Below, piece by piece: positions 1-64,000 of a stretch of 64,000 nt of DNA. The notes beneath the pieces are model-generated. The model saw nothing but the letters and a program-made list of their open reading frames with translations, was not told the DNA's origin and did not search any database. This stretch comes from Sanghuangporus weigelae. Its lineage: Eukaryota; Basidiomycota; Agaricomycetes; Hymenochaetales; Hymenochaetaceae. The first letter of the stretch is position 1; each line of letters begins with the position of its first letter. The translations under genes and the position numbers were made by a program. The stretch covers positions 1,550,001 to 1,614,000 of the forward strand of contig CP137329.1 of NCBI GenBank assembly GCA_033182465.1. The letters run 5' to 3'.

Positions 1-2083
1 CGCCTGAGAAGGTCATGAGATCAGACCAAAGCCCTGGGATGCTTTTTGCTGCTGCTGGTGGGCTCGCCCAACGATCTGGACTGTAAAACGACTTTAGCAC
101 AACCAATGCGTCGGGATTAAATAATATGAAATCACTTGAATTCCGCTGCATCGTCGCCCCATATATGCTTCGCTCGATTGAGAGCGAGGATAGGAATCAT
201 GACACCGTCTCCTTTCCCAACCCTAACACTCAAGTCAGAGCGCATCCTAGAGCGTAGAAGATGTATGACTCGCCCGATTTCGTGGCATACTTTCCCATTC
301 CTATCAGTGTAAGGTTCCTCAACTGGTATGATATCATCCTTTGTTGCAATTCGGACAATACTTGAGACCGCTCCGTGTAAACGGCACGTTTCACGAACAA
401 TCTTTTCCAGGAACGGCAGTTTCTCGGGGCTGAGGTCGTCTGCTGAAGGTATATCTGTGGGTACGCTGCGCAGTTCCTCTCGTAACCGAGCTTGCAGGTC
501 TTGGTATCGCGCAAGCTCGAAGAGCGCCCATGACATTTGGTTGCTTGTTGTTTCATGTCCAGCAATGAGGAACGTCGGTACCTCTTAAGCACGAGGCAAT
601 AGATTAGCACACGGAATTCGGATATGGAATAGGGAAAATTTACGGGCGAGTACGTCCTCATTATTCATTCTCTGTGACACAGGCAATTCAGCGTCCATGT
701 TTGCTCTCACGAGGACGCTCAGAAGATCTCGTCCTTTCTCAAGAACACCACCCCTCTGGCGCGAAAGAAGCAGCTCCTCTCCGAGCCGCAGCATTGTATT
801 TCGCGCCTTGCGAATTGTTAGGCTCCTTTTATCGGGCTGAAAAGCGTGCCAAACAAATCTCAGTACGACATTCCTCAGTACGACATTCCGAATATCAAGG
901 TCCAGATGACGGAAGATCATAACTCACTATGATTCGAAAGATAGGGAAAGACGCTTTCAAAAGCGTTAGAAATCCTGGCAAGTCACCACTACGAAGAAGC
1001 AAGCTAATTGCATCGTTGAGAGAGTCCGATCTCGATTCTCGTTCATCAAGTCCGCCCAAAGAATTGAAATCATGATGAAAGCCTTATGAACATCACGATC
1101 AGACGAGATATGACCGGAATAGGATGTGAGAATGCACTAATTTACCAGCAAGACCAATGATGTCAAGCGTAGCACGACTCATCCAGGACAGTACCTCAAA
1201 ATTTGTCCAGACTTCCTTGGTATTGCGATTCTCCGCTATGGTCTCTGTTTCCCACACGTCGCGCATCTGCGTGATATCGATGAGTTCCGCGGGACAAGGG
1301 AAAAAAAAATTGAGCTTACTCTCAGAGCCTTTTCAAAGAAAATAGGCGTAACGTCTCTAATGGAAGATGTGGAGAAGGACGGATTCTAGAGCAGGCGTCA
1401 AAACGTAACATGAAATACAGAAAAACACGTTCTATTCACCATTATTTTCCTCTTTTAGCCCACCAAGATTAATCAGTCTCGCACGTCTTTATCTAAATAC
1501 AGAACGAACCTGCTGCTTGTGCTTTTCAGCTAAGCGACACCGATATCAGTCACTTGCACGGCGATATTTAGATCGAGAAATTTGCAGACCTTCTGTCACC
1601 AAGATACCTGCCAATGCCAGATCAATGAACAGGCGAGAAGGCGAGAAAAAGATCAGGAACTCACCATTTCCCAGTAGTCTTGAAAGGAAAAAACGGCTTT
1701 CTTTCGTCTTCTGGTAATCAAACGAATGTGTAAGTATGTGGTTTATAGCCCTCGTGTCAATCGTGAAAAGCTGGTCTTCCTGTATATGCGAAGTCAAATA
1801 AGTTAAGTACTGAGAAACTACAGGTACGCGATACACGAACTCCAAAACGGCCTTTACATTTCATGACCTTTCCGTATTTCTTGTACCATTCTTCGAGCAG
1901 CGGGCTCGCTCTGCGCACTTCGTTCACATTTCCGTAGATGAGACTTGTACTCGGGGGACTGCGGAGGTTGCGCAAGGGCGAGAAAAGGGGCCGGACGAGT
2001 CGATATACAAGTTGAGCTATAAACTATATAGCAAGTGATTCGAGCGAAGTGAGAAGGAGCTTGATGAGAATTCGGAGGTCCAT
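1..2083 (-). CDS. Cytochrome P450, 3' end outside the window; possible pseudogene
   Basis: A haem-thiolate monooxygenase, probably anchored in the ER membrane; substrate unknown. Reading leftwards, many short exons give the PPSTSLIYGN segment after the N-terminal anchor (about 1950), DTRAINHIL (about 1760), GILVTE (about 1605), NPSFSTSSIRD (about 1380), the C-helix region MRDVWETET, a helix with WMSRATLDIIGLAG (about 1170), the I-helix oxygen-binding motif AGHETTSNQ (about 550), the K-helix ExxR as ETCR, and a PDRW segment at the left edge. The haem-binding Cys loop lies beyond base 1. Oddities: from the only suitable ATG (2083) an in-frame TAG occurs at 2024-2026 in the anchor helix, with no GT between them to begin an intron, so the gene may be damaged, misread or start elsewhere. 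A 15-base tandem duplication at 860-889 repeats NVVLR. Confidence 0.85.
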
Positions 2084-2319
2084 TATGGCAGTAACTGAGC
2101 ATCAAATCAAGATAGAGGCGTATTTATGGGTCCGATAGCGTGTGAAAGGGCGACAGAAACTCGGTCATCGGCGGGCAATAATAATTAGAGTAGAATTTTA
2201 ATAGAAAGGAGCATCAAAGGGATGTTCTGACGACCCACGTGATAAAATGAGTAAAGTAATAATTCAATTTAATCAGTGGAACGAACGGATCAGGAAAAGA
2301 GTGGGTAAAGGTCGTATTC

Positions 2320-4263
2320 TTAATCTAGTTTCGATTCGTCTACTTCAGCCTTTGTCTCTGGTCTCGTCGCAAGGTCTTCTTCACCCTGTTTCGCTTTCTC
2401 TCGCGCAAGGCGTCCCTTTCCACGCGCATAATCTACGGAGATCCAGTCGCGCTTTGCCTCACCAAAGAGGCGCAGAGTAGAATCATATGTCGCGCAGAAA
2501 CTCTCAACTTCCTGTTCAAACAACGAGAAGTGAGCATCCATATCCTCGCTCACGAAGGTCTCAGTCTCGGGATGAAGGTCAGCGTGAAATACACCATGAG
2601 CATGCGAGTGAGGGTGATGTTTATGTGCAGCGCCGTGAGAGAGAACGCGGCGTACAGCGGCGAAGAATGCGTCAGCGACTGCGAGGTTGTGCGCTGCAAG
2701 AAGAGTATGCGCTGACATCTCGTGCGTGTGTAGGAGGTGGTGAATATAGGCGCGACTGAATGGAGGATCATATGACGGTCTTGTTCGATCTGCATCAGTG
2801 GCATGGGCATGGTAGAGAATGTCGACTGATGCATGCGTGGTTTCCTCGGACGGAGTCGAGCGGGGCGAACAAGCTATGCATGGGCATACATTCGTCGCAT
2901 TCTCCGTCTGAGACGAGCCATCTAACAGCCAGTGAGATAAGCGCGAGAAATCCGCAGTGTATTTCGAGGAGTAGAGGTTGTGTCCAAGATCTCGCTTTCC
3001 ATCTGCTCGTACATCTTCGCCATTCAGAGCTCCGTCCTTTGGCACAGGGAAGACAAAGTCCAAAGCAATGCCCCAGTCAGCGGCTTTCTGTGCCCAGGAC
3101 ACATCGAACGCGTCAATGCCAATATCACGAATCAGATGGAGCACTTCGTGAGGAGATGAGGCTCCTGTCACGAGTCTTGGCTTATCCGGAGAAAGAGGCT
3201 CGAGAGATGCTCGTAGTAAATCAACCGCTTTTGGTATGATCTCCTCCGATCGAGGCTGAGTCAATGGCTTCGAGTCGATTGTCCTTCGATTAGGCATGAC
3301 GTCTTCGTCGTCTGGCGCAAGTTTGTCGGAGACAAGCAAAGATGTCCGAAGTGGAACGAGGTCAAAGGCATATCCGAACACTCCATCATCCAAGCATTTA
3401 AACGGCTTCACTTGCTCAGCTTCCTTTCCAAGTAGCTTCTCGTTTAGAGATTCGGCAAAGGTGCGTCTCGCTGGACGGCTGACATCTCCGACCATCTGGA
3501 CGAATATATTTGACGAGTGGTGTCGATCCCCTGTAACACCTGATACTGGACTTAACATAGCGGACAGCCAAGACGTAGAGCGTTCAAGGCTTTTTGTTAT
3601 ACGTCTCTGAGAAAAGGGAGGAGGCGTAAAGGGTATGTCGGAGAGCGCCATGGTGAGATCGGGATTGCAGATGTGCACGAAAGATCGATATTGCTCCGGT
3701 GTCACCTACAAGGAATCAGCTGTTCGGATTGCGTATGTCAAATTGATGTCGGTTCTCGTACCTTTCTAACTCCTCGAATACAATTCGCATTCGTGAATTT
3801 ATTTCCATTCGGAGGCATCTCACGAACATCGTGGGGATCTCGAAGCGACATGGACAACACATGCCTGTCTTCTTGCAAACCAGCAAGTGTCTCTAACGAC
3901 TTGTTAGCATCAATCAAAGTCGGTATCGGAGGTGTTCTTTCTAAACTAAGTGCTAGAGATCAGGATCGCATTCAATCATCTCAAGTCATGCAGGAACGCA
4001 AATTCTTATACTTACAACGTCTCGAAGGCCATATGAACCCATCTAATTACATCCGCCTTCTGTACATGATCTCGAGTGAGATGAGGCACGACGCCTCGAG
4101 AAGTCGAGGTTATGATTCCAGGAGTGTCGATTTTGATTTCACTGCCGCCTGGTTTCTTGACGGTTAATCTACCAAGACGAGGACCTGAAGGTCCGCGCGA
4201 GCGACACTGTAAAATGCGATGAAAAGAAACTTCGCTACGCATGCGTTCCTCAGAGCCGGTCAT
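2320..4263 (-). CDS. QTRT2: Queuine tRNA-ribosyltransferase accessory subunit 2
   Basis: Non-catalytic partner of tRNA-guanine transglycosylase, which swaps guanine-34 for queuine in tRNAs with GUN anticodons; the vertebrate subunit is found at mitochondria. Three exons fit canonical splice sites: 4263-4016, 3945-3762 and 3705-2320, giving 605 residues. Exon 1 carries GPRLGRLTV, the TSRGVVPHLTRDH segment and VHMAFETF. The last exon carries RLVTGASSPHEVLHLIRDIG, FDVSWAQKAADWG and the zinc site CPCIACS with the later SRAYIHHLLHTHEMSAHTLL helix. The start was chosen because its ATG lies just before conserved sequence; an upstream ATG-less extension is possible. The protein is longer than animal QTRT2 (about 415 residues) because of an acidic/Lys-rich C-terminal tail and internal loops. 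It is divergent from CLF1 across 581 bases. Confidence 0.9.
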
Positions 4264-4844
4264 TGAGGCAAATTTGATCTGTTTGAAATTGCCAAATGTT
4301 GGAAGTTCTAGTTTAGTAGTGATAGTGATGGAAAGAACGAAATCCGAAAAAAAAGTTGACTCGGGAGTCACATGATGAAAACGTGTACGTAATCTTTCTT
4401 CAAGCGGAGCTTGTAAATGTAATGCAAGCAAAACAAATTCTCATTAACCAAGTATTAAAGTAACCCTTTTGGAGATCGGGCTTACGATCTCGCATGAGGG
4501 AGCAGAAGGAATGACTGAAAGCTGCTCCGATTCTCGCCCAGACTTTCTGGCAGCTCGAGCGCGAATAATTATAATAAGGTCACCACCGAATAATTTATTC
4601 ATTCTTTGGCTTCCTTTTGTCTTGTCGGATTCTCTGCAGACATCTCTTCGACGTTCATACATTTCTTTTTCTCTCTCTCTTCATTCAAGAATACAGAGAG
4701 AAGACGATTCGATTGACACAGGTTGCGGTGATTCTGAGCGTCTTTTGCACGTGAGAAGGCACGTGCTCCGTTGGTCTTTCTTTCCGTTGAAAATCTGAGT
4801 CCAGCATTTTCGTCTACTGCCATATCTATTTCCAAGAATATAAA
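4264..4844. promoter_or_regulatory. Divergent promoter region of QTRT2 and CLF1
   Basis: 581 bases between the two start codons. Two CACGTG boxes lie at 4748-4753 and 4760-4765, about 80-95 bases upstream of the CLF1 start, a normal distance for an activator site. No other convincing gene was seen. The assignment of function is inference; CACGTG is the core site of bHLH factors such as Cbf1 in fungi. Confidence 0.5.
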
Positions 4845-7502
4845 ATGCAAGACGGCAGAGCACCTCGGTATGTGATTATCTATGAGCCCATATGGAGAGG
4901 ACTTACCGAAAATACAGGGTTAAGAACCGCGCTCCAGCGGCCATTCAAGTACGTTTTGAGTCGTTCCATCCCCTCGTAATAACTGATAAAGCCTCTTTCA
5001 GATTACAGCAGAGCAACTGCTCCGTGAGGCTCAAGAGAGGCAGGAGACTGCATTTCACGCTCCCAAGCAGAGAATCGAAGACTTTGAGGAACTCCATGAA
5101 TACCGAGGCAGAAAAAGGAAAGAGTTTGAGGATCGTATACAGAGGACGAAGGGAAACCTGTATGCCATCATTTTTTATTTATATTTTATTTTGTGCTGAA
5201 TGACTTCAAGGAAGGAATGGAAGGCGTATGCCAACTGGGAAGCGAGCCAGGGAGAATATGATCGCTCGCGTTCAGTGTTTGAGCGTGCGCTCGACGTTGA
5301 CCCTCGGAGTGTCTCGCTATGGCTCTCGTACACCGAAATGGAGCTCAAAGGCAGGAACGTGCAACATACCCGCAACCTGTTCGATAGAGCAGTCACCTTG
5401 CTTCCTCGTATCGATCAATTATGGTACAAGTATGTGTATCTAGAAGAGCTGCTAGGAAACGTGGCTGGTGCACGCCAGATATTCGAACGATGGATGCAGT
5501 GGGAGCCAGATGACAAGGCATGGCAGGCATACATCAAGATGGAGGAACGATACCAGGAACTGGATCGCGCAAGTTCGATATATGAACGTTGGGTTGCCGT
5601 CCGTCCTGAACCACGAGTATGGGTCAAATGGGCAAAGTTCGAAGAGGAGCGCATGAAACTAGACAAGGCTCGCGAGGTCTTCCAAATGGCGCTCGAGTTC
5701 TGCGGTGATGATCCGGAACAAATCGAGAAGGCGCAAGCCGTTTTCAATGCCTTCGCTAAGATGGAAACGCGATTGAAGGAGTACGACCGTGCGCGAGTGA
5801 TTTACAAGTTTGCGCTGGACCGACTGCCACGCAGCAAATCTCAAGCCTTATATACCGCGTATACGAAGTTTGAAAAGCAACACGGAACGCGCTCAACGCT
5901 TGAGACGACGGTCATTGGCAAGCGCAGGATTCAGTATGAGGATGAGCTGGCGCAGGACGGGCGAAATTATGACGTCTGGTTTGACTATGCGCGCTTGGAA
6001 GAAGAAACATTTCGGTCATTGCGCGAAGAAGGTGGGACTGAAGACGATATTGAGGCGGCGATCAACCGAGTACGGGAGGTGTATGAGCGTGCTGTTGCCC
6101 AAGTGCCTCCGGGTGATCTGAAGAGACACTGGCGCCGATATATTTTTCTGTGGCTGGACTATGCTCTTTTCGAAGAGATTGAAACAAAGGTAGGAAGGCT
6201 CGAAATTCCTGATGTCTTTTTTTGGGGTACTTATAATTGCCGTAGGACTACGACCGTGCACGGCAAATCTATAAGACAGCGCTCCAAGTTGTCCCTCACA
6301 AACAGTTCACCTTTGCCAAACTTTGGTTGATGTTCGCTCGTTTCGAAGTCCGAAGACTTGATCTTCCCGCAGCACGGAAACTGCTCGGTGCCGCCATCGG
6401 GATGTGTCCGAAAGAGAAGTTGTTCAAGGGCTATATACAACTTGAAGTCGACGTAAGTCACCTCTCATTGTTGATAGCAATCTTGATGCTAAGATAAGTT
6501 AGTTACGAGAATTTGACCGCGTTCGAACACTGTACGAAAAATACATCGAGTTCGACCCGACGAATTCTTCCGCATGGATCCAGTTCGCCCAATTCGAAGC
6601 AGCGTTGGCAGATTACACTCGTGCGCGTGCGATCTTCGAGCTCGGAGTTGCGCAGACTCCACTCTCCTATCCAGAGAACTTGTGGAAGGCGTATATTGAC
6701 TTTGAGTTCGAGCAGGGAGAACGCGAGAAGACACGCGCGTTGTACGAGCGACTTGTCCAATTGAGCGGTCATGTGAAAGTCTGGCGCTCGTATGCTGAGT
6801 TTGAGGCTGCACCGATTCCGATGAGTCAAGCGCTGCGAGAGGATGAGGAGGATGAAGCTGAAGAAGAGAAGTTTGTGGAAGGAGATGTCCAGCGTGCACG
6901 TCAGATATTTGATCGCGCGTATAAGGATTTGAAGAGCAGGAACTTGAAGGAAGAGGTATGTCATTCCTTAGTTTTCTGGTCCGGGTATAAGGGCTCATGG
7001 TATTTTCTTAGCGCGTTGTCCTGCTTGAAGGCTGGAAAGAATTCGAGCAACAACACGGCACTCAAGCCGATATTGATAAGGTTCAAGCTATGATGCCTAT
7101 AGTCAGCAGGAAACGACGTAAGGTCGACGAACTCGGAGACACCATGGAAGAATGTAAGTCACTTTCGTCGGTCTTGTTCCCGGAGGTGGTTCTCATGCAT
7201 TGGCAGATTGGGACATGGTCTTCCCAGACGACGAACGCGAAGCCAACCCGGCATCGTTCAAGTTCCTGGAGATGGCTCACAAGTGGAAGCGTATGCAAGC
7301 AGCGGGTGGCGGGACAGGTGCTGGTGGATCTGTGCTCTCGTCAATGTTCACCTCTGCGAAAGGCAATGCAGGAGGGGCGAGCGAAGAGAATGGCGCTCAA
7401 TCTTCTGCACCTGCTCAGGAGGGCACGAATGGCTCTACGAACGGCGAGGGAAATGACAGTGACTCTGACTCTGAAATGGCTAATTCGAACGGTGGCGACT
7501 AA
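4845..7502 (+). CDS. CLF1: Crooked-neck-like pre-mRNA splicing factor (Clf1/Syf3)
   Basis: Scaffold of the Prp19/NineTeen complex in the nucleus, needed for spliceosome assembly. Eight exons with canonical GT-AG sites: 4845-4867, 4918-4948, 5002-5159, 5211-6189, 6246-6452, 6503-6955, 7012-7153 and 7207-7502, for 762 residues. The tiny first exon encodes MQDGRAPR and joins to [17 protein letters not shown], the hallmark N-terminus of the family, which fixes the start. The rest is an array of HAT (half-a-TPR) repeats, for example [53 protein letters not shown] and [14 protein letters not shown]. An acidic stretch near [13 protein letters not shown] and a Gly/Ser-rich C-terminal tail ending in an acidic cluster follow. 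Length fits fungal Clf1. Confidence 0.96.
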
Positions 7503-7981
7503 TATGTGTGTACTATAAATGCCCAATACATCTATAATCTTCCACTTGTTATCTCACCCTTTCGTTCATTTCACCCGCACAAGCGTAATTGAAGGCTGAT
7601 AGTCGACAGTTTCGCACCCTGTCGTCAGGACGCTGTGCTTGCCTACTGCATGATACCTGGTTATGCAGTCTCCGTTGAGCTCCCCGTGAATTTTGTCGAG
7701 GAATAATTTATCATGTGGCAAGTGTCTGTATCAGTATCTTATCAAAATGCATTCACCTCTATCGAACGAAAGTATCGAATGCGTCAAGGCTTGTGAGGGA
7801 ACGTCTCAAGTATCTAGGCAACGGGACCTGTGACATTCCATCTTTTGCAAAGTAGCTCCAAACAAGGCAAAGAACAAGTCCTCTCTAAAGCTTGTGCAAA
7901 GTCAAGTTGCAATTCTGTGAAACTCGTATTAAGTGGCGGGCGCATACTAGAGGGTGCATTGATCACGTATAAGGGGAGACT
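7503..7981. other. Intergenic region after CLF1
   Basis: 479 bases without a supported gene. It contains the 3' flank of CLF1 and the presumed promoter of the downstream coiled-coil gene. No repeat, TATA box or inverted repeat stood out. Confidence 0.5.
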
Positions 7982-8886
7982 ATGGGAGCTGGCGCTTTGT
8001 TTGCACGCTTGTTCAACAGAAAGGAGAGAGATTCTTCCGCCCGCCGCTCTGACATGTCAACCAAAGACAACGCACCGGAGGCTCCAGGAGGAGGGGAGGT
8101 GGCACCCCGTACGTGTATACATCTTTTCACGTTGAGGGAACTCTTGATCTGATCGAGGTCGTGCACTGCTTAGCCGAACCCATCGCTCTAAAAGACATCT
8201 ACGACGAAAAATTTGTAACCACCTTGGAGGACAGGGCCATGTCCTGGAAGGAGGCGCTCGCGGCTAAACTCAAGACCGAAATTTTTGAGACGGAGAACGA
8301 GCGGCACAAGAAATTTCTCGACAAGTCTGGCATTCGCGCGAGGTGGGAAGAACGGCTGGAGGAGACGGAGGACTTTGAGAAGCTTGATATTGGGATGCTG
8401 CAGGATGTAGTGGCGCTGCACTCGGATTTTACTCAGTTAAACAAGGACGTGAAGCAGATTGACGTGTTTGAGAAGAAAATGGCGGTGAGGGCAAATAAGG
8501 AGGAAATGAAGAAGAGCATGGAGGAGATTAACGAGGCGACAAAGAGACTGGGCGAGATCATCCCAGAGGCTGCAGAACTAATGCAAAAAGTCGGAGAACT
8601 GGAGGAAAAGATCAATGGATTGCATGAGACGATTGAGAATCTTGACAAGGAGCTCTACGAAGCCAGGGAGAGTCGCAAGGATGAAGACAGGCATCTGGTT
8701 AAGAAACTCAAGGAATATATCAATGAAATGCGAGTGCCGAAGCCACCTCAGGCTGCCCCTGAGAGCGAGATCCCACCTGCTACTCCGTCTGACATTGACT
8801 CAGATCTGTCTGAACAAAGAATCTCGGAGAAGCCACCTAAGAAAGCAGGCAAGAAGGCGGCCACAGTAGAAGACGCAACTGACTGA
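7982..8886 (+). CDS. Coiled-coil protein of unknown function
   Basis: Two exons, 7982-8108 and 8174-8886, keep frame through a GTACGT donor and a TTAG acceptor and give 279 residues. The N-terminus MGAGALFARLFNRKERD starts with Met-Gly but lacks Ser/Thr at position 6, so myristoylation is only a weak possibility. After a Pro/Gly-rich linker comes EPIALKDIYDEKF and then about 150 residues rich in Glu, Lys and Leu with heptad-like spacing (for example LEEKINGLHETIENLDKEL), strongly suggesting coiled coil. The C-terminus is disordered and Lys-rich. I do not recognise the family. No signal peptide or membrane segment. It lies downstream of CLF1 in the same direction, with its own promoter space. 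Confidence 0.7.
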
Positions 8887-9311
8887 AATTGACCCAAGAT
8901 TCAATCTGAACCAGGATAGACTAGACCAATTTCTATTGGGCATTTTTGTAGTCTCCGGCGTTTTTTCTTTCTTTCTTTCTTTTTTTTTTTTTTGTAGTAA
9001 TTTATGAACCTGGACAAGGACTGAAATCTGACCTCGTATGATTGGTATGTCAAATAACGCAGATTCTGGACGTCGGAATATTCAAGAATGCATTGAAATC
9101 AGCTGCTAAGGCTATCCAGTACAAGTGTAGATAGAAGTAAATTTAATTTACAATGCACTGTTGTAAATAATTGTAATTTTATGTATACTGTACCGTCACG
9201 TGACGAGCCTTATTGCAAAGACTTCCGAGCTACACTTGTCCTGACACCGACTCCGACTGACCGACTCCGACTGACCGACACCGACACCGACACCGGTAAC
9301 GGACACCGACG
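8887..9311. promoter_or_regulatory. Intergenic region with T-rich tract, TCACGTGA box and CCGAC repeats
   Basis: A CTTT/T-rich run occupies roughly 8960-8995. A palindromic TCACGTGA box is at 9196-9203, about 110 bases before the next start codon. From about 9240 to 9311 the strand is made of short direct repeats of (A)CCGAC/CTCCGACTGAC type that run up to the ATG, so they probably lie in the 5' leader. Confidence 0.5.
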
Positions 9312-10630
9312 ATGGCGACTATCGTAGCCCGTCGCGTTCGACTGCACCGCTCTACCTTGTGCTACCTATCATGCCGCAGTTTTACTTGTTCTGCACCTGG
9401 TATATCCGTTATGTTGGTTAATTTCCTGATCTAATCATCTACTTTTGCAGTGCTCAAGAAACGACGTCCAGCACCCTCTCTCGACACTGACGACCTTTTC
9501 GGATCTGTTTCCGTTAAAGAAGAGAATTTATTTTCATCTTCTGATCGGCAAGATACGTCAAAGTCGAGCAAACCGACATCTTCATTCCAGGAGTCCACAT
9601 CAAGAACTGAAGTAAAACCGCAATATGAACAGTTTGACGAGCACTACGCATTCCTGATGGACCGGCTGGGTCCCAAACCAGTCGCAGTCCATCCACAGAT
9701 TCGAAATCGGGCGATCAAAAGGTTGTTACATCATTCGAGAGGGCCGGAACATCTTGAGAAGATCATGACGGTCTTGGTGAAATGGAGGAACGATGGGAGA
9801 ACAATAGACGAGCAAACAGCCGTCGAGATCATTGGTGCGTATCATGCATTTCTACAATTAAAACTCTGATGTGTAACTTTTTTTTTCGCCTAGACCGATT
9901 CCTCGCCTGGCAACCCACGCTCATCTTCAAACTTCTCGCCGAAAGACCCAAATACGGCGTAACACTCCCAAACATCGCCGAAGCACGTCGAATTCTGCGC
10001 CGACTCGTTTTCTACCGTCCCCCCGAGATCGCTGGGACGTCTGACATTGAAGCAAAGAAGAAAGCAAATGCAGAAGCGCTGAGGAATGCTGTGACATTCG
10101 CAGCGCTCCTGCCTGCACAAGGTTTCCCAAAAGCAGCGACGGAGGACGAAGTGTGCTGTGCCCTGCTCGCGCAGGCATGTGCGAGGAACTTGGTATTCGC
10201 GGAGGCGCTGGAGAGGAAGAAAGCGGGTGCTAGCACGGCCGATGCAGGGTCTGCGTCTGCGTCTACTCCTCCGGCGAAACGTGCACCACTCGGCACAGCA
10301 AGCACGCGTGGTCTGCTCGCCATCTCATCTTCGCTGGCAACTCTTCTCTCACAGGCATCAAAAGCTCAGCCTCCATCCGAGTCGGAGACCAGACCTGATT
10401 CTGAAATTGAGCTCGATGACGAGGCGTTAGCGCTCCTAAAGCGTATGAGCGGTGTAACCCAGACGCTCTCGGACGAGCGCTCCTGGATAAGCGCAGCGCT
10501 TCGTGATGTCGTGCGCGCTTTGAGAGACGTGCGCGCTTCAAATCCGAGTTTGGGCTCAGCTAAGACGAACTTGGAGGTGTTGGAGAAGGCGTTTGGTGAT
10601 TTGAATGCTGGGAAGACGTCTTTGGCCTAA
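9312..10630 (+). CDS. Probable mitochondrial protein of unknown function
   Basis: Three exons, 9312-9399, 9451-9834 and 9894-10630, give 402 residues with both junctions in frame. The first 30 residues, beginning MATIVARRVRLHRSTLC, are rich in Arg, Ser and Leu and lack acids, a good mitochondrial presequence. The body holds a conserved-looking helical part with FDEHYAFLMDRLGPKP, VHPQIRNRAIKRLLHHS and LIFKLLAERPKYGVTLPN, then an Ala/Ser-rich stretch and a helical C-terminus. The helical pairs could be PPR-like or part of a mitoribosomal protein, but I cannot name the family. It ends 114 bases from the convergent recyclin gene. Confidence 0.75.
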
Positions 10631-10744
10631 AGATCGTTCAAGGGATGCATTGGGTTTAATCGAGTATCTGGCGGCACTAGTCTCCGCAGTTCGATTTGGT
10701 TCCGTGAGTCGAATGGAAAATTAGAGTACACATTGATCCTATTA

Positions 10745-13700
10745 CTAGCAAATAATACAATCCTCCTTGAAACTCAGATTATACATCGCTTTGTCTACGG
10801 TCTTTTCAATTTTCTTCCAATCTGCTCGGCGCTGGATGAATTCGTAAATGTCCTACGAAAACAAGTAAATTAGTATGCGAAAGCTGTTCAACCACAGATG
10901 GAATACAGTGCTCACTTCTGGTCGGTACGCACCACCATACCGAGTTACGTCTCGAACAATCTGTGCAAGGTCCTTTGCGTCTTCTACCACATACACATGT
11001 CCAAGCATCTTCAAGTTAGAAAAGTCCGCTGTGATACTCGGGACCTACGGAGAACCAATAAGTGTACAATGAAGCCGAAAACAAGTTAGAGGTGTTGACA
11101 AACTTTCAACGACGAGATGAAGTTATGGTACACGTTGAGATCTGCGATGACCTGGAAACCGCCTGCGAGGGAGATGATCTGCCGCTTGATATGTCGATGC
11201 AATATCCTGTCTGCAGCGTTGAACAACTTCCGTATTGAAGAGAAATACCATGCGAATAACTCACGCAAGCAGTCGAATTCCGACCTCTTGGTAGAATACC
11301 TGGAGGACTTCTTTGCTGGTGCTACCACGAAGGAGCTTGCAATGCAAGTCCAAGCAAGCGATCGCTTCTTTGCAACCTTGCGTCGGGCCGAGTTCCAGAG
11401 CAGCTTCGTCCACCGGATAATACTCGCGTGCCTTCGTTCGCGTGATGATGATGTGTTCTATCTGCACTTGGAAGGTATGAGATTCATATCAAACAGAGGA
11501 GCTGAGCAACGTTCCGCACCTGGTTCATGAGTACGTCAGTACCTGCGTTCATTCCTGCTGCGACTGAGTCATCTAGTGTATTCTCGAAACGCTTCTTCTC
11601 CCTGACGACAGCATTAAGGAAATCTGTCTTATCTATATGAGTTGCCTAGACAGAAAGAGAGTTGAGCACTCTAAGAGCATGATACGGGACATAACACTTA
11701 CGAGCTCCTTGTCAAAATACACCTGAACCATGCTTTGAATGGTATCGCCGATATGAACCAATTCAAAGAATTGCATGAGAGGCGCGACGCTTGTAGTTTC
11801 TTCGTGTTCTGCAGGCTTGTACGTCCGCATCTGTTCCGTAGCCCTCTCGAAGCCAGGTGAGATGTGTCGCTCGCTCATTGACTGCAGCAGCAGAATGAAG
11901 ATTTCCTCGATCGTATCATGTACACGATGCCCATAGGAACCCGGATATCCGGCAAACGTCTCTAATCGCTTGAGAGATTCTCGATCTGCATGGATCAACT
12001 CGAGTGCCACGTCTAGGGAGAGAAGCAGGTCCATCTTGTCGAACGATGGTTTAGCAACACCATTCTTGGAGACAGTGCCATTCCTTCCGGTTGCGGTAGA
12101 TGGTGCCGGGGATGATGTGCGCACCGATGTCGGTGCGGAGGAGATGGCTGAAGCATCGTGGGTAGTCTGCGGAAACGATGATATTGACGCTATTGTCGAT
12201 ATTCACTCAATGAGTGAAGTATTAAAATTTTGGAAAACTTACATCGACTTATAGAGGCATCTTCATTCCCCTGTTCATCTTCATCTTCATCATCTCCCAG
12301 CTCAAAGACCATCTGCCCATCTTCCCTGTCAAAGTTTCGTGAATATTCCGACCCCATATTTCCAGAGTTCTGTGTGACCCAGCGCTGAGGATTCAGCATC
12401 GAGATACCTTGCACAGCGGCGGTGCCGCCTGTTGTGAGGGCCGCACCAACTGCTCCTACCGTCCGAGGTACTATCGTAACAGGGAGGAGAAGCACGTCTG
12501 TAAAGGAAGCGAGCACGGTCCGTTTCATCTGTGCCGGATTGTGCGAGCCGAGGAACCGTGGCGCTGACGGTGCAGTCGGGGCATTTGTTCCTCCAGTTTG
12601 CGCAGACATCTAGAAACATTGGTGAATGCAGGTATCAAGAGGCATGAAGGAACTAACTTTGCGCTCCCAGTCGCGATTAATTACTTCGAATGCCTGCTTT
12701 ACACTCTCAACTTCTTCATCAAGGTATTCGTCCATATTTTGCTCGAACATCTGATACCTTATGATGAAATATGAGAGCCAGTCATGGTGTCCGAAATGTA
12801 AACCTACACGACGTCCTCAGCCTGAGTGTGACTGACATGCGAATCATCATTCTTCAATTCCAGGAGTACATCAACCATACGCCATGCTTCTTTGAAAGCA
12901 GCTGCAGTTGCTCTTAAGAATGCCTCGTTTGAGATTTCACGAGCTTTGGTCAGGAGAGGTGTGGTGTATTCACCAACCTGAAAAATGTTTGCTCAATCAG
13001 ATTTCCTGACGTACAACTTGAGAAAAAAAACCATACTGACAACTTCCTGAGCTACTCTGTCTGCATAGGACAGTACTACATAGGACGTCTTTGGAAACAC
13101 ATCGACTGCAATCGTGCCATCGTTGCGAATCACGTTTAGAATATGGTCCATAAATGTGTCCATGGCAGTAAAATCTAGGATGTTATCCTTGCTACAAACA
13201 TATATTTGTTTCATTATGAATAAAGACCAATACAAATACAGAGATCGAAACGCACGTGAAGTTGTCCAATGGATTCCACACATCTTGCTCATAGAATATT
13301 TCTCGCTTCTCAGCCCATACGCGGCCCATCTCCCAGTCCGACACACGCAGGTTCGTATTTCGAAGATGACCTTCCCAGACGTCCCAACTAGCACGCGCAG
13401 CTTCTCGCATCGCATCTTCATCCTTCTTACTGTCAGCAGCATCAAACGCCGATAAGAGGTTGGCCTGAAAGCGGTCGATGGCTGACCGAAGCGAGGAGTA
13501 TAGTACTTCATGATTCCTTACCGGTCGGACAGTCGGTTGAAGATAAAGTGCAAGAAGATGTAGTGTATGCGATTGCTGTATTAAGGACGGGGACGGTGAA
13601 GGAAATAAAGAAGTCAGAATAAGGTGCGGGGCTGACGAAAGGCTAGGAAACAGAGGCTTGAGTATTGTATGCACGCGTATAAACTTCTGCCGAAAGTCAG

Positions 13701-14193
13701 ACTCCGAGCTGCCTGTTAATGCTGCAGGATGTGATGACAACGACAATCCTTGGAATGCGCCGAACAGATCTTGAGTCGTTGCGGGCGAAGCCGATGCGAA
13801 ATCTCCGAATTCATCGTCGCCCGTATCTAAAGATCCCGCAGTCGTCGACACAGCCTTCGGGCCCCTCGTTACGGATTTCCCTTTCGCTCGCAGTTCCAGC
13901 TCGTTTAGAGTCTTGCTCAAGCTCAGATTGTTGTCCTCAATGCCAAACATCTCCCATCTTGCCTTCCAGACGCGCTGATCACGACACAATTCTGCGAGCC
14001 TACGGGAAGTCCTGCTGAATGCCGGAATATCTGGAATAGCCAAGTACGTGAGGATGGACAGATACAGATCTTCTGGGAGGCGTCCTATGAGGCCTTGCGT
14101 GATAGACACCTTCTGAGATCCGCGTCCAAGGATCGTGGACGTTGCCGTAGTTGCGTAAAGCTTCACAGGTTCTAAAGTTGCGAAGCGGTCCAT
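10745..14193 (-). CDS. RCY1: Recyclin-1 (F-box and Sec10-like protein with C-terminal CaaX)
   Basis: F-box protein of endosome-to-Golgi and plasma-membrane recycling; the family binds Skp1 through the F-box and resembles exocyst Sec10 over the rest. The first exon (from ATG 14193) carries the F-box: GLIGRLPEDLYLSILTYLA, then FSRTSRRLAELCRDQRVW and the arrangement W-K-A-R-W. Later exons show the Sec10-like helical body, with SAWDVWEG-type sequence, DFTAMDTFMDHILNVI, FPKTSYVVLSYADRVAQEV, RKMSAQTGG, LDVALELIHADRESLKRLE and QFFELVHIGDTIQSMVQVYF, and near the end LAGGFQVIADLNVYHNFI. The last exon ends NLSFKEDCIIC-stop; CIIC fits a CaaX prenylation box, as in yeast Rcy1. About nine short introns are implied; their exact edges were not all resolved. 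Confidence 0.88.
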
Positions 14194-14924
14194 TGTGGCC
14201 CCCTTTTCTCGACAGATTAAAAACTTGCTCTAAAATTTGTCCCTAAATTCTTACTTCTTTATCCCCTCCTTAGCATCTTCAGCAGGCATGATGAGATATG
14301 AAGGAATCACATACGGTGTAATTGGGCTTCTCAGGCGCGTTTTGAGTTGGTCACCGTGAGTCTGAGCGGTCTTATACGTCTACCTCTCTCAAAGCATGCT
14401 ACACCTGCATTCTTCGTAGGCAAGTATTTACGGCCTCCAGAAGCTGCATGGCAGAACGAGTTCGAAGTGAAGAACAGAACTCAAGACGGACGTCAGTGAA
14501 TTACATCACGTGGATTAGTCACGATCTCGTGATTCTTGGATCGTCTGAATTCACTTCAAGTAACAAGTTGCACAGAGCTTTCATCACTGTCACTGTCGAA
14601 ACAAACCAAACAAGCTTTACTATCGGTACTCTGCAGGAGCGACGAAGGTGTGCCTCGAACTTCAAGTCCGACTCGATGCTTTCAAGGTAGGCATGCCGTT
14701 TAAGAAGCCAAGATGTTCGATGTGTATTACGATGCTGACTGTATTCTGAAGGATAATCCTAACATGCGGACTGAGTACTAAATACCCTCTATCTTCTCCT
14801 TTCCATCTGGATGTTGTATCTCTCGTTCACAATAAACGTCCTTCGACCCAGGAATATCAGGAGTTACTGCCCATCAAGGTAATGTGATTGAATATGTGTC
14901 CATCGTCTCGCCTAAACATAAGAC
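14194..14924. other. Intergenic region upstream of recyclin
   Basis: About 730 bases. It includes the recyclin promoter and, at about 14507, a CACGTG box. Short open frames are present but none shows a start, splice sites or a recognisable motif. Confidence 0.45.
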
Positions 14925-15122
14925 TTACGGGCGCGTCTGCTCACTGATGGAATTGACCTTGTTGCCTTGAAGATCTCCGGCGCACATTGGCCTGCCGGGG
15001 CACGCAGAACACCAGACTAGATAGCGGCCGTCCTGCTTCTTCACCTTATGGTGCTTGTTGTCTGGGTGGTTGCAAGTAGCACTTGGATTTCCACCTTGTG
15101 CCGTGATAAACGTACAGGGCAT
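14925..15122 (-). CDS. 65-residue Cys-rich protein, copy 1 of a two-member family
   Basis: A single-exon frame of 65 codons plus stop. It aligns without gaps to the product at 17297-17494: 25 of 65 positions are identical, including all five cysteines (residues 3, 17, 38, 41, 47), His19 and His24. Shared pattern: MPC at the start, CxHxDxKH at 17-24, GxYxVWCxxCxG at 32-43, then CAxDxxGxK at 47-55. The Cys/His spacing could bind one zinc ion; the odd fifth Cys is next to Met-Pro at the start. There is no signal peptide or membrane helix. A TATAAAAG box sits 87-94 bases upstream. The start was chosen at the MPC methionine because the paralogue begins there. I do not recognise the family; function unknown. 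Confidence 0.7.
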   Translation of the reverse strand: MPCTFITAQGGNPSATCNHPDNKHHKVKKQDGRYLVWCSACPGRPMCAGDLQGNKVNSISEQTRP

Positions 15123-15208
15123 TCTTATCAGATACGAAGACTGTTCTGTAGAGACTTTAGAAGAGAATATCTCAGCGTGTTTGGCTGGAACATGGTAGGT
15201 ACCGCTGT

Positions 15209-15216
15209 CTTTTATA
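15209..15216 (-). promoter_or_regulatory. TATA box of the 65-residue protein gene, copy 1
   Basis: TATAAAAG read on the minus strand, 87 bases from the start codon at 15122. The paralogue has a TATA box at almost the same distance. Confidence 0.55.
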
Positions 15217-15478
15217 ACATTCAATATTGTTTTTCGCCTGGAGTCGGAGCCCGTCCATTACTCGGCTCTGAGGTAAAATCTCGACCCCCTTCGTGCCAAG
15301 CATCGTCATGCAAAACAGGCGAAATGGAGCAAATTGAAACGACAAAGGAATGAAATTCTTCTTCCGTTTGTCGTGCTTGCTCCACATGCATGATGATCTT
15401 TTGCAACCGTCGCACAATCGGGAAGCCCGGTGTCGATTTACTTTGCATTTTTACTGGCTCTGAAAGCGTGGAAGTGCC

Positions 15479-16018
15479 ATGTCGGCATTTACCAATTTTC
15501 CTTCCGTAAGGCGAGTTTGCTTGACCTATGTTCCTTTGAAGTTCGTTATTTTTCGCCAGTATCTGGAAGCAAAAGGGATCGTTTTCGGCAGTCGAGAAGA
15601 GCTCCGAAGCCATCAATTGGGAGTTTGCAGAACTCTCCGAAGGGATACTGGTCAGGCCAGTGAGCTCCCGTCGCTTATTGCTTCTCTGGCGTGGCGTCCT
15701 TGGGATCGTAAATGCACATTCCTCCGCGTATTACACAATATTCTCAATCCGGCATTTATCACACCACAGACAACCAGAGACTCCTTCTCTTGTCTCTGTG
15801 GAGATCCGCATCTCACAGCTTTATTTTGCGGTAATCATCGACGAGCCAATTTGCAGTTCGGTGATCAAAAAATTTTGATTCCCGACGACCATATCCGAAT
15901 TGCTTTAGTATGTAGCACTACTGTTATACAAGTACAGGAAGCGCACACGAGCTTTCAGGAAATTAAGATAATTCCCGAAGCCATGCGCATTCAGGTCTGG
16001 CGCCTATTACTGGAATGA
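15479..16018 (+). CDS. Weak hypothetical reading frame of 179 residues
   Basis: An ATG-initiated frame of 179 codons in otherwise gene-poor sequence. The translation has no recognisable motif, no signal peptide and scattered cysteines. It could be a chance frame; it is listed because it is the longest frame between 14.2 and 18.8 kb. Confidence 0.2.
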   Translation: MSAFTNFPSVRRVCLTYVPLKFVIFRQYLEAKGIVFGSREELRSHQLGVCRTLRRDTGQASELPSLIASLAWRPWDRKCTFLRVLHNILNPAFITPQTTRDSFSCLCGDPHLTALFCGNHRRANLQFGDQKILIPDDHIRIALVCSTTVIQVQEAHTSFQEIKIIPEAMRIQVWRLLLE

Positions 16019-17296
16019 AGAAATGTGAACGCATCCGGCGACAAGACAAAATATCCGACATGAATGCAACCGCCAGGTCTGGTCTAGCTTCGTCACCCCG
16101 GTATGACACTTTCTAAATGCCTATTTACAATTTGTGCGTCACTGTCTGGGAGCTATTAACGAAATAAACAAGGTGTCCGAACAATCAGCCTGGTACAATT
16201 CGGACGCTTTCCAAGGATGACTAAACGTACAAGATGGTTCGGAAGCTTGATACCACATTCACAGAGGTTCCAAATCTTCCAACAAGGTGCGACCGACTGT
16301 ATTGTAAGCAATAGCAGAGCATCATTCTTGTCCTTAGAGAATGCTTATGAAGAGTTATGAACATGTGCTCGGAACGATGCATATGAACGATCCAAGAAGG
16401 TGTATGGGGAAGGAATTTACCGTAAGGCTCTAGGCGTCTAAATCCGATTCTCTTGATTACGAGAGTATGGAGTAAAACAAGACACGCATGGTCGGGAAGA
16501 GCCAAAGGACCGAATTGCAGCTGCTGAAGTACAGCATAGAGGAGATCACTGGATCACAGGTATTTTGTATTAGTGCATGATCCCATTTGATCTTAAGCTT
16601 GTTCTTCTCTGCAGATGAGATTACAAAGTCATATGTCGGTTAGTAAACTATGGGAAGCCGGTAGAATGGATGGCAGCTTGTTTGATGGAGCATAAGTTAT
16701 AGGTCCTTGGATCTGTGACGGGAGAATGATGGAATATTATCCATTCGAGCTTGATTTTTTTACACGCGAGGACGCTCTGAATTGAAACGTAGTCACAAAA
16801 TTGACGGATATGCCGGATTTGTTTGCTATCATGTAATGCCTCTTCTCTGAACCTGATCTACAGCATTAGGCCGGAAAGTCCGGTCAACTTCGAACCTACG
16901 CTAGCACGAGGCGTTTCCCTTGCTTGCACGGTGTAGTTAAAATCCAGCTCCCACTGGCCAGCTCGACGCACTAATGGACCTCTCTGCGATTATCGACTGT
17001 GAATACTCACAAAGTATTACTAGTTTCAACGCATTTCTTAATTCTGTGAGTACAGTATCGATCTGCCGACGTCTCGGGTACTTCCATAGTCATTCGATGA
17101 ACATGTATCTTACTTTATGAAACAAAATGTATACAAGGGTGATAGATTGGTGACGATGACCCTCCAATTTCTCCACTCGACTATACGCCCTGCTTCCGTC
17201 ATACCAGCTCCTTATTCGCAAGGGGAACAACTAGGCAGTTCCTCTGTAAACAGAGGAGCGGATAAGTAGATGATATAATTCCAATAGAGCGAACCC
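16019..17296. other. Gene-poor stretch
   Basis: About 1.3 kb with no supported gene, inverted repeat or tandem repeat. It lies downstream of the 65-residue protein gene copy 2, which reads away from 17.5 kb. Confidence 0.45.
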
Positions 17297-17494
17297 TTAC
17301 GGTGCCTTCCTGACTTCGACATTGGAGATCTTGCTACCAGCGACGTCCGTAGCACAGACATTATTCCCTGCGCACGAATTACACCAGACATGATATGTGC
17401 CACTGTCCGTCTTCCAGCGATAGTGTTTATCGTCTGCATGGCCGCATTTCGCTCCGGGAACTCCTTCAGGAAACGATGAATATTTGCAAGGCAT
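17297..17494 (-). CDS. 65-residue Cys-rich protein, copy 2 of a two-member family
   Basis: Exactly the same length as the product at 14925-15122 and collinear with it. It starts MPCKYSSFPEG, then CGHADDKHY, GTYHVWCNSCAG and CATDVAGSK. All cysteines and both histidines of the pattern are kept while surrounding residues differ widely, which implies selection on the Cys/His frame. A TATAAAG box at 17583-17589 lies 89 bases upstream, matching copy 1. Both genes are on the same strand about 2.2 kb apart, consistent with an old tandem duplication. No secretion signal is visible. Function unknown; a small zinc-binding or disulphide-stabilised protein is possible. Confidence 0.7.
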   Translation of the reverse strand: MPCKYSSFPEGVPGAKCGHADDKHYRWKTDSGTYHVWCNSCAGNNVCATDVAGSKISNVEVRKAP

Positions 17495-17582
17495 GATTTA
17501 TAAATGCGAAGATTCTTGACTTGAGAATAGACTGTAGATATCTCAGTAGGATTAGCTGTCCACTGTGGAAGAAAGGGCCGGA

Positions 17583-17589
17583 CTTTATA
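17583..17589 (-). promoter_or_regulatory. TATA box of the 65-residue protein gene, copy 2
   Basis: TATAAAG on the minus strand, 89 bases upstream of the start codon at 17494; spacing matches copy 1 within two bases. Confidence 0.55.
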
Positions 17590-18815
17590 CTTCAAAATCC
17601 TCTCCTCTTTGACATTGCCCCTGGGTGCTAACGGAAATTAGTCTTGAGGCAGGGACTCGATTCCCTGCATTCTATGTAGTGAAAGTGCACCAGACAGAAT
17701 GGGGCAAATGAGATAGGATTGGTGTACACTGTGAGGAAATCTTATGCAGCCAGATCATAACCGTTTACTTTGCTGGAAAGACCACTATGCAAGATGAAAT
17801 CGGGCCATTCCCGTTTCAGATTGCTTCGGATTCAATACTTCGCACGAAAGTGTTGAGGCGATATGCCACTCACTGCGAGCTTTTGATGCTTCAGTCCAAT
17901 TGAGGCGACTCCGATCAGTGGTGCCCATTTATCCTCGTTACTTCGTTACTTGAACAGTTTAACCTTCGTGAATTTCTTCGAGTAGAAGTACTGTGGTACC
18001 TTAGGGCAACCTAGACAATAAAGCCCAATTTCCGCATGCCATGTGGAAAGCGGTGAAGGATTATGCTCAAAATTGTGTAATCAAAATGGCACAGGCCATT
18101 GTAGCAGCACTACATTATCCAACAGTGTGTTCGTCGTCTATCTGAAACACCACTTCTTCTTTCGTGCAGACGCTCAGCACGTTCATTTCCGGTGAAAGGA
18201 ATCAATTTACCTGCATGATGTTCTCTCCTCTGTAATCGCTAAACATGGCCGGACCGGCATTTGGAAACGTCGAAATTTTCATGGTGCATAAGATTAGAGA
18301 ATAATACGGCATGAACACTCTGTTAGAGCGAGCGGAAGAAGAACTGAGGGTCGGTCTCTGAACCACGTGGCACACGGCATGTCATTGCTGAAACTTAATC
18401 CCGGCATGTAGTTACCAACAGAAACGATATCGATTGTGTAGTCAGAGAAACGAAGTCAATAGCCTAGCTATGTAAGTCCATCGACACGAGGTCACCCCAA
18501 TCATTGATTGCCTCAACAGGTGCGATCAAGATTCCTCTAGAAGTGGCAGCATCAGAATGATTGTCGTCTAGCACATATATGGAATTCTGTCCGTAAAGAA
18601 CAAAGGAATCTCGCAGATAATCCTGACAAGTATGCTTTCAGTAACTTGAAATTGATCCAATTCACTTGAAACGGCGCTTGTGAGCACTCGTTACGTAAAT
18701 GTCTGAGGCGTCAGCTCTAGACATAGCGCAATGGAATGAGGCGAGAATTACACGTGAACGCGTCATTCTTCATTATTATTATTAATGAATTAACGGAAGC
18801 ATAATACTAAAAAAA
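17590..18815. other. Gene-poor stretch
   Basis: About 1.2 kb. No supported reading frame, RNA gene or paired repeat was found. A short ATT/ATTA-rich run occurs near 18770-18785, close to the 3' end of the F-box gene. Confidence 0.45.
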
Positions 18816-20631
18816 TCAGAGCGTGAGTTTTAGTCCTTGATCCATGCATAGTTTGATCTGAGGATTCTCTGTTACGAGCTCAGGCCTTTCCAAGGTGCAC
18901 TGGAGTAATCTAAGAGTAGCAGTTGCGGAAAGTTGGTTCCTCCCTATGTGCGTTTTAGAGTCTGACTTGCACGATTGACCTTGTACTTCGATGCTTGCTG
19001 GAGACGAGCCAACTGTTGCTGAGGGATTTCGGACCCAGAATTTTGATCGTTGATCATCAGTCAAGCATCTCGAAAGGAGAAGATCAATGACTGCCTGAGA
19101 CGTGAATCTGCCTTGTTCCGTAAGTGTGATGTTGACTAGTCGCGGGCAGACTGAAGTAGCATATCTAATGGTGTCCGTATGGGACGAATCTGGATCGGTC
19201 ACAGTCTCATCGAGTGGTTCCCCCTCGTCTAAAGTGCATTCGCGCATCATTGTAAGAGCTCGGAGAATTGTATCAGTTAGACCAGGTTTTATAATACGAA
19301 GTTCCTCGACTGTTGTTATCTGTTCAAGTAGACTTGTAAGCTCTCGCTCTCGTATCACGCCTGATAGATCGGAGAACATAAAGAATACAAGCCGCGGTTT
19401 CGAGACCTGCAGGAATCGCATGAACCTTAGAAAGACCGATCCTGTTTCCATAACGTCTCTGCACGCGAACTCCAAGAATACAAGAGAAGGAACGTAAAGG
19501 ATATCCAGCAGTCTGCTCGTCGACTCATCAGCAGAGAACCGAAATCTGCGGAGCTTGTCTAATTGAACGATGCGGTTGGAATCATTCCATACTTGCTGTG
19601 GTCGAATCAGTTGAATGTCAAGTGTCAGATCTTGAAGGTTAGGCGACGTTTCCAGCATATGTAATAGATCATCGGTCCAGATTAAAGCAGCGAGGGAAAG
19701 TTTACACAACGAGTTTGTATGAAACTTCTTTGAGTTGCTACCAGGAATGACTTTAAGAAGGATATTCCACAGCATAATGCGCTGCAAAGATACAGGTGTC
19801 TCTCCTATCCGCCAATATATCACGACGCTGTCGACAGCAATTCCATATATGGTCAATGAAGATAGACGTTTGGAACGCGACACATCAAGAACAGCGGCGA
19901 AGGTACCCAGAGCATCGCCGCCACCGCTTGATGTGGTCAATGTACGCTCGCAGGAGAAATCAAGAGTTAGGGAGTCCAAATACGGAGCCAATCCCCGTTC
20001 GATGAGAGACATCACGGGTAGCAGATGCCGGAAAGGCGCGGCCAGAAACAGATGTCGCCATTGCTGTGAAAATGGCAGGAATCCTGACACCAGATCGGTC
20101 ATATGATGCTCTACTCGAACATCACTGTGCGTCCATGATTCGTTGAAAGGACTTGATAGATCAACATCTAGCGAAATATCAACTGATCCTGATCTAGACA
20201 AGTAGGTGGACAGCATGCTCGAGAAACGTCGAAGCATCAAGATCAGCTCAGCTTCGTCGACATGTTTACGCGGAATCTTCAGCCGCAGGCCTGACCACAG
20301 TTTTGGTGTTGTTAATGCAATACTTCGCCAATATCTGCATACTCTCTGTTATGGACGAACAACAATTTCAATTTGGAAGTCTTGTCTATCGTCCAGTTTG
20401 TTCACTCACCGTAAGCAACAGCGGTGCGACGTCCTCGCTTGGTATTATATTGTATGAAGGGAGGCAGAATATAAATATCAGACCCAAAACTTCCGGGATC
20501 AGGTTCAGTCTGTGCCACGAGGATGTCTCGTGTAAGGAGTCTTGTCTGTAAACGACTATCTGATTATTGCCTTGTCGAGGAAACATGAGCAGGGAGTGAG
20601 TGTCTTTGAATGGGACATTTAAGCGAGGCAT
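18816..20631 (-). CDS. F-box domain protein (Agaricomycete type)
   Basis: Probable substrate receptor of an SCF ubiquitin ligase. Exon 1, from ATG 20631, encodes IPEVLGLIFIFCLPSYN and APLLLT; a GTGAGT donor and an AACAG acceptor then join, in frame, to RVCRYWRSIALTTPKLWSGL, which completes the typical Agaricomycete F-box. The large second exon runs to the stop near 18816 and contains many Leu-rich stretches (for example LQRIMLWNILLKVIP, LCKLSLAALIWTDDLLHML) like the degenerate LRR region of this family. Such genes are highly multiplied in mushroom-forming fungi; the substrate is unknown. Confidence 0.82.
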
Positions 20632-20831
20632 GCATACAGAGGAATAAGAGAGAACAGAAACATCGTTATGTGCATTTGCCCCGTCGTTCTGCTGCGCAAT
20701 CCAACGGCTTCCTGGTGGTGGTTTGCCTTCGAGTTTGCATTAGTACTTACTTAATAAATTACTCACAGTCACATGCATGCATCATTACATAATATCTGTC
20801 TAAAGTAACTACATGTATTAGTAAGTAAATA

Positions 20832-21274
20832 GAGGTCTTTTGCTATCAAACGATATCTGATAGCGAACGTTTGAAAATTCTGGGGTCCACCGCTTGAACG
20901 TGAGAGATCATGACAAAGACTTAAGCGACATCTTGCCAATCCGTAACGCAGTTCTGACCCTGATTGGCAAGTTCTTGTCTCCACAACCTTCAAGTCAAAA
21001 TAAAATCCTTTTTCTGATTTGAGCTCTGGTTCACAGAAATATATAGTATAAGAGCACATACTCGATGTGAATAGCATAATTTTGTCAGATTATTCTCATC
21101 TCCTACTCCTTAAATGAGGAAGAGTTAATCCAGTTGATCGGCATTCCCAAACTAGACGATGTGACCTCTGTGACAGAACCCTTCGGCTCGCAGCCGCCTG
21201 ATTACAAACAAGGTTTTGCCTCGGCTGAATATGGGGTTTTGAAAATCCGTCACCGTTTGATAGCAAAAGACCTC
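20832..21274. mobile_element. TA-flanked terminal-inverted-repeat element, 443 bp
   Basis: The ends are perfect inverted repeats of 21 bases (GAGGTCTTTTGCTATCAAAC plus one more base) at 20832-20852 and 21254-21274. Each end is flanked by TA (20830-20831 and 21275-21276), the target duplication of Tc1/mariner/pogo-type transposases. Further in, the ends diverge. There is no transposase frame of useful size, so this is a MITE-like non-autonomous element. Confidence 0.7.
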
Positions 21275-22047
21275 TAATATCCCATTACATGGTCTCGATG
21301 ACAAGATTGCACTTATGGCTACGATTCATTCTTTTCCTTGCTTGAGCTCAATATACGATTGTAGTCGTGGAAATGAATGCTATGTACGCGAAAGAGCCCG
21401 ACTCTGCTTCTGCAGCGACTTCGGCGTGATAGACAAAATCAAAACTACCGTGTCCATCCAATTATCGTCCTGTCTAAAAACGCGGATCGATAGTGCATAA
21501 AGTGCACAAATACATGAGAATAACCCGATCATGAGAGGTCATGTATTGGAAGGCTGGCAAACCATTGTGTCCGCTCCATATTAATTCAAAAGAAAATCAC
21601 AACTTCTTGCATGCTAGTCATTGTGTACTGTTTGGTAGTCATTATGCGGTACGATTATCAACTCGACGTCATTCACATCTGCATCCAAACACCATTCTTG
21701 ACCCGTATATATTGCATATTAGTGGAAGTCATGTCTTGACGAATTCTCAGAAGATCTTTTCTAGATAGGTGAATGTTACTGTAATCTTTGAAATTGAGTT
21801 TCTCTGGTCGGCTTGAAACAGTCCAGCCGGCATGCTGATGGGATTCTGACTGTCGATAGATAATAGGTATACGGACGGAGCCTACAATGGCACTGGGTAA
21901 AACCGCGGCTGTTTATTGCTTGTCATAGTGATACGTGGCTTTTTAACCGATTTTAGAAGAGGAGCCCCGCAGTATTCCGTCCTCTGTAATGACGGCATAT
22001 GCGGGATTCAGAATGTCAGGTAGGATTTCTGTAGGATTCGTTCATAT
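21275..22047. other. Intergenic region
   Basis: About 770 bases between the inverted-repeat element and the DUF6534-type gene. Short open frames only; nothing recognisable. Confidence 0.4.
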
Positions 22048-23564
22048 TTAGACGATATTTCCCTATGTGACAAGAATAAATGACTTACGTCGCTGACGAA
22101 AGAGAAGCGCTTACCCTTTCTTGATCAGATGATGGACGGATATTGATATCAAACTGACAATCGATAGTCCTTAGACGTGGAGGAGAGAGCTTGGTTGTAT
22201 ATGGATCAGGATTTGGATGTATTTAGAGTAGTTGAAGGGCAGGACTTACTGTCTGGGAGTTATTCGCTGTAATCGGGTGGTCATTTTCGGTGACGGGAGG
22301 ACCAGTAAAATGGAGGCTCGTGCATCCCGCGTCTCCCACAAGTTTTTCTCGGAGACCAACTCTAGCGTTCAGACTGTAAATCGTGCTCAGTTGTCTAGAA
22401 TGTCTGATGGGAAAGCATTGAAACGGACGAAGCTAGCAAACAATTCAAGTATACTAAGGAAAAGAATCTCAGTGAAATATCCAGGGCAATGAATCAATTA
22501 ACTCACATTTCGGGAGAAGTAGATCAGGAAAGATGTAGACCAAGGAATTCGGTAGTAATTCTGAACCGATGAAGGCCGCCACTCCTATTACGCCAGTGAC
22601 CAATCCTGTTCCGACTGAGTATAATATAAGACGATGGAGGATAGAATCTGTTCTCTTCATTCCCACGCCGCGCTCCCGCAGTATATACACCATCACCGCA
22701 GCAATGAACGTATCCGTGATGACCCATGTAGCATTCATGGCCCTTTCAGTGGAGACGGTAGCAAAAAGTTGGGGTACAGAATTGAAACCAACTGCCTGGC
22801 CAGCGTAGGCCAACGTGATGCAGATTTGACCTATAACAGCGATGATCAGAGCTCCAGTCAGTATGCGACTTTTGTTGCTTACTGTGAAATAATAAATTCA
22901 GGAATACGTAAAAAGGGGACCATCATTCTAGACTCACAGCTCCATGCACGCATGACGAATACGCATTGCACCAAGGCATCAATAATGGCTGAACCCATCC
23001 CTATGTAAATGATTGTTCTGGATAAGTGTCAGGTCATCCGTTATGACCAATGAACAAGAGCGCATACTTATCGATGTGCAGGAGGTTGAGACTATTCCGG
23101 TAATCGGTGACGAGGTGCTTGTAGGTCGACTTAATTAAAAATCCTTGGTGAACGGTATCGAGGATCCAGATGATTAAGATGTACGGCTTAATCCAACGCT
23201 TGTCTTCGTCGATACTTGAGTTCTAGACGAGATTGTGAGCATCACTGTTAACCTAAGGCTCATAATTTCCACCTCGTAGTAGTAGTATAGCTGGATGCAA
23301 CCCATTCCCCATAGACTTATAAAGAACAAGACATCAAGTCAGTAGGTTACGTGTTAACCGGGAGCTAGGAGGCTTCTAACCACGTCGAAAAGCTAGGTAT
23401 CGGTCAGACAGAGACGGACGAATACAACGAAGTATACATACATTCCTGCTAGGAAGTAGACAGCCAACTAATATATATTTGTGAGATGATCCCAGCATTC
23501 GCAGCAGGAGGTAAGAAAGACTCGCCGTGTTCTCCAAGGAAAATGGAATGTTACTTGTTGCCAT
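22048..23564 (-). CDS. DUF6534-type multi-pass membrane protein, copy 1
   Basis: A fungal seven-helix membrane protein of unknown function. From ATG 23564, exon 1 gives MATSNIPFSLENT; it joins to LAVYFLAGM by a GC-AG intron, then come LWGMGCIQLYYYYE, IIWILDTVHQGFLIKSTYKH, MGSAIIDALVQCVFVMRAW, and the diagnostic last helices with GMKRTDSILHRLILYSVGTG, then SLNARVGLREKL. The last exons give RTIDCQFDINIRPSS and a stop near 22048. The order of segments matches copy 3 exon by exon, including the place of the first intron. DUF6534 proteins are common in Agaricomycetes and often clustered, as here. Function is not known. Confidence 0.8.
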
Positions 23565-24813
23565 TCCGTTCACTCTTTTGTCCCCAAGACAGTCTTCTGC
23601 GGATGGAACGAAATAGGTCCAGTATGGACTTGAGTTGACTTTACTAACCTTTCTTTGCATTTTATCTCTTGACGCTCCGCTGCATTTGTCATAGACTATA
23701 GCTAGCTGTGCACCATGAAGCAGATGAAGTGGAATAATCATACCGAAAAAAGCGTCGCCGCGTGGCTGGTTGCGTGCGACGAAGGCTGCGCTCCGATGTC
23801 GGAAGAAATGTCGGCGCATTACTTTTCCAGCATTGCCGGTACACAAGGCGGCATCCTAAAAGTGCAGCTAGGTAGATCTCACGAGATTGATGGATAGTTT
23901 GGCGCCTGAGTAGTTTACAGACTAAGAGTTTGTCCTTCTGGAAAAAAGCAGTGCCTATCACAGAAAACAGATATGAAAATGTCAGAAGCTCGACAGGATC
24001 CAAGGACGCGCTGCAGATCAGATCGCTAAGGTACATGGTTCCGTTTTTGGTAGACCAAACCGATGAGCTGAGATACCTGATTTTATTTGGTTTCTGGCTT
24101 CCCAACAATGACAAATTTCAAAGCAGTTTTCTGTCAAGAAATCGAGAGATCGGGTTATCGAATTGAGCAGGCCGCTGCCAGTACGGGTCTGGGGGTTGAA
24201 TCACGTAAGGAACTCCCGGTTTCTCACACATGCAGGCCAAAACTCATTCCCGAACCGTGAGAATGCTTCCCAGAATGGAAATGAGCCATTAAGGATGATG
24301 GCTTTCCCGTTATGATTAAAAATTTTCAAAGGGCTCGGAATAATTTTTGGTCCGCATGTACTTATCCCGACACCGACGTCGACACCAACGATGGCAACTA
24401 ACCTAGCCCGTATCAATCAATAAGAATGATTTCCATCGAAGCTTCGCGCAGCTCTAACCGCCTAAGTGACTTGCGTTGAGCAACCTCAGACAACAATGGT
24501 ACATTCATTCATGAGTTCGGTCTATGACCTCCTCTGCTGAAAGTTCCCATCTAGTGCTTGAGCGAAGAAATAGAAAATGCATTCGGGAAAACGAGCACAA
24601 GTATGACTATTTACTCTGTCGTGGTCGGAAATTGACCATCCTTTTATATATTGCGAGAAAAGAACTGCCATGACTCGGAATACCGACAATATATATCATA
24701 AAATGACCTACAGCTCGGAATCATGAACAACTTGGGAGCTTGCTGTTGACGTGATGAAATATAAACAGCTACATCTAGCTGTGATCGCGGAAATAGCGAC
24801 TCGAATGGTCTGG
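23565..24813. other. Intergenic region with a 31-base match to the start of the gene at 9312
   Basis: No supported gene. At 24381-24411, preceded by CCGAC repeats from 24367, the sequence matches 9302-9332 at about 27 of 31 positions, including the ATG of the mitochondrial protein gene. The match ends abruptly and no longer frame follows. The rest is featureless. Confidence 0.4.
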
Positions 24814-25600
24814 TCATTCAGCTGAGAATCCCGATCCTGCCTCTGTAGCGGGCATACGGAATCCTACTTCAAGATCCTAAAAACATTGGGATGATTTAAA
24901 GATTTATTGATATGCAACAGATATCTCACCTTTCTTTGGTCGGTATTGTATTCCACTTCAAGATCCACTCGGCATTCGATCGCCCTTGGAGTTGTATCCT
25001 GGCATGGATATAAGCTTTATGATTAAAGAAAGTGACACAAATTGAATTGTACTTTGTATAATGTTGTTGAACTTGCGGTAACGTTGGGACTTCTCGATGA
25101 GGTAGGGCCGATGTTTTCAAGATTAATGCTCATGCCACCACCTGCGCCGTTGCCTGCAGTTGTGAGCAAGCTTGATCGAACGTTCAAGCTTATGCCAGTA
25201 TTAGTACTCGAGAATAAATGGAGATCACAGACAACATACGAAACAAGCATGCAGTTGTAGTACACTGGAGAAGGATACGGCCTCAGCACAACGAGTCAAC
25301 TCAGAGAAGAAGTACGTACGTTTGGGAAACACCAGATCGATAAGAAAGTAGGCAAGTGATTTCGGCGTTGCTTCAGCAGCAATTAATGCAACGATTGAAA
25401 GGACGGCAGTTGCGAGTCCGGAACTCATGGTATACAGAACGAGACGATTTATCAGTGAATCAGTCCTTTTGAATCCAGAACGACTCCTCCACAGTAAAAC
25501 TATCAGGGAGGCAGCGACAGCCGTGTCTGTTAGGAACGTAAAGTAATTTATCGCTTTCTCCGTCACAATTAGTTGCGATAGTTGCTTTTGAGGCAGAAAC
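24814..25600 (-). pseudogene. DUF6534-type membrane protein, copy 2, 5'-truncated
   Basis: The C-terminal half of a DUF6534 gene: QLSQLIVTEKAINYF, LLWRSRSGFKRTDSLINRLV, SLNVRSSLLTTAG, then, across short introns, RAIECRVDLEVEYNTDQRK and a tail ending GFSAE-stop near 24814. Homology to copies 1 and 3 begins abruptly near 25600. The sequence upstream does not contain the first four membrane segments seen in the other copies. It is therefore a partial duplicate or decayed gene; a different fused 5' exon cannot be excluded. Confidence 0.7.
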
Positions 25601-26173
25601 CATGTACACTTGCTTAGTTTAATTCAGACATCTCAGGGATTCGAGATGGAACACGTAAAGCTGTCAGAATCAATTCGAAGCTCTTTTACCCGCAAGTGAT
25701 GAACGTGTTGACCATTACCCTACATCACGGTAAGGCGTGCCTCTTCTTCGAGTCCCTGGCACTAGAATCTTTTGAATAATGATAGCCCCACTTTGCGGCG
25801 GAGAGTCAGATGTCGCTGAGTGCATCTATATCGAACACGAGGACACGATGAACACGAAGCATTTGCATCGAACTTTGAATCATTACCGAAAAGATGATCA
25901 AGTTTGTCTAGAGGCTCCACACAGAAAGAGCAAGTTCACGTAAGTGTAGATTTCGTAACGTGCCTGGATGATGACCGGTTCAAAGCTTATTTTTAACCAG
26001 ATTACGAGCTCCTTCAATTCTCTAGGCAGTTACTGTGTAATCTCCAAAAAAATGCGTGGCTAGAAGGATGAATCGCTAGGCAGACGAGAATAAATAGCCC
26101 GTGCGATCTAAACAGGGAGAGAAAGGCTCATTGGAGACGCACTTCTGCCCATTCTCGATATAGGGTATTTACA
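25601..26173. other. Intergenic region between DUF6534 copies 2 and 3
   Basis: About 570 bases; it should hold the missing 5' part of copy 2 if present, but none was found on either strand. No repeat seen. Confidence 0.4.
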
Positions 26174-27651
26174 CTAATGTCCAATGCCAATTCGTGATCG
26201 ATATTGTACATCCTCCTGCTGAAAAAATCCGGACTCGATATCAATATCAATCCGGCATTCAATAGATCGCGGGCCCGAAATCTATCATGAGCCTAAGGTT
26301 TCCCGAAATGATGGAAAAGAAGCAGCAAAGCGCACCTTGTATGGATTGCCTGAAGAGTCGTTCGAATGTTCGACTGGCGTAGAGATGACTGTGTTGAAAT
26401 CGTCAAGGCGAAAACTCAGACCAACTGCGTCGCAATTCGGAGTGCTGCGAAGGCTTGATCGAACATTCAGACTGTATTTTCATAGTCAGCTCGTTATGCG
26501 GCTAAAAAAACCAAATAGCTGACGAAGCGAGCATGCAATTGAAATACACTTGAAGCTCGCAGTTAGCGATGTCGCTGAGTAGATTCTAGTAAGGGGGTCA
26601 CCCACATTTCGGAATCACTAAATCAACTAGTAGATAAATGACGGAGCGCGGTGAGACTTGTGCACCAATTGCAGCTACGATTGCCCAAACTGCCGGTACA
26701 AGGCCAGATCCGATGGTATACATGATAACTCTGTTCACAATTGAGTCCGTCCTTTTAACCCCAGATCGGGATCTATACAGGAGCCATACCAGGACGCCTG
26801 CGAGGAGTGCATCCGTGCAGACGACGATGTAGTTCATCGCAAGCTCCGTGTGAACGGCTTCTGTGAGCTGTGTAACTATAGTCGCACTGTAGATTTGACC
26901 GTAATATGCCGTAGTGATTGCGAACTGGACCAAGATGGCGATACATAGGACTGCAGTTATTGCCTTGTTTTTCTTGCTTACTTTGAGAAACGTCGGTTCG
27001 GGGCTGAAGAATGGCAGGACTTGCATTACTTACCATACCAAGCACGTCTGACAAAAATGGCTTGCACCATGGCGTCAATAAAAGCTGTGATAATCGCGCA
27101 GTGAATCGAAGATCTGTAGGAATGCTCAGTGGCTGCTAGTCGCGTTGAAAGCAATAGAACTTGCCTTGACACACGAAGTAATAATTCCGGTTGGATGATC
27201 CCCTTCACAAAATACACATAATTAAAATTCAGGAGGAGCGCTTGATGAGCTGTATCGAGTATCCATATGGAAAAGATGTAAGATTTGAACCATTTCCCAT
27301 CCGTATTCCAGTATTTCTTTTCAGGATATCAGCTGTGTGAATGTTTGAATGGGTCCGTAAACTTACTTCGCAATATAAATACAGTTGAAGACAACCGATG
27401 CCCCAAAAGCTGAGTGATGCTTAGTACCTGAATCCTTCGATAGATCATAATGAAGCATACACAGATGAGAATCTAGGTTATAGCAGTCAGCAATTAGAGA
27501 TGCATCTCGTAACGATAGAATGCTTACATGACTGCAAGAAACAAACAGCCGAACTGCATAAGAAGTCAGTCTAACGAGATAGAGGATAAGTACGTGGTAA
27601 GCGCACAGTACTATCCAGAAGGGAAGGGGGTATGATACTCGTGTCAACCAT
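26174..27651 (-). CDS. DUF6534-type multi-pass membrane protein, copy 3
   Basis: From ATG 27651, exon 1 gives MVDTSIIPPSLLDST; after a GT-AG intron FGCLFLAVM follows. Later exons give FWGIGCLQLYLYCE, IFSIWILDTAHQALLLNFNY, IDAMVQAIFVRRAW, KKNKAITAVLCIAILVQF, ELAMNYIVVCTDALLAG, the signature SRSGVKRTDSIVNRVIMYT and SLNVRSSLRSTP. The last exon gives SGPRSIECRIDIDIE and a stop near 26174. About seven membrane helices are implied. It looks intact and is the best-preserved of the three copies, all on the minus strand over 5.6 kb. Function unknown. Confidence 0.82.
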
Positions 27652-28410
27652 GCTCCTATGCGATCCAGTCAAGACCGTAACGCCGGTAGGTTTTGGAGTC
27701 GTGTCTAGAAGGTTGGGGTGTCCGAAACGTCTTCCTTCTTATGTGGGCGGACTGACGGATAAGCAGAGACCCGACAGTTCAGATTTGCAGCGTAAACGCC
27801 AGGGTATGATAGACGCTCTCTGATGAACACTCGTTTTTGTCTTCTCGAAGCGAAGAGAATCATTAATAGTACATCGCCTGAGAAAAAGCGCAGGAAAATC
27901 ACCAGCAATCTTCAGGTTCCCGCGCGACCGTTCGGTAAAGAACCGATGGCTTTCCGCATTTCATTGCCTCCGTAGATGTCTGAATCTTAAGAAGGCATGG
28001 CAAGATCACGAGGCTGTGATAGAACTGATGAACATAAGGCTGAACCAGGAGCGAACACTTACAGTCTTCCTCCGCAATCTGGTTGGGATAGTGACCATTG
28101 CGCTCGGTTGGTGACTAACTACATCTCACTCCTCCGTAATCCTAAATGTAAGCACATGCACCACCAGCAAAAGAGTTGACGGAAGAAGGCCCATGGAGTA
28201 TCAGGAAGCGGGATTCCGGTGGCAATCGAAATGTCAAATCGGTTCTTAATACTAATGCGGTGTACATGTACACGATATGAAAGAAAACCTGTTCATTGGG
28301 AGAAAGGCGAAATGTATTGTGCCCGAGATATCTACATCTCCAGAAATCACAGTAGCTGTTCGTATTTAATATAATCGTAGCCAGCCGTATAGCAAGCTCG
28401 CGAAAAGTAA
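27652..28410. other. Intergenic region
   Basis: About 760 bases between DUF6534 copy 3 and the first RLRGG-family gene. Short open frames on both strands carry no motif and no paralogy to neighbours. Confidence 0.4.
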
Positions 28411-28703
28411 CTAGAAGCAGCAGGGAATGGGAATGATGTAGCAGCATCCTCCATTCTAGAGTGAATCAAATGAGTCGCGATCGCAGCACATTGATCGGAT
28501 AGAAGTAGACATACTGGACACGGGATGCAACCACCACGAAGACGCATTGCGCCCTGACTACTCTCGCTGCCATGCGCTGTTGTCATTGTCGAAGCTGGTG
28601 TCGGCTGTTTGTTCACCGGCTGACTTGCGTCGGGTGTTACCGAGTCAGTTCGTCGGACAGATTGAGATGTCGGAGGATAGATCGGAGTAGAATTTGAGGG
28701 CAT
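28411..28703 (-). CDS. RLRGG-motif small protein with Cys-rich tail, copy A
   Basis: Two exons: 28703-28515 (63 codons) and a second reached by a phase-0 GTATGT...CTCTAG intron, ending at TAG 28411-28413; 77 residues in all. The N-terminal 50 residues are polar and Pro/Ser/Thr-rich (contains TPASTMTTAHGSES), probably disordered. At 54-58 is RLRGG, identical to the end of ubiquitin, followed at once by Cys59 and CIPCP; exon 2 gives NGGCCYIIPIPCCF. The tail is short, hydrophobic and Cys-rich, fitting palmitoylation, metal binding or a membrane-associated tail. There is no signal peptide. A TATATAAG box lies about 80 bases upstream. The same layout recurs in copies B and C. Family not recognised. 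Confidence 0.75.
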
Positions 28704-29352
28704 GGTGAAGGGTATGGCACAATGCAGCACAAGAGAGAAATACGGGTTATGTTGACGACAAAGGATCGAGAGATGCACCTCTTATATACAAGCATGGTAA
28801 GCACCACACTGTGACATACGAGAAAAGCTGTTGACGTCACGATTATTAAAAAAAATCCCTCACGTGGTGATGCTGGTGATGGCTGCGAAATCGCCTGATC
28901 GGCGTGGGTCTTCCCACGATAGATCTCTGTTCCCTGCACTTAAACACCAAATCGAGTATACATTATCTCGTAATGAATCTTAGGCTTAGGTCTAAACTTT
29001 CAAAATAACGGTGCGTATATTTCTCAGTCCTTATTTTGGCTGAAAGATCGCATACTTAGACATCTCCTAAGCGGATATCTTCTCCCGAATCAGTTTCTAG
29101 TCTTGCTGCGGACTGATAGTCAGACTGTCCTGAAGGCTCGCTCGCAACGGAACACAGGAATCCGTCGTTGCACAGGTTGAACGGATGGCGGACGAACCGG
29201 CGAAATTCGAATCATCAAGCAAATCGTGAAGAGTCAAATGTATACTATATGTACAAAAGTGAGAATAGAAAGGACGGCGTCGGTTGATCGAGTGGATGCC
29301 GGGAATAAGCATCATCGACGCATTGTGATCGTCAATTCATCATCTAGTTGAA
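28704..29352. other. Spacer between RLRGG genes A and B
   Basis: About 650 bases. It contains the promoter of copy A; no further paralogue was found in either strand. Confidence 0.4.
28781..28790 (-). promoter_or_regulatory. TATA-like box of RLRGG gene A
   Basis: GTATATAAG on the minus strand about 80 bases before the start codon at 28703. Confidence 0.5.
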
Positions 29353-29645
29353 TCACGGAATGCAGCAACACCATCCTCCTCCCTGAATGCAGCCAAAAGG
29401 TAAGTTTATACACTGTTAAATCATCGACAGTGACTTACACCCGGCAGACAGGGACAGGGCCAGCAGCAGCACCCTCCTCTCAGACGTCTCGCAGTGTTTT
29501 CGTTCTCGCCACCGTGCGTTGTGGTCATAGTTGGAGAAGCAGTAGGCTGGGAAGTCACCATTGGGTTATTTCCGAGCTTTTCGACTGCGTCTCTCTCGTT
29601 TATCCGAGCTGCTGGCGGGAGAGTCGGAGTTGGGCTTGAGGACAT
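29353..29645 (-). CDS. RLRGG-motif small protein with Cys-rich tail, copy B
   Basis: Two exons: 29645-29439 (69 codons), then a phase-0 GTAAGT intron and an exon encoding GGGWCCCIP, stop TGA at 29353-29355; 78 residues. The N-terminal part matches A and C at PP, R/D and QPTASPTMTTTHGGE. RLRGG is again at residues 54-58 and is followed by CCCWPCPCLPG, so the cysteine-rich part starts in exon 1 and continues in exon 2. The intron falls at the same place in the motif layout as in A and C. A TTTAAATA-type TATA element is about 90 bases upstream (29731-29740). No signal peptide. Confidence 0.75.
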
Positions 29646-29730
29646 AGCTGATCTCGGTGGCGACTGAAATGCTTGACCGTGGCGGATAACAGCTTCAGGG
29701 AAAGACAGCAGACGGAGCGCAGCATTACTG

Positions 29731-29740
29731 CGTATTTAAA
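29731..29740 (-). promoter_or_regulatory. TATA-like box of RLRGG gene B
   Basis: TTTAAATACG on the minus strand, about 90 bases before the start codon at 29645. Confidence 0.45.
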
Positions 29741-30067
29741 GCAACCCTTGTACAGCGTCGCCACATATCTCCCCGGGTCTGCATAGCCTAACCAAGAAAA
29801 ACGACCTTCACCCGGATAGGCTACACTTCAACGTTCCGCTTGCAAAGTCGGATGCTTACAAATGCCAACTGCATGATGAACAGAAAGAGGACGCCACTAG
29901 TCCGAGGGTTCAGAAGCTGCTCTGAAGATGCTTAGTTCGTCACTTCGTGGCCTTCTTTTTTGCGTCACTCACACAAGAATACAGACCTTTATCAGCCTTT
30001 GGATAGACTATACAATCGGTAATGTTCTGAAAGAGTCGCCAGAATTCTTATAACTTGACTGTAGATA

Positions 30068-30277
30068 CAGGTGGGTACAAAAAGTCTTTGGCCCCCCTGT
30101 TTTAGGAAGGTGATTTGCATGCCTTCTCGGGAAACGAACGCCCGTGAAGCGAGGTCCCCTCATCTTTGCCGACATTGAGCAAGTCGGCGAGGTTGTATCC
30201 GACGCTTACAGTACCATACATAGTATGCAAATCCTCCTTCCATAAGCAGGGGGCCAAAGACTTTTTGTACCCACCTG
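30068..30277. mobile_element. TA-flanked terminal-inverted-repeat element, 210 bp
   Basis: The ends are inverted repeats starting CAGGTGGGTACAAAAAGTCT and continuing for about 30 near-perfect bases, with weaker pairing to about 55. Each end abuts TA (30066-30067 and 30278-30279). The CAG start and TA target suggest a Tc1/mariner-derived MITE. It sits between RLRGG genes B and C. No coding capacity. Confidence 0.75.
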
Positions 30278-30542
30278 TAAGTGAGTATAGTACTATCTGT
30301 TCTTTTTCTTGAAATTCATGATTATTCCAAATGCACAAATAAGGTAGAGCATGGCTGAAAAGCGCCACCGCAATACAACAGATATCGATGAAGCGAATTA
30401 TAGCAGTCATCAGGATGAGAGCCGTCACAAGAGCAGTACGAAGCTCAGTATCCAGTGCCTTTAATGAATACTCGCTACTCCTGCCTGGGTATACGCCACT
30501 ACGCCACTATTCCAAGGCATCTTCAGGCAGGGTGCAGAAGCG

Positions 30543-30838
30543 TCAACAAGGGCATAGGCACGGGATGCAGCAACAACAACGAATTTTCTGGGATTCATTG
30601 CAGAATGAGATGTTTGTTACAAGTCGATGTCACGAAGGCGTGAACTCACAGGGACGGTACAACACCCTCCACGCAGACGCATCGCGGCATTCCTACCTTC
30701 TCCGCCTCGAGCTGTTGACATCGTTGGAGAAACAGTGGGCTGAGTTTGCACTATGAAGCTCGTTTCAAGATCATTCGAACCATCTCGTCGGTCGACTCGA
30801 GCGGAAGGGGGATATGTTGTCATCGAATTAATAGTCAT
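30543..30838 (-). CDS. RLRGG-motif small protein with Cys-rich tail, copy C
   Basis: Two exons: 30838-30650 (63 codons), a phase-0 GTGAGT intron ending CCCAG, then KIRCCCCIPCLCPC and TGA at 30543-30545; 77 residues. It shares YPPSARVDRRD, QPTVSPTMSTARGGE and AMRLRGGCC with the other copies; RLRGG is at 54-58. The tail holds six cysteines in exon 2. An internal ATG at residue 6 is an alternative start. A TTTTAAATA element lies about 70 bases upstream (30905-30915). The three copies are in tandem on the minus strand over 2.4 kb. Confidence 0.75.
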
Positions 30839-30904
30839 AGAGAATCGTCGAATAAAGCCAAAGTTGTTATGAGATTGGTGAATCGACCAAGTACAGAATG
30901 AAGG

Positions 30905-30915
30905 TATTTAAAATA
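30905..30915 (-). promoter_or_regulatory. TATA-like box of RLRGG gene C
   Basis: ATTTTAAATAC on the minus strand, about 70 bases before the start codon at 30838. Confidence 0.45.
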
Positions 30916-31055
30916 CATCTGCCATAGACTGCGCCGGAGTAGTTTATCATATTGTTTAACGTCAGCCTGAATTCGGGGTACTTGACACATTTGAAATGCG
31001 TAAATTAAATGATCGAACAGCATTCTGAGCTACTAGTACGGGCCCAAGAAAATCA

Positions 31056-32206
31056 TCAATTAATATTGTCTTTGATCACAGCCTCCGCCCGTGCTGCGGT
31101 CCGCTGCGCCTTCTTCTCCATTTCAATCTTTAGCTTCTCGGCACATCTCATCTTCTTGACAATGAGCGTGCATATCTTGCACAGCGACGCTCGAGGCGCA
31201 ACATTTTCGTCTATTTTCCCACTTGGTGTTTTCTTGCCTTTGTTCTTCGTGGTCAACTCGTAAGGAAAGTGACGCTCGGGTATCGTGCGCCCACATCCCG
31301 AACATTCTTTGCTTGACGCTGGAGCGCGAACATCGTCTGTAGAGTTTATTTCCAAAGAAACTGACAGCGGGAGAAATGGACCTCTGAGATAGATATTCTC
31401 CGGATCGGGTTTACCCGTTTTGTAGTGCATGGAAACATAGCATGACGAGAGATCGAGCAATTGCTCCCTTTGCTTCAAATAACCGTGTTCGACGAAATGG
31501 TCGTATAGTTTTGCAATGCGTTTGATATCGCTGGCTGCATAATCAAGAAGTTGGTCCGAAAGAGGACGCTGCATCCATATCTCGGATAGATTGTCTGTGT
31601 GAAGCTTTTTGACAGATTCTGCGTGTATCCAATAGCCATGCTTGAGTAAAACTCGAGGATAGTCAGTAGTTTCAGGCACTTCTTACCGTTTTTCATCTCA
31701 ACGCCATCTATTTTATGTTCCCTCATTGCGCCATCCATCCCATTCAGGACGTATACTTCTTCGAGCTGGAGCTTTCGGACTTCAGACATCGAGAACGTCT
31801 TCCTCACGAATCGGCATAACCGTTTGTGCTCCGTCTCCCCGCGATTAGTTCGAGAAATAACGTCCACGAGTTGAAGATCCAAGACGTTTTCGATCGGGCA
31901 GCTATAACTGTAGAAAAGCTCGACGTAGTCCATGCGTCCATCCCAGACAACTTTAGTTTTGGCGCGCGCGGAGGATGTAAGCGAGAATATGGAATAGAAG
32001 AGTAGCTGGAGCGAATCTCGCGGGAGGGCCAAGACGTCAAATAGGTAGACCTCAGCTGCGTGGGGGGATCCGATAGATATCAAGGACAGCGCTCCGGGTG
32101 CGCAGCCAAGATCACGCCCTTCGCAATCCAGGAAGACGTATTCTGCATCCAGAAGGTTTTCGAGAGCCAGAGATACGGATTCAGCTGTTGTACAAAGTGT
32201 GAACAT
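31056..32206 (-). CDS. DEDDy-type 3'-5' exonuclease with C-terminal Cys4 domain, copy A
   Basis: Two exons, 32206-31687 and 31651-31056 (phase 1, GTAAGA donor), give 371 residues. The N-terminal domain has the DEDDy pattern: FLDCEG (Asp27, Glu29) in ExoI, VLDLQLVD in ExoII, and YAASDIKRI (Tyr and last Asp) in ExoIII, with WMQRPLSDQLLD just before it. This is the fold of WRN-exo, RNase D and Egalitarian/EXD1; the substrate is not predictable here. The C-terminal domain has CSGCGRTIPERHFP and, about 40 residues later, LCKICTLIVKK, a likely CxxC...CxxC zinc site. The ATG at 32206 was preferred over an upstream TTG because the paralogue at 46330 begins at the same place. The end is Lys/Arg-rich. 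Confidence 0.82.
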
Positions 32207-32558
32207 CTCGTCCTTTTGAACGAAGGTTGAGCTCAAGTACTAACAAGAGCAGAAGATTGATAGGAGATACTCAAGCTAAGCGGTTAGACGCTGGCTCGGT
32301 TTTCCCAGGAAGAAGCTGCAATCTCGTGAACATCAAAAATTCTTTCCGATTCATCTAGATTGCTCCAAAATAATAGCCAAAGAGAAGCTCAACAGAAGAC
32401 GATTGGACGGTGTCGCTCGAGAGTCTATGCACATACTCCGGTTCAGGACTTGAGTTGGTAACCGGGACCGGAGAAGCTGTCTGAGTGACGTAAGCAAGGT
32501 CCTTCGCGGAATAAATTAAACTAGTAACTCTAGGAAAGTAACGAGATACAAACAGACA

Positions 32559-33604
32559 CTAAACACTCATTTTCATCGCTACAGGAGGATGAGGCTTGTA
32601 GTCCTCAACAATCACGTCCTCTGGCTCAAAGTCATCCAGATCCATAACCTCCCTCCTCCACCTGATCTTCGGGAATGATCGAGGCTCGCGCTCTAATTGT
32701 ACTTTAAGTGCATCAACATGATCACGGTAGACATGAGCATCTCCAAGCTGGATAGTCAAAGAATGTGCTTCGGTGCCGGTGAGCTGAGCGATGATATGAG
32801 TAAGAATCGCGTAGGAAGCAATGTTGAAAGGGATGCCGAGTCCCAAGTCTGCAGATCGTTGATACATGAGGCAGGAGAGCTTGGGGCGCGTTCCTTCTGG
32901 CGCATCAGGGGAAGGGAGTGAAACATAGAATTGGCATAGAAGATGGCAAGGTGGAAGGGCCATTTGGGGTATATCTAAAGCGATATTTGTACAAATTTCG
33001 TTGAATAATGAATGGAAGTAGACACACCAGCTGGATTCCAGGCACTCAGGATAATTCGACGATCTGTCGGGTCTTCCTTGATTTTTCGGATTACCTCCCG
33101 TAGTTGATCGACACCTTGTCCGGAGTAGTTAGACTCGCAGTCAACGTATTTTGCGCCGGAGTGTCGCCACTGGAAGCCATAGACCGGGCCCAAGTCACCC
33201 TCTCTACGTTCTTTCAATCCACGCTTTTCGAGGAACTCCTTCGAGCCATTGCCGTCCCAGATCTTCACGCCGCGCTTAGAAAGGATGGTGCTGTCCGTGT
33301 GGCCTCGGATGAACCAGATGAGCTCCTCAACAATTCCACGCAGGAAGACGCGCTTGGTGGTAAGCAGCGGTAGAACACTGTCTGCTAATGAGAACCGCAA
33401 GTTCGGAGGTGCGAAAAGCGATATGGTCCCCGTTCCCGTACGATCGGCGCGAACTTCGCCTGTTTCAAGCACGTCGCGAATGAGATTTATGTACTGGTAC
33501 TCCTCATGCGGTCGGACGTTCATAGCAGCAGGGATAGCAGTTGGGCAGCTTGCATCGTCAATGGAGCCGGCTTGCGACTGCGGGGAATCTGGAGCATTGA
33601 CCAT
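32559..33604 (-). CDS. TMP1: Thymidylate synthase
   Basis: Converts dUMP and methylene-THF to dTMP and DHF. Two exons, 33604-33028 and 32974-32559, give 330 residues. Motifs: [69 protein letters not shown], and, across the intron, [14 protein letters not shown] with the catalytic Cys; then [20 protein letters not shown] and [10 protein letters not shown]. An upstream in-frame ATG at 33661 would add 19 residues ([19 protein letters not shown]) that resemble a weak mitochondrial presequence, but that stretch overlaps two ACGCGT boxes, so 33604 is favoured. CDC20 is divergent, 179 bases away. Confidence 0.95.
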
Positions 33605-33783
33605 GATGCTGTACGAGTGGACGCGTCGTGGTAGTTGACGAACAAGACGCGTCTGTGACATCCGTGACCTATAACGAGCAAGCTACGGTCACGTGCACTG
33701 CGACCAAAATGTTGAACTTGTCTCGTGCTTCGCGTAAAGTGGCATGCGGCTTCGTCGTTCGTCCTTACCAGCTATCATCCACC
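33605..33783. promoter_or_regulatory. Divergent promoter of thymidylate synthase and CDC20 with two MCB boxes
   Basis: ACGCGT, the MluI cell-cycle box bound by MBF (Swi6/Mbp1) in yeasts and known upstream of yeast CDC21, occurs at 33621-33626 and 33647-33652. A CACGTG box is at 33690-33695. The ACGCGT pair lies 17 and 43 bases upstream of the preferred thymidylate synthase ATG. Binding is inferred, not shown. Confidence 0.55.
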
Positions 33784-35767
33784 ATGCCTTCCAATCCGAA
33801 AACGCCTGCAAAGCGCTCGTCGCGGATCAACAGCGATAAACGTACACCGCTTTCGCCTTCTATCTCCCATGGCATCAGTAATATGTCGTTGGGTAGTAGC
33901 TCCCCAAAAAAGTCATCGAAAAAGCGGAGCAAGTCTACTCAGAAGAAGACGAGAACGTACGATATGACCGTGCAGACGAAGACCGGAGATATATCAAACC
34001 CTTTCATCTGCTCGTCGGACATACCTAGACCCAGATCACAGTCGTTGTCGAAAAGCTTGAACTACGACTTCCGCGCTGCGCTTGATCTTAGTGGATCCAA
34101 CTCTCGGCCAACCACGCCAGGTCGGAAATTCACCGATATGGGTAGCTTTACTATCACCGATGAGCTGCGCCGCGAAGCTTCTGGCGGGCTATTGACTAGA
34201 AAGGAACTTCAAAGTCAGCTTGATGTCATGAAGAAAGACTTTGTGCCCCCGCCTAGAAAGAAGGTTGCACGATCAAGATCTCAACCTGCTATTGGCATGG
34301 TGCGTCTGACATATGTTGTGCTGCGAAGTGTTCTCAAAGCTCTTTTGTAGCGTGATCGGATCTATCCTCGCGAGCCGGAGATCATGTTTAGTCAAGCAGA
34401 TCGGTTCATTCCAAATCGTGCCGAGCAGGATCTCTGCGCTACTCTCGAGCTTATGCACCTCAGCGTAAAGTCAGCTTCTCCAAGACACACGGCTCGTCTC
34501 ATAGAGGCCACTGGACTTCCTGTAGGCAAGCGCGTCTTGGCATTTCATGACGCACCGCCGGTACCTGCTCCAGACCCGACGCTTGCAGAGCAGCGCGAAT
34601 TTGTCAAACCTCTCCTTCGAGCACCGAGCCGCGGCAATCTCACTACCTCCAGCGGCGGGACTTCCACCAATAAGACGCGGAAACTTCCCACTCAACCGGA
34701 ACGTGTTCTCGATGCTCCGGGAATGGTGGACGACTTCTATCTCAATCTCATTAGCTGGTCATCGTTGAATGTCGTAGCCGTTGCACTTGGTGAAAGCACA
34801 TACACTTGGCGCGCAGAAACAGGCGCCGTAACTCACCTTACCGACGTGCCGGAAGAAACCTACGTCTCCTCCGTAGACTTTTCCGCAGATGGCGCATTCC
34901 TCGCTATCGGAACAGGCACCGGTATGATCGAGCTATGGGATGTTGAAGCCGGTACAAGGCTACGAAATATGAGTGGTCATTTAACTCAGATTCCTAGTCT
35001 TGCATGGAACGGGCACATTGTTTCTAGCGGCTGCGGTGATGGCATTATTTGGCACCACGATGTCCGAGCACCCCGACACAAGGTGATGGAGTTCGTAGGC
35101 CATCATGGAGAAGTCTGTGGCCTTAGGTGGAGATCAGATGGAGAATTCCTAGCCAGCGGAGGAAATGATAATGTGGTCAATATATGGGACTGGCGTTTGC
35201 CGGCTAGTCTTACCGGGAATCAGCAGCCGGAAACAAGGAATCAAGCCAAGTTCTCGAAGCGTAACCATGCTGCTGCAGTAAAAGTGAGTCCTCCTATAGA
35301 AATATATCAGCTGATGCTAACGTTGCTTCAACTAGGCTCTTGCGTGGTGTCCGTGGCAGCCGAATCTTCTTGCTTCGGGTGGAGGAACCCACGATGCAAT
35401 GATTCATATTTGGAATTGCAACAATGGAGGTCGGATCCATTCACTTCAGACACCGTCACAGATTACTTCTCTTCATTTCGCGCCGAACAAGAAGGAAATC
35501 CTTTCGACGCATGGATTCCCGGACAACGCAATCATGATTCACTCGTACCCTGCGCTCACGAAGGTTGGTGAGATTAAGGAGGCACATGATGCGCGTATTT
35601 TGTTCAGTTGCGTCAGTCCTTCCGGAGATCTCGTCCTGACTGGTGCTGGAGATGAGAACCTCAAGTTCTGGCGTATCTGGGACGCGGTCAAGACGACGAA
35701 GCATAAGTCAAAGAGCAGTGGCCTGGGAGGTCTGGGTGGTCGCGATGGCTTCGCGTTGATTCGATGA
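33784..35767 (+). CDS. CDC20: CDC20/Fizzy-type activator of the anaphase-promoting complex
   Basis: WD40 co-activator that brings substrates to the APC/C in mitosis. Three exons, 33784-34299, 34351-35283 and 35336-35767, give 626 residues. The N-terminal region is basic and Ser-rich with DRFIPNR, which is the C-box. The seven-bladed propeller includes RVLDAPGMVDDFYLNLISWS, TRLRNMSGHLTQIPSLAWNG, CGDGIIWHHDVRAPRHK, GHHGEVCGLRWRSDGEFLAS, ALAWCPWQPNLLASGGGT and STHGFPDNAIMIHSYPAL. The protein ends FALIR; the terminal Ile-Arg is the APC/C-binding IR tail. The RLRNM and AWCPWQ motifs favour Cdc20/Slp1 over Cdh1. The ATG in CACCATGCC context at 33784 is preferred over upstream frames that overlap the divergent gene. 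Confidence 0.94.
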
Positions 35768-36020
35768 TGATGGTAACAGATCTTTCGTTCTATTGCTTTC
35801 CTTTCGATTCGTGTATATCGCTCTGACTTTAGAGCGCTTGCACGTTGCGATACCGATTTCAACTTGCTTTGTGGAGGCGATTTCATCCGTTCTTTACGAT
35901 TAGACATGCTATGTAGTGTACAGTTGATTAAATAAAGTGACGTCAATGCAAAGTAGAGGAGTTCCAGATGTGGAGGCTGACCTCCTGAATACGACGTGCT
36001 TATTGCTCGATGTGACATTA

Positions 36021-36390
36021 CAGCGTGTTCAGAAAACCTTGTCAGTCGTTTGATTTCACTCGCCCTCAGGGTCCACTTGCCTTATCGGTATCCCAAATGG
36101 TCCCATCTGTCCATGCTCTCTTTCCTCAAGTCAGTTGCCATTTGAAGTGCACATATACTTTTGGTTTGCATGTAGGATGCTATTATTCCAGTTTTCTTGA
36201 AAAAAATCTGTCTGACTATTTTGTTTGTCGACATAAATGTTTTGTCTGACTAGATTGCATAATCCCCCCAGTACGCTGATCCCTTCTGATCTGGGTCTTT
36301 ACCGAGTCAACCCTTCTTGGCTTTTCTCAGTAAGGCAGGTGGACCCTGAATAGAAAAATTGTGCACTGACAAGGTTTTCTGAATATGCTG
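36021..36390. mobile_element. CAG...TA terminal-inverted-repeat element, copy 1, 370 bp
   Basis: Inverted ends begin CAGCGTGTTCAGAAAACCTT (left) and CAGCATATTCAGAAAACCTT (right, reverse strand). They pair for about 27 bases and again at CAGGGTCCAC further in. TA flanks both sides (36019-36020, 36391-36392). The ends and an interior GATTGCATAATC / GATCCCTTCTGATCTG stretch are shared with the element at 45485-45910. No transposase frame. Confidence 0.8.
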
Positions 36391-39300
36391 TAATGATTTC
36401 GCTTTGCAATTTGATTCGAACTGGTTCTCTTATTTTTGTGAATTCACAAGGACGATTGTTTGATTCCATCGATTGTTATTAGAATCCGCTGTATATCCAT
36501 GGGATTTTGTTACTATCCCGCTCGAATATAATCATGATTGCATTGGTCATTGATCAAGAAGGTGTCTGTATACGGACAACGACTGAAATAGAAATACAAG
36601 AACGCCAGCGGGTATGACGAACGATACGTGCTATCTGCTTGGAGCGTCTACGAGAAATCTGAAAAGTTGGACGTATGAAGGCCAAACATCTTTGATGCGT
36701 GGTGATGAAGGGGGACTTGATTAGGCAGCGGTGCATCTATCAAGTCTTGTCGGCGAGAATGCTTTAGGATTGCTATTAGGCGTTTGCGTTTGGCATATGC
36801 GCTGATAACGGAGAACGGGATGTCAGTACGGACACAAGTAAAATTTGTGTTAGTCATGTGCTGTTCTGGGCACCTGTGAGACAGGTGGGGATGATGGAAT
36901 ACTTAGACGCGCAGAGGTAAATCTTCGTCGATGTCGGTGAGCTGTGTGGCGATGCGTGGGCATGTAGCTACGTATTCATTTTGTTGTCATGACATGACGC
37001 TTTGACGTCTGGCGCCGTTAATGTTTGTGTCCTCGGCGGATCCTGGATGAAAGAGAGACGCCGACGTGAAGACTTGAAGGTGTAAAATTAGCGAATGGGG
37101 TGTGTGGGTAAGTGTGTCTGTGCTTATCGATCATCCTCCGGTGGTAGACGCAGAGTGGCGCCGGATTTGAAGTGCACGTATACAGTGACAAAGATTGGAA
37201 GAACCCGAGATGCAAGAATGGAGTGATGGACCAGAGGACAAAGAGGAGATGAACTATAGATGCTGGTGATAAGAATACAGATTGAAGAGCGAGAGTGAAT
37301 ATACGTTGGAGCTAGAAGCTAAAGGAGACTTCGAACGTCAACCGAGGAGGATAATTCATAGTATACACTCGAGGGTTTGACCGCTGTTAGAGTGGGTATG
37401 GGTGCCTTGAAAGTAATGGTTCTCGCCGAAGACAGATAGGCGGGGAAGTAGAGAAGCTAGCGGAAGTGTTGTGGCATGGGGAGGCTGTCCTCCGTTTGCG
37501 CGGTCCGCAGATCCATTAGTTAGTGTTCCTTGCTAGACGACAAAGTGCCACTCCAGCGCGACGAAATCAATGAGAATATCGACGAAATAGCCGGGGAGTA
37601 AAAGCCCGAGAATAGATATAGGGATCAAAGCCAATCAGATATTTTGAGCTTCTGACATTGTGAAGAGGTTCCGGGCGTGGGACGGAGAGAACTTTGTTTT
37701 ATGAACTTGTCATGTGTAGACTGTACTTATTGTCTTGAAAGAGGATGACGATGGTGGCTAGCAGGAGGTTTCATTTCCGCGAATAGGGACAATTTTAAGG
37801 TGAGCCAAGTGACGACTGGTATGGTGTGCGCCACGTGGGAGAGTTGTTGAGAGTACCACAAATGGAATGTCGCCGTCAAATGGAAGCAAGGTACGTAAGC
37901 AGAGTGCCGATCAAATATCCCGAGTAGAGTGATCTGAATAGAAATAAGTAAGATAGGGCTAAACCATAATGAGGACTAGTCGGGACCAATATTCATCTGA
38001 TTTTCTATTCGATTTTTTATGAAATTTAAAGGACATGGTGTTCTTTGAAGCCATTCTCTGTTCCTTGTCTTCTCTTCATCATACACGCTTTTGTCGTTGC
38101 GTCGATTACGGCCACGACGACCACGACCACGGCCACGACGACGTGCAGCGAGAGACGGAGCGACGCCGCTCACCGCCACCGCTCGCTCTAAAAGCACTCG
38201 ACGCTCGACTCTCTAGGTTCGCGGCAAGCGGATTCAAACCTGGACTGGACTGGGGACGTTCACGTCAATTCTCCGCGCACTTCGCTTGCTTGCTTGCTCT
38301 CCATCTTAGCGACTATTGCAAATCAAATATCTTGATTTTCTAATTCGTCTTGGGCTCTCTTTCTTCTCTCTCTGGGGTTCTTCAGTGCCACAGTATCGCG
38401 TAAAATAAAGGCTTTTGCTACGGCTCTTGTCGATTTGCCCCTCTCGCCGGCAAACGAACGAACGACGGCCAGTTGGAGATCAACCATCATCAACCGAACC
38501 TGCGAATAATCAACGCGCGCGCTGATTCCGATACACTCCACCATAGACGGATCGAACGAACGAGTGATCGACTGTCCGACCGAGACTCCCCGACCGACAG
38601 GCACAATATCGAGCGCCTCTTCCTATCTCGCTTTCGTTTGCTTCCTCATTTTCTCTGCACGACGAAGTAGACAGTTGAGTGCGTTGAAGAAGGCAAACAT
38701 CAATATTTGGCTCGGCTGCCACCCGAGATTATATTGTTGGTGAGTTTCTCTTCGTTGTCGTCATGACCTGTGTCGCCACCGACCTTTCCCCATTTTTCAT
38801 TGCCCTCCTTCATTGCTGAGTCCTTATCATCCATTGAGAAGGCCAGTCTTCAATATTACTTACTCCTGTTCCCGCGTTCATTTTGAACATCTTCATTTCT
38901 ATTTACTCGAACAATAAGAGAAGAGCAAAAGGCACTAACAATCTGCTTTCTCTCCGTTCTTTGCTTCTCATATATCTTTGTCCTCCGTGGCGCGTGGACG
39001 ACTCTTGGGGACACGGCACCCTGGTTCCGCTGTTTGACCCCGTTGCTCGTGTTTTGACTGCGACGGACGCTTTTGACGCTCATACCAACACGACGCTCAC
39101 GGTGCTACGGTACCACCATATCCCGTATCACGCATTTTCCGTTCAATCCCATTCGCCATATTCTCTCGCATTGCTGAAACATTTGCGGTGCACATACACC
39201 CACGCTCGGAACTCTTATCATTCTGGTCCCGCGTCTTCCTCCTGCTTCGCGACGCGACATTCCGCGTACTTTGACTTCATTTTCCTGGTGTGGAATCACG

Positions 39301-40117
39301 TAAACGCGTCATATCGTGTGCTTGTCCGAACGCGGGGGATTTTCTCCATCTGGGCGTGGTTTCTTTTGGGCCCTGCTATTCCACTTCATCCCGTTGGTCG
39401 GTGTGGATCGACTCGGGAAACATATCAATCTTGACGATCCGTATATCAACATATTTCGAAATCAATCACAGCTAGAAATAAACCGCGCACGTTTAGAATC
39501 TTCCCTTCTTGCTGACGACGACACAAAGTGATTGCTACGGGCGGCGCAGACGATACCAGATCTGGTTGCTAGGGTGAAATCAAACTGAAAAAAAAAGTAG
39601 GAAGGTTTACCGGTGGTTTGCTCACCGTGGAGGTGAAGATTGACCCTGTCCAGGTGAGCCTCATCATTTCCGTTTATATTCCAGCAATATCACGATCAAG
39701 GCCGCTTCGCGGGCCCATTGTTCGGGCAAGCCTGCATCTGTTGCTACCCGAGATGTGGACCATCTGCTTTTGCTTCACATCCCAATGTTTTGTTTATGTA
39801 ACTCAATTTGCGAGTTTCCGAGCGCAGTTTCGTCCGTCCCGCGTTGCATTACCGAAATCGAGTATCTCGTGTGCTGATATTTTGTTCTTATGCATTCTCT
39901 TTAAAAGGTAAATAGAGCGGAGCGAATATCACAGGGAGCTCTTTCCCTTCCCTTCTTGCCTTGACGACCGCTGGCGAGAGACACGAGGTTGATTGGAGGG
40001 TGGTCGATTCGGGCATCGAGTATTTCCCATTTGTGTTTCCATTTTACGACCTCCATTACGACGACGACTGCATCGGACGCGGTGCGTCGACTCTGAAAAG
40101 AGGAGAGCAGGAAAACG
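36391..40117. other. Long gene-poor stretch; likely includes the leader of the disordered-protein gene
   Basis: About 3.7 kb without a supported coding region. Near 38105-38150 a run of CGAC/CCACGAC repeats occurs. From about 38,000 many short open frames begin with ATG, as in long fungal 5' leaders with upstream frames, but no splice-consistent protein could be built. A long transcript leader of the downstream gene or a non-coding transcript is possible. Confidence 0.4.
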
Positions 40118-43100
40118 ATGACAATGACGCACCGATACGAATCGATGTCGCTGTCGACAGAGGTGCAAACTGAGGATGTTCTAGTCGCGTTGTCTGCGTT
40201 TCCCACCCCGCCAAACCATATTCCAGCATCGCCTGCTGTGTCGAGCGGAGCAGGCAACAGCTACTTCTCATCATCACGAGAGCGAGAGCGGGATGCTCCG
40301 CCAAGTTCTTTCACTACGTTGAGCACGAAGAGACCACGGCCTGTGAGGAGAGACAGTGAGATGAGCGTGGGGAGTGCATATAGCGCGCAGAGCACGGCTA
40401 GTGGACAAAGCGTGCAGAGCGGAAAACTGAGCCTACGGGTGAACGGACATGATATCGAGCTGGCTCGCGAATCTAGGAAGGATATAAGGAGGGATAGTGG
40501 GAGCGGGAGTAGTACGTCCTCTGGGCTGATGGTAAATGGCTCCTCGACTTCGATGCTGCCGAGTCCTATGAGCGGGCGGACGTACTTTACGGCGCCCAAC
40601 TCGCCATTACCGCCTAACACGCCTGGTGCAGGGCCTAGTTCGGCAGTCTCCTCTGGATTGGGGGTAGGAATACGTTCTTCGTCCTCCTCTTCTTCAAATA
40701 CCCCGTCATCAGCTTATCCAGTATCGACTTCATCTGCATCCGCATATCCGTCATCCTCGCCGTCCTCTGCGTATCCTTATTCTCCGGCTTACACCAGTCG
40801 TTATGCGTACCCAGTTCCTTCGACGTCTACTCGCACGGCGCTTTCGATGCTTTCTTCTGCTACTACCTCCGCTTCTGCTTCTTCGTCGCCTTCATCTATG
40901 CATGTGCGTATCAGTGCCGTTGGCATGTCACCCATCGAAGAGCGGGATGAACGAGATCGAGAAAAAATGCGCGAGAGATCGTCCCAACTGTCTCGACGCC
41001 AGTCTTCTATGCCTCCTTCGACTCGACGTCGAAGCCGGTTTAGTCGGTCAAAGATGGAAAGCGAGAGTGGGAACGAGATCGGTGGTCCGCCGACTGTTCC
41101 TCTGCCTCCCGTCCCTTCGATATCGGCACCTGGAGATTCTTCAAGCACAATACCGCGTGGAAAGCCACCTTCCGTGAAGTCGCTTCCTTCGCTACGGTCG
41201 GGTAGAAAGACTGTGAGTTCGCAGAGTCATGGTCGTGATTCTGAAAATGGACACGAAAGGAGAGAGAGTGGGGTGAGCGTTACGAGCATTGCGAGTGGTG
41301 CGAGTGCTTTTAGCTCCGTTGCACCGAGCCTCGCTGGGCTTGGTGTAGCGATGCGTTTTCGTGCAGGGAGCGAACCGGGGAAGGAAGTCGCGACTAAGGA
41401 TGCTGCAGATGAGCGACCGAAAAGGACTCCTCGAGCGGGCACGATCCCGCTTAGAATCGATATTCCTTCAACACTTGCGCAAGAAAAGGAACGGCTTATT
41501 GCCAGGACCGAGTGGATAGATAAACCGCTAGGTTCGGGGAGCTCGTTGGCTTCGCCTTTGCCACGGGAGCTCGGCGGTTCGCGTGGATTATCGGACAGAG
41601 GTCCGGATGGCGAGAAGGCGCAAAGCCCGACGGCGAGCTTGTTTAGTGTTGCGAGCGGTGCGACCACGCGAAGCGGGGGACTGACCACGGCGCAGATTTT
41701 GAAAACTAGGGTCAGTGGGATATTAGAAGGACTAGAAGGCATACCTGGCGTAAGCTCGCCTGCGGGTGCGCCTGTGAGGGCGAGCCCGAGTCCGCACATG
41801 AACGGAGGCGGGGCGAGAGGAAGCGAAGAGAGAGAAGAGAGGGTAAGTACACAGGCGTTGCTCGTTTTCTCCATTCTTTTTGTAAGCTTTGCATTTTCGG
41901 TGCGTTGGCTAGCGGAAGTGCTTCTTCCGCAGTCTCTGTACCCGTTTGTTTTCGCGTTTTTCTTCTCAATGGCCGAGCCTGAGCGCGCCGGAGCTAGCGA
42001 GTCTGGCGTTACCTTAACCGGTAACAAAGATCGGCGTGCGGATCCGACTGGCTCGTTTCACCCCTTTCATTTTCGCTTTTATGGCTTAGTGCTCTAGTTC
42101 CTTTGGCATAAGCGCGTTACGATAGCAGTGCTGACCTCTTGTTCTTTTCACGCGGCGTTCCCAGGTACAGCGGTTGCAAAAAGCAACGTCGACGAGTCTG
42201 CACCCGCCGGCGAGTTCTGCGAATATGTGCGACAAGACCGGCAGTGCCGTGGGTGAGAGTGATGGGTTGCTGATTGCTGAGGATTTGAATAAGGATCTGT
42301 TACTAGCACGCGCTGTTACGCCGTTGACACCAGGTGAACATGGAGGTAGCGCGTCCTCGACGTCGCCGCTGGAGCTCTCGACCACGTCACGAGCTCTCCG
42401 TGAAATGAGCAAGGACGGTGCCTCAGCACTCGCTGTGCCTTCTCTCACAAGAATACCTCCGTTGTCGGATGTAGAAATGGACGGACACGAAAGTGAGAAA
42501 GGTGACGGAGAGCCGAGGCTGTCTTCGGAGAGCTTGCTGGGTCAGTTCCCGTCGACGCCGACCGTGACACGGCCGCCGCCCACATCGTATCCGTTTCCTG
42601 CCTCAAGTTCTCACACCGATTCTTCTCGAACGCCGACTTCGGCGTCGAGCTCCAGCTCGAACATTATTCAGCGGACGATGAGCCAGAGTCGGAGGAAGCC
42701 ATTGCCTCCGGCTCCACGTGGATTACGTTCGTCTCTGTCTTTCATCAACACATTTGGTCGAGATTCTTCGTCCATCGCAGAAGATGCAGTTGATGGAGTC
42801 CGTGGTCGTAGTTCGGATCGGGATGGTGCGGGAAGCCCCGACATTACGACCATGATAAACAAGACACCGCGTCCGGCGCTACGTTCGAAATCTCTCTCTG
42901 CGAGGTCCAATCGGTCAAGCAAGTCTTTGTCTACACGCTCGAGCTCGATAAAAAGCTCGAATAGGGAACGCACGCGTCCATCCCTTCCCGATGAGAGTGA
43001 GAGGCAGAAGGCACTTTCCCGATTCAGCGCAGTTTCGTCTTCCTCGTCTGCTTCGCCTTCCCGTATGTCAAGCTTGAAGAGTAATGGAACGTCTATGCGG

Positions 43101-44819
43101 CGATCTGCTGGTTCGGAGTTCATAGATGCATATGGTGGGATAGACGAAGAAGATGCAGAGGCAAGTGTGGATTATGGGATTGCGATCGCAAGGCATCGCG
43201 GAGGATACGACTTGTCTCCCAGGCTTGACAGCAACATTGACGAATTCGGCGCTATACGCAATGGGCACAATCCTGCAGACTTCTATAGTGAGGAGGCAGA
43301 TTCGTTGCTTGGCGGTGCGGCTGAGAACGGTTCACCAGACGACGAAGAAAGTGATAGCGATATTGACCTGCATACACCACTTCCTCACATCCTGCTACGC
43401 GAGGGCGTCCTATCACCGCATTCGAAAGTGCTCGCATCTCTGGCGTCTGGCTCGCTTAGCTCACGAAACTCAATTGTGGGCACGGGTAGGGATAGCGTTG
43501 CAAGTTATGCCACGAATGGTGAGTTCCAGTTAATCGGCATTATATCTGCAGTTATCTGATGTATGCTTTTTAGCATCCTTCGGATCTGTGATGACGAAGA
43601 CCGGTTTGTTCAAGGATGAGCGCAACACGGAGAGACGCCGCCGCCGCCACCGTGATGGAAAGCTCCTCCGAGAAGGGTTGGGACTGACAACAGGTTTAGG
43701 ATGGAGTGATAGGTGCGCCGCCAACACTGTTCCTTTATCTGCATCTTTCTGATATTGACCTCTGTCTGTATTTGAAGCGAGGATGAGGACGCACCTTCGC
43801 CCTTTACGAATCGCGTGACTAGTATGACGTTGTCGCGGAATACGAGCATGGCCTCTGTGCGGTCTGAATCGTCGAAGAAGTCTCAGTTCTTCTCTCGCTC
43901 AACTCCTTCATCTGAGGTTCCTTCAAGAGCTGTGTCGTCACTATCAGGACGTCCAGACATCTTATCATCACGAACTTCTCGTAGTCCTAGTGAACCCCAT
44001 CCTCTCTCAAAATCTTATTCCTCCGTGAACCTTGCACAGCGAAGGACCTGTCCGCAGGAGAAACAAGCATTCTTGAAGAGTGCCGGTGAAGAGCGCCGCT
44101 CTATGTCTCCGACGAGCTCCAGTACTACAAGCTTTCCATTTCCGCCGACTCCAAGTGACGACATGCATGATAGCTCGGATGAAAACTTGCCTTCGATGAT
44201 CTCCGGGCGTAACCGGACAGCTTCGCGAACGTCAAGTAGCGGGGCAAGAACACCTACCGCTGGCGCACTGAAACCGAAACAGAGTGTATCGTCGTTTCGT
44301 GCTCGGTCTGTAACAAGCTCCAAGTCCGCACCACCATCTCGTTTGCCGTCCACTGGAGCTTCCACGCCTCGTCCTCTTCGTCTGCCTGCACTTCAGCAAC
44401 AGAAGTCGTTGAATACCGAAGACGGCTTGAAGCTTCAACCCGGACAGCCGACTCCTGGTTCCGGCTCAATATTGGGCTACAATCGCAACTTGCATGATCG
44501 ACAACGCACCCAGCTGCTTTCGGCGCCGAAATCCGCCCCAGCTCATGGAAGTGGGGACCCACCCGACGTTGTTTCTCCCGCGCTTTCTCAAAGTTCAGCA
44601 CCTTCTACATACGGGGACCGACGTGTGTACCGTTCAATGCCTGCCACTTCGTCGTTCCAACCACCAGCTAGTGTTACTAGTAGTACGTCGCGATTGCGAG
44701 AACCGTCGCCATCGAGGTTGTCTGCGCCGATGACGGGGCTTGCAAGACCCCGCACCGGGACAGGCATGGTGTACCGACAAAGTTCGATGTCTGCGACTCC
44801 TGTTGGGACTGCGATCTAG
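40118..44819 (+). CDS. Large intrinsically disordered Ser-rich protein
   Basis: Four exons, 40118-41842, 42165-43518, 43574-43712 and 43778-44819, all joining in frame, give 1419 residues. Almost the whole chain is low-complexity, rich in Ser, Arg, Pro and Thr, with poly-Ser runs and many RS/SP sites, so it is probably a heavily phosphorylated scaffold or regulator. A more conserved-looking island sits at the exon 2-4 junctions: ERRRRRHRDGKLLREGLG followed by LTTGLGWSDSEDEDAPSP, with FIDAYGGIDEEDAEASVDYG shortly before it. No enzymatic domain, membrane helix or signal peptide. The family is not recognised. Start taken from the first ATG in a long open frame; the upstream leader looks unusually long. 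Confidence 0.82.
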
Positions 44820-45484
44820 CTTGAATTTTCGTCGTACTGCGTTTGCATACCCGCCCTATCTCCGATCTCCTTCGATTAGCAATTTGGATCTTCGCACTGG
44901 CCTTTCTTAGAGTCTGTGCTTTCACCCTTTGATCACCACTCCCTGCATTCTTCTGGTTCGTTATGAGCTTTACGCATTATATTCGTTTTAAAAGTTTCGT
45001 CGCATCTGTTCCCCGGTCACGCATTCTCTCTTATCGTGAATGACATTCTTTTGTACCAGTGCCACATTCCCTTGTCCATACCGCGGATCCATTATGTATT
45101 CAAACCTTTATACCTTCCTCGACCCTATCTATCGTACCTATTTATAGTATTCGCGTTTATGTTTCTATAATCTCGGAGTAACCTCATTCCTTCATCTTTG
45201 TCTATTCGACTATCTCATCTCTGAACAGTGTCGATCTTTTCCTGTCTTTGTACTCTTTTTTGTTTCTCATACCTTCGACATTTTTTGGAGTTCTCGGATC
45301 CATCCTTCCCTTCATGATTTCTTTTCTCGTTACATTTAAGATTTAGCTATTGAGCTTAGGAAGGAAGCAAGATACCCGATTTAGATGCTTTAGAATCGAA
45401 CAGCTTGTTCTTTAGGGGAAAATAATGAGAGAAGTTAGGCGTGGGAAAACACTTGCATCGGGGCCATCATGCGTGTCAATATTA
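44820..45484. other. 3' flank of the disordered-protein gene
   Basis: About 660 bases, T- and C-rich, with no open frame of interest; likely a 3' untranslated region and terminator area followed by the insertion site of the next element. Confidence 0.4.
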
Positions 45485-45910
45485 CAGCCGATTCCGAAAA
45501 CCTTGACAGTGCACTCAACTACAAAAATTCAGGGTCCAAGGGTCCATCCTATATGGAGAAGCTCCGCGTGTCTAGTCAGTAGTCTGGGTAAAACCCTGTC
45601 CCCTCAACAACTTCACTACTTTCATGCCCCAGAGATAAATGCATAGCCAGTAAGATAATCACATTGACATCTGACATGTTATTTACCATGAATTTAGTGC
45701 TCTACCAAATTCATTTTGCTTTGTGTTGTTTTCTGGATGATTGCATAATCTACAGTTATCAATGCCGATCCCTTCTGATCTGATTGTTGGTCAGCAAGGC
45801 TTGGGCTCTGGGCAGCACCTCAATAGGTATAGACCTTTCTCTATATGGAGTGGGAACCTGGACCCTGAATTTTTGTAGTTGTGTACTGTCAAGGTTTTCG
45901 GAATCGGCTG
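45485..45910. mobile_element. CAG...TA terminal-inverted-repeat element, copy 2, 426 bp
   Basis: Ends begin CAGCCGATTCCGAAAACCTT on both strands and pair for over 50 bases through ACAAAAATTCAGGGTCC. TA flanks both sides (45483-45484, 45911-45912). Its two ends agree more closely than those of copy 1 at 36021-36390. Interior blocks (GATTGCATAATC, GATCCCTTCTGATCTG) match copy 1. Non-coding, MITE-like, Tc1/mariner-type target. Confidence 0.85.
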
Positions 45911-46329
45911 TAATGATGCGACTCTGAACTCAACTATCGCGTCGTGGTGCTTGCGGTATACAAGTCTTAGAGTTAAAAAATGACTTCGTCAATACTTCAA
46001 GCCATCCTTGATCTTATGGGTCCTTGATCTTATGGGTATATGTGGCGAGTCAAAGCGCCACCAACCCAGCCCGTGCTTTATGTGGCTGGCAATTGGCCTA
46101 AGCTCCGATTTCTACAAAACCATCCAGTCTGTTCATGGAATCCGCAGAATTTTCCTGACACGTCCCAGATAGACACCTCGGCTGCATTAAGCTACGCATG
46201 TTCTCCACGTGTATCAGGAACTCCAGACTGTCAATTCAGTCTAGGATGCCCGACTTACTCTTTCGACGAAATAGCGAGATGCGTAGTCTCGCTACCTCAG
46301 CTGGCATTCCTCGATCCTCTGCATCTCGA

Positions 46330-47381
46330 ATGTTTATATGCGATAATCCTGACTCAGTCTCACGGGCTCGCGACTTTCTGAAGGAAGCGCCCTATGTGCT
46401 ATTTGATTGCGAGGGGCATAACATAAAAATGCCTGATGGATCTGAAAGTGTCTCGCTGGTGCAGTTGGGTGCGCCCCATGCGGATGATGTCTTTGTCTTC
46501 GACATGCTTGCCCTTCAGAAGAGTCGGCGCGCTACGAAAAACATACTTTCCCTGATATGTAACCCGACGATCCTCAAAGTGGGATGGGGAGGAGTAGAGG
46601 ATTTCTCTACGTTGGCTCGGATTTATAAAACATCCATTACGCCGTTTCTCGATTTGCAACTTGTCGATATTCACTCGCGCATTCGTCGCGGCGAGTCACG
46701 TCAGGTTCAAATATCTCGTCTTGCCAGTAAGTTTTCCCCGAATCTGCCGTCGCAAAGCTGCAGATTGATGGTGTCCACAAGCTAAGTAGAATGGATCAAG
46801 CGTTGGTTGAACATGGCTTGCTCAATGTATCCAAGAAGGAAAGTGAGTAAGATCTTCAAGTTGCGAAGCCAATTTTATCCTCATCCCTTCTAGATCACAG
46901 AGGAAGCTGGTCCGAACGGCCTCTGGTCAATTCTGACATCCGCTATTCCGCAAACGATATTGTTCGCATCTCCGAACTACATGACTACTTCAAGCACTGC
47001 AGGATCCTTTCCGCGAAACTCCTTGCGGACGTGATCGCCCAGACGGCGCTGTACATGGAGTTATACGGACCGACAGGAATTTTGAATTTCCGAAAGCGAT
47101 TCATACCTTCCAACATTCTACCTCTCGATATCATCAGCATCTCTATCAGCAGAAGAAGTTTCTTCACGAGGAATAGGGACTTGGGAAAGTGCACAGGCTG
47201 CCATCGTGCTCTGTCTCGCGAAAGTTTTCCGCTGTCAGACATACACAGTGGGACGGATGGGAAACGATTGCCACTATGCAAGGCATGTATATTCCTCGTG
47301 AAGAAAGAGAAATACGTACTGCGGAATGCTGCGCAGACGGCAAAGAGGTTCGTAGAGAGTCTCTTGAAAGTGAATTACTGA
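46330..47381 (+). CDS. DEDDy-type 3'-5' exonuclease with C-terminal Cys4 domain, copy B; apparent frame change
   Basis: Paralogue of the gene at 31056-32206. From ATG 46330: MFICDNPDSV, VLFDCEG (Asp26, Glu28), SLVQLGAPHADDVFVFDMLA, FLDLQLVDIHSRIRRGES; later KLQIDGVHKLSRMDQALVEH, WSERPL, YSANDIVRI, and in the last exon CTGCHRALSRESFP and LCKACIFLVKK. A GTGAGT donor after 46843 and a CTAG acceptor before 46894 join well. However, around 46727-46742 the homologous frame shifts by one base at a T/C homopolymer; no intron there keeps homology. This is a frameshift, a sequence error, or a species-specific splice form. An earlier ATG at 46198 would add an Arg/Ser-rich, presequence-like extension. 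Confidence 0.7.
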
Positions 47382-48144
47382 CTATCTTTGTGAGTTTTCC
47401 ATCGTCTCCTTTCTCTGGAAACACCCCTCTGACCATTGCTTCCAGACTAATCTACTCGATAGCTCTCATGGCGGATATGCCAGCCTCATTGTGTAAACCT
47501 GCAAGACAAATTCAATTTTAACAGATTATATTTATACAAAACGGTTGTCAGAGAACAAAATCAATACAAATACACTTTTAAATTCTCAGACCCACCCACA
47601 GCTACCGTTACGGATAATACGGCCTTTATGAGCTAAGTGCCGTGGTTGATAAGACGTGTCTCTACACATGAGAATACTAGACACGCACGGTAGTGCGCGA
47701 GATATTTACATTCAAAGAGAATTGAATATATGGGGGATAGCGAGACATGAGACTCCAGGCCGAGAATAACGAGCAAAGAGCACACGAGCGCTAAAATACA
47801 TGCTGCATGGATCCTGGACAGCAGGACAAGTCCATAGTATCAGATATACATACATTCACACTAGGCAGACAACCAGCCAGTAGACACTCTTAAACCTCCG
47901 ATTGACTGACTGAGGCTACGTCAGATTTGTCGGACTCTGACCGCAAGGGAGAGGACAGAGATTGATCACGCGAGGCCGAAAATGAAGCTGATGTGATTGA
48001 CCTACTGAGGGTGAGGACATGGAGTTGCGTCAGACGCAGAGAAGGAATGGATCGCGAATTTGGTGAAATATCTGTTGTAGGATCTGGATTTCAGACAAAG
48101 AAACGATGCGATTTCTGAAGATTAGCAGCTTGGGCCACTGCAGA
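47382..48144. other. Intergenic region
   Basis: About 760 bases between convergent genes. No reading frame or repeat supported. Confidence 0.4.
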
Positions 48145-49374
48145 TCAGGCAGAAAGAATCCCTTCACCACCGCCGTAAGTGTCAGCAGTCGGCGCATTGC
48201 GAAGCGCTGGTAGCGAAGAGCTCGTAGATGAGCTATTCCATAGCTCAGACGTTACTCGAGATAAGTAGAAGATTGATGAAATCGAATCCTTGTCTTGTGA
48301 AAGTAATAAACGGCCCAGAGTCGAAGAATCGTTGCGCTCCTCGGTAGTTGGGTTCTCGGTCTGACACGAGTTGCCAAAGATACTGCGACCAGTAGAACTG
48401 CTTACGTTCGTATGTGCACTCGTGGACGAATGAAGCAAGGCAAGACCGTAGGACGACATTGAACTGCCTTCGATGACAGTGGTTCCAGCGCCTGGAGTAG
48501 ACACCCGTTCGTTCATCCCGCTGAGAAGCGTGACAGTGCTACAAGCCGAACTCAGTGACTCTCCTGCTTCCGTAATCGGCGAGAGCGGTCTGGAAAGTGT
48601 ACAAGCATCGCGTCCACGGTCCGAGAAAATATCAATCTGTGAGGAAAGCTGTCGTTGCGCAGGAATGGGAAGTGTGTCCATGGTGCTCGGCAGATACTTG
48701 GAGCAATGTGGTTTCGTGCCGATAGGGGCGCTACGGTTTCGGACTGTAAGCGATTTGAGATCCAACGGCACACTACTGGTAAGACCGATGTCACGGGCGA
48801 TGATCCTTGACCAACGGCGGTTCTGAAGTAAGCTCGGGCCTGGTATATCGCCAATTATCGAAGGTACAGTGATACGAATCTCCGGAATTGACCGTAAGGT
48901 CTCTGGAAGGCTCTGTTTCCGAGATGAATGGAAAAGGCTTCGTATCCAAGATCTTCTAACAACCACGCGACGTGCCGAATGTGAGCGCCAACCGAGGAAG
49001 AATGCACTTTGGGGACGAGCAGGAATACCAACGAGATTGATGTTATCACCAAATTTGACCTCACCCCTGCACTTCGCTTCCAATCCAAGACTGCAGGCTT
49101 GCGTCGCACTCTTCAACCTCGTCAGACCTAGATCTTTCATAGATGCGAGGTCGTTGAGCCACTGACGATTCGCCTCAGGATCCGAAAATACAAGAAGACT
49201 GGGACTAGTGGCAAGTTTCTTTGAATGAGATCCCACCGTATGACGGATGCAAGTAACAAGCACCGCTGTCATCATGCAAAGGATAACAACAGAACATGAG
49301 ACGGGTAGCAAAATCTCCAGAGGGATCCGAGATGAGACGGGGCTTGAGTTAGAATCGCGCAATTGCATGGGCAT
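48145..49374 (-). CDS. Single-pass membrane protein with disordered tail, unknown function
   Basis: An uninterrupted frame; the start at 49374 (MPMQLRDSNSSP) gives about 409 residues, and an earlier ATG at 49449 would add 25. One hydrophobic segment near the N-terminus, IPLEILLPVSCSVVILCMMT continuing to AVLVTCIRH, is a convincing membrane helix, with a short Ser-rich outside part and a long Ser/Thr/Arg-rich cytoplasmic tail. No enzymatic motif. The layout (short extracellular Ser-rich part, single helix, long disordered tail) resembles many fungal single-pass proteins of unknown role. Not recognised. Confidence 0.65.
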   Translation of the reverse strand: MPMQLRDSNSSPVSSRIPLEILLPVSCSVVILCMMTAVLVTCIRHTVGSHSKKLATSPSLLVFSDPEANRQWLNDLASMKDLGLTRLKSATQACSLGLEAKCRGEVKFGDNINLVGIPARPQSAFFLGWRSHSARRVVVRRSWIRSLFHSSRKQSLPETLRSIPEIRITVPSIIGDIPGPSLLQNRRWSRIIARDIGLTSSVPLDLKSLTVRNRSAPIGTKPHCSKYLPSTMDTLPIPAQRQLSSQIDIFSDRGRDACTLSRPLSPITEAGESLSSACSTVTLLSGMNERVSTPGAGTTVIEGSSMSSYGLALLHSSTSAHTNVSSSTGRSIFGNSCQTENPTTEERNDSSTLGRLLLSQDKDSISSIFYLSRVTSELWNSSSTSSSLPALRNAPTADTYGGGEGILSA

Positions 49375-49928
49375 AGTGATAGAAAGGGATATATTGCGAG
49401 ATGGAAGGAGTGTGCTTTTAAGCGAATGTAATCTAGAATGTGAAATCATACAACAGCGTGATGGTAGAGAGAGCAGACGAAACCACCAGTACCGCGTCTG
49501 CGGTGAACGAACGTCAGCCTCAAGAAAAATCTGACGTAATCAAACTCAGCGAAGTACACTAAGCTAAATAACAGGAATCCAATTATACAAGTCGTGTACT
49601 GCTTCCACATTAAGAATCCCAAAAGAAACGTTCCATCGAAAATTATTTCCACGATATGTTCAATCGAGCAGAAACGGATCTCGATTGCATTGAGACCGTG
49701 GCCGAGTCAACGCTAAGGATATGCTCTCTCCATCGTAATAGTCATTGGGACGTAGGGGATCCTGTGCAGCTCTAAACAAACTAAGAAAGACTCGAGATGA
49801 GACGGTGGTGACCATTGATCCCGAGAATCTGTAGAAGTTCCCTTAAGAACAGAACGCGGAGTGAACGCAATGATTAGTCTCTTACATTGTTCCAAGGAAA
49901 AACAATGTAGGCTAGTGCAAATAGAACA
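49375..49928. other. Spacer between two minus-strand membrane-protein genes
   Basis: About 550 bases. It includes a short hydrophobic open frame (about 49550-49650 on the minus strand) without supporting start or splice context. Otherwise it holds the promoter of the gene at 48145-49374. Confidence 0.35.
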
Positions 49929-51190
49929 TCAGGAACTGATGCCTATCTTTTTTGAGAAAAGAAAGCGCACCGGAGCAAAAGCCGTGAAAACTACATTGAT
50001 TGTTCGCATACCTGGAAACTCTGTTTAGTTCACAGCATAAGAATATCATATGCTTTCTTACATATCATCGTCTACGGGTAAGTAATCAGCGGAAGTTGGA
50101 CATGATGCGGGAAAAGGAGGGCACCCACGAGAAAGAATTGAATACCGTCACTGTAAACAATTCCGATAAGGTTTTGGGACTCTAGTCGAGGTCTAGACAG
50201 AGCATTCAGGATGAAGAATAGGACAAGGGATATGTCGAGCAATGCCTGTAAAGAATATGATACGAAAGAGATAAGCATATAAGGGACATGCAGCATACGT
50301 CGGGTATCCAAACACCGAGAGCGAGCCGGGGCGCCAACAGCGTAGCACATCCTCGATATACTATAAAATCAAAATACCCGATGGTATCTATAGTATATGA
50401 TAGCGGTCGGAAAGCCTCGCCAGAATAACGATCATGTTAGGACGTACGATCAATCTTGGCCATATTGACAAATGTGAATATCCATACAATCGCCTTGCCT
50501 ATCACGAAGACAATGGATAATATCCATTTTCCGCGATTTCCAAACTCCCAAAGCTTATACAAGCGATAAAACACGACACCTGCAGAGGAGTTTGAGCTAA
50601 GAACTTTGGATAGAAAACTCTCATTACCAGACGCTATGGACTCCAGTATAATATCGGCGGCACCGGTGAAAACAGTTGCATTTGAACACCTAGAATACTT
50701 GTGAGCGTTCTCTGAGCGCAATGCACAACCGTTATTCACTGATCGAAAGATGAGAAAGTATCATGTGTGAGAAACGATTGAGGCTTACCCATTTGTCGCT
50801 CAGCTTGACAACGGGCATTGTCACTGTTGAAATGAAAGAGTTGAGGACTGCGCTAATTATTCAATGCAACGAAAAACTTGCTCATAAGTGCGACGATGCA
50901 TGTTGCAATCATCATGTAGCGAGCAATGAGGTAGAGGATCTTCATGGGTACGGCATTCTCTCTGGAGAACTTTCGTTGCAACAGAGTAGACCATACGAGG
51001 CGAACTTCGTCTGGAAAGCAGAGAAGCGTGTCATATGTGAGCACGGCGGTTCCTGATACTTGAAGATCGAGTCAACCACACCGAACCACAACAAAAAATA
51101 TAAGAGCCACTCACTAGTCACGTATCTCACGGCATATGCGTGGATCAGTGCCGTGGTCGGATTTTCTGCTAGACCTCCGAAGATATTCAT
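49929..51190 (-). CDS. DUF6533-type seven-helix membrane protein
   Basis: From ATG 51190 (MNIFGGLAENPTTALIHAYA), a phase-1 intron with GTGAGT donor joins to AVLTYDTLLCFPDEVRLVW, the hallmark N-terminal segment of DUF6533 (helix, acidic pair, EVRLVW). Next come MKILYLIARYMMIATCIVAL, then ILESIASGNES, VVFYRLYKLW and WILSIVFVIGKAIVWIF, then ALLDISLVLFFILNALSRP with LIGIVYSDGIQFFLV, and a last exon MRTINVVFTAFAPVRF, stop TGA near 49929. Several short introns. Function unknown; the family is abundant in Agaricomycetes. Confidence 0.75.
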
Positions 51191-52043
51191 GAGAAGTAAC
51201 TGTCGCTTCAAATCCCGATTTTTGGAGCAGACTTTAGTATAACCGACATTATATAGATCAATGTTGGTAACAGCTTTTCGGTGATGCTGAATGAAGAACA
51301 GCTGTGCGTATATGAATAGCTCACGGAAGCAGCGTAAAAGGGGCGTTTCAGTACACGGAGATGAATCAAAGCTCCATCCCATACGAAACCGGACGTGAGC
51401 AGAGCACATATTGAAAGGTCCCATTGGCAACTGATATACTATGCAATGTTGATGTAATTATGCCGGCGTTCGAACACCCGTCACCAGGAGAAAAGATAGA
51501 TGGCGACTGAGGTGTTCTACCTGCATGTGCGATCAATGAAATAGTTGATAGTTAGGAGACAATGCATTGATCAACAAGTAAGGAAGGCGCTCTGCTTGCG
51601 AATTAGTCAGATTTCAGAGATATGCAGTTTTCTGTCCTTGTTCTCTGGTACGGGAGCGACGCGGCAAGTAAACGGGAAGTTTATTGAGCCATATGATTAG
51701 ATGGTTCCAAAGTTGCTTGAAGTCCATAGTAGAGAATTGACGATGCGAAATAAAAGAGCCTCTATAGCGGTTCATAATGTTCTTTCAGTACAGGTGCAGA
51801 CGATCCAAATAAGTTACGCCGCAGGCTGAGTTAGATATGCCTTCAAATGATCTGAACTGAGGCGACAAGTACGTAGTGGAGTGACGTAACCGGTGCTTGC
51901 CTCAGATGCGGGTCAGTTTCATGTTTGACAGTTCTTGAAATACTCTGCGTGGATGGAGAGAGATCCGTCTTTTGACCCATATATTTCGCGGGACCTGGAG
52001 TCGGGCTGATAAATATTCGAATAACCCTCTGTGTCGCGAAGTT
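51191..52043. other. Intergenic region before the LTR element
   Basis: About 850 bases, promoter of the DUF6533-type gene and flank of the retroelement. Nothing else supported. Confidence 0.4.
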
Positions 52044-52197
52044 TATTAGAATATAATCATATTATGTAATATTAGCACGTGCTGTATCAGTAGTATATAA
52101 GACCTCTGGAAGGTCAGTGTATAATAAGAACGAATGTTCTCTCGTTACCGTATGTATGCCCTCATACTGAAGGCACCGTGAGCTCAACATCTTAAAA
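52044..52197 (+). repeat. 5' LTR of the copia-type element
   Basis: 154 bases, starting TATTAGAATATAATC and ending ATCTTAAAA. It is preceded by AAGTT. The termini are not the usual TG...CA. Confidence 0.88.
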
Positions 52198-52208
52198 GGT
52201 TATGAGCC
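52198..52208 (+). other. Primer-binding site, half-tRNA type
   Basis: GGTTATGAGCC directly follows the 5' LTR. It is complementary to the anticodon stem-loop of initiator tRNA-Met, the internal priming site known for Drosophila copia and yeast Ty5. Confidence 0.7.
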
Positions 52209-55200
52209 TTGACAACCCTGCGAAGAAAACATATTCGGATTTGACGTTCGTCGACACGACGCACGTATATACCAGAACATACAAGTTCACCGAATTTTGG
52301 AAATACGACAACAATATTTTCGATACCGATTTTATCAAACACAGTCCAAGTCGCATCGAAGTCATAACAACATGGACGAAATTCAGACTCGACCCGCGCG
52401 TCCTACATACCGAGAAACTGGTAAAAGTCTGGCTGCTCAATATCCTCACAACCGACCAGACTGGGCGCAGGTGGTTGGAAAGAGAGATGCGGCAACACAG
52501 GTTACAACGAGGTATAGCACGCAGAGACAACGAATAGAATATTCAATGTCATGTTCAAAATTTTACCATTATGCTCCTCCACGATTCTACAAACAACGAC
52601 CATTACGCATTGTAAGAAACATAAAAATGAATACAATTGCCGTTACAGAATTAAGGAATAGATATCTTTATGAACATGTACCACATTCAGACGATGAGGA
52701 AACTTATTGCGAAGTAATAAGACAAGAATTACCTAGACAATCTGCGAGCGGACCTTCGGGTACTACATTAACAAATTTGCCACAAGAAATGGAGATAATA
52801 CCTCAGAATATGGAGTCAACGCAAACTCAAGAGCCCCGAACTGAACAAGATGAAGATGAAGAAAATGAAAATGATAATAATTCAAATAATAGTGAGCAAA
52901 CAAGAGCTAGTTCACACCCAACGCATATAAGTGCACCTCGAACTTCATCCCAAAGTCCACATACACCACCTCCAAGCCCTTCAAGTCCATCTAGCTCATC
53001 ATCTTCATCAATGGCTACTCGAGTTTTTCACATCGCTGGCTTAGACCTCAGGGACCTGTTTAAGGCCTTTGATGGCGTCGAGAAACTTCAGCACAACGGA
53101 TCGAATTTCAAAATGTGGCTTATTTGCGTCGAGGCAACCATGCTCGCATTAGGACTCGAAGATCACCTCATTGCGAGCCCGCCAGCTAATGACACCGATG
53201 GCCAAACCACGAACAACCAACTCATCTCCGTTTTTCAATCGAAAGTACCTGATTCCATTCTTTCCAATATGATCGGTATCAACCGCGTCATACTATTTAT
53301 AAACCATCTCAAAACGAGGTTTGACGTTAGAACTACGGTTACTTCCGCGGTCGAAGTATCGAAGCTTTTCAATATACGTGGACACGTTTCCGAATTCGAT
53401 AAAACCTTAGATAAGTTACAAAATATCTATGGTTTACTCACGCAACACAATAAGAAGCCGACAGACGATACATATTTATCTGCGATACAAACTTCTACGC
53501 CACCGCAGTACGGCTATGTGTTCCAACAATTACAAGCGAGGATCGATTTTTATAATTCAACTCTCACCGCCAATCAACCATGCAGAACCGTAACCCCTGA
53601 CGGCTTAATCGCCGAACTGCGTGCGGCTTTTGCAAATTACCAGGCGCAGAAGCAACCATCAGCTACCCCAAGTACCTTTCGGGGGAGAGCAACATCATCA
53701 CGAGGACGAATCTTTTCTTATCGATCGCATTTTAACCGAGGAATGAATAGAAACCCGAGTTACCTGCAACATGCAAATCCAAACTATCCCGGATCTACTA
53801 CACAATTTTGGAAAGGTCCTTGGGATAATCGAAACTATTTTCGAGGACGTGGTAGAGGCTGATCAAACTTTACCTATAAACATTTTACACCTCACACGCA
53901 TGCAGTCACAGGAGCACCGCAATGCTTCAATTGCAAAAAGTTCGGACACATGTCGAAAGACTGCCGTGCTCCACCGACTCCACAAACCTTGAAGATACGT
54001 CAATCTCGTCCCAATTCTACTGCGACTGCTTCTTTGATTACACAAGTGTCGACGAACTATACAAATCCGAATGCGGCCGCTCAGGCAATTATCCCCTCTT
54101 ACACGCTACCACCATCTAATACTACTCATATCGAAGAAGTCAACATGGCCAGTATGCGCTCGAAAACACCCGTTCTCCCTTCGGAATCAAACTTCACAGT
54201 TAATACTCCTTCACCGATGACTCTTGATCTTTCGGATGACGAGAACCCGAAATTAAAACGAACTCGAGAATGGACAAACGCAACGAACCCCTTCGAACGA
54301 CCCGTGAAACGTCAACAGACGATCGCTACCCAACTTGCTGCCGAATCATCATCCGGCACTAATTTTGTCGATGATTTTTGGGAACAAATGACGATGCAAC
54401 AAGACCCTAACGACGACGGTGTCCTTCTCAAAGGAAAATCTCTTTTCAACCTTATTGATCACGACGAACCAGTCCCATCTTTCGCGAACAACGCTGCAGA
54501 CCAAGACTTTATTGAAGAACATGGTTATCACCCGATGCACCTTAATCCTCCAACGAAGGAACAAATGGATGAATATGCAGCAATAATGTCTAAACGCGAA
54601 GGCAAAAGACGCGAAAAAGAAATCAATATTATTGAAAGAGCAATACCTGATGACGTGCCAATGGAATACGTCCAATCAGTAAGTCATACAATGGCATTAT
54701 TAGATTCAGGAGCTAGCATTCATGTTACTCCTTATCAAAAAATTTTAATGAACCTTACTAATTGCGAACCAATTATAGTGCGAACCGCCGACAACACCGC
54801 CATCACTGTTTCTCAAAAAGGCGACATGAAAATTTTATTATTCAAAGTCAATAACAATTTTGTAACACCCGAAAATTGCACTATAATAAAACTATCAAAT
54901 ATTTATTATTCGCCGAAATTTAAATGCACGCTAATATCATTAGCTGAAATGTGTGATCAAGGATTTAAATTTATTACTGAACAAGATATTTGCATCGTAA
55001 TGAAAAATAACAGACATCTTGGAACTATACAATGATCATATAAAAAATTATACGAAGTACACACGTATAATGATCCAGAAATGCGACCAAATATTATAGC
55101 ATCATTAACAATCGATGAATTACATAAGAAATTAGGCCATATAAGCTACGGTTACATACGAAAAATGATTAAAGACCATCCAGAAATAATAACTGAGAAA

Positions 55201-55541
55201 ATCATAGACGACAATACAAACAAAAATTGTATTGATTGCACTAGAGCTAATATATCACGAACAATAATTCCACATCAAAGAAAATCACCATTAGCAAATA
55301 ACTTTGGTGATTTAGTACATATGGATATTTGGGGACCGGCACCAACATTAGCATTAAATTCAATATCATACTTACTCACATTGGTCGATGATTCAACAAG
55401 ATGGTCAGAAATGCTACCGTTAAAACACAAAAGTGATGCCTACACGGAATATATTAAATATACAACTCGATTAAAATTACAAAATGGTACAATAATTAAA
55501 ATTCTTCAATCGGATAACAATGCTGTATTTTTATCTAAAGA

Positions 55542-56577
55542 TGGTGATAGGCAACGGTCATGCAACTCGCGATCGTTCCCACTATGCCGCTTATAGGAAA
55601 TCCTGTCGGAGCTTCAAAAAAACTTGACAAGAATTTCAGAAGAGAATGTGTAGGCTTACACAACATCATGTAGACCATATCAAGGCGTGAAATATATGTA
55701 TTTGACTACTTGGAACACTTGTCCGGAAGTAGAATTTCTTTAAATGCAAAAATCAGCAGAATTTAGCATTAAAAAGGTATAAAGTGTACAAAAATGTGTC
55801 TTTACAATGAAATTTTTGACATTTTGTTCCCGGGTAATTGAAGGAATACATATGAAAAAGAAGTGTATGCAGAAAAAATAACACTATAATCTGTGTCAAT
55901 TGTCAAAACATTCGAAGAGAAAGAAGTCGATCGGTACCTTGAAATAGCAAAACTTGATCATGTGATGCATTAGAAGCTGATTGACCGGACCTACTGAAAG
56001 CTTGCTCAAGTGATCAAATGAGTTTTGATAAAGTAGATGAAGCATAGACGTACCTGAACTCTCTAAATGAACATATATTTTGTATATGGGCAACTTGATT
56101 TATACTATATTGCATTTTCGAGCAATATTGAAGAAGTTTACAAAGGAATTGATATCTGTGAGTTCTGTACTGAGATACCATAAGAATTGGAATAAAAAGC
56201 CCTCAGAAGCATAGAATCACACAGTATAATTATCCCTGAGAGAAAGGAAGCCAAATCTGACAGTTTAAGAGCAAGAGTAATCATGCAAAGTCTGTGACCA
56301 ACAGTTTAACCAGTCTGCATATGAGTTATCCAAAAACTAATTAGCTGAGCTTAGGTCCCAAAAGTTCTGACAGCAGGAATATCAGGATCAGACACCAATC
56401 AAATGCTATGACAAGAATTCTGAGTGATTGACGCGGTGCTTCAATTTCTGACACGATGTGTACGAAGGAGAGACCCTTTGTAAACTACAGATTACATGTC
56501 TTGCTAGTTATGGTAAGTTTTCAAACTCCGCCCGAAATTTATGGGATCGCGTGTTACATGACCATTGCCGATCACCA
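55542..56577. mobile_element. Nested terminal-inverted-repeat element inside the copia integrase region, 1036 bp
   Basis: The ends are imperfect inverted repeats of about 33 bases that begin TGGTGATAGGCAACGGTCAT (left) and TGGTGATCGGCAATGGTCAT (right, reverse strand). Both sides carry the 7-bp duplication CTAAAGA (55535-55541 and 56578-56584). The interior is AT-rich and has no transposase-like frame, so it is non-autonomous. It must be younger than the copia insertion. Superfamily not assigned; 7-bp duplications are unusual. Confidence 0.85.
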
Positions 56578-58824
56578 CTAAAGACTTTACTGATTACCTT
56601 GATTCACAAGGAACTATCAAAAAATTAACTGTTCATGACACGCCACAGCAAAACGGAGTTGCCGAGAGAATGCATCAAACTATTTTTAATCACGTCAGAT
56701 CTATGTTAACAGCAAAAAATTTACCACAACAATTATGGTATTATGCTGCACAACATGCACTATTTATTACCAATCGATCACCAAAAAGTGCTATAAACTT
56801 TGAAACACCATTCAAAAAACGTTTTAATGCAAATTATATACTAAATGGTCTCCAAGAATTTGGACATGACGTTATATACAGAAAAGAAAACACAAATAAA
56901 TTACAAAATAAAGGTGCAATTGGAAAATTTGTCGGATATGATTCAAATACAAAAGATGGCATATATGTCTATCATGATTCCAAAGTATCAACAGAAAGAA
57001 ATGTAGAGTTCATCATTTCTAACGAAATTCGAACTCAGGGGGAGATAACAACACAACCCGATAATAATAACGATATCAACAATCAAACATCATTAAAAGA
57101 AAGATTACAAAGACACCGTGAACCATCTCGTAAGAAAAGAGAAGCAGGTCTAGCGATCGAAAAACAGGAAGATATTTCTATATTCTTAACGGAATTTAAC
57201 AATGAAATAAATAAAAGTATGAAAATACCAATAACATACTTAGATGCGTTAAGAAGACCTGATCATGATAAATGGCGACAAGCCATGAAAAATGAAATAG
57301 ATTCATTAATAGAACATAACACATGGATATATGAATACCCACCACCGAACACAAATATAGTGGGATGCAGATTTGTCTACAACATAAAATATAAAGCAGA
57401 CTCTACCATCGAAAAATATAAAGCACGACTAGTAGCGCAAGGTTTTAGTCAAATCGATGGAATAGATCATTATTCACAAGACACTTTTGCACCCGTCGCA
57501 AAGCTATCAACAGCTAGATTACTATTACATTGGGCAGTGGCAAATGATTATGAAATACATCAAATCGATGTAAAATCTGCTTATTTATACGGAGAATTAA
57601 ATGAAGATGAAATCATCTACATGCGTCCACCACCAGGAAATTTTTGTAAAGATATTAAACCTGGTCAAGCGTTAAGGTTAAAAAAGGCCTTATATGGATT
57701 AAAACAATCAGGAAGAAGATGGTATAAGAAAATAAATGATATACTTAATGCAGCAGGATTAACAAGATCTGCTGAAGATTACGCAGTATTCTATGATAAA
57801 TCGATATTCAAACCGAACTTAATAACATTCATGCATGTGGATGATATAACTATAATAAGTCAAAATATTGACATAAAAAATAATTTAGTTACGAAGATAC
57901 GAAAATTCGTTAATTTAACAGATAATGGTGAGATCCATTGGTTATTAGGAATCGAAATGAAGAGAAACCGTCACAATCGAACAATACTATTAAGACAAAA
58001 GAAATATATCGAAGACATAACACTTAGATTTAATATTGAAACTGAAAGATTACGCCAAACTCCAATGGCGCCAGGCAGTAGATTAAAATCAAGCGACAAT
58101 ATGAGTTCACAGGAAACTAAATCATTATTCATGAGTTTAGTCGGATCACTCCGATACGCTGCGGATGCCACTAGGCCCGATGTAGCCTATGTTGCAGGAC
58201 AATTAGCAAGACATTTACATAATCCTGATGAAACACACATTAATGTTGCGAGATATGCTTTATCATATTTAAATACAACCAAAAACAAATGGTTAAAACT
58301 TGGAGGCAAATATCCGCTAATAATAGATGGATATTGTGATTCAGATGGTGTGGTAACAGAAGGCTATAAAGCTATTAATGGATATATATTTACAATAAGA
58401 AATTCATCGTTTTCGTGGTCATCAAAAAGACAAGATTTGGTACCTGCATCAGTATATGAAGCAGAAATTCAAGCATTACAACATGCTACCAAAGAAGCTA
58501 TCTGGATTAAACATTTTATCGAAGAGTTAAATATAAAAGAAAGTGATAGATTAATTACGATTTATTCGGATAACGAAGCGGCCATAAGAGATGTTCAAAT
58601 TGATGAATTTTCACATAATATCAGAACAAAACATTTAGATAGGCAAAGAGCCTTCGTACACTGTTATATCGAAAATCATTCAATTACAGTCAATTATGTA
58701 CCAACTACAAATCAACGTGCAGACACGTTAACAAAAGCGCTTAACACTAAACAGTTCAATCACTTAAATTCGTTAATCAGACTTGTTGACAGTTAAACAA
58801 TCTAATCATTCAGAAATTATTAGA

Positions 58825-58835
58825 TTGAAGGGGAG
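58825..58835 (+). other. Polypurine tract of the copia-type element
   Basis: TTGAAGGGGAG lies immediately before the 3' LTR, as expected for plus-strand DNA priming. Confidence 0.75.
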
Positions 58836-58989
58836 TATTAGAATATAATCATATTATGTAATATTAGCACGTGCTGTATCAGTAGTATATAAGACCTCTG
58901 GAAGGTCAGTGTATAATAAGAACGAATGTTCTCTCGTTACCGTACGTATGCCCTCATACTGAAGGCACCGTGAGCTCAACATCTTAAAA
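58836..58989 (+). repeat. 3' LTR of the copia-type element
   Basis: 154 bases, matching the 5' LTR at all but one position by eye; followed by AAGTT. Confidence 0.88.
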
Positions 58990-59409
58990 AAGTTTACCGC
59001 TGGTTTAAGGTAGCCAATAAGTACTATACGAAGTGGCCTAGAACAGGTTACCTGTAATGGCTCAATGGCTGTTGTTGTGCAGATTCGATACATTATAAGT
59101 TCCTCGTGTCGAGGTACCGTATACAGTAGCACTTCAACAGTGCGAACTGCACGTCGCCGACGCAACATATTTACCCGTACAGTGATCATTGTATCAGAGA
59201 ACCAATCTATCTCACTAACGGTAAACAGCTGTGTAAGCCGCGTAAGGAAGGAAGTAAAAGTCATCGGCGGGTTACTGCCGCGGGTACAAGTCTCAATTTC
59301 TGTGATTGACCATCACGTGACGAGGGCGCGCGCGTTCGAAATGCGGCGCGACCAGTAAAGCCACAGTTCCTCTTGCTCTGTTCCGCGACCACGGCTGATT
59401 CTATTAGCA
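58990..59409. promoter_or_regulatory. Promoter region of CSE1 with TCACGTGA box
   Basis: A TCACGTGA palindrome at 59313-59320 lies about 90 bases before the CSE1 start, in a GC-rich stretch. The copia element ends about 420 bases upstream of that start, so it could influence the gene. Confidence 0.5.
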
Positions 59410-62400
59410 ATGTCTGACATCCCTACTCTACTACTTGCTTCGCTAAATCCTGCAACTCGCAAACAGGCAGAGCAAGGTCTTGCTGCTCTTTCAGCTCAGC
59501 CAGGCTTTCTGTCGGCTCTTCTTCAACTTGTCATCGCCCCAGGTCAAGATCGATCGGTCCGATTAGCTGCTAGTGTTTACCTCAAGAACACAGTCAAGCG
59601 TAGATGGGAAGAGGTACTGTGTTCTCGCTTAATTACGTGTCTAAAGGTGCTGACAGACACTAGGATGAACCACTTATTCCCGATTCTGAAAAGCATCCTC
59701 TGCGTACACAACTTGTTCCCGCAATGATATCTCTCGCGAGCCCGCTGGACAAAAACCTTCGTGCACAGGTGGCGGAGACTGTTTCGATAATTGCGGGTTA
59801 CGATTTTCCGGAACGATGGGAGGGTCTTGTCAAGGTATGTCCAAGTCAGTTAGGTTGTATGCCGTTCTCACCTTAAGCTAAGGAACTCGTGAACGCGCTC
59901 AATCCTGCACCGGATGCATATGCAATCAATCTCTCAGTTCTTGAGACTGCGCACTCTATATTTGGACGGTGGCGGTCGGAGATGCGTACTAATGAATTAT
60001 TCACAGTCATCAACTTCGTCCTGGCTCAATTCGCAGAACCGTTCCTACAAGTTCTCCGTTACACCTCAGGGATGCTCCTCGACAGCCCATTGCCTCCAAA
60101 CAAAGACGTGGAGACTGTTGCGCAAGCAATGGTTGTCCTCCTCAATATTTTCTATGACCTTGTGTGCCAGGACCTCCCGCCAGCGCTTGAGGACGCTCAT
60201 ACCGAGTTCTTCGGTGCAGAAAACGGGATGTTCATCCGATTTCTTCTGTGGGACCCCCCTGAGCTGCAAACTGATCCGGATGAACCGACGGCTAGCGTTT
60301 CTTCTCAAATAAAGACCGCTATCTTTGAGCTCGCTGAAGCGTATACTCATCGGTATCCGGAGCTGCTTATTAGCTCAAATTCAGTTGAAGCTTTCGTTCG
60401 TGCTCTCTGGGGTCTTCTGAGTGGCGGTCAGCGGTCCGGGGTCGCCTATGATGGCCTCGTAAGCCAGTCACTTCGTTTTCTTAGTACGGCTATCCGTTCT
60501 GGGAATTACCGAGGAATTTTCGAGAGCCGAGAGACTATCGATGGCCTTGTTGAAGGCGTTGTGGTACCGAATGTGTCGCTGAGGACTCATGAAGTAGAGC
60601 AGTTTGAAGACGACCCTCTCGAATATATACGTCTCGATCTCTCATTTGCTAGTGCAAGTTCGGCCGCCATTGCTGGCGGTTTGACTGCAGAAGGAACGAC
60701 ACGGCGCCAAGCCGCTGCAGATGTTCTGCGTGCCCTTGTTGCAAGTGGATATGATGCGGTCACGACAGAAATTGCTCTCAGATGGATCGGATTAGGCTTA
60801 CATGAGTACGCGTCCGATCCGCGAGGTGAAGATAGCTGGAAGCGGAAAGATCAGAGTGTATATCTTCTCACTGCTGTCGCAACGCTTGGAGCTACCGCTC
60901 AGGTAAGATGCTTTATTCTGTCGACCTGCTGCCTTCATTCTTTAATTATCCCGCAGCAAGGAGTGACGAGCACAAATGCTCTGGTTGATGTCGTAGACTT
61001 CTTTTCACGGAACGTATTCGAGGACCTACAAGCCGATTCCGACGCTGTGCATCCGATCCTTCAGGTCGACTCTATTCGCTTCTTATACTCTTTTCGAAAT
61101 CAGGCAGGTTTATTTAGCACCTCTTGACCTTCGAAGAGTCTCATTGATGGCACCATTACAGCTCACAAAGGAACAGCTTGTTTCCGTTCTTCCACTCCTC
61201 CTGCGCCATCTCGGTTCTTCCAATTACGTCACTTATACGTACGCCGCGACAACTATCGAACGGATCCTCGTCATCAAGCGCAACTCCCAATTGCTGTAAG
61301 AAGCTTTGCTCGTCATCGCCGCATCTCGACTCAACGTCATTTCAGATTTAATCAAGAAGACATTCGCGAAGTTTCGCCCCAAATTTTAGATGCTGTACTT
61401 TCTAGAGTCGAGTCAGGTGGCTCCCCGGAGAAAATTGCGGAAAATGACTACTTGATGAAATGTGCGTGTGCAGCTTTTGTCCTCCGGCTCCATCTGAATT
61501 ACTCCATGTAGGTGTCATGCGTGTCATACTTACTGCCCGTACGACGCTCGTCCCCATCTATCAAAATATTCTGCAGCGTGTGATTGGCATTCTTGGAGCA
61601 ATCGCGAAGAATCCGAGCAATCCAAATTTTGACCAATATATATTTGAAAGCGTATCTGCTCTAATAAGGTACGTGGACATGGAGATTACGTACAAATCGT
61701 ACTAGACCTGTGTGTAGGTTTACCGTCGCAACATCTCCCGCGTCGCTTTCGACCTTTGAGAAAAATCTTTTCGGACCGTTTACGATTATCTTACAACAGG
61801 ACATCGACCGTTAGTCATCAACACCCCTGCGTTTTTCCTGACCACATACTGACGACTCAGATAGAATTCACTCCTTACGTGTTCCAAATTATCTCGCAAA
61901 TGCTGGAACTACGCCGTGGAGAAATTCCTGCCGAATATCGGTCCCTTTTACCATTTCTTCTTCAGCCGTCAAGCTGGGCGCAGAAAGGAAGTATTCCTGG
62001 TCTCGTTCGCCTCCTAAAAGCTTTCTTGCGTACAGATGCCGCAGAATTAGCAACCACGGGTCAATTCACAGGCATTCTAGCCGTTGTGCAGCAGAAACTA
62101 ATTCCGTCAAAAATCAATGATATTTGGGGTTTTGAGCTGCTTCAAGCGATAGTTCGATACATTCCGACGTCGGCACTTGACCAGTACATGAAGGGCATCA
62201 TAACCATGCTTCTGACTCGGCTACAAACTGCTCGTACGGACAACTACGTATATCAGTTGATTTATTTCTTCTTCTTTACGATGGCTATGAATGTGGAAGG
62301 GCTGACTCCGGATTTCCTTATCCGTGCAATAGAAGGGGTGCAGCCTCAGTGAGTGCTGTACCGCAATAGATGTCTCGTTTCTTTCCGACCTGATCATTTC

Positions 62401-62946
62401 AGGTTATGGTCGCAATTGCTGGGCAACGTCATCGTGCCGCAAGTGCATAGAATTCTTCCCAAAGACAGAAAAGTGGTCATCATTGGCATGACGAAAATGC
62501 TATTAAGCAGCCCCCTTATGCTCACTGAACCAGCTGTTGCGCATTGGTGAGCTTTTTCGTCAATAGCTTGAACTCTGTTAATAAAATTCGTCAGGCCGAC
62601 TGCATTCGCTGAACTCGCAAAGCTCTTCAGTGAATCCAAGCATCTACAAAGTGCACAGGCGACTGCGGCGGAAGATCCTGACGAGGTTCTGCGAACAATT
62701 GACTACGAGGAGCAGGGTGCAGGATACCAAGCCGCTTACTCAAAACTTGCTGCAAGCGAGGGTCTCCCCGAAGACCCGGTCAATGAAGTAAGCGATTCTA
62801 GGGCATTTGTAGGAGAATCGCTGGTGTCGGCTGTGAATAGAGAGCCGCGCATCCGTTCGCTTGTCCAAGCGGCAAGTCGTGGTGCGGGGGACGCAGCAGT
62901 TGATGCTTTCGTTCAGAGCCTCTCAGCGTCAGGTTATAGTATCTGA
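59410..62946 (+). CDS. CSE1: Exportin-2 (CSE1/CAS), importin-alpha re-exporter
   Basis: Importin-beta family receptor that returns importin-alpha to the cytoplasm with Ran-GTP. About ten exons. The start MSDIPTLLLASLNPATRKQA is followed by SVRLAASVYLKNTVKRRWEE, the conserved N-terminal importin-beta motif, then NLRAQVAETVSIIAGYDFPE and RWEGLV. Later segments: EPFLQVLRYTSGMLLDSP, QFEDDPLEYIRLDL (typical of CSE1), DSWKRKDQSVYLLTAVAT, LTKEQLVSVLPLLLRHLGSS, YLMKCVMRVILTART, GFELLQAIVRYIPTSALD and DRKVVIIGMTKMLLSSP. The stop is TGA 62944-62946; length about 960 residues, as for yeast Cse1. One intron (61104-61161) fits only as GC-AG. Confidence 0.95.
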
Positions 62947-64000
62947 AAGCAGTTTGTTCCGCTCCACTTGTTATGTCTTGTCACATGTCGACTTACAGCT
63001 AGTTGCAAAATTGTTGGCAATCACGTGATTTCACCACTTTTCTCACCATGAGAGCCTCAAAACACAGATAAAATCATATCTCACCCAAATCTCAACGGTT
63101 TCACATCATCTAAGTTGCTAAATTCATCTTTTTGAAAGGGCTTTAATTTCAAAAAAATAATCGAGAAAATAGAGCAAAAAATGACCCAAAAATGGCGAAA
63201 ATATCGTCTTTTGCCTCTTCCTTGCATGTGCATTTTTTTCTGTGATCCCTGCTGGTCCAGAACCTCCCCAAAGCTATCCAGAATGATAATATGATTATAA
63301 AATGAATTTACAGACTGAGTTTGAGTTGAATTGTGTACCAGAATGTGCTGCTTTGAGGCATGCCTGAATCACTCAAAACTCATCATTTCCCCCTAGCCTC
63401 CCAGGCTCCAGGAAAAATTCTTACAGGCCAGATTCATGCATGTAAATTCATTTTAGATATAATAGACTAGGTTTATGTGCTAGCTAGGTCCTCAGCATCC
63501 ACTGGTGAGCTGGGAAGATGCTGTCTAAAATGATGTATACAACTAGAATCTGAAAGGATCCGCTCAAAATCTCGCATCAGGATCGATGCGATCAGCAGAT
63601 CCACACGATCAGCTTTCCAAACACGACCAGTAACCAAGCCAGCTATCACGGGCCCAAGCGATGAAACTCCTGTGTGCGTTCTGATACCGGACAGGGAATA
63701 TAAAGTTCGAGGGGCTGCCCTAGAATACCTTTGAGTAGTTAGCAGAGAGATACACCTAGACCAAAGGCAAGTGGAGATGAAGGGATAATGGAATATACAA
63801 GAGAAGGGTTGTATGAGGGCTGAGGAACGCTGTTACAAAAATTGTGGTTATCTAATACGGCGTGGGCTAAATTTTACACACCGAGTTGCGATGCCAAATC
63901 AAGACTATTTCGAAAGGCTACTACGGCAGAACAGTGGTGGCGACTCAAGAGTAGCAAACCACGGATCGTCTGGAGAAGACACGGAGGACTCTAATGATTT
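62947..64000. other. Terminal 1.05 kb without a supported gene
   Basis: Downstream of CSE1. It contains a TCACGTGA palindrome at 63021-63028 and A-rich stretches; no reading frame, inverted repeat pair or known element was recognised. A gene continuing past the right edge cannot be excluded. Confidence 0.4.

What the first reader, a model, noticed from the sequence alone, without database searches (positions are those of the whole stretch)
28411..30838. Tandem family of three small proteins with an internal ubiquitin-like RLRGG tail and a Cys-rich C-terminus
Seen: three minus-strand genes encode 77, 78 and 77 residues. In each, RLRGG falls at residues 54-58, is followed at once by Cys, and a phase-0 intron leads to a short tail with clustered cysteines (NGGCCYIIPIPCCF, GGGWCCCIP, KIRCCCCIPCLCPC). 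The N-terminal half keeps QPTxSPTM and an A-x-GGE-like part. Known: RLRGG is the end of ubiquitin, where deubiquitinases cut and E1 binds. Inference: these may be precursors cut after GG to release a Cys-rich tail, or short ubiquitin-tail mimics; the N-terminal half is too short and polar for a ubiquitin fold. I do not know this family.
Basis: partly seen in the sequence, partly recalled or inferred. Interest (0 to 1): 0.78.

Follow-up and report, generated by a model that had tools for sequence, protein, structure and literature searches.

The report
Three small fungal cysteine-tail proteins
Three neighbouring genes, probably from a mushroom-type fungus, make small proteins with a short piece identical to the end of ubiquitin just before a cysteine-packed tail; they are real related genes, most likely membrane-attached by that tail rather than relatives of ubiquitin.

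Summary
Three minus-strand genes at 28411-30838 encode 77, 78 and 77 residues, each with RLRGG at 54-58, then Cys59, then a phase-0 intron and a Cys-rich end. Kinship is clear even without the motif (0 of 2000 shuffles in each of 3 pairs), and RLRGGC is unchanged as protein while synonymous sites are near saturation in exon 1. The introns are supported: of 697 donor-like sites in the window, 8 lead to a short second exon with 3 or more Cys, and 3 of those 8 are these genes.

The ubiquitin reading is weak. The 53 residues before the motif are polar and Cys-free; a model of A, aligned with C only, shows no confident fold (pLDDT 52.6); Pfam found nothing for all three. My best reading is a disordered cytosolic head held at a membrane by an S-acylated Cys tail, with RLRGG as a basic hinge; it resembles CYSTM proteins in layout but fails tested features of that family. 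Metal binding is the main rival. One bold reading survives: ZUFSP-type deubiquitinases cut bare RLRGG peptides (PMC5824887, passages). No fungal sequence collection was on hand, so conservation beyond these paralogues is untested.

The parts
30650..30838 (-). gene A exon 1: residues 1-63, ends ...AMRLRGGCCTVP
30588..30649 (-). gene A intron, 62 nt, GTGAGT...CAG, phase 0
30543..30587 (-). gene A exon 2: KIRCCCCIPCLCPC and stop
29439..29645 (-). gene B exon 1: residues 1-69, ends ...ARRLRGGCCCWPCPCLPG
29383..29438 (-). gene B intron, 56 nt, GTAAGT...CAG, phase 0
29353..29382 (-). gene B exon 2: GGGWCCCIP and stop
28515..28703 (-). gene C exon 1: residues 1-63, ends ...AMRLRGGCIPCP
28456..28514 (-). 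gene C intron, 59 nt, GTATGT...TAG, phase 0
28411..28455 (-). gene C exon 2: NGGCCYIIPIPCCF and stop
28782..28788 (-). TATA-like box of gene C (TATATAA, starting 85 nt before the ATG); those of A and B (TTTAAATA) start 74 and 95 nt before their ATG
   Evidence: consensus match only

Best explanation
Shown: three paralogous genes encode small proteins with a polar, Cys-free head of 53 residues, the invariant RLRGGC, and a fairly hydrophobic tail of 19-20 residues with 6-9 Cys and no acidic residue. Inferred: the head is a disordered cytosolic segment; the tail is S-acylated (palmitoylated) on several Cys and holds the protein at the cytosolic face of a membrane, with the two arginines of RLRGG acting as a flexible basic hinge against acidic lipids and as a context for the acyltransferase. 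The likely role is an accessory membrane or stress peptide, working in the manner of CYSTM proteins without being a member of that family.
For: No hydrophobic stretch in the first 38 residues (best 19-residue mean -0.32 to -0.80), so no sign of a signal peptide; TATA-like boxes 74-95 nt before each ATG leave little room for an upstream exon. Tails have mean hydropathy 1.35, 0.93 and 1.25 and 9, 8 and 6 Cys. Cys number and spacing differ between the paralogues while RLRGGC and the hydrophobic Cys-rich character stay, which suits a tolerant lipid-anchor substrate better than a fixed metal or disulfide site. Selection keeps the protein: in exon 1 dN is 0.44-0.51 with dS 1.78, 1.90 or saturated, and RLRGGC is unchanged as protein despite 2-4 synonymous changes per pair. 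The AlphaFold2 model of A has no residue at pLDDT 70 or above and no helix.
Against: Palmitoylation was not tested and no predictor was run. No family match supports it. The tails do not reach the usual transmembrane hydropathy of about 1.6 (threshold recalled). Anchoring by acylation does not explain why the hinge should be exactly RLRGG. The model rests on two sequences, so its lack of fold is weak evidence. The TATA-like boxes are consensus matches only; no transcript data were available.
Confidence: 0.5

Rival explanations
1. Metal-binding (metallothionein-like) small proteins: the Cys-rich tail binds copper, zinc or cadmium and the head is a solubilising or targeting segment.
For: 6-9 Cys in 19-20 residues; CC in all 3, CxC in A and B, runs of 3-4 in A and B.
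Against: Cys spacing is not conserved between the three paralogues; no Pfam family matched; the aliphatic, aromatic and proline residues between the Cys are atypical of metallothioneins (recalled).
Confidence: 0.2
2. Ubiquitin-tail precursor: a protease cuts after RLRGG and frees the Cys-rich tail, or frees the head from the membrane; the likeliest enzyme would be a ZUFSP-type deubiquitinase.
For: RLRGG is exact in 3 of 3 and followed by Cys; ZUFSP and Mug105 are reported highly active on RLRGG-AMC, a bare peptide (PMC5824887, passages; also the abstract and passages of PMC8776766).
Against: No ubiquitin-like sequence and no confident fold; USP21, given there as a typical DUB, does not cut this peptide; whether the host has a ZUFSP enzyme was not searched, as its genome is not held; the motif stands out only moderately among the conserved columns.
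Confidence: 0.07
3. Peptide ligand precursors: a tandem set of small genes beside three candidate seven-helix receptor genes (DUF6534), by analogy with pheromone precursors beside STE3 receptors.
For: Three ORFs matching DUF6534 above its cut-off lie at 22.5-27.0 kb, beside the cluster on the same strand; DUF6534 proteins have been proposed as a new GPCR class, with consensus predictions confined to Agaricomycotina (PMC12842992, passages).
Against: No shared CaaX end: the last four residues are LCPC, CCIP and PCCF, with Cys at the right place in 1 of 3; no sign of a signal peptide (a-factor-type pheromones lack one too, recalled); no STE3 match in the 30 ORFs scanned of 165; DUF6534 is a large family (3893 sequences in that paper's largest cluster), so adjacency may be chance.
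Confidence: 0.07
4. Secreted Cys-rich protein or effector with disulfide bonds.
For: Small and Cys-rich.
Against: No hydrophobic N-terminus in 3 of 3; runs of CCC and CCCC and unconserved spacing do not suit a fixed disulfide pattern.
Confidence: 0.05

Closest known systems
CYSTM (cysteine-rich transmembrane module) proteins, e.g. yeast YDR034W-B and YBR056W-A/MNC1 (PMC10217909)
   Same: Small; Cys-rich C-terminus, with consecutive Cys (runs of 3-4 in A and B).
   Different: No acidic residue in the tail, Pro and/or Gly within it, hydropathy below that usual for a transmembrane helix, no Pfam match.
Ubiquitin and ubiquitin-like precursors
   Same: RLRGG followed by a short extension.
   Different: No ubiquitin-like sequence or confident fold; 53 residues before the motif against 71 in ubiquitin (recalled).
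Fungal metallothioneins
   Same: Dense Cys with CC and, in A and B, CxC.
   Different: Spacing not conserved, hydrophobic and aromatic residues, 53-residue Cys-free head. Features of metallothioneins are recalled.
PLAC8 / plant cadmium resistance proteins
   Same: The gene A tail holds CCIPCLCPC, which fits the CCxxxxCPC motif as I recall it.
   Different: Not in B or C (B has CCCWPCPC, one residue shorter); no PLAC8 match in Pfam.
Basidiomycete mating pheromone precursors
   Same: Short tandem genes near seven-helix receptor candidates.
   Different: Cys at -4 in only 1 of 3; no STE3 gene in the 30 ORFs scanned.

Membership tests
CYSTM | C-terminal transmembrane helix with 5-6 Cys (PMC10217909, part 1 of 4 read) | tested here: not met
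   6-9 Cys are present, but the best 19-residue hydropathy is 1.06-1.35 with Pro and/or Gly inside, and the low-confidence model of A has no helix
CYSTM | acidic residue after the Cys (same source) | tested here: not met
   0 acidic residues in 3 of 3 tails
CYSTM | 3-4 consecutive Cys (same source) | tested here: inconclusive
   CCCC in A, CCC twice in B, only CC in C
CYSTM | match to a Pfam model of the family | tested here: not met
   0 Pfam families at E up to 10 for 3 of 3 proteins; the tool's filters drop most weak matches
Ubiquitin-like precursor | beta-grasp fold before the GG | tested here: inconclusive
   model of A from A and C: pLDDT 52.6, pTM 0.13, only two short strands, both after the motif, but alignment depth 2; no sequence match
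Ubiquitin-like precursor | GG followed by an extension | tested here: met
   RLRGG then a 19-20 residue extension in 3 of 3
Ubiquitin-like precursor | cleavage after GG and conjugation | not testable with these tools
   needs protein work
Metallothionein | conserved Cys spacing | tested here: not met
   Cys positions in the tails differ in all 3
Metallothionein | metal binding | not testable with these tools
   needs protein work
Basidiomycete pheromone precursor | C-terminal CaaX box | tested here: not met
   ends LCPC, CCIP, PCCF: Cys at -4 in 1 of 3
Basidiomycete pheromone precursor | adjacent STE3 receptor gene | tested here: inconclusive
   no STE3 match in 30 of 165 ORFs of 90 aa or more; DUF6534 instead
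PLAC8 | PLAC8 domain by profile | tested here: not met
   0 Pfam families

The most novel reading that the evidence does not exclude
These are fold-free RLRGG substrates: a ZUFSP-type fungal deubiquitinase cuts after GG, detaching a cytosolic head from its lipid-anchored Cys tail, so that a ubiquitin enzyme acts as a release switch on proteins that are not ubiquitin.
Probability: 0.06. Interest if true: 0.85.

Novelty: new variant of a known kind. Interest (0 to 1): 0.4.

Why it matters
A small-protein family with no Pfam match, easily missed in annotation because about half or more of each Cys tail sits in a second exon of 30-45 nt, adds to the little-known set of Cys-tailed fungal proteins. 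If RLRGG is cut in vivo, it would give ZUFSP-type enzymes, whose activity on the bare RLRGG peptide was reported as surprising (PMC5824887, passages), a natural substrate other than ubiquitin.

Tried and rejected
Relatives: protein scans of viral contigs and of the prokaryotic genome contigs gave 0 relatives in 5 of 5 scans. Neither collection is meant to hold fungi, so this says nothing about conservation in fungi. The window's own genome is not held. Paper searches for RLRGGC, MRLRGG and RGGC-type strings (4 papers, all listed; 52 papers, 20 listed) showed no title that looks relevant; none of these was opened. Shared promoter blocks: local alignments of the 400 nt upstream are no better than shuffles (32, 91 and 198 of 200 shuffles reach the score). 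CRE-like TGACGTTA (A, -126) and TGACGTCA (C, -136) start 52 and 51 nt before the TATA-like box in 2 of 3 genes; not tested against chance and not used. N-myristoylation is rejected (no Gly2 in 3 of 3). A fold search with the model was not run because the model is of low confidence. The original CYSTM paper is not held; its features are taken from PMC10217909. The first intron control (0 of 2000) was weak, because only about a quarter of such random sequences hold any donor (468 of 2000); it was replaced by the controls.

Full report
Observation. The minus strand of 28411-30838 was read and the three gene models rebuilt by script. Gene A: 30838-30650 and 30587-30543, 77 aa. Gene B: 29645-29439 and 29382-29353, 78 aa. 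Gene C: 28703-28515 and 28455-28411, 77 aa. Introns of 62, 56 and 59 nt start GTGAGT, GTAAGT, GTATGT and end CAG, CAG, TAG, all in phase 0. RLRGG is at residues 54-58 in 3 of 3, followed by Cys59. Two sub-claims need softening: QPTxSPTM is in 2 of 3, and the Cys-rich region begins in exon 1.

Is it more than chance? RLRGG appears 3 times in six frames of the window, all 3 in these genes and all 3 followed by Cys, against a mean of 0.4 (RLRGG) and 0.03 (RLRGGC) in 30 Markov sequences. Pairwise protein scores of 179, 154 and 146 compare with a maximum of 61 over 2000 shuffles per pair, and the part before the motif alone beats 2000 of 2000 shuffles in 3 of 3 pairs. Identity of B and C to A is 50 and 45%. 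In exon 1, dN is 0.44-0.51 while dS is 1.78, 1.90 or saturated, so the proteins are under constraint; RLRGGC has no amino-acid change despite 2-4 synonymous changes per pair. The single non-synonymous step counted for each pair with B is a counting-path effect of AGA against CGT. A run of 6 or more invariant columns arises in 457 of 20000 column shuffles, so the motif stands out only moderately among the conserved columns.

Introns. I listed every donor of the form GT[AG]NGN within 45 nt of the motif and every AG making an intron of 42-92 nt, keeping readings that end in a stop. The stated intron is the only such option for A and the most Cys-rich of 3 (B) and 2 (C) options. A first control gave 0 of 2000 random sequences with a tail of 25 aa or less and 6 or more Cys, but only about a quarter of such sequences hold a donor (468 of 2000). 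Better controls: with the donor fixed, 16 of 5000 random downstream sequences give any second-exon peptide of 14 aa or less with 3 or more Cys, and 2 of 5000 with 4 or more. Of 697 donor-like sites on both strands of the real window, 8 give 3 or more Cys, and 3 of these 8 are genes A, B and C; 2 give 4 or more, both from this family (A and C). Unspliced, A and B read 10 and 5 residues past the exon border with 0 and 1 Cys, and C runs on to 118 aa. A 20-nt stretch of the second exons of A and B is 90% identical. No transcripts were available.

Anatomy. The heads are 53 residues in 3 of 3, with no Cys, 51-64% P/S/T/N/Q/G, net charge 0, -1 and 0, and no hydrophobic stretch. The tails are 19, 20 and 19 residues with 9, 8 and 6 Cys, no acidic residue and mean hydropathy 1.35, 0.93 and 1.25. 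Cys spacing differs in all 3. TATA-like boxes start 74, 95 and 85 nt before the ATG of A, B and C, which argues against a missed upstream signal-peptide exon but rests on consensus matches. A structure model of A, made from A and C only, has mean pLDDT 52.6, pTM 0.13, no helix and two short strands at 59-62 and 67-70; with two sequences this is weak evidence.

Surroundings. Of 165 stop-to-stop ORFs of 90 aa or more, 30 were scanned against Pfam. Near the cluster are thymidylate synthase (32.6-33.7 kb), a CDC20/Fizzy WD40 protein (34.4-35.6 kb), a 3'-5' exonuclease-like ORF upstream of gene A (just below the curated cut-off) and three DUF6534 pieces (22.5-22.9, 25.2-25.6, 26.6-27.0 kb). DUF6534 is a seven-helix family proposed as a GPCR class; the 767 consensus predictions of that paper were all in Agaricomycotina (PMC12842992, passages). 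The window is thus probably from a mushroom-type basidiomycete; the species was not determined.

What it is. No Pfam family at E up to 10 for 3 of 3 proteins, no PDB chain for protein C (A and B were not searched there), no relatives in viral or prokaryotic contigs. The best-supported reading is a disordered cytosolic head on an S-acylated Cys tail with a basic RLRGG hinge (0.5). The acylation, the location and the stress role are inference. CYSTM proteins are alike in layout, but membership fails on the acidic residue, the transmembrane helix and the Pfam match. Metal binding is the chief rival (0.2).

The ubiquitin question. PMC5824887 (passages) reports that typical DUBs do not cut RLRGG-AMC because they need an intact ubiquitin (shown there for USP21), while human ZUFSP and fission yeast Mug105 are highly active on it (KM 50.4 and 12.2 uM). 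PMC8776766 (passages) describes acidic residues of Mug105, Asp-89 and Glu-109, that correspond to the ones facing the R-x-R motif in ZUP1; mutants were tested on RLRGG-AMC, but the outcome was not in the passages that I saw. An exposed RLRGG in a disordered protein is therefore a plausible in vitro substrate of this enzyme class. Whether the host has such an enzyme is unknown. I give cleavage in vivo about 0.06-0.07.

Limits. Three paralogues from one window cannot show that RLRGG is kept across species, and no fungal sequence collection was on hand. In the titles and abstract openings listed I saw no such family, but listings were capped, most subscription papers are not held, and only four papers were opened: PMC10217909 (part 1 of 4), PMC8776766, PMC5824887 and PMC12842992 (passages).

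Noticed in passing
30066-30279: Palindromic element between genes A and B: 55-nt inverted arms, 84% complementary, 104 nt apart, with TA at both outer ends; looks like a Tc1/mariner-type MITE (my inference). A 24-nt piece of the arm, with up to 3 mismatches, occurs nowhere else in the window.
   Followed up: partly
22472-27029: Three DUF6534 (candidate seven-helix receptor) gene pieces on the minus strand beside the cluster.
   Followed up: partly
31478-32239 and 46159-46782: Two ORFs matching the 3'-5' exonuclease domain PF01612, the first just below the curated cut-off, the second above it.
   Followed up: no
53863-58793: Copia-type retrotransposon pieces: zinc knuckle, Pol_BBD, SH3-like and RVT_2 domains.
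   Followed up: no
28832-28839 and 30957-30964: CRE-like TGACGTCA (gene C) and TGACGTTA (gene A), starting 51 and 52 nt before the TATA-like box; in the 600 nt upstream gene B has only TGACG at -322 and -297.
   Followed up: partly
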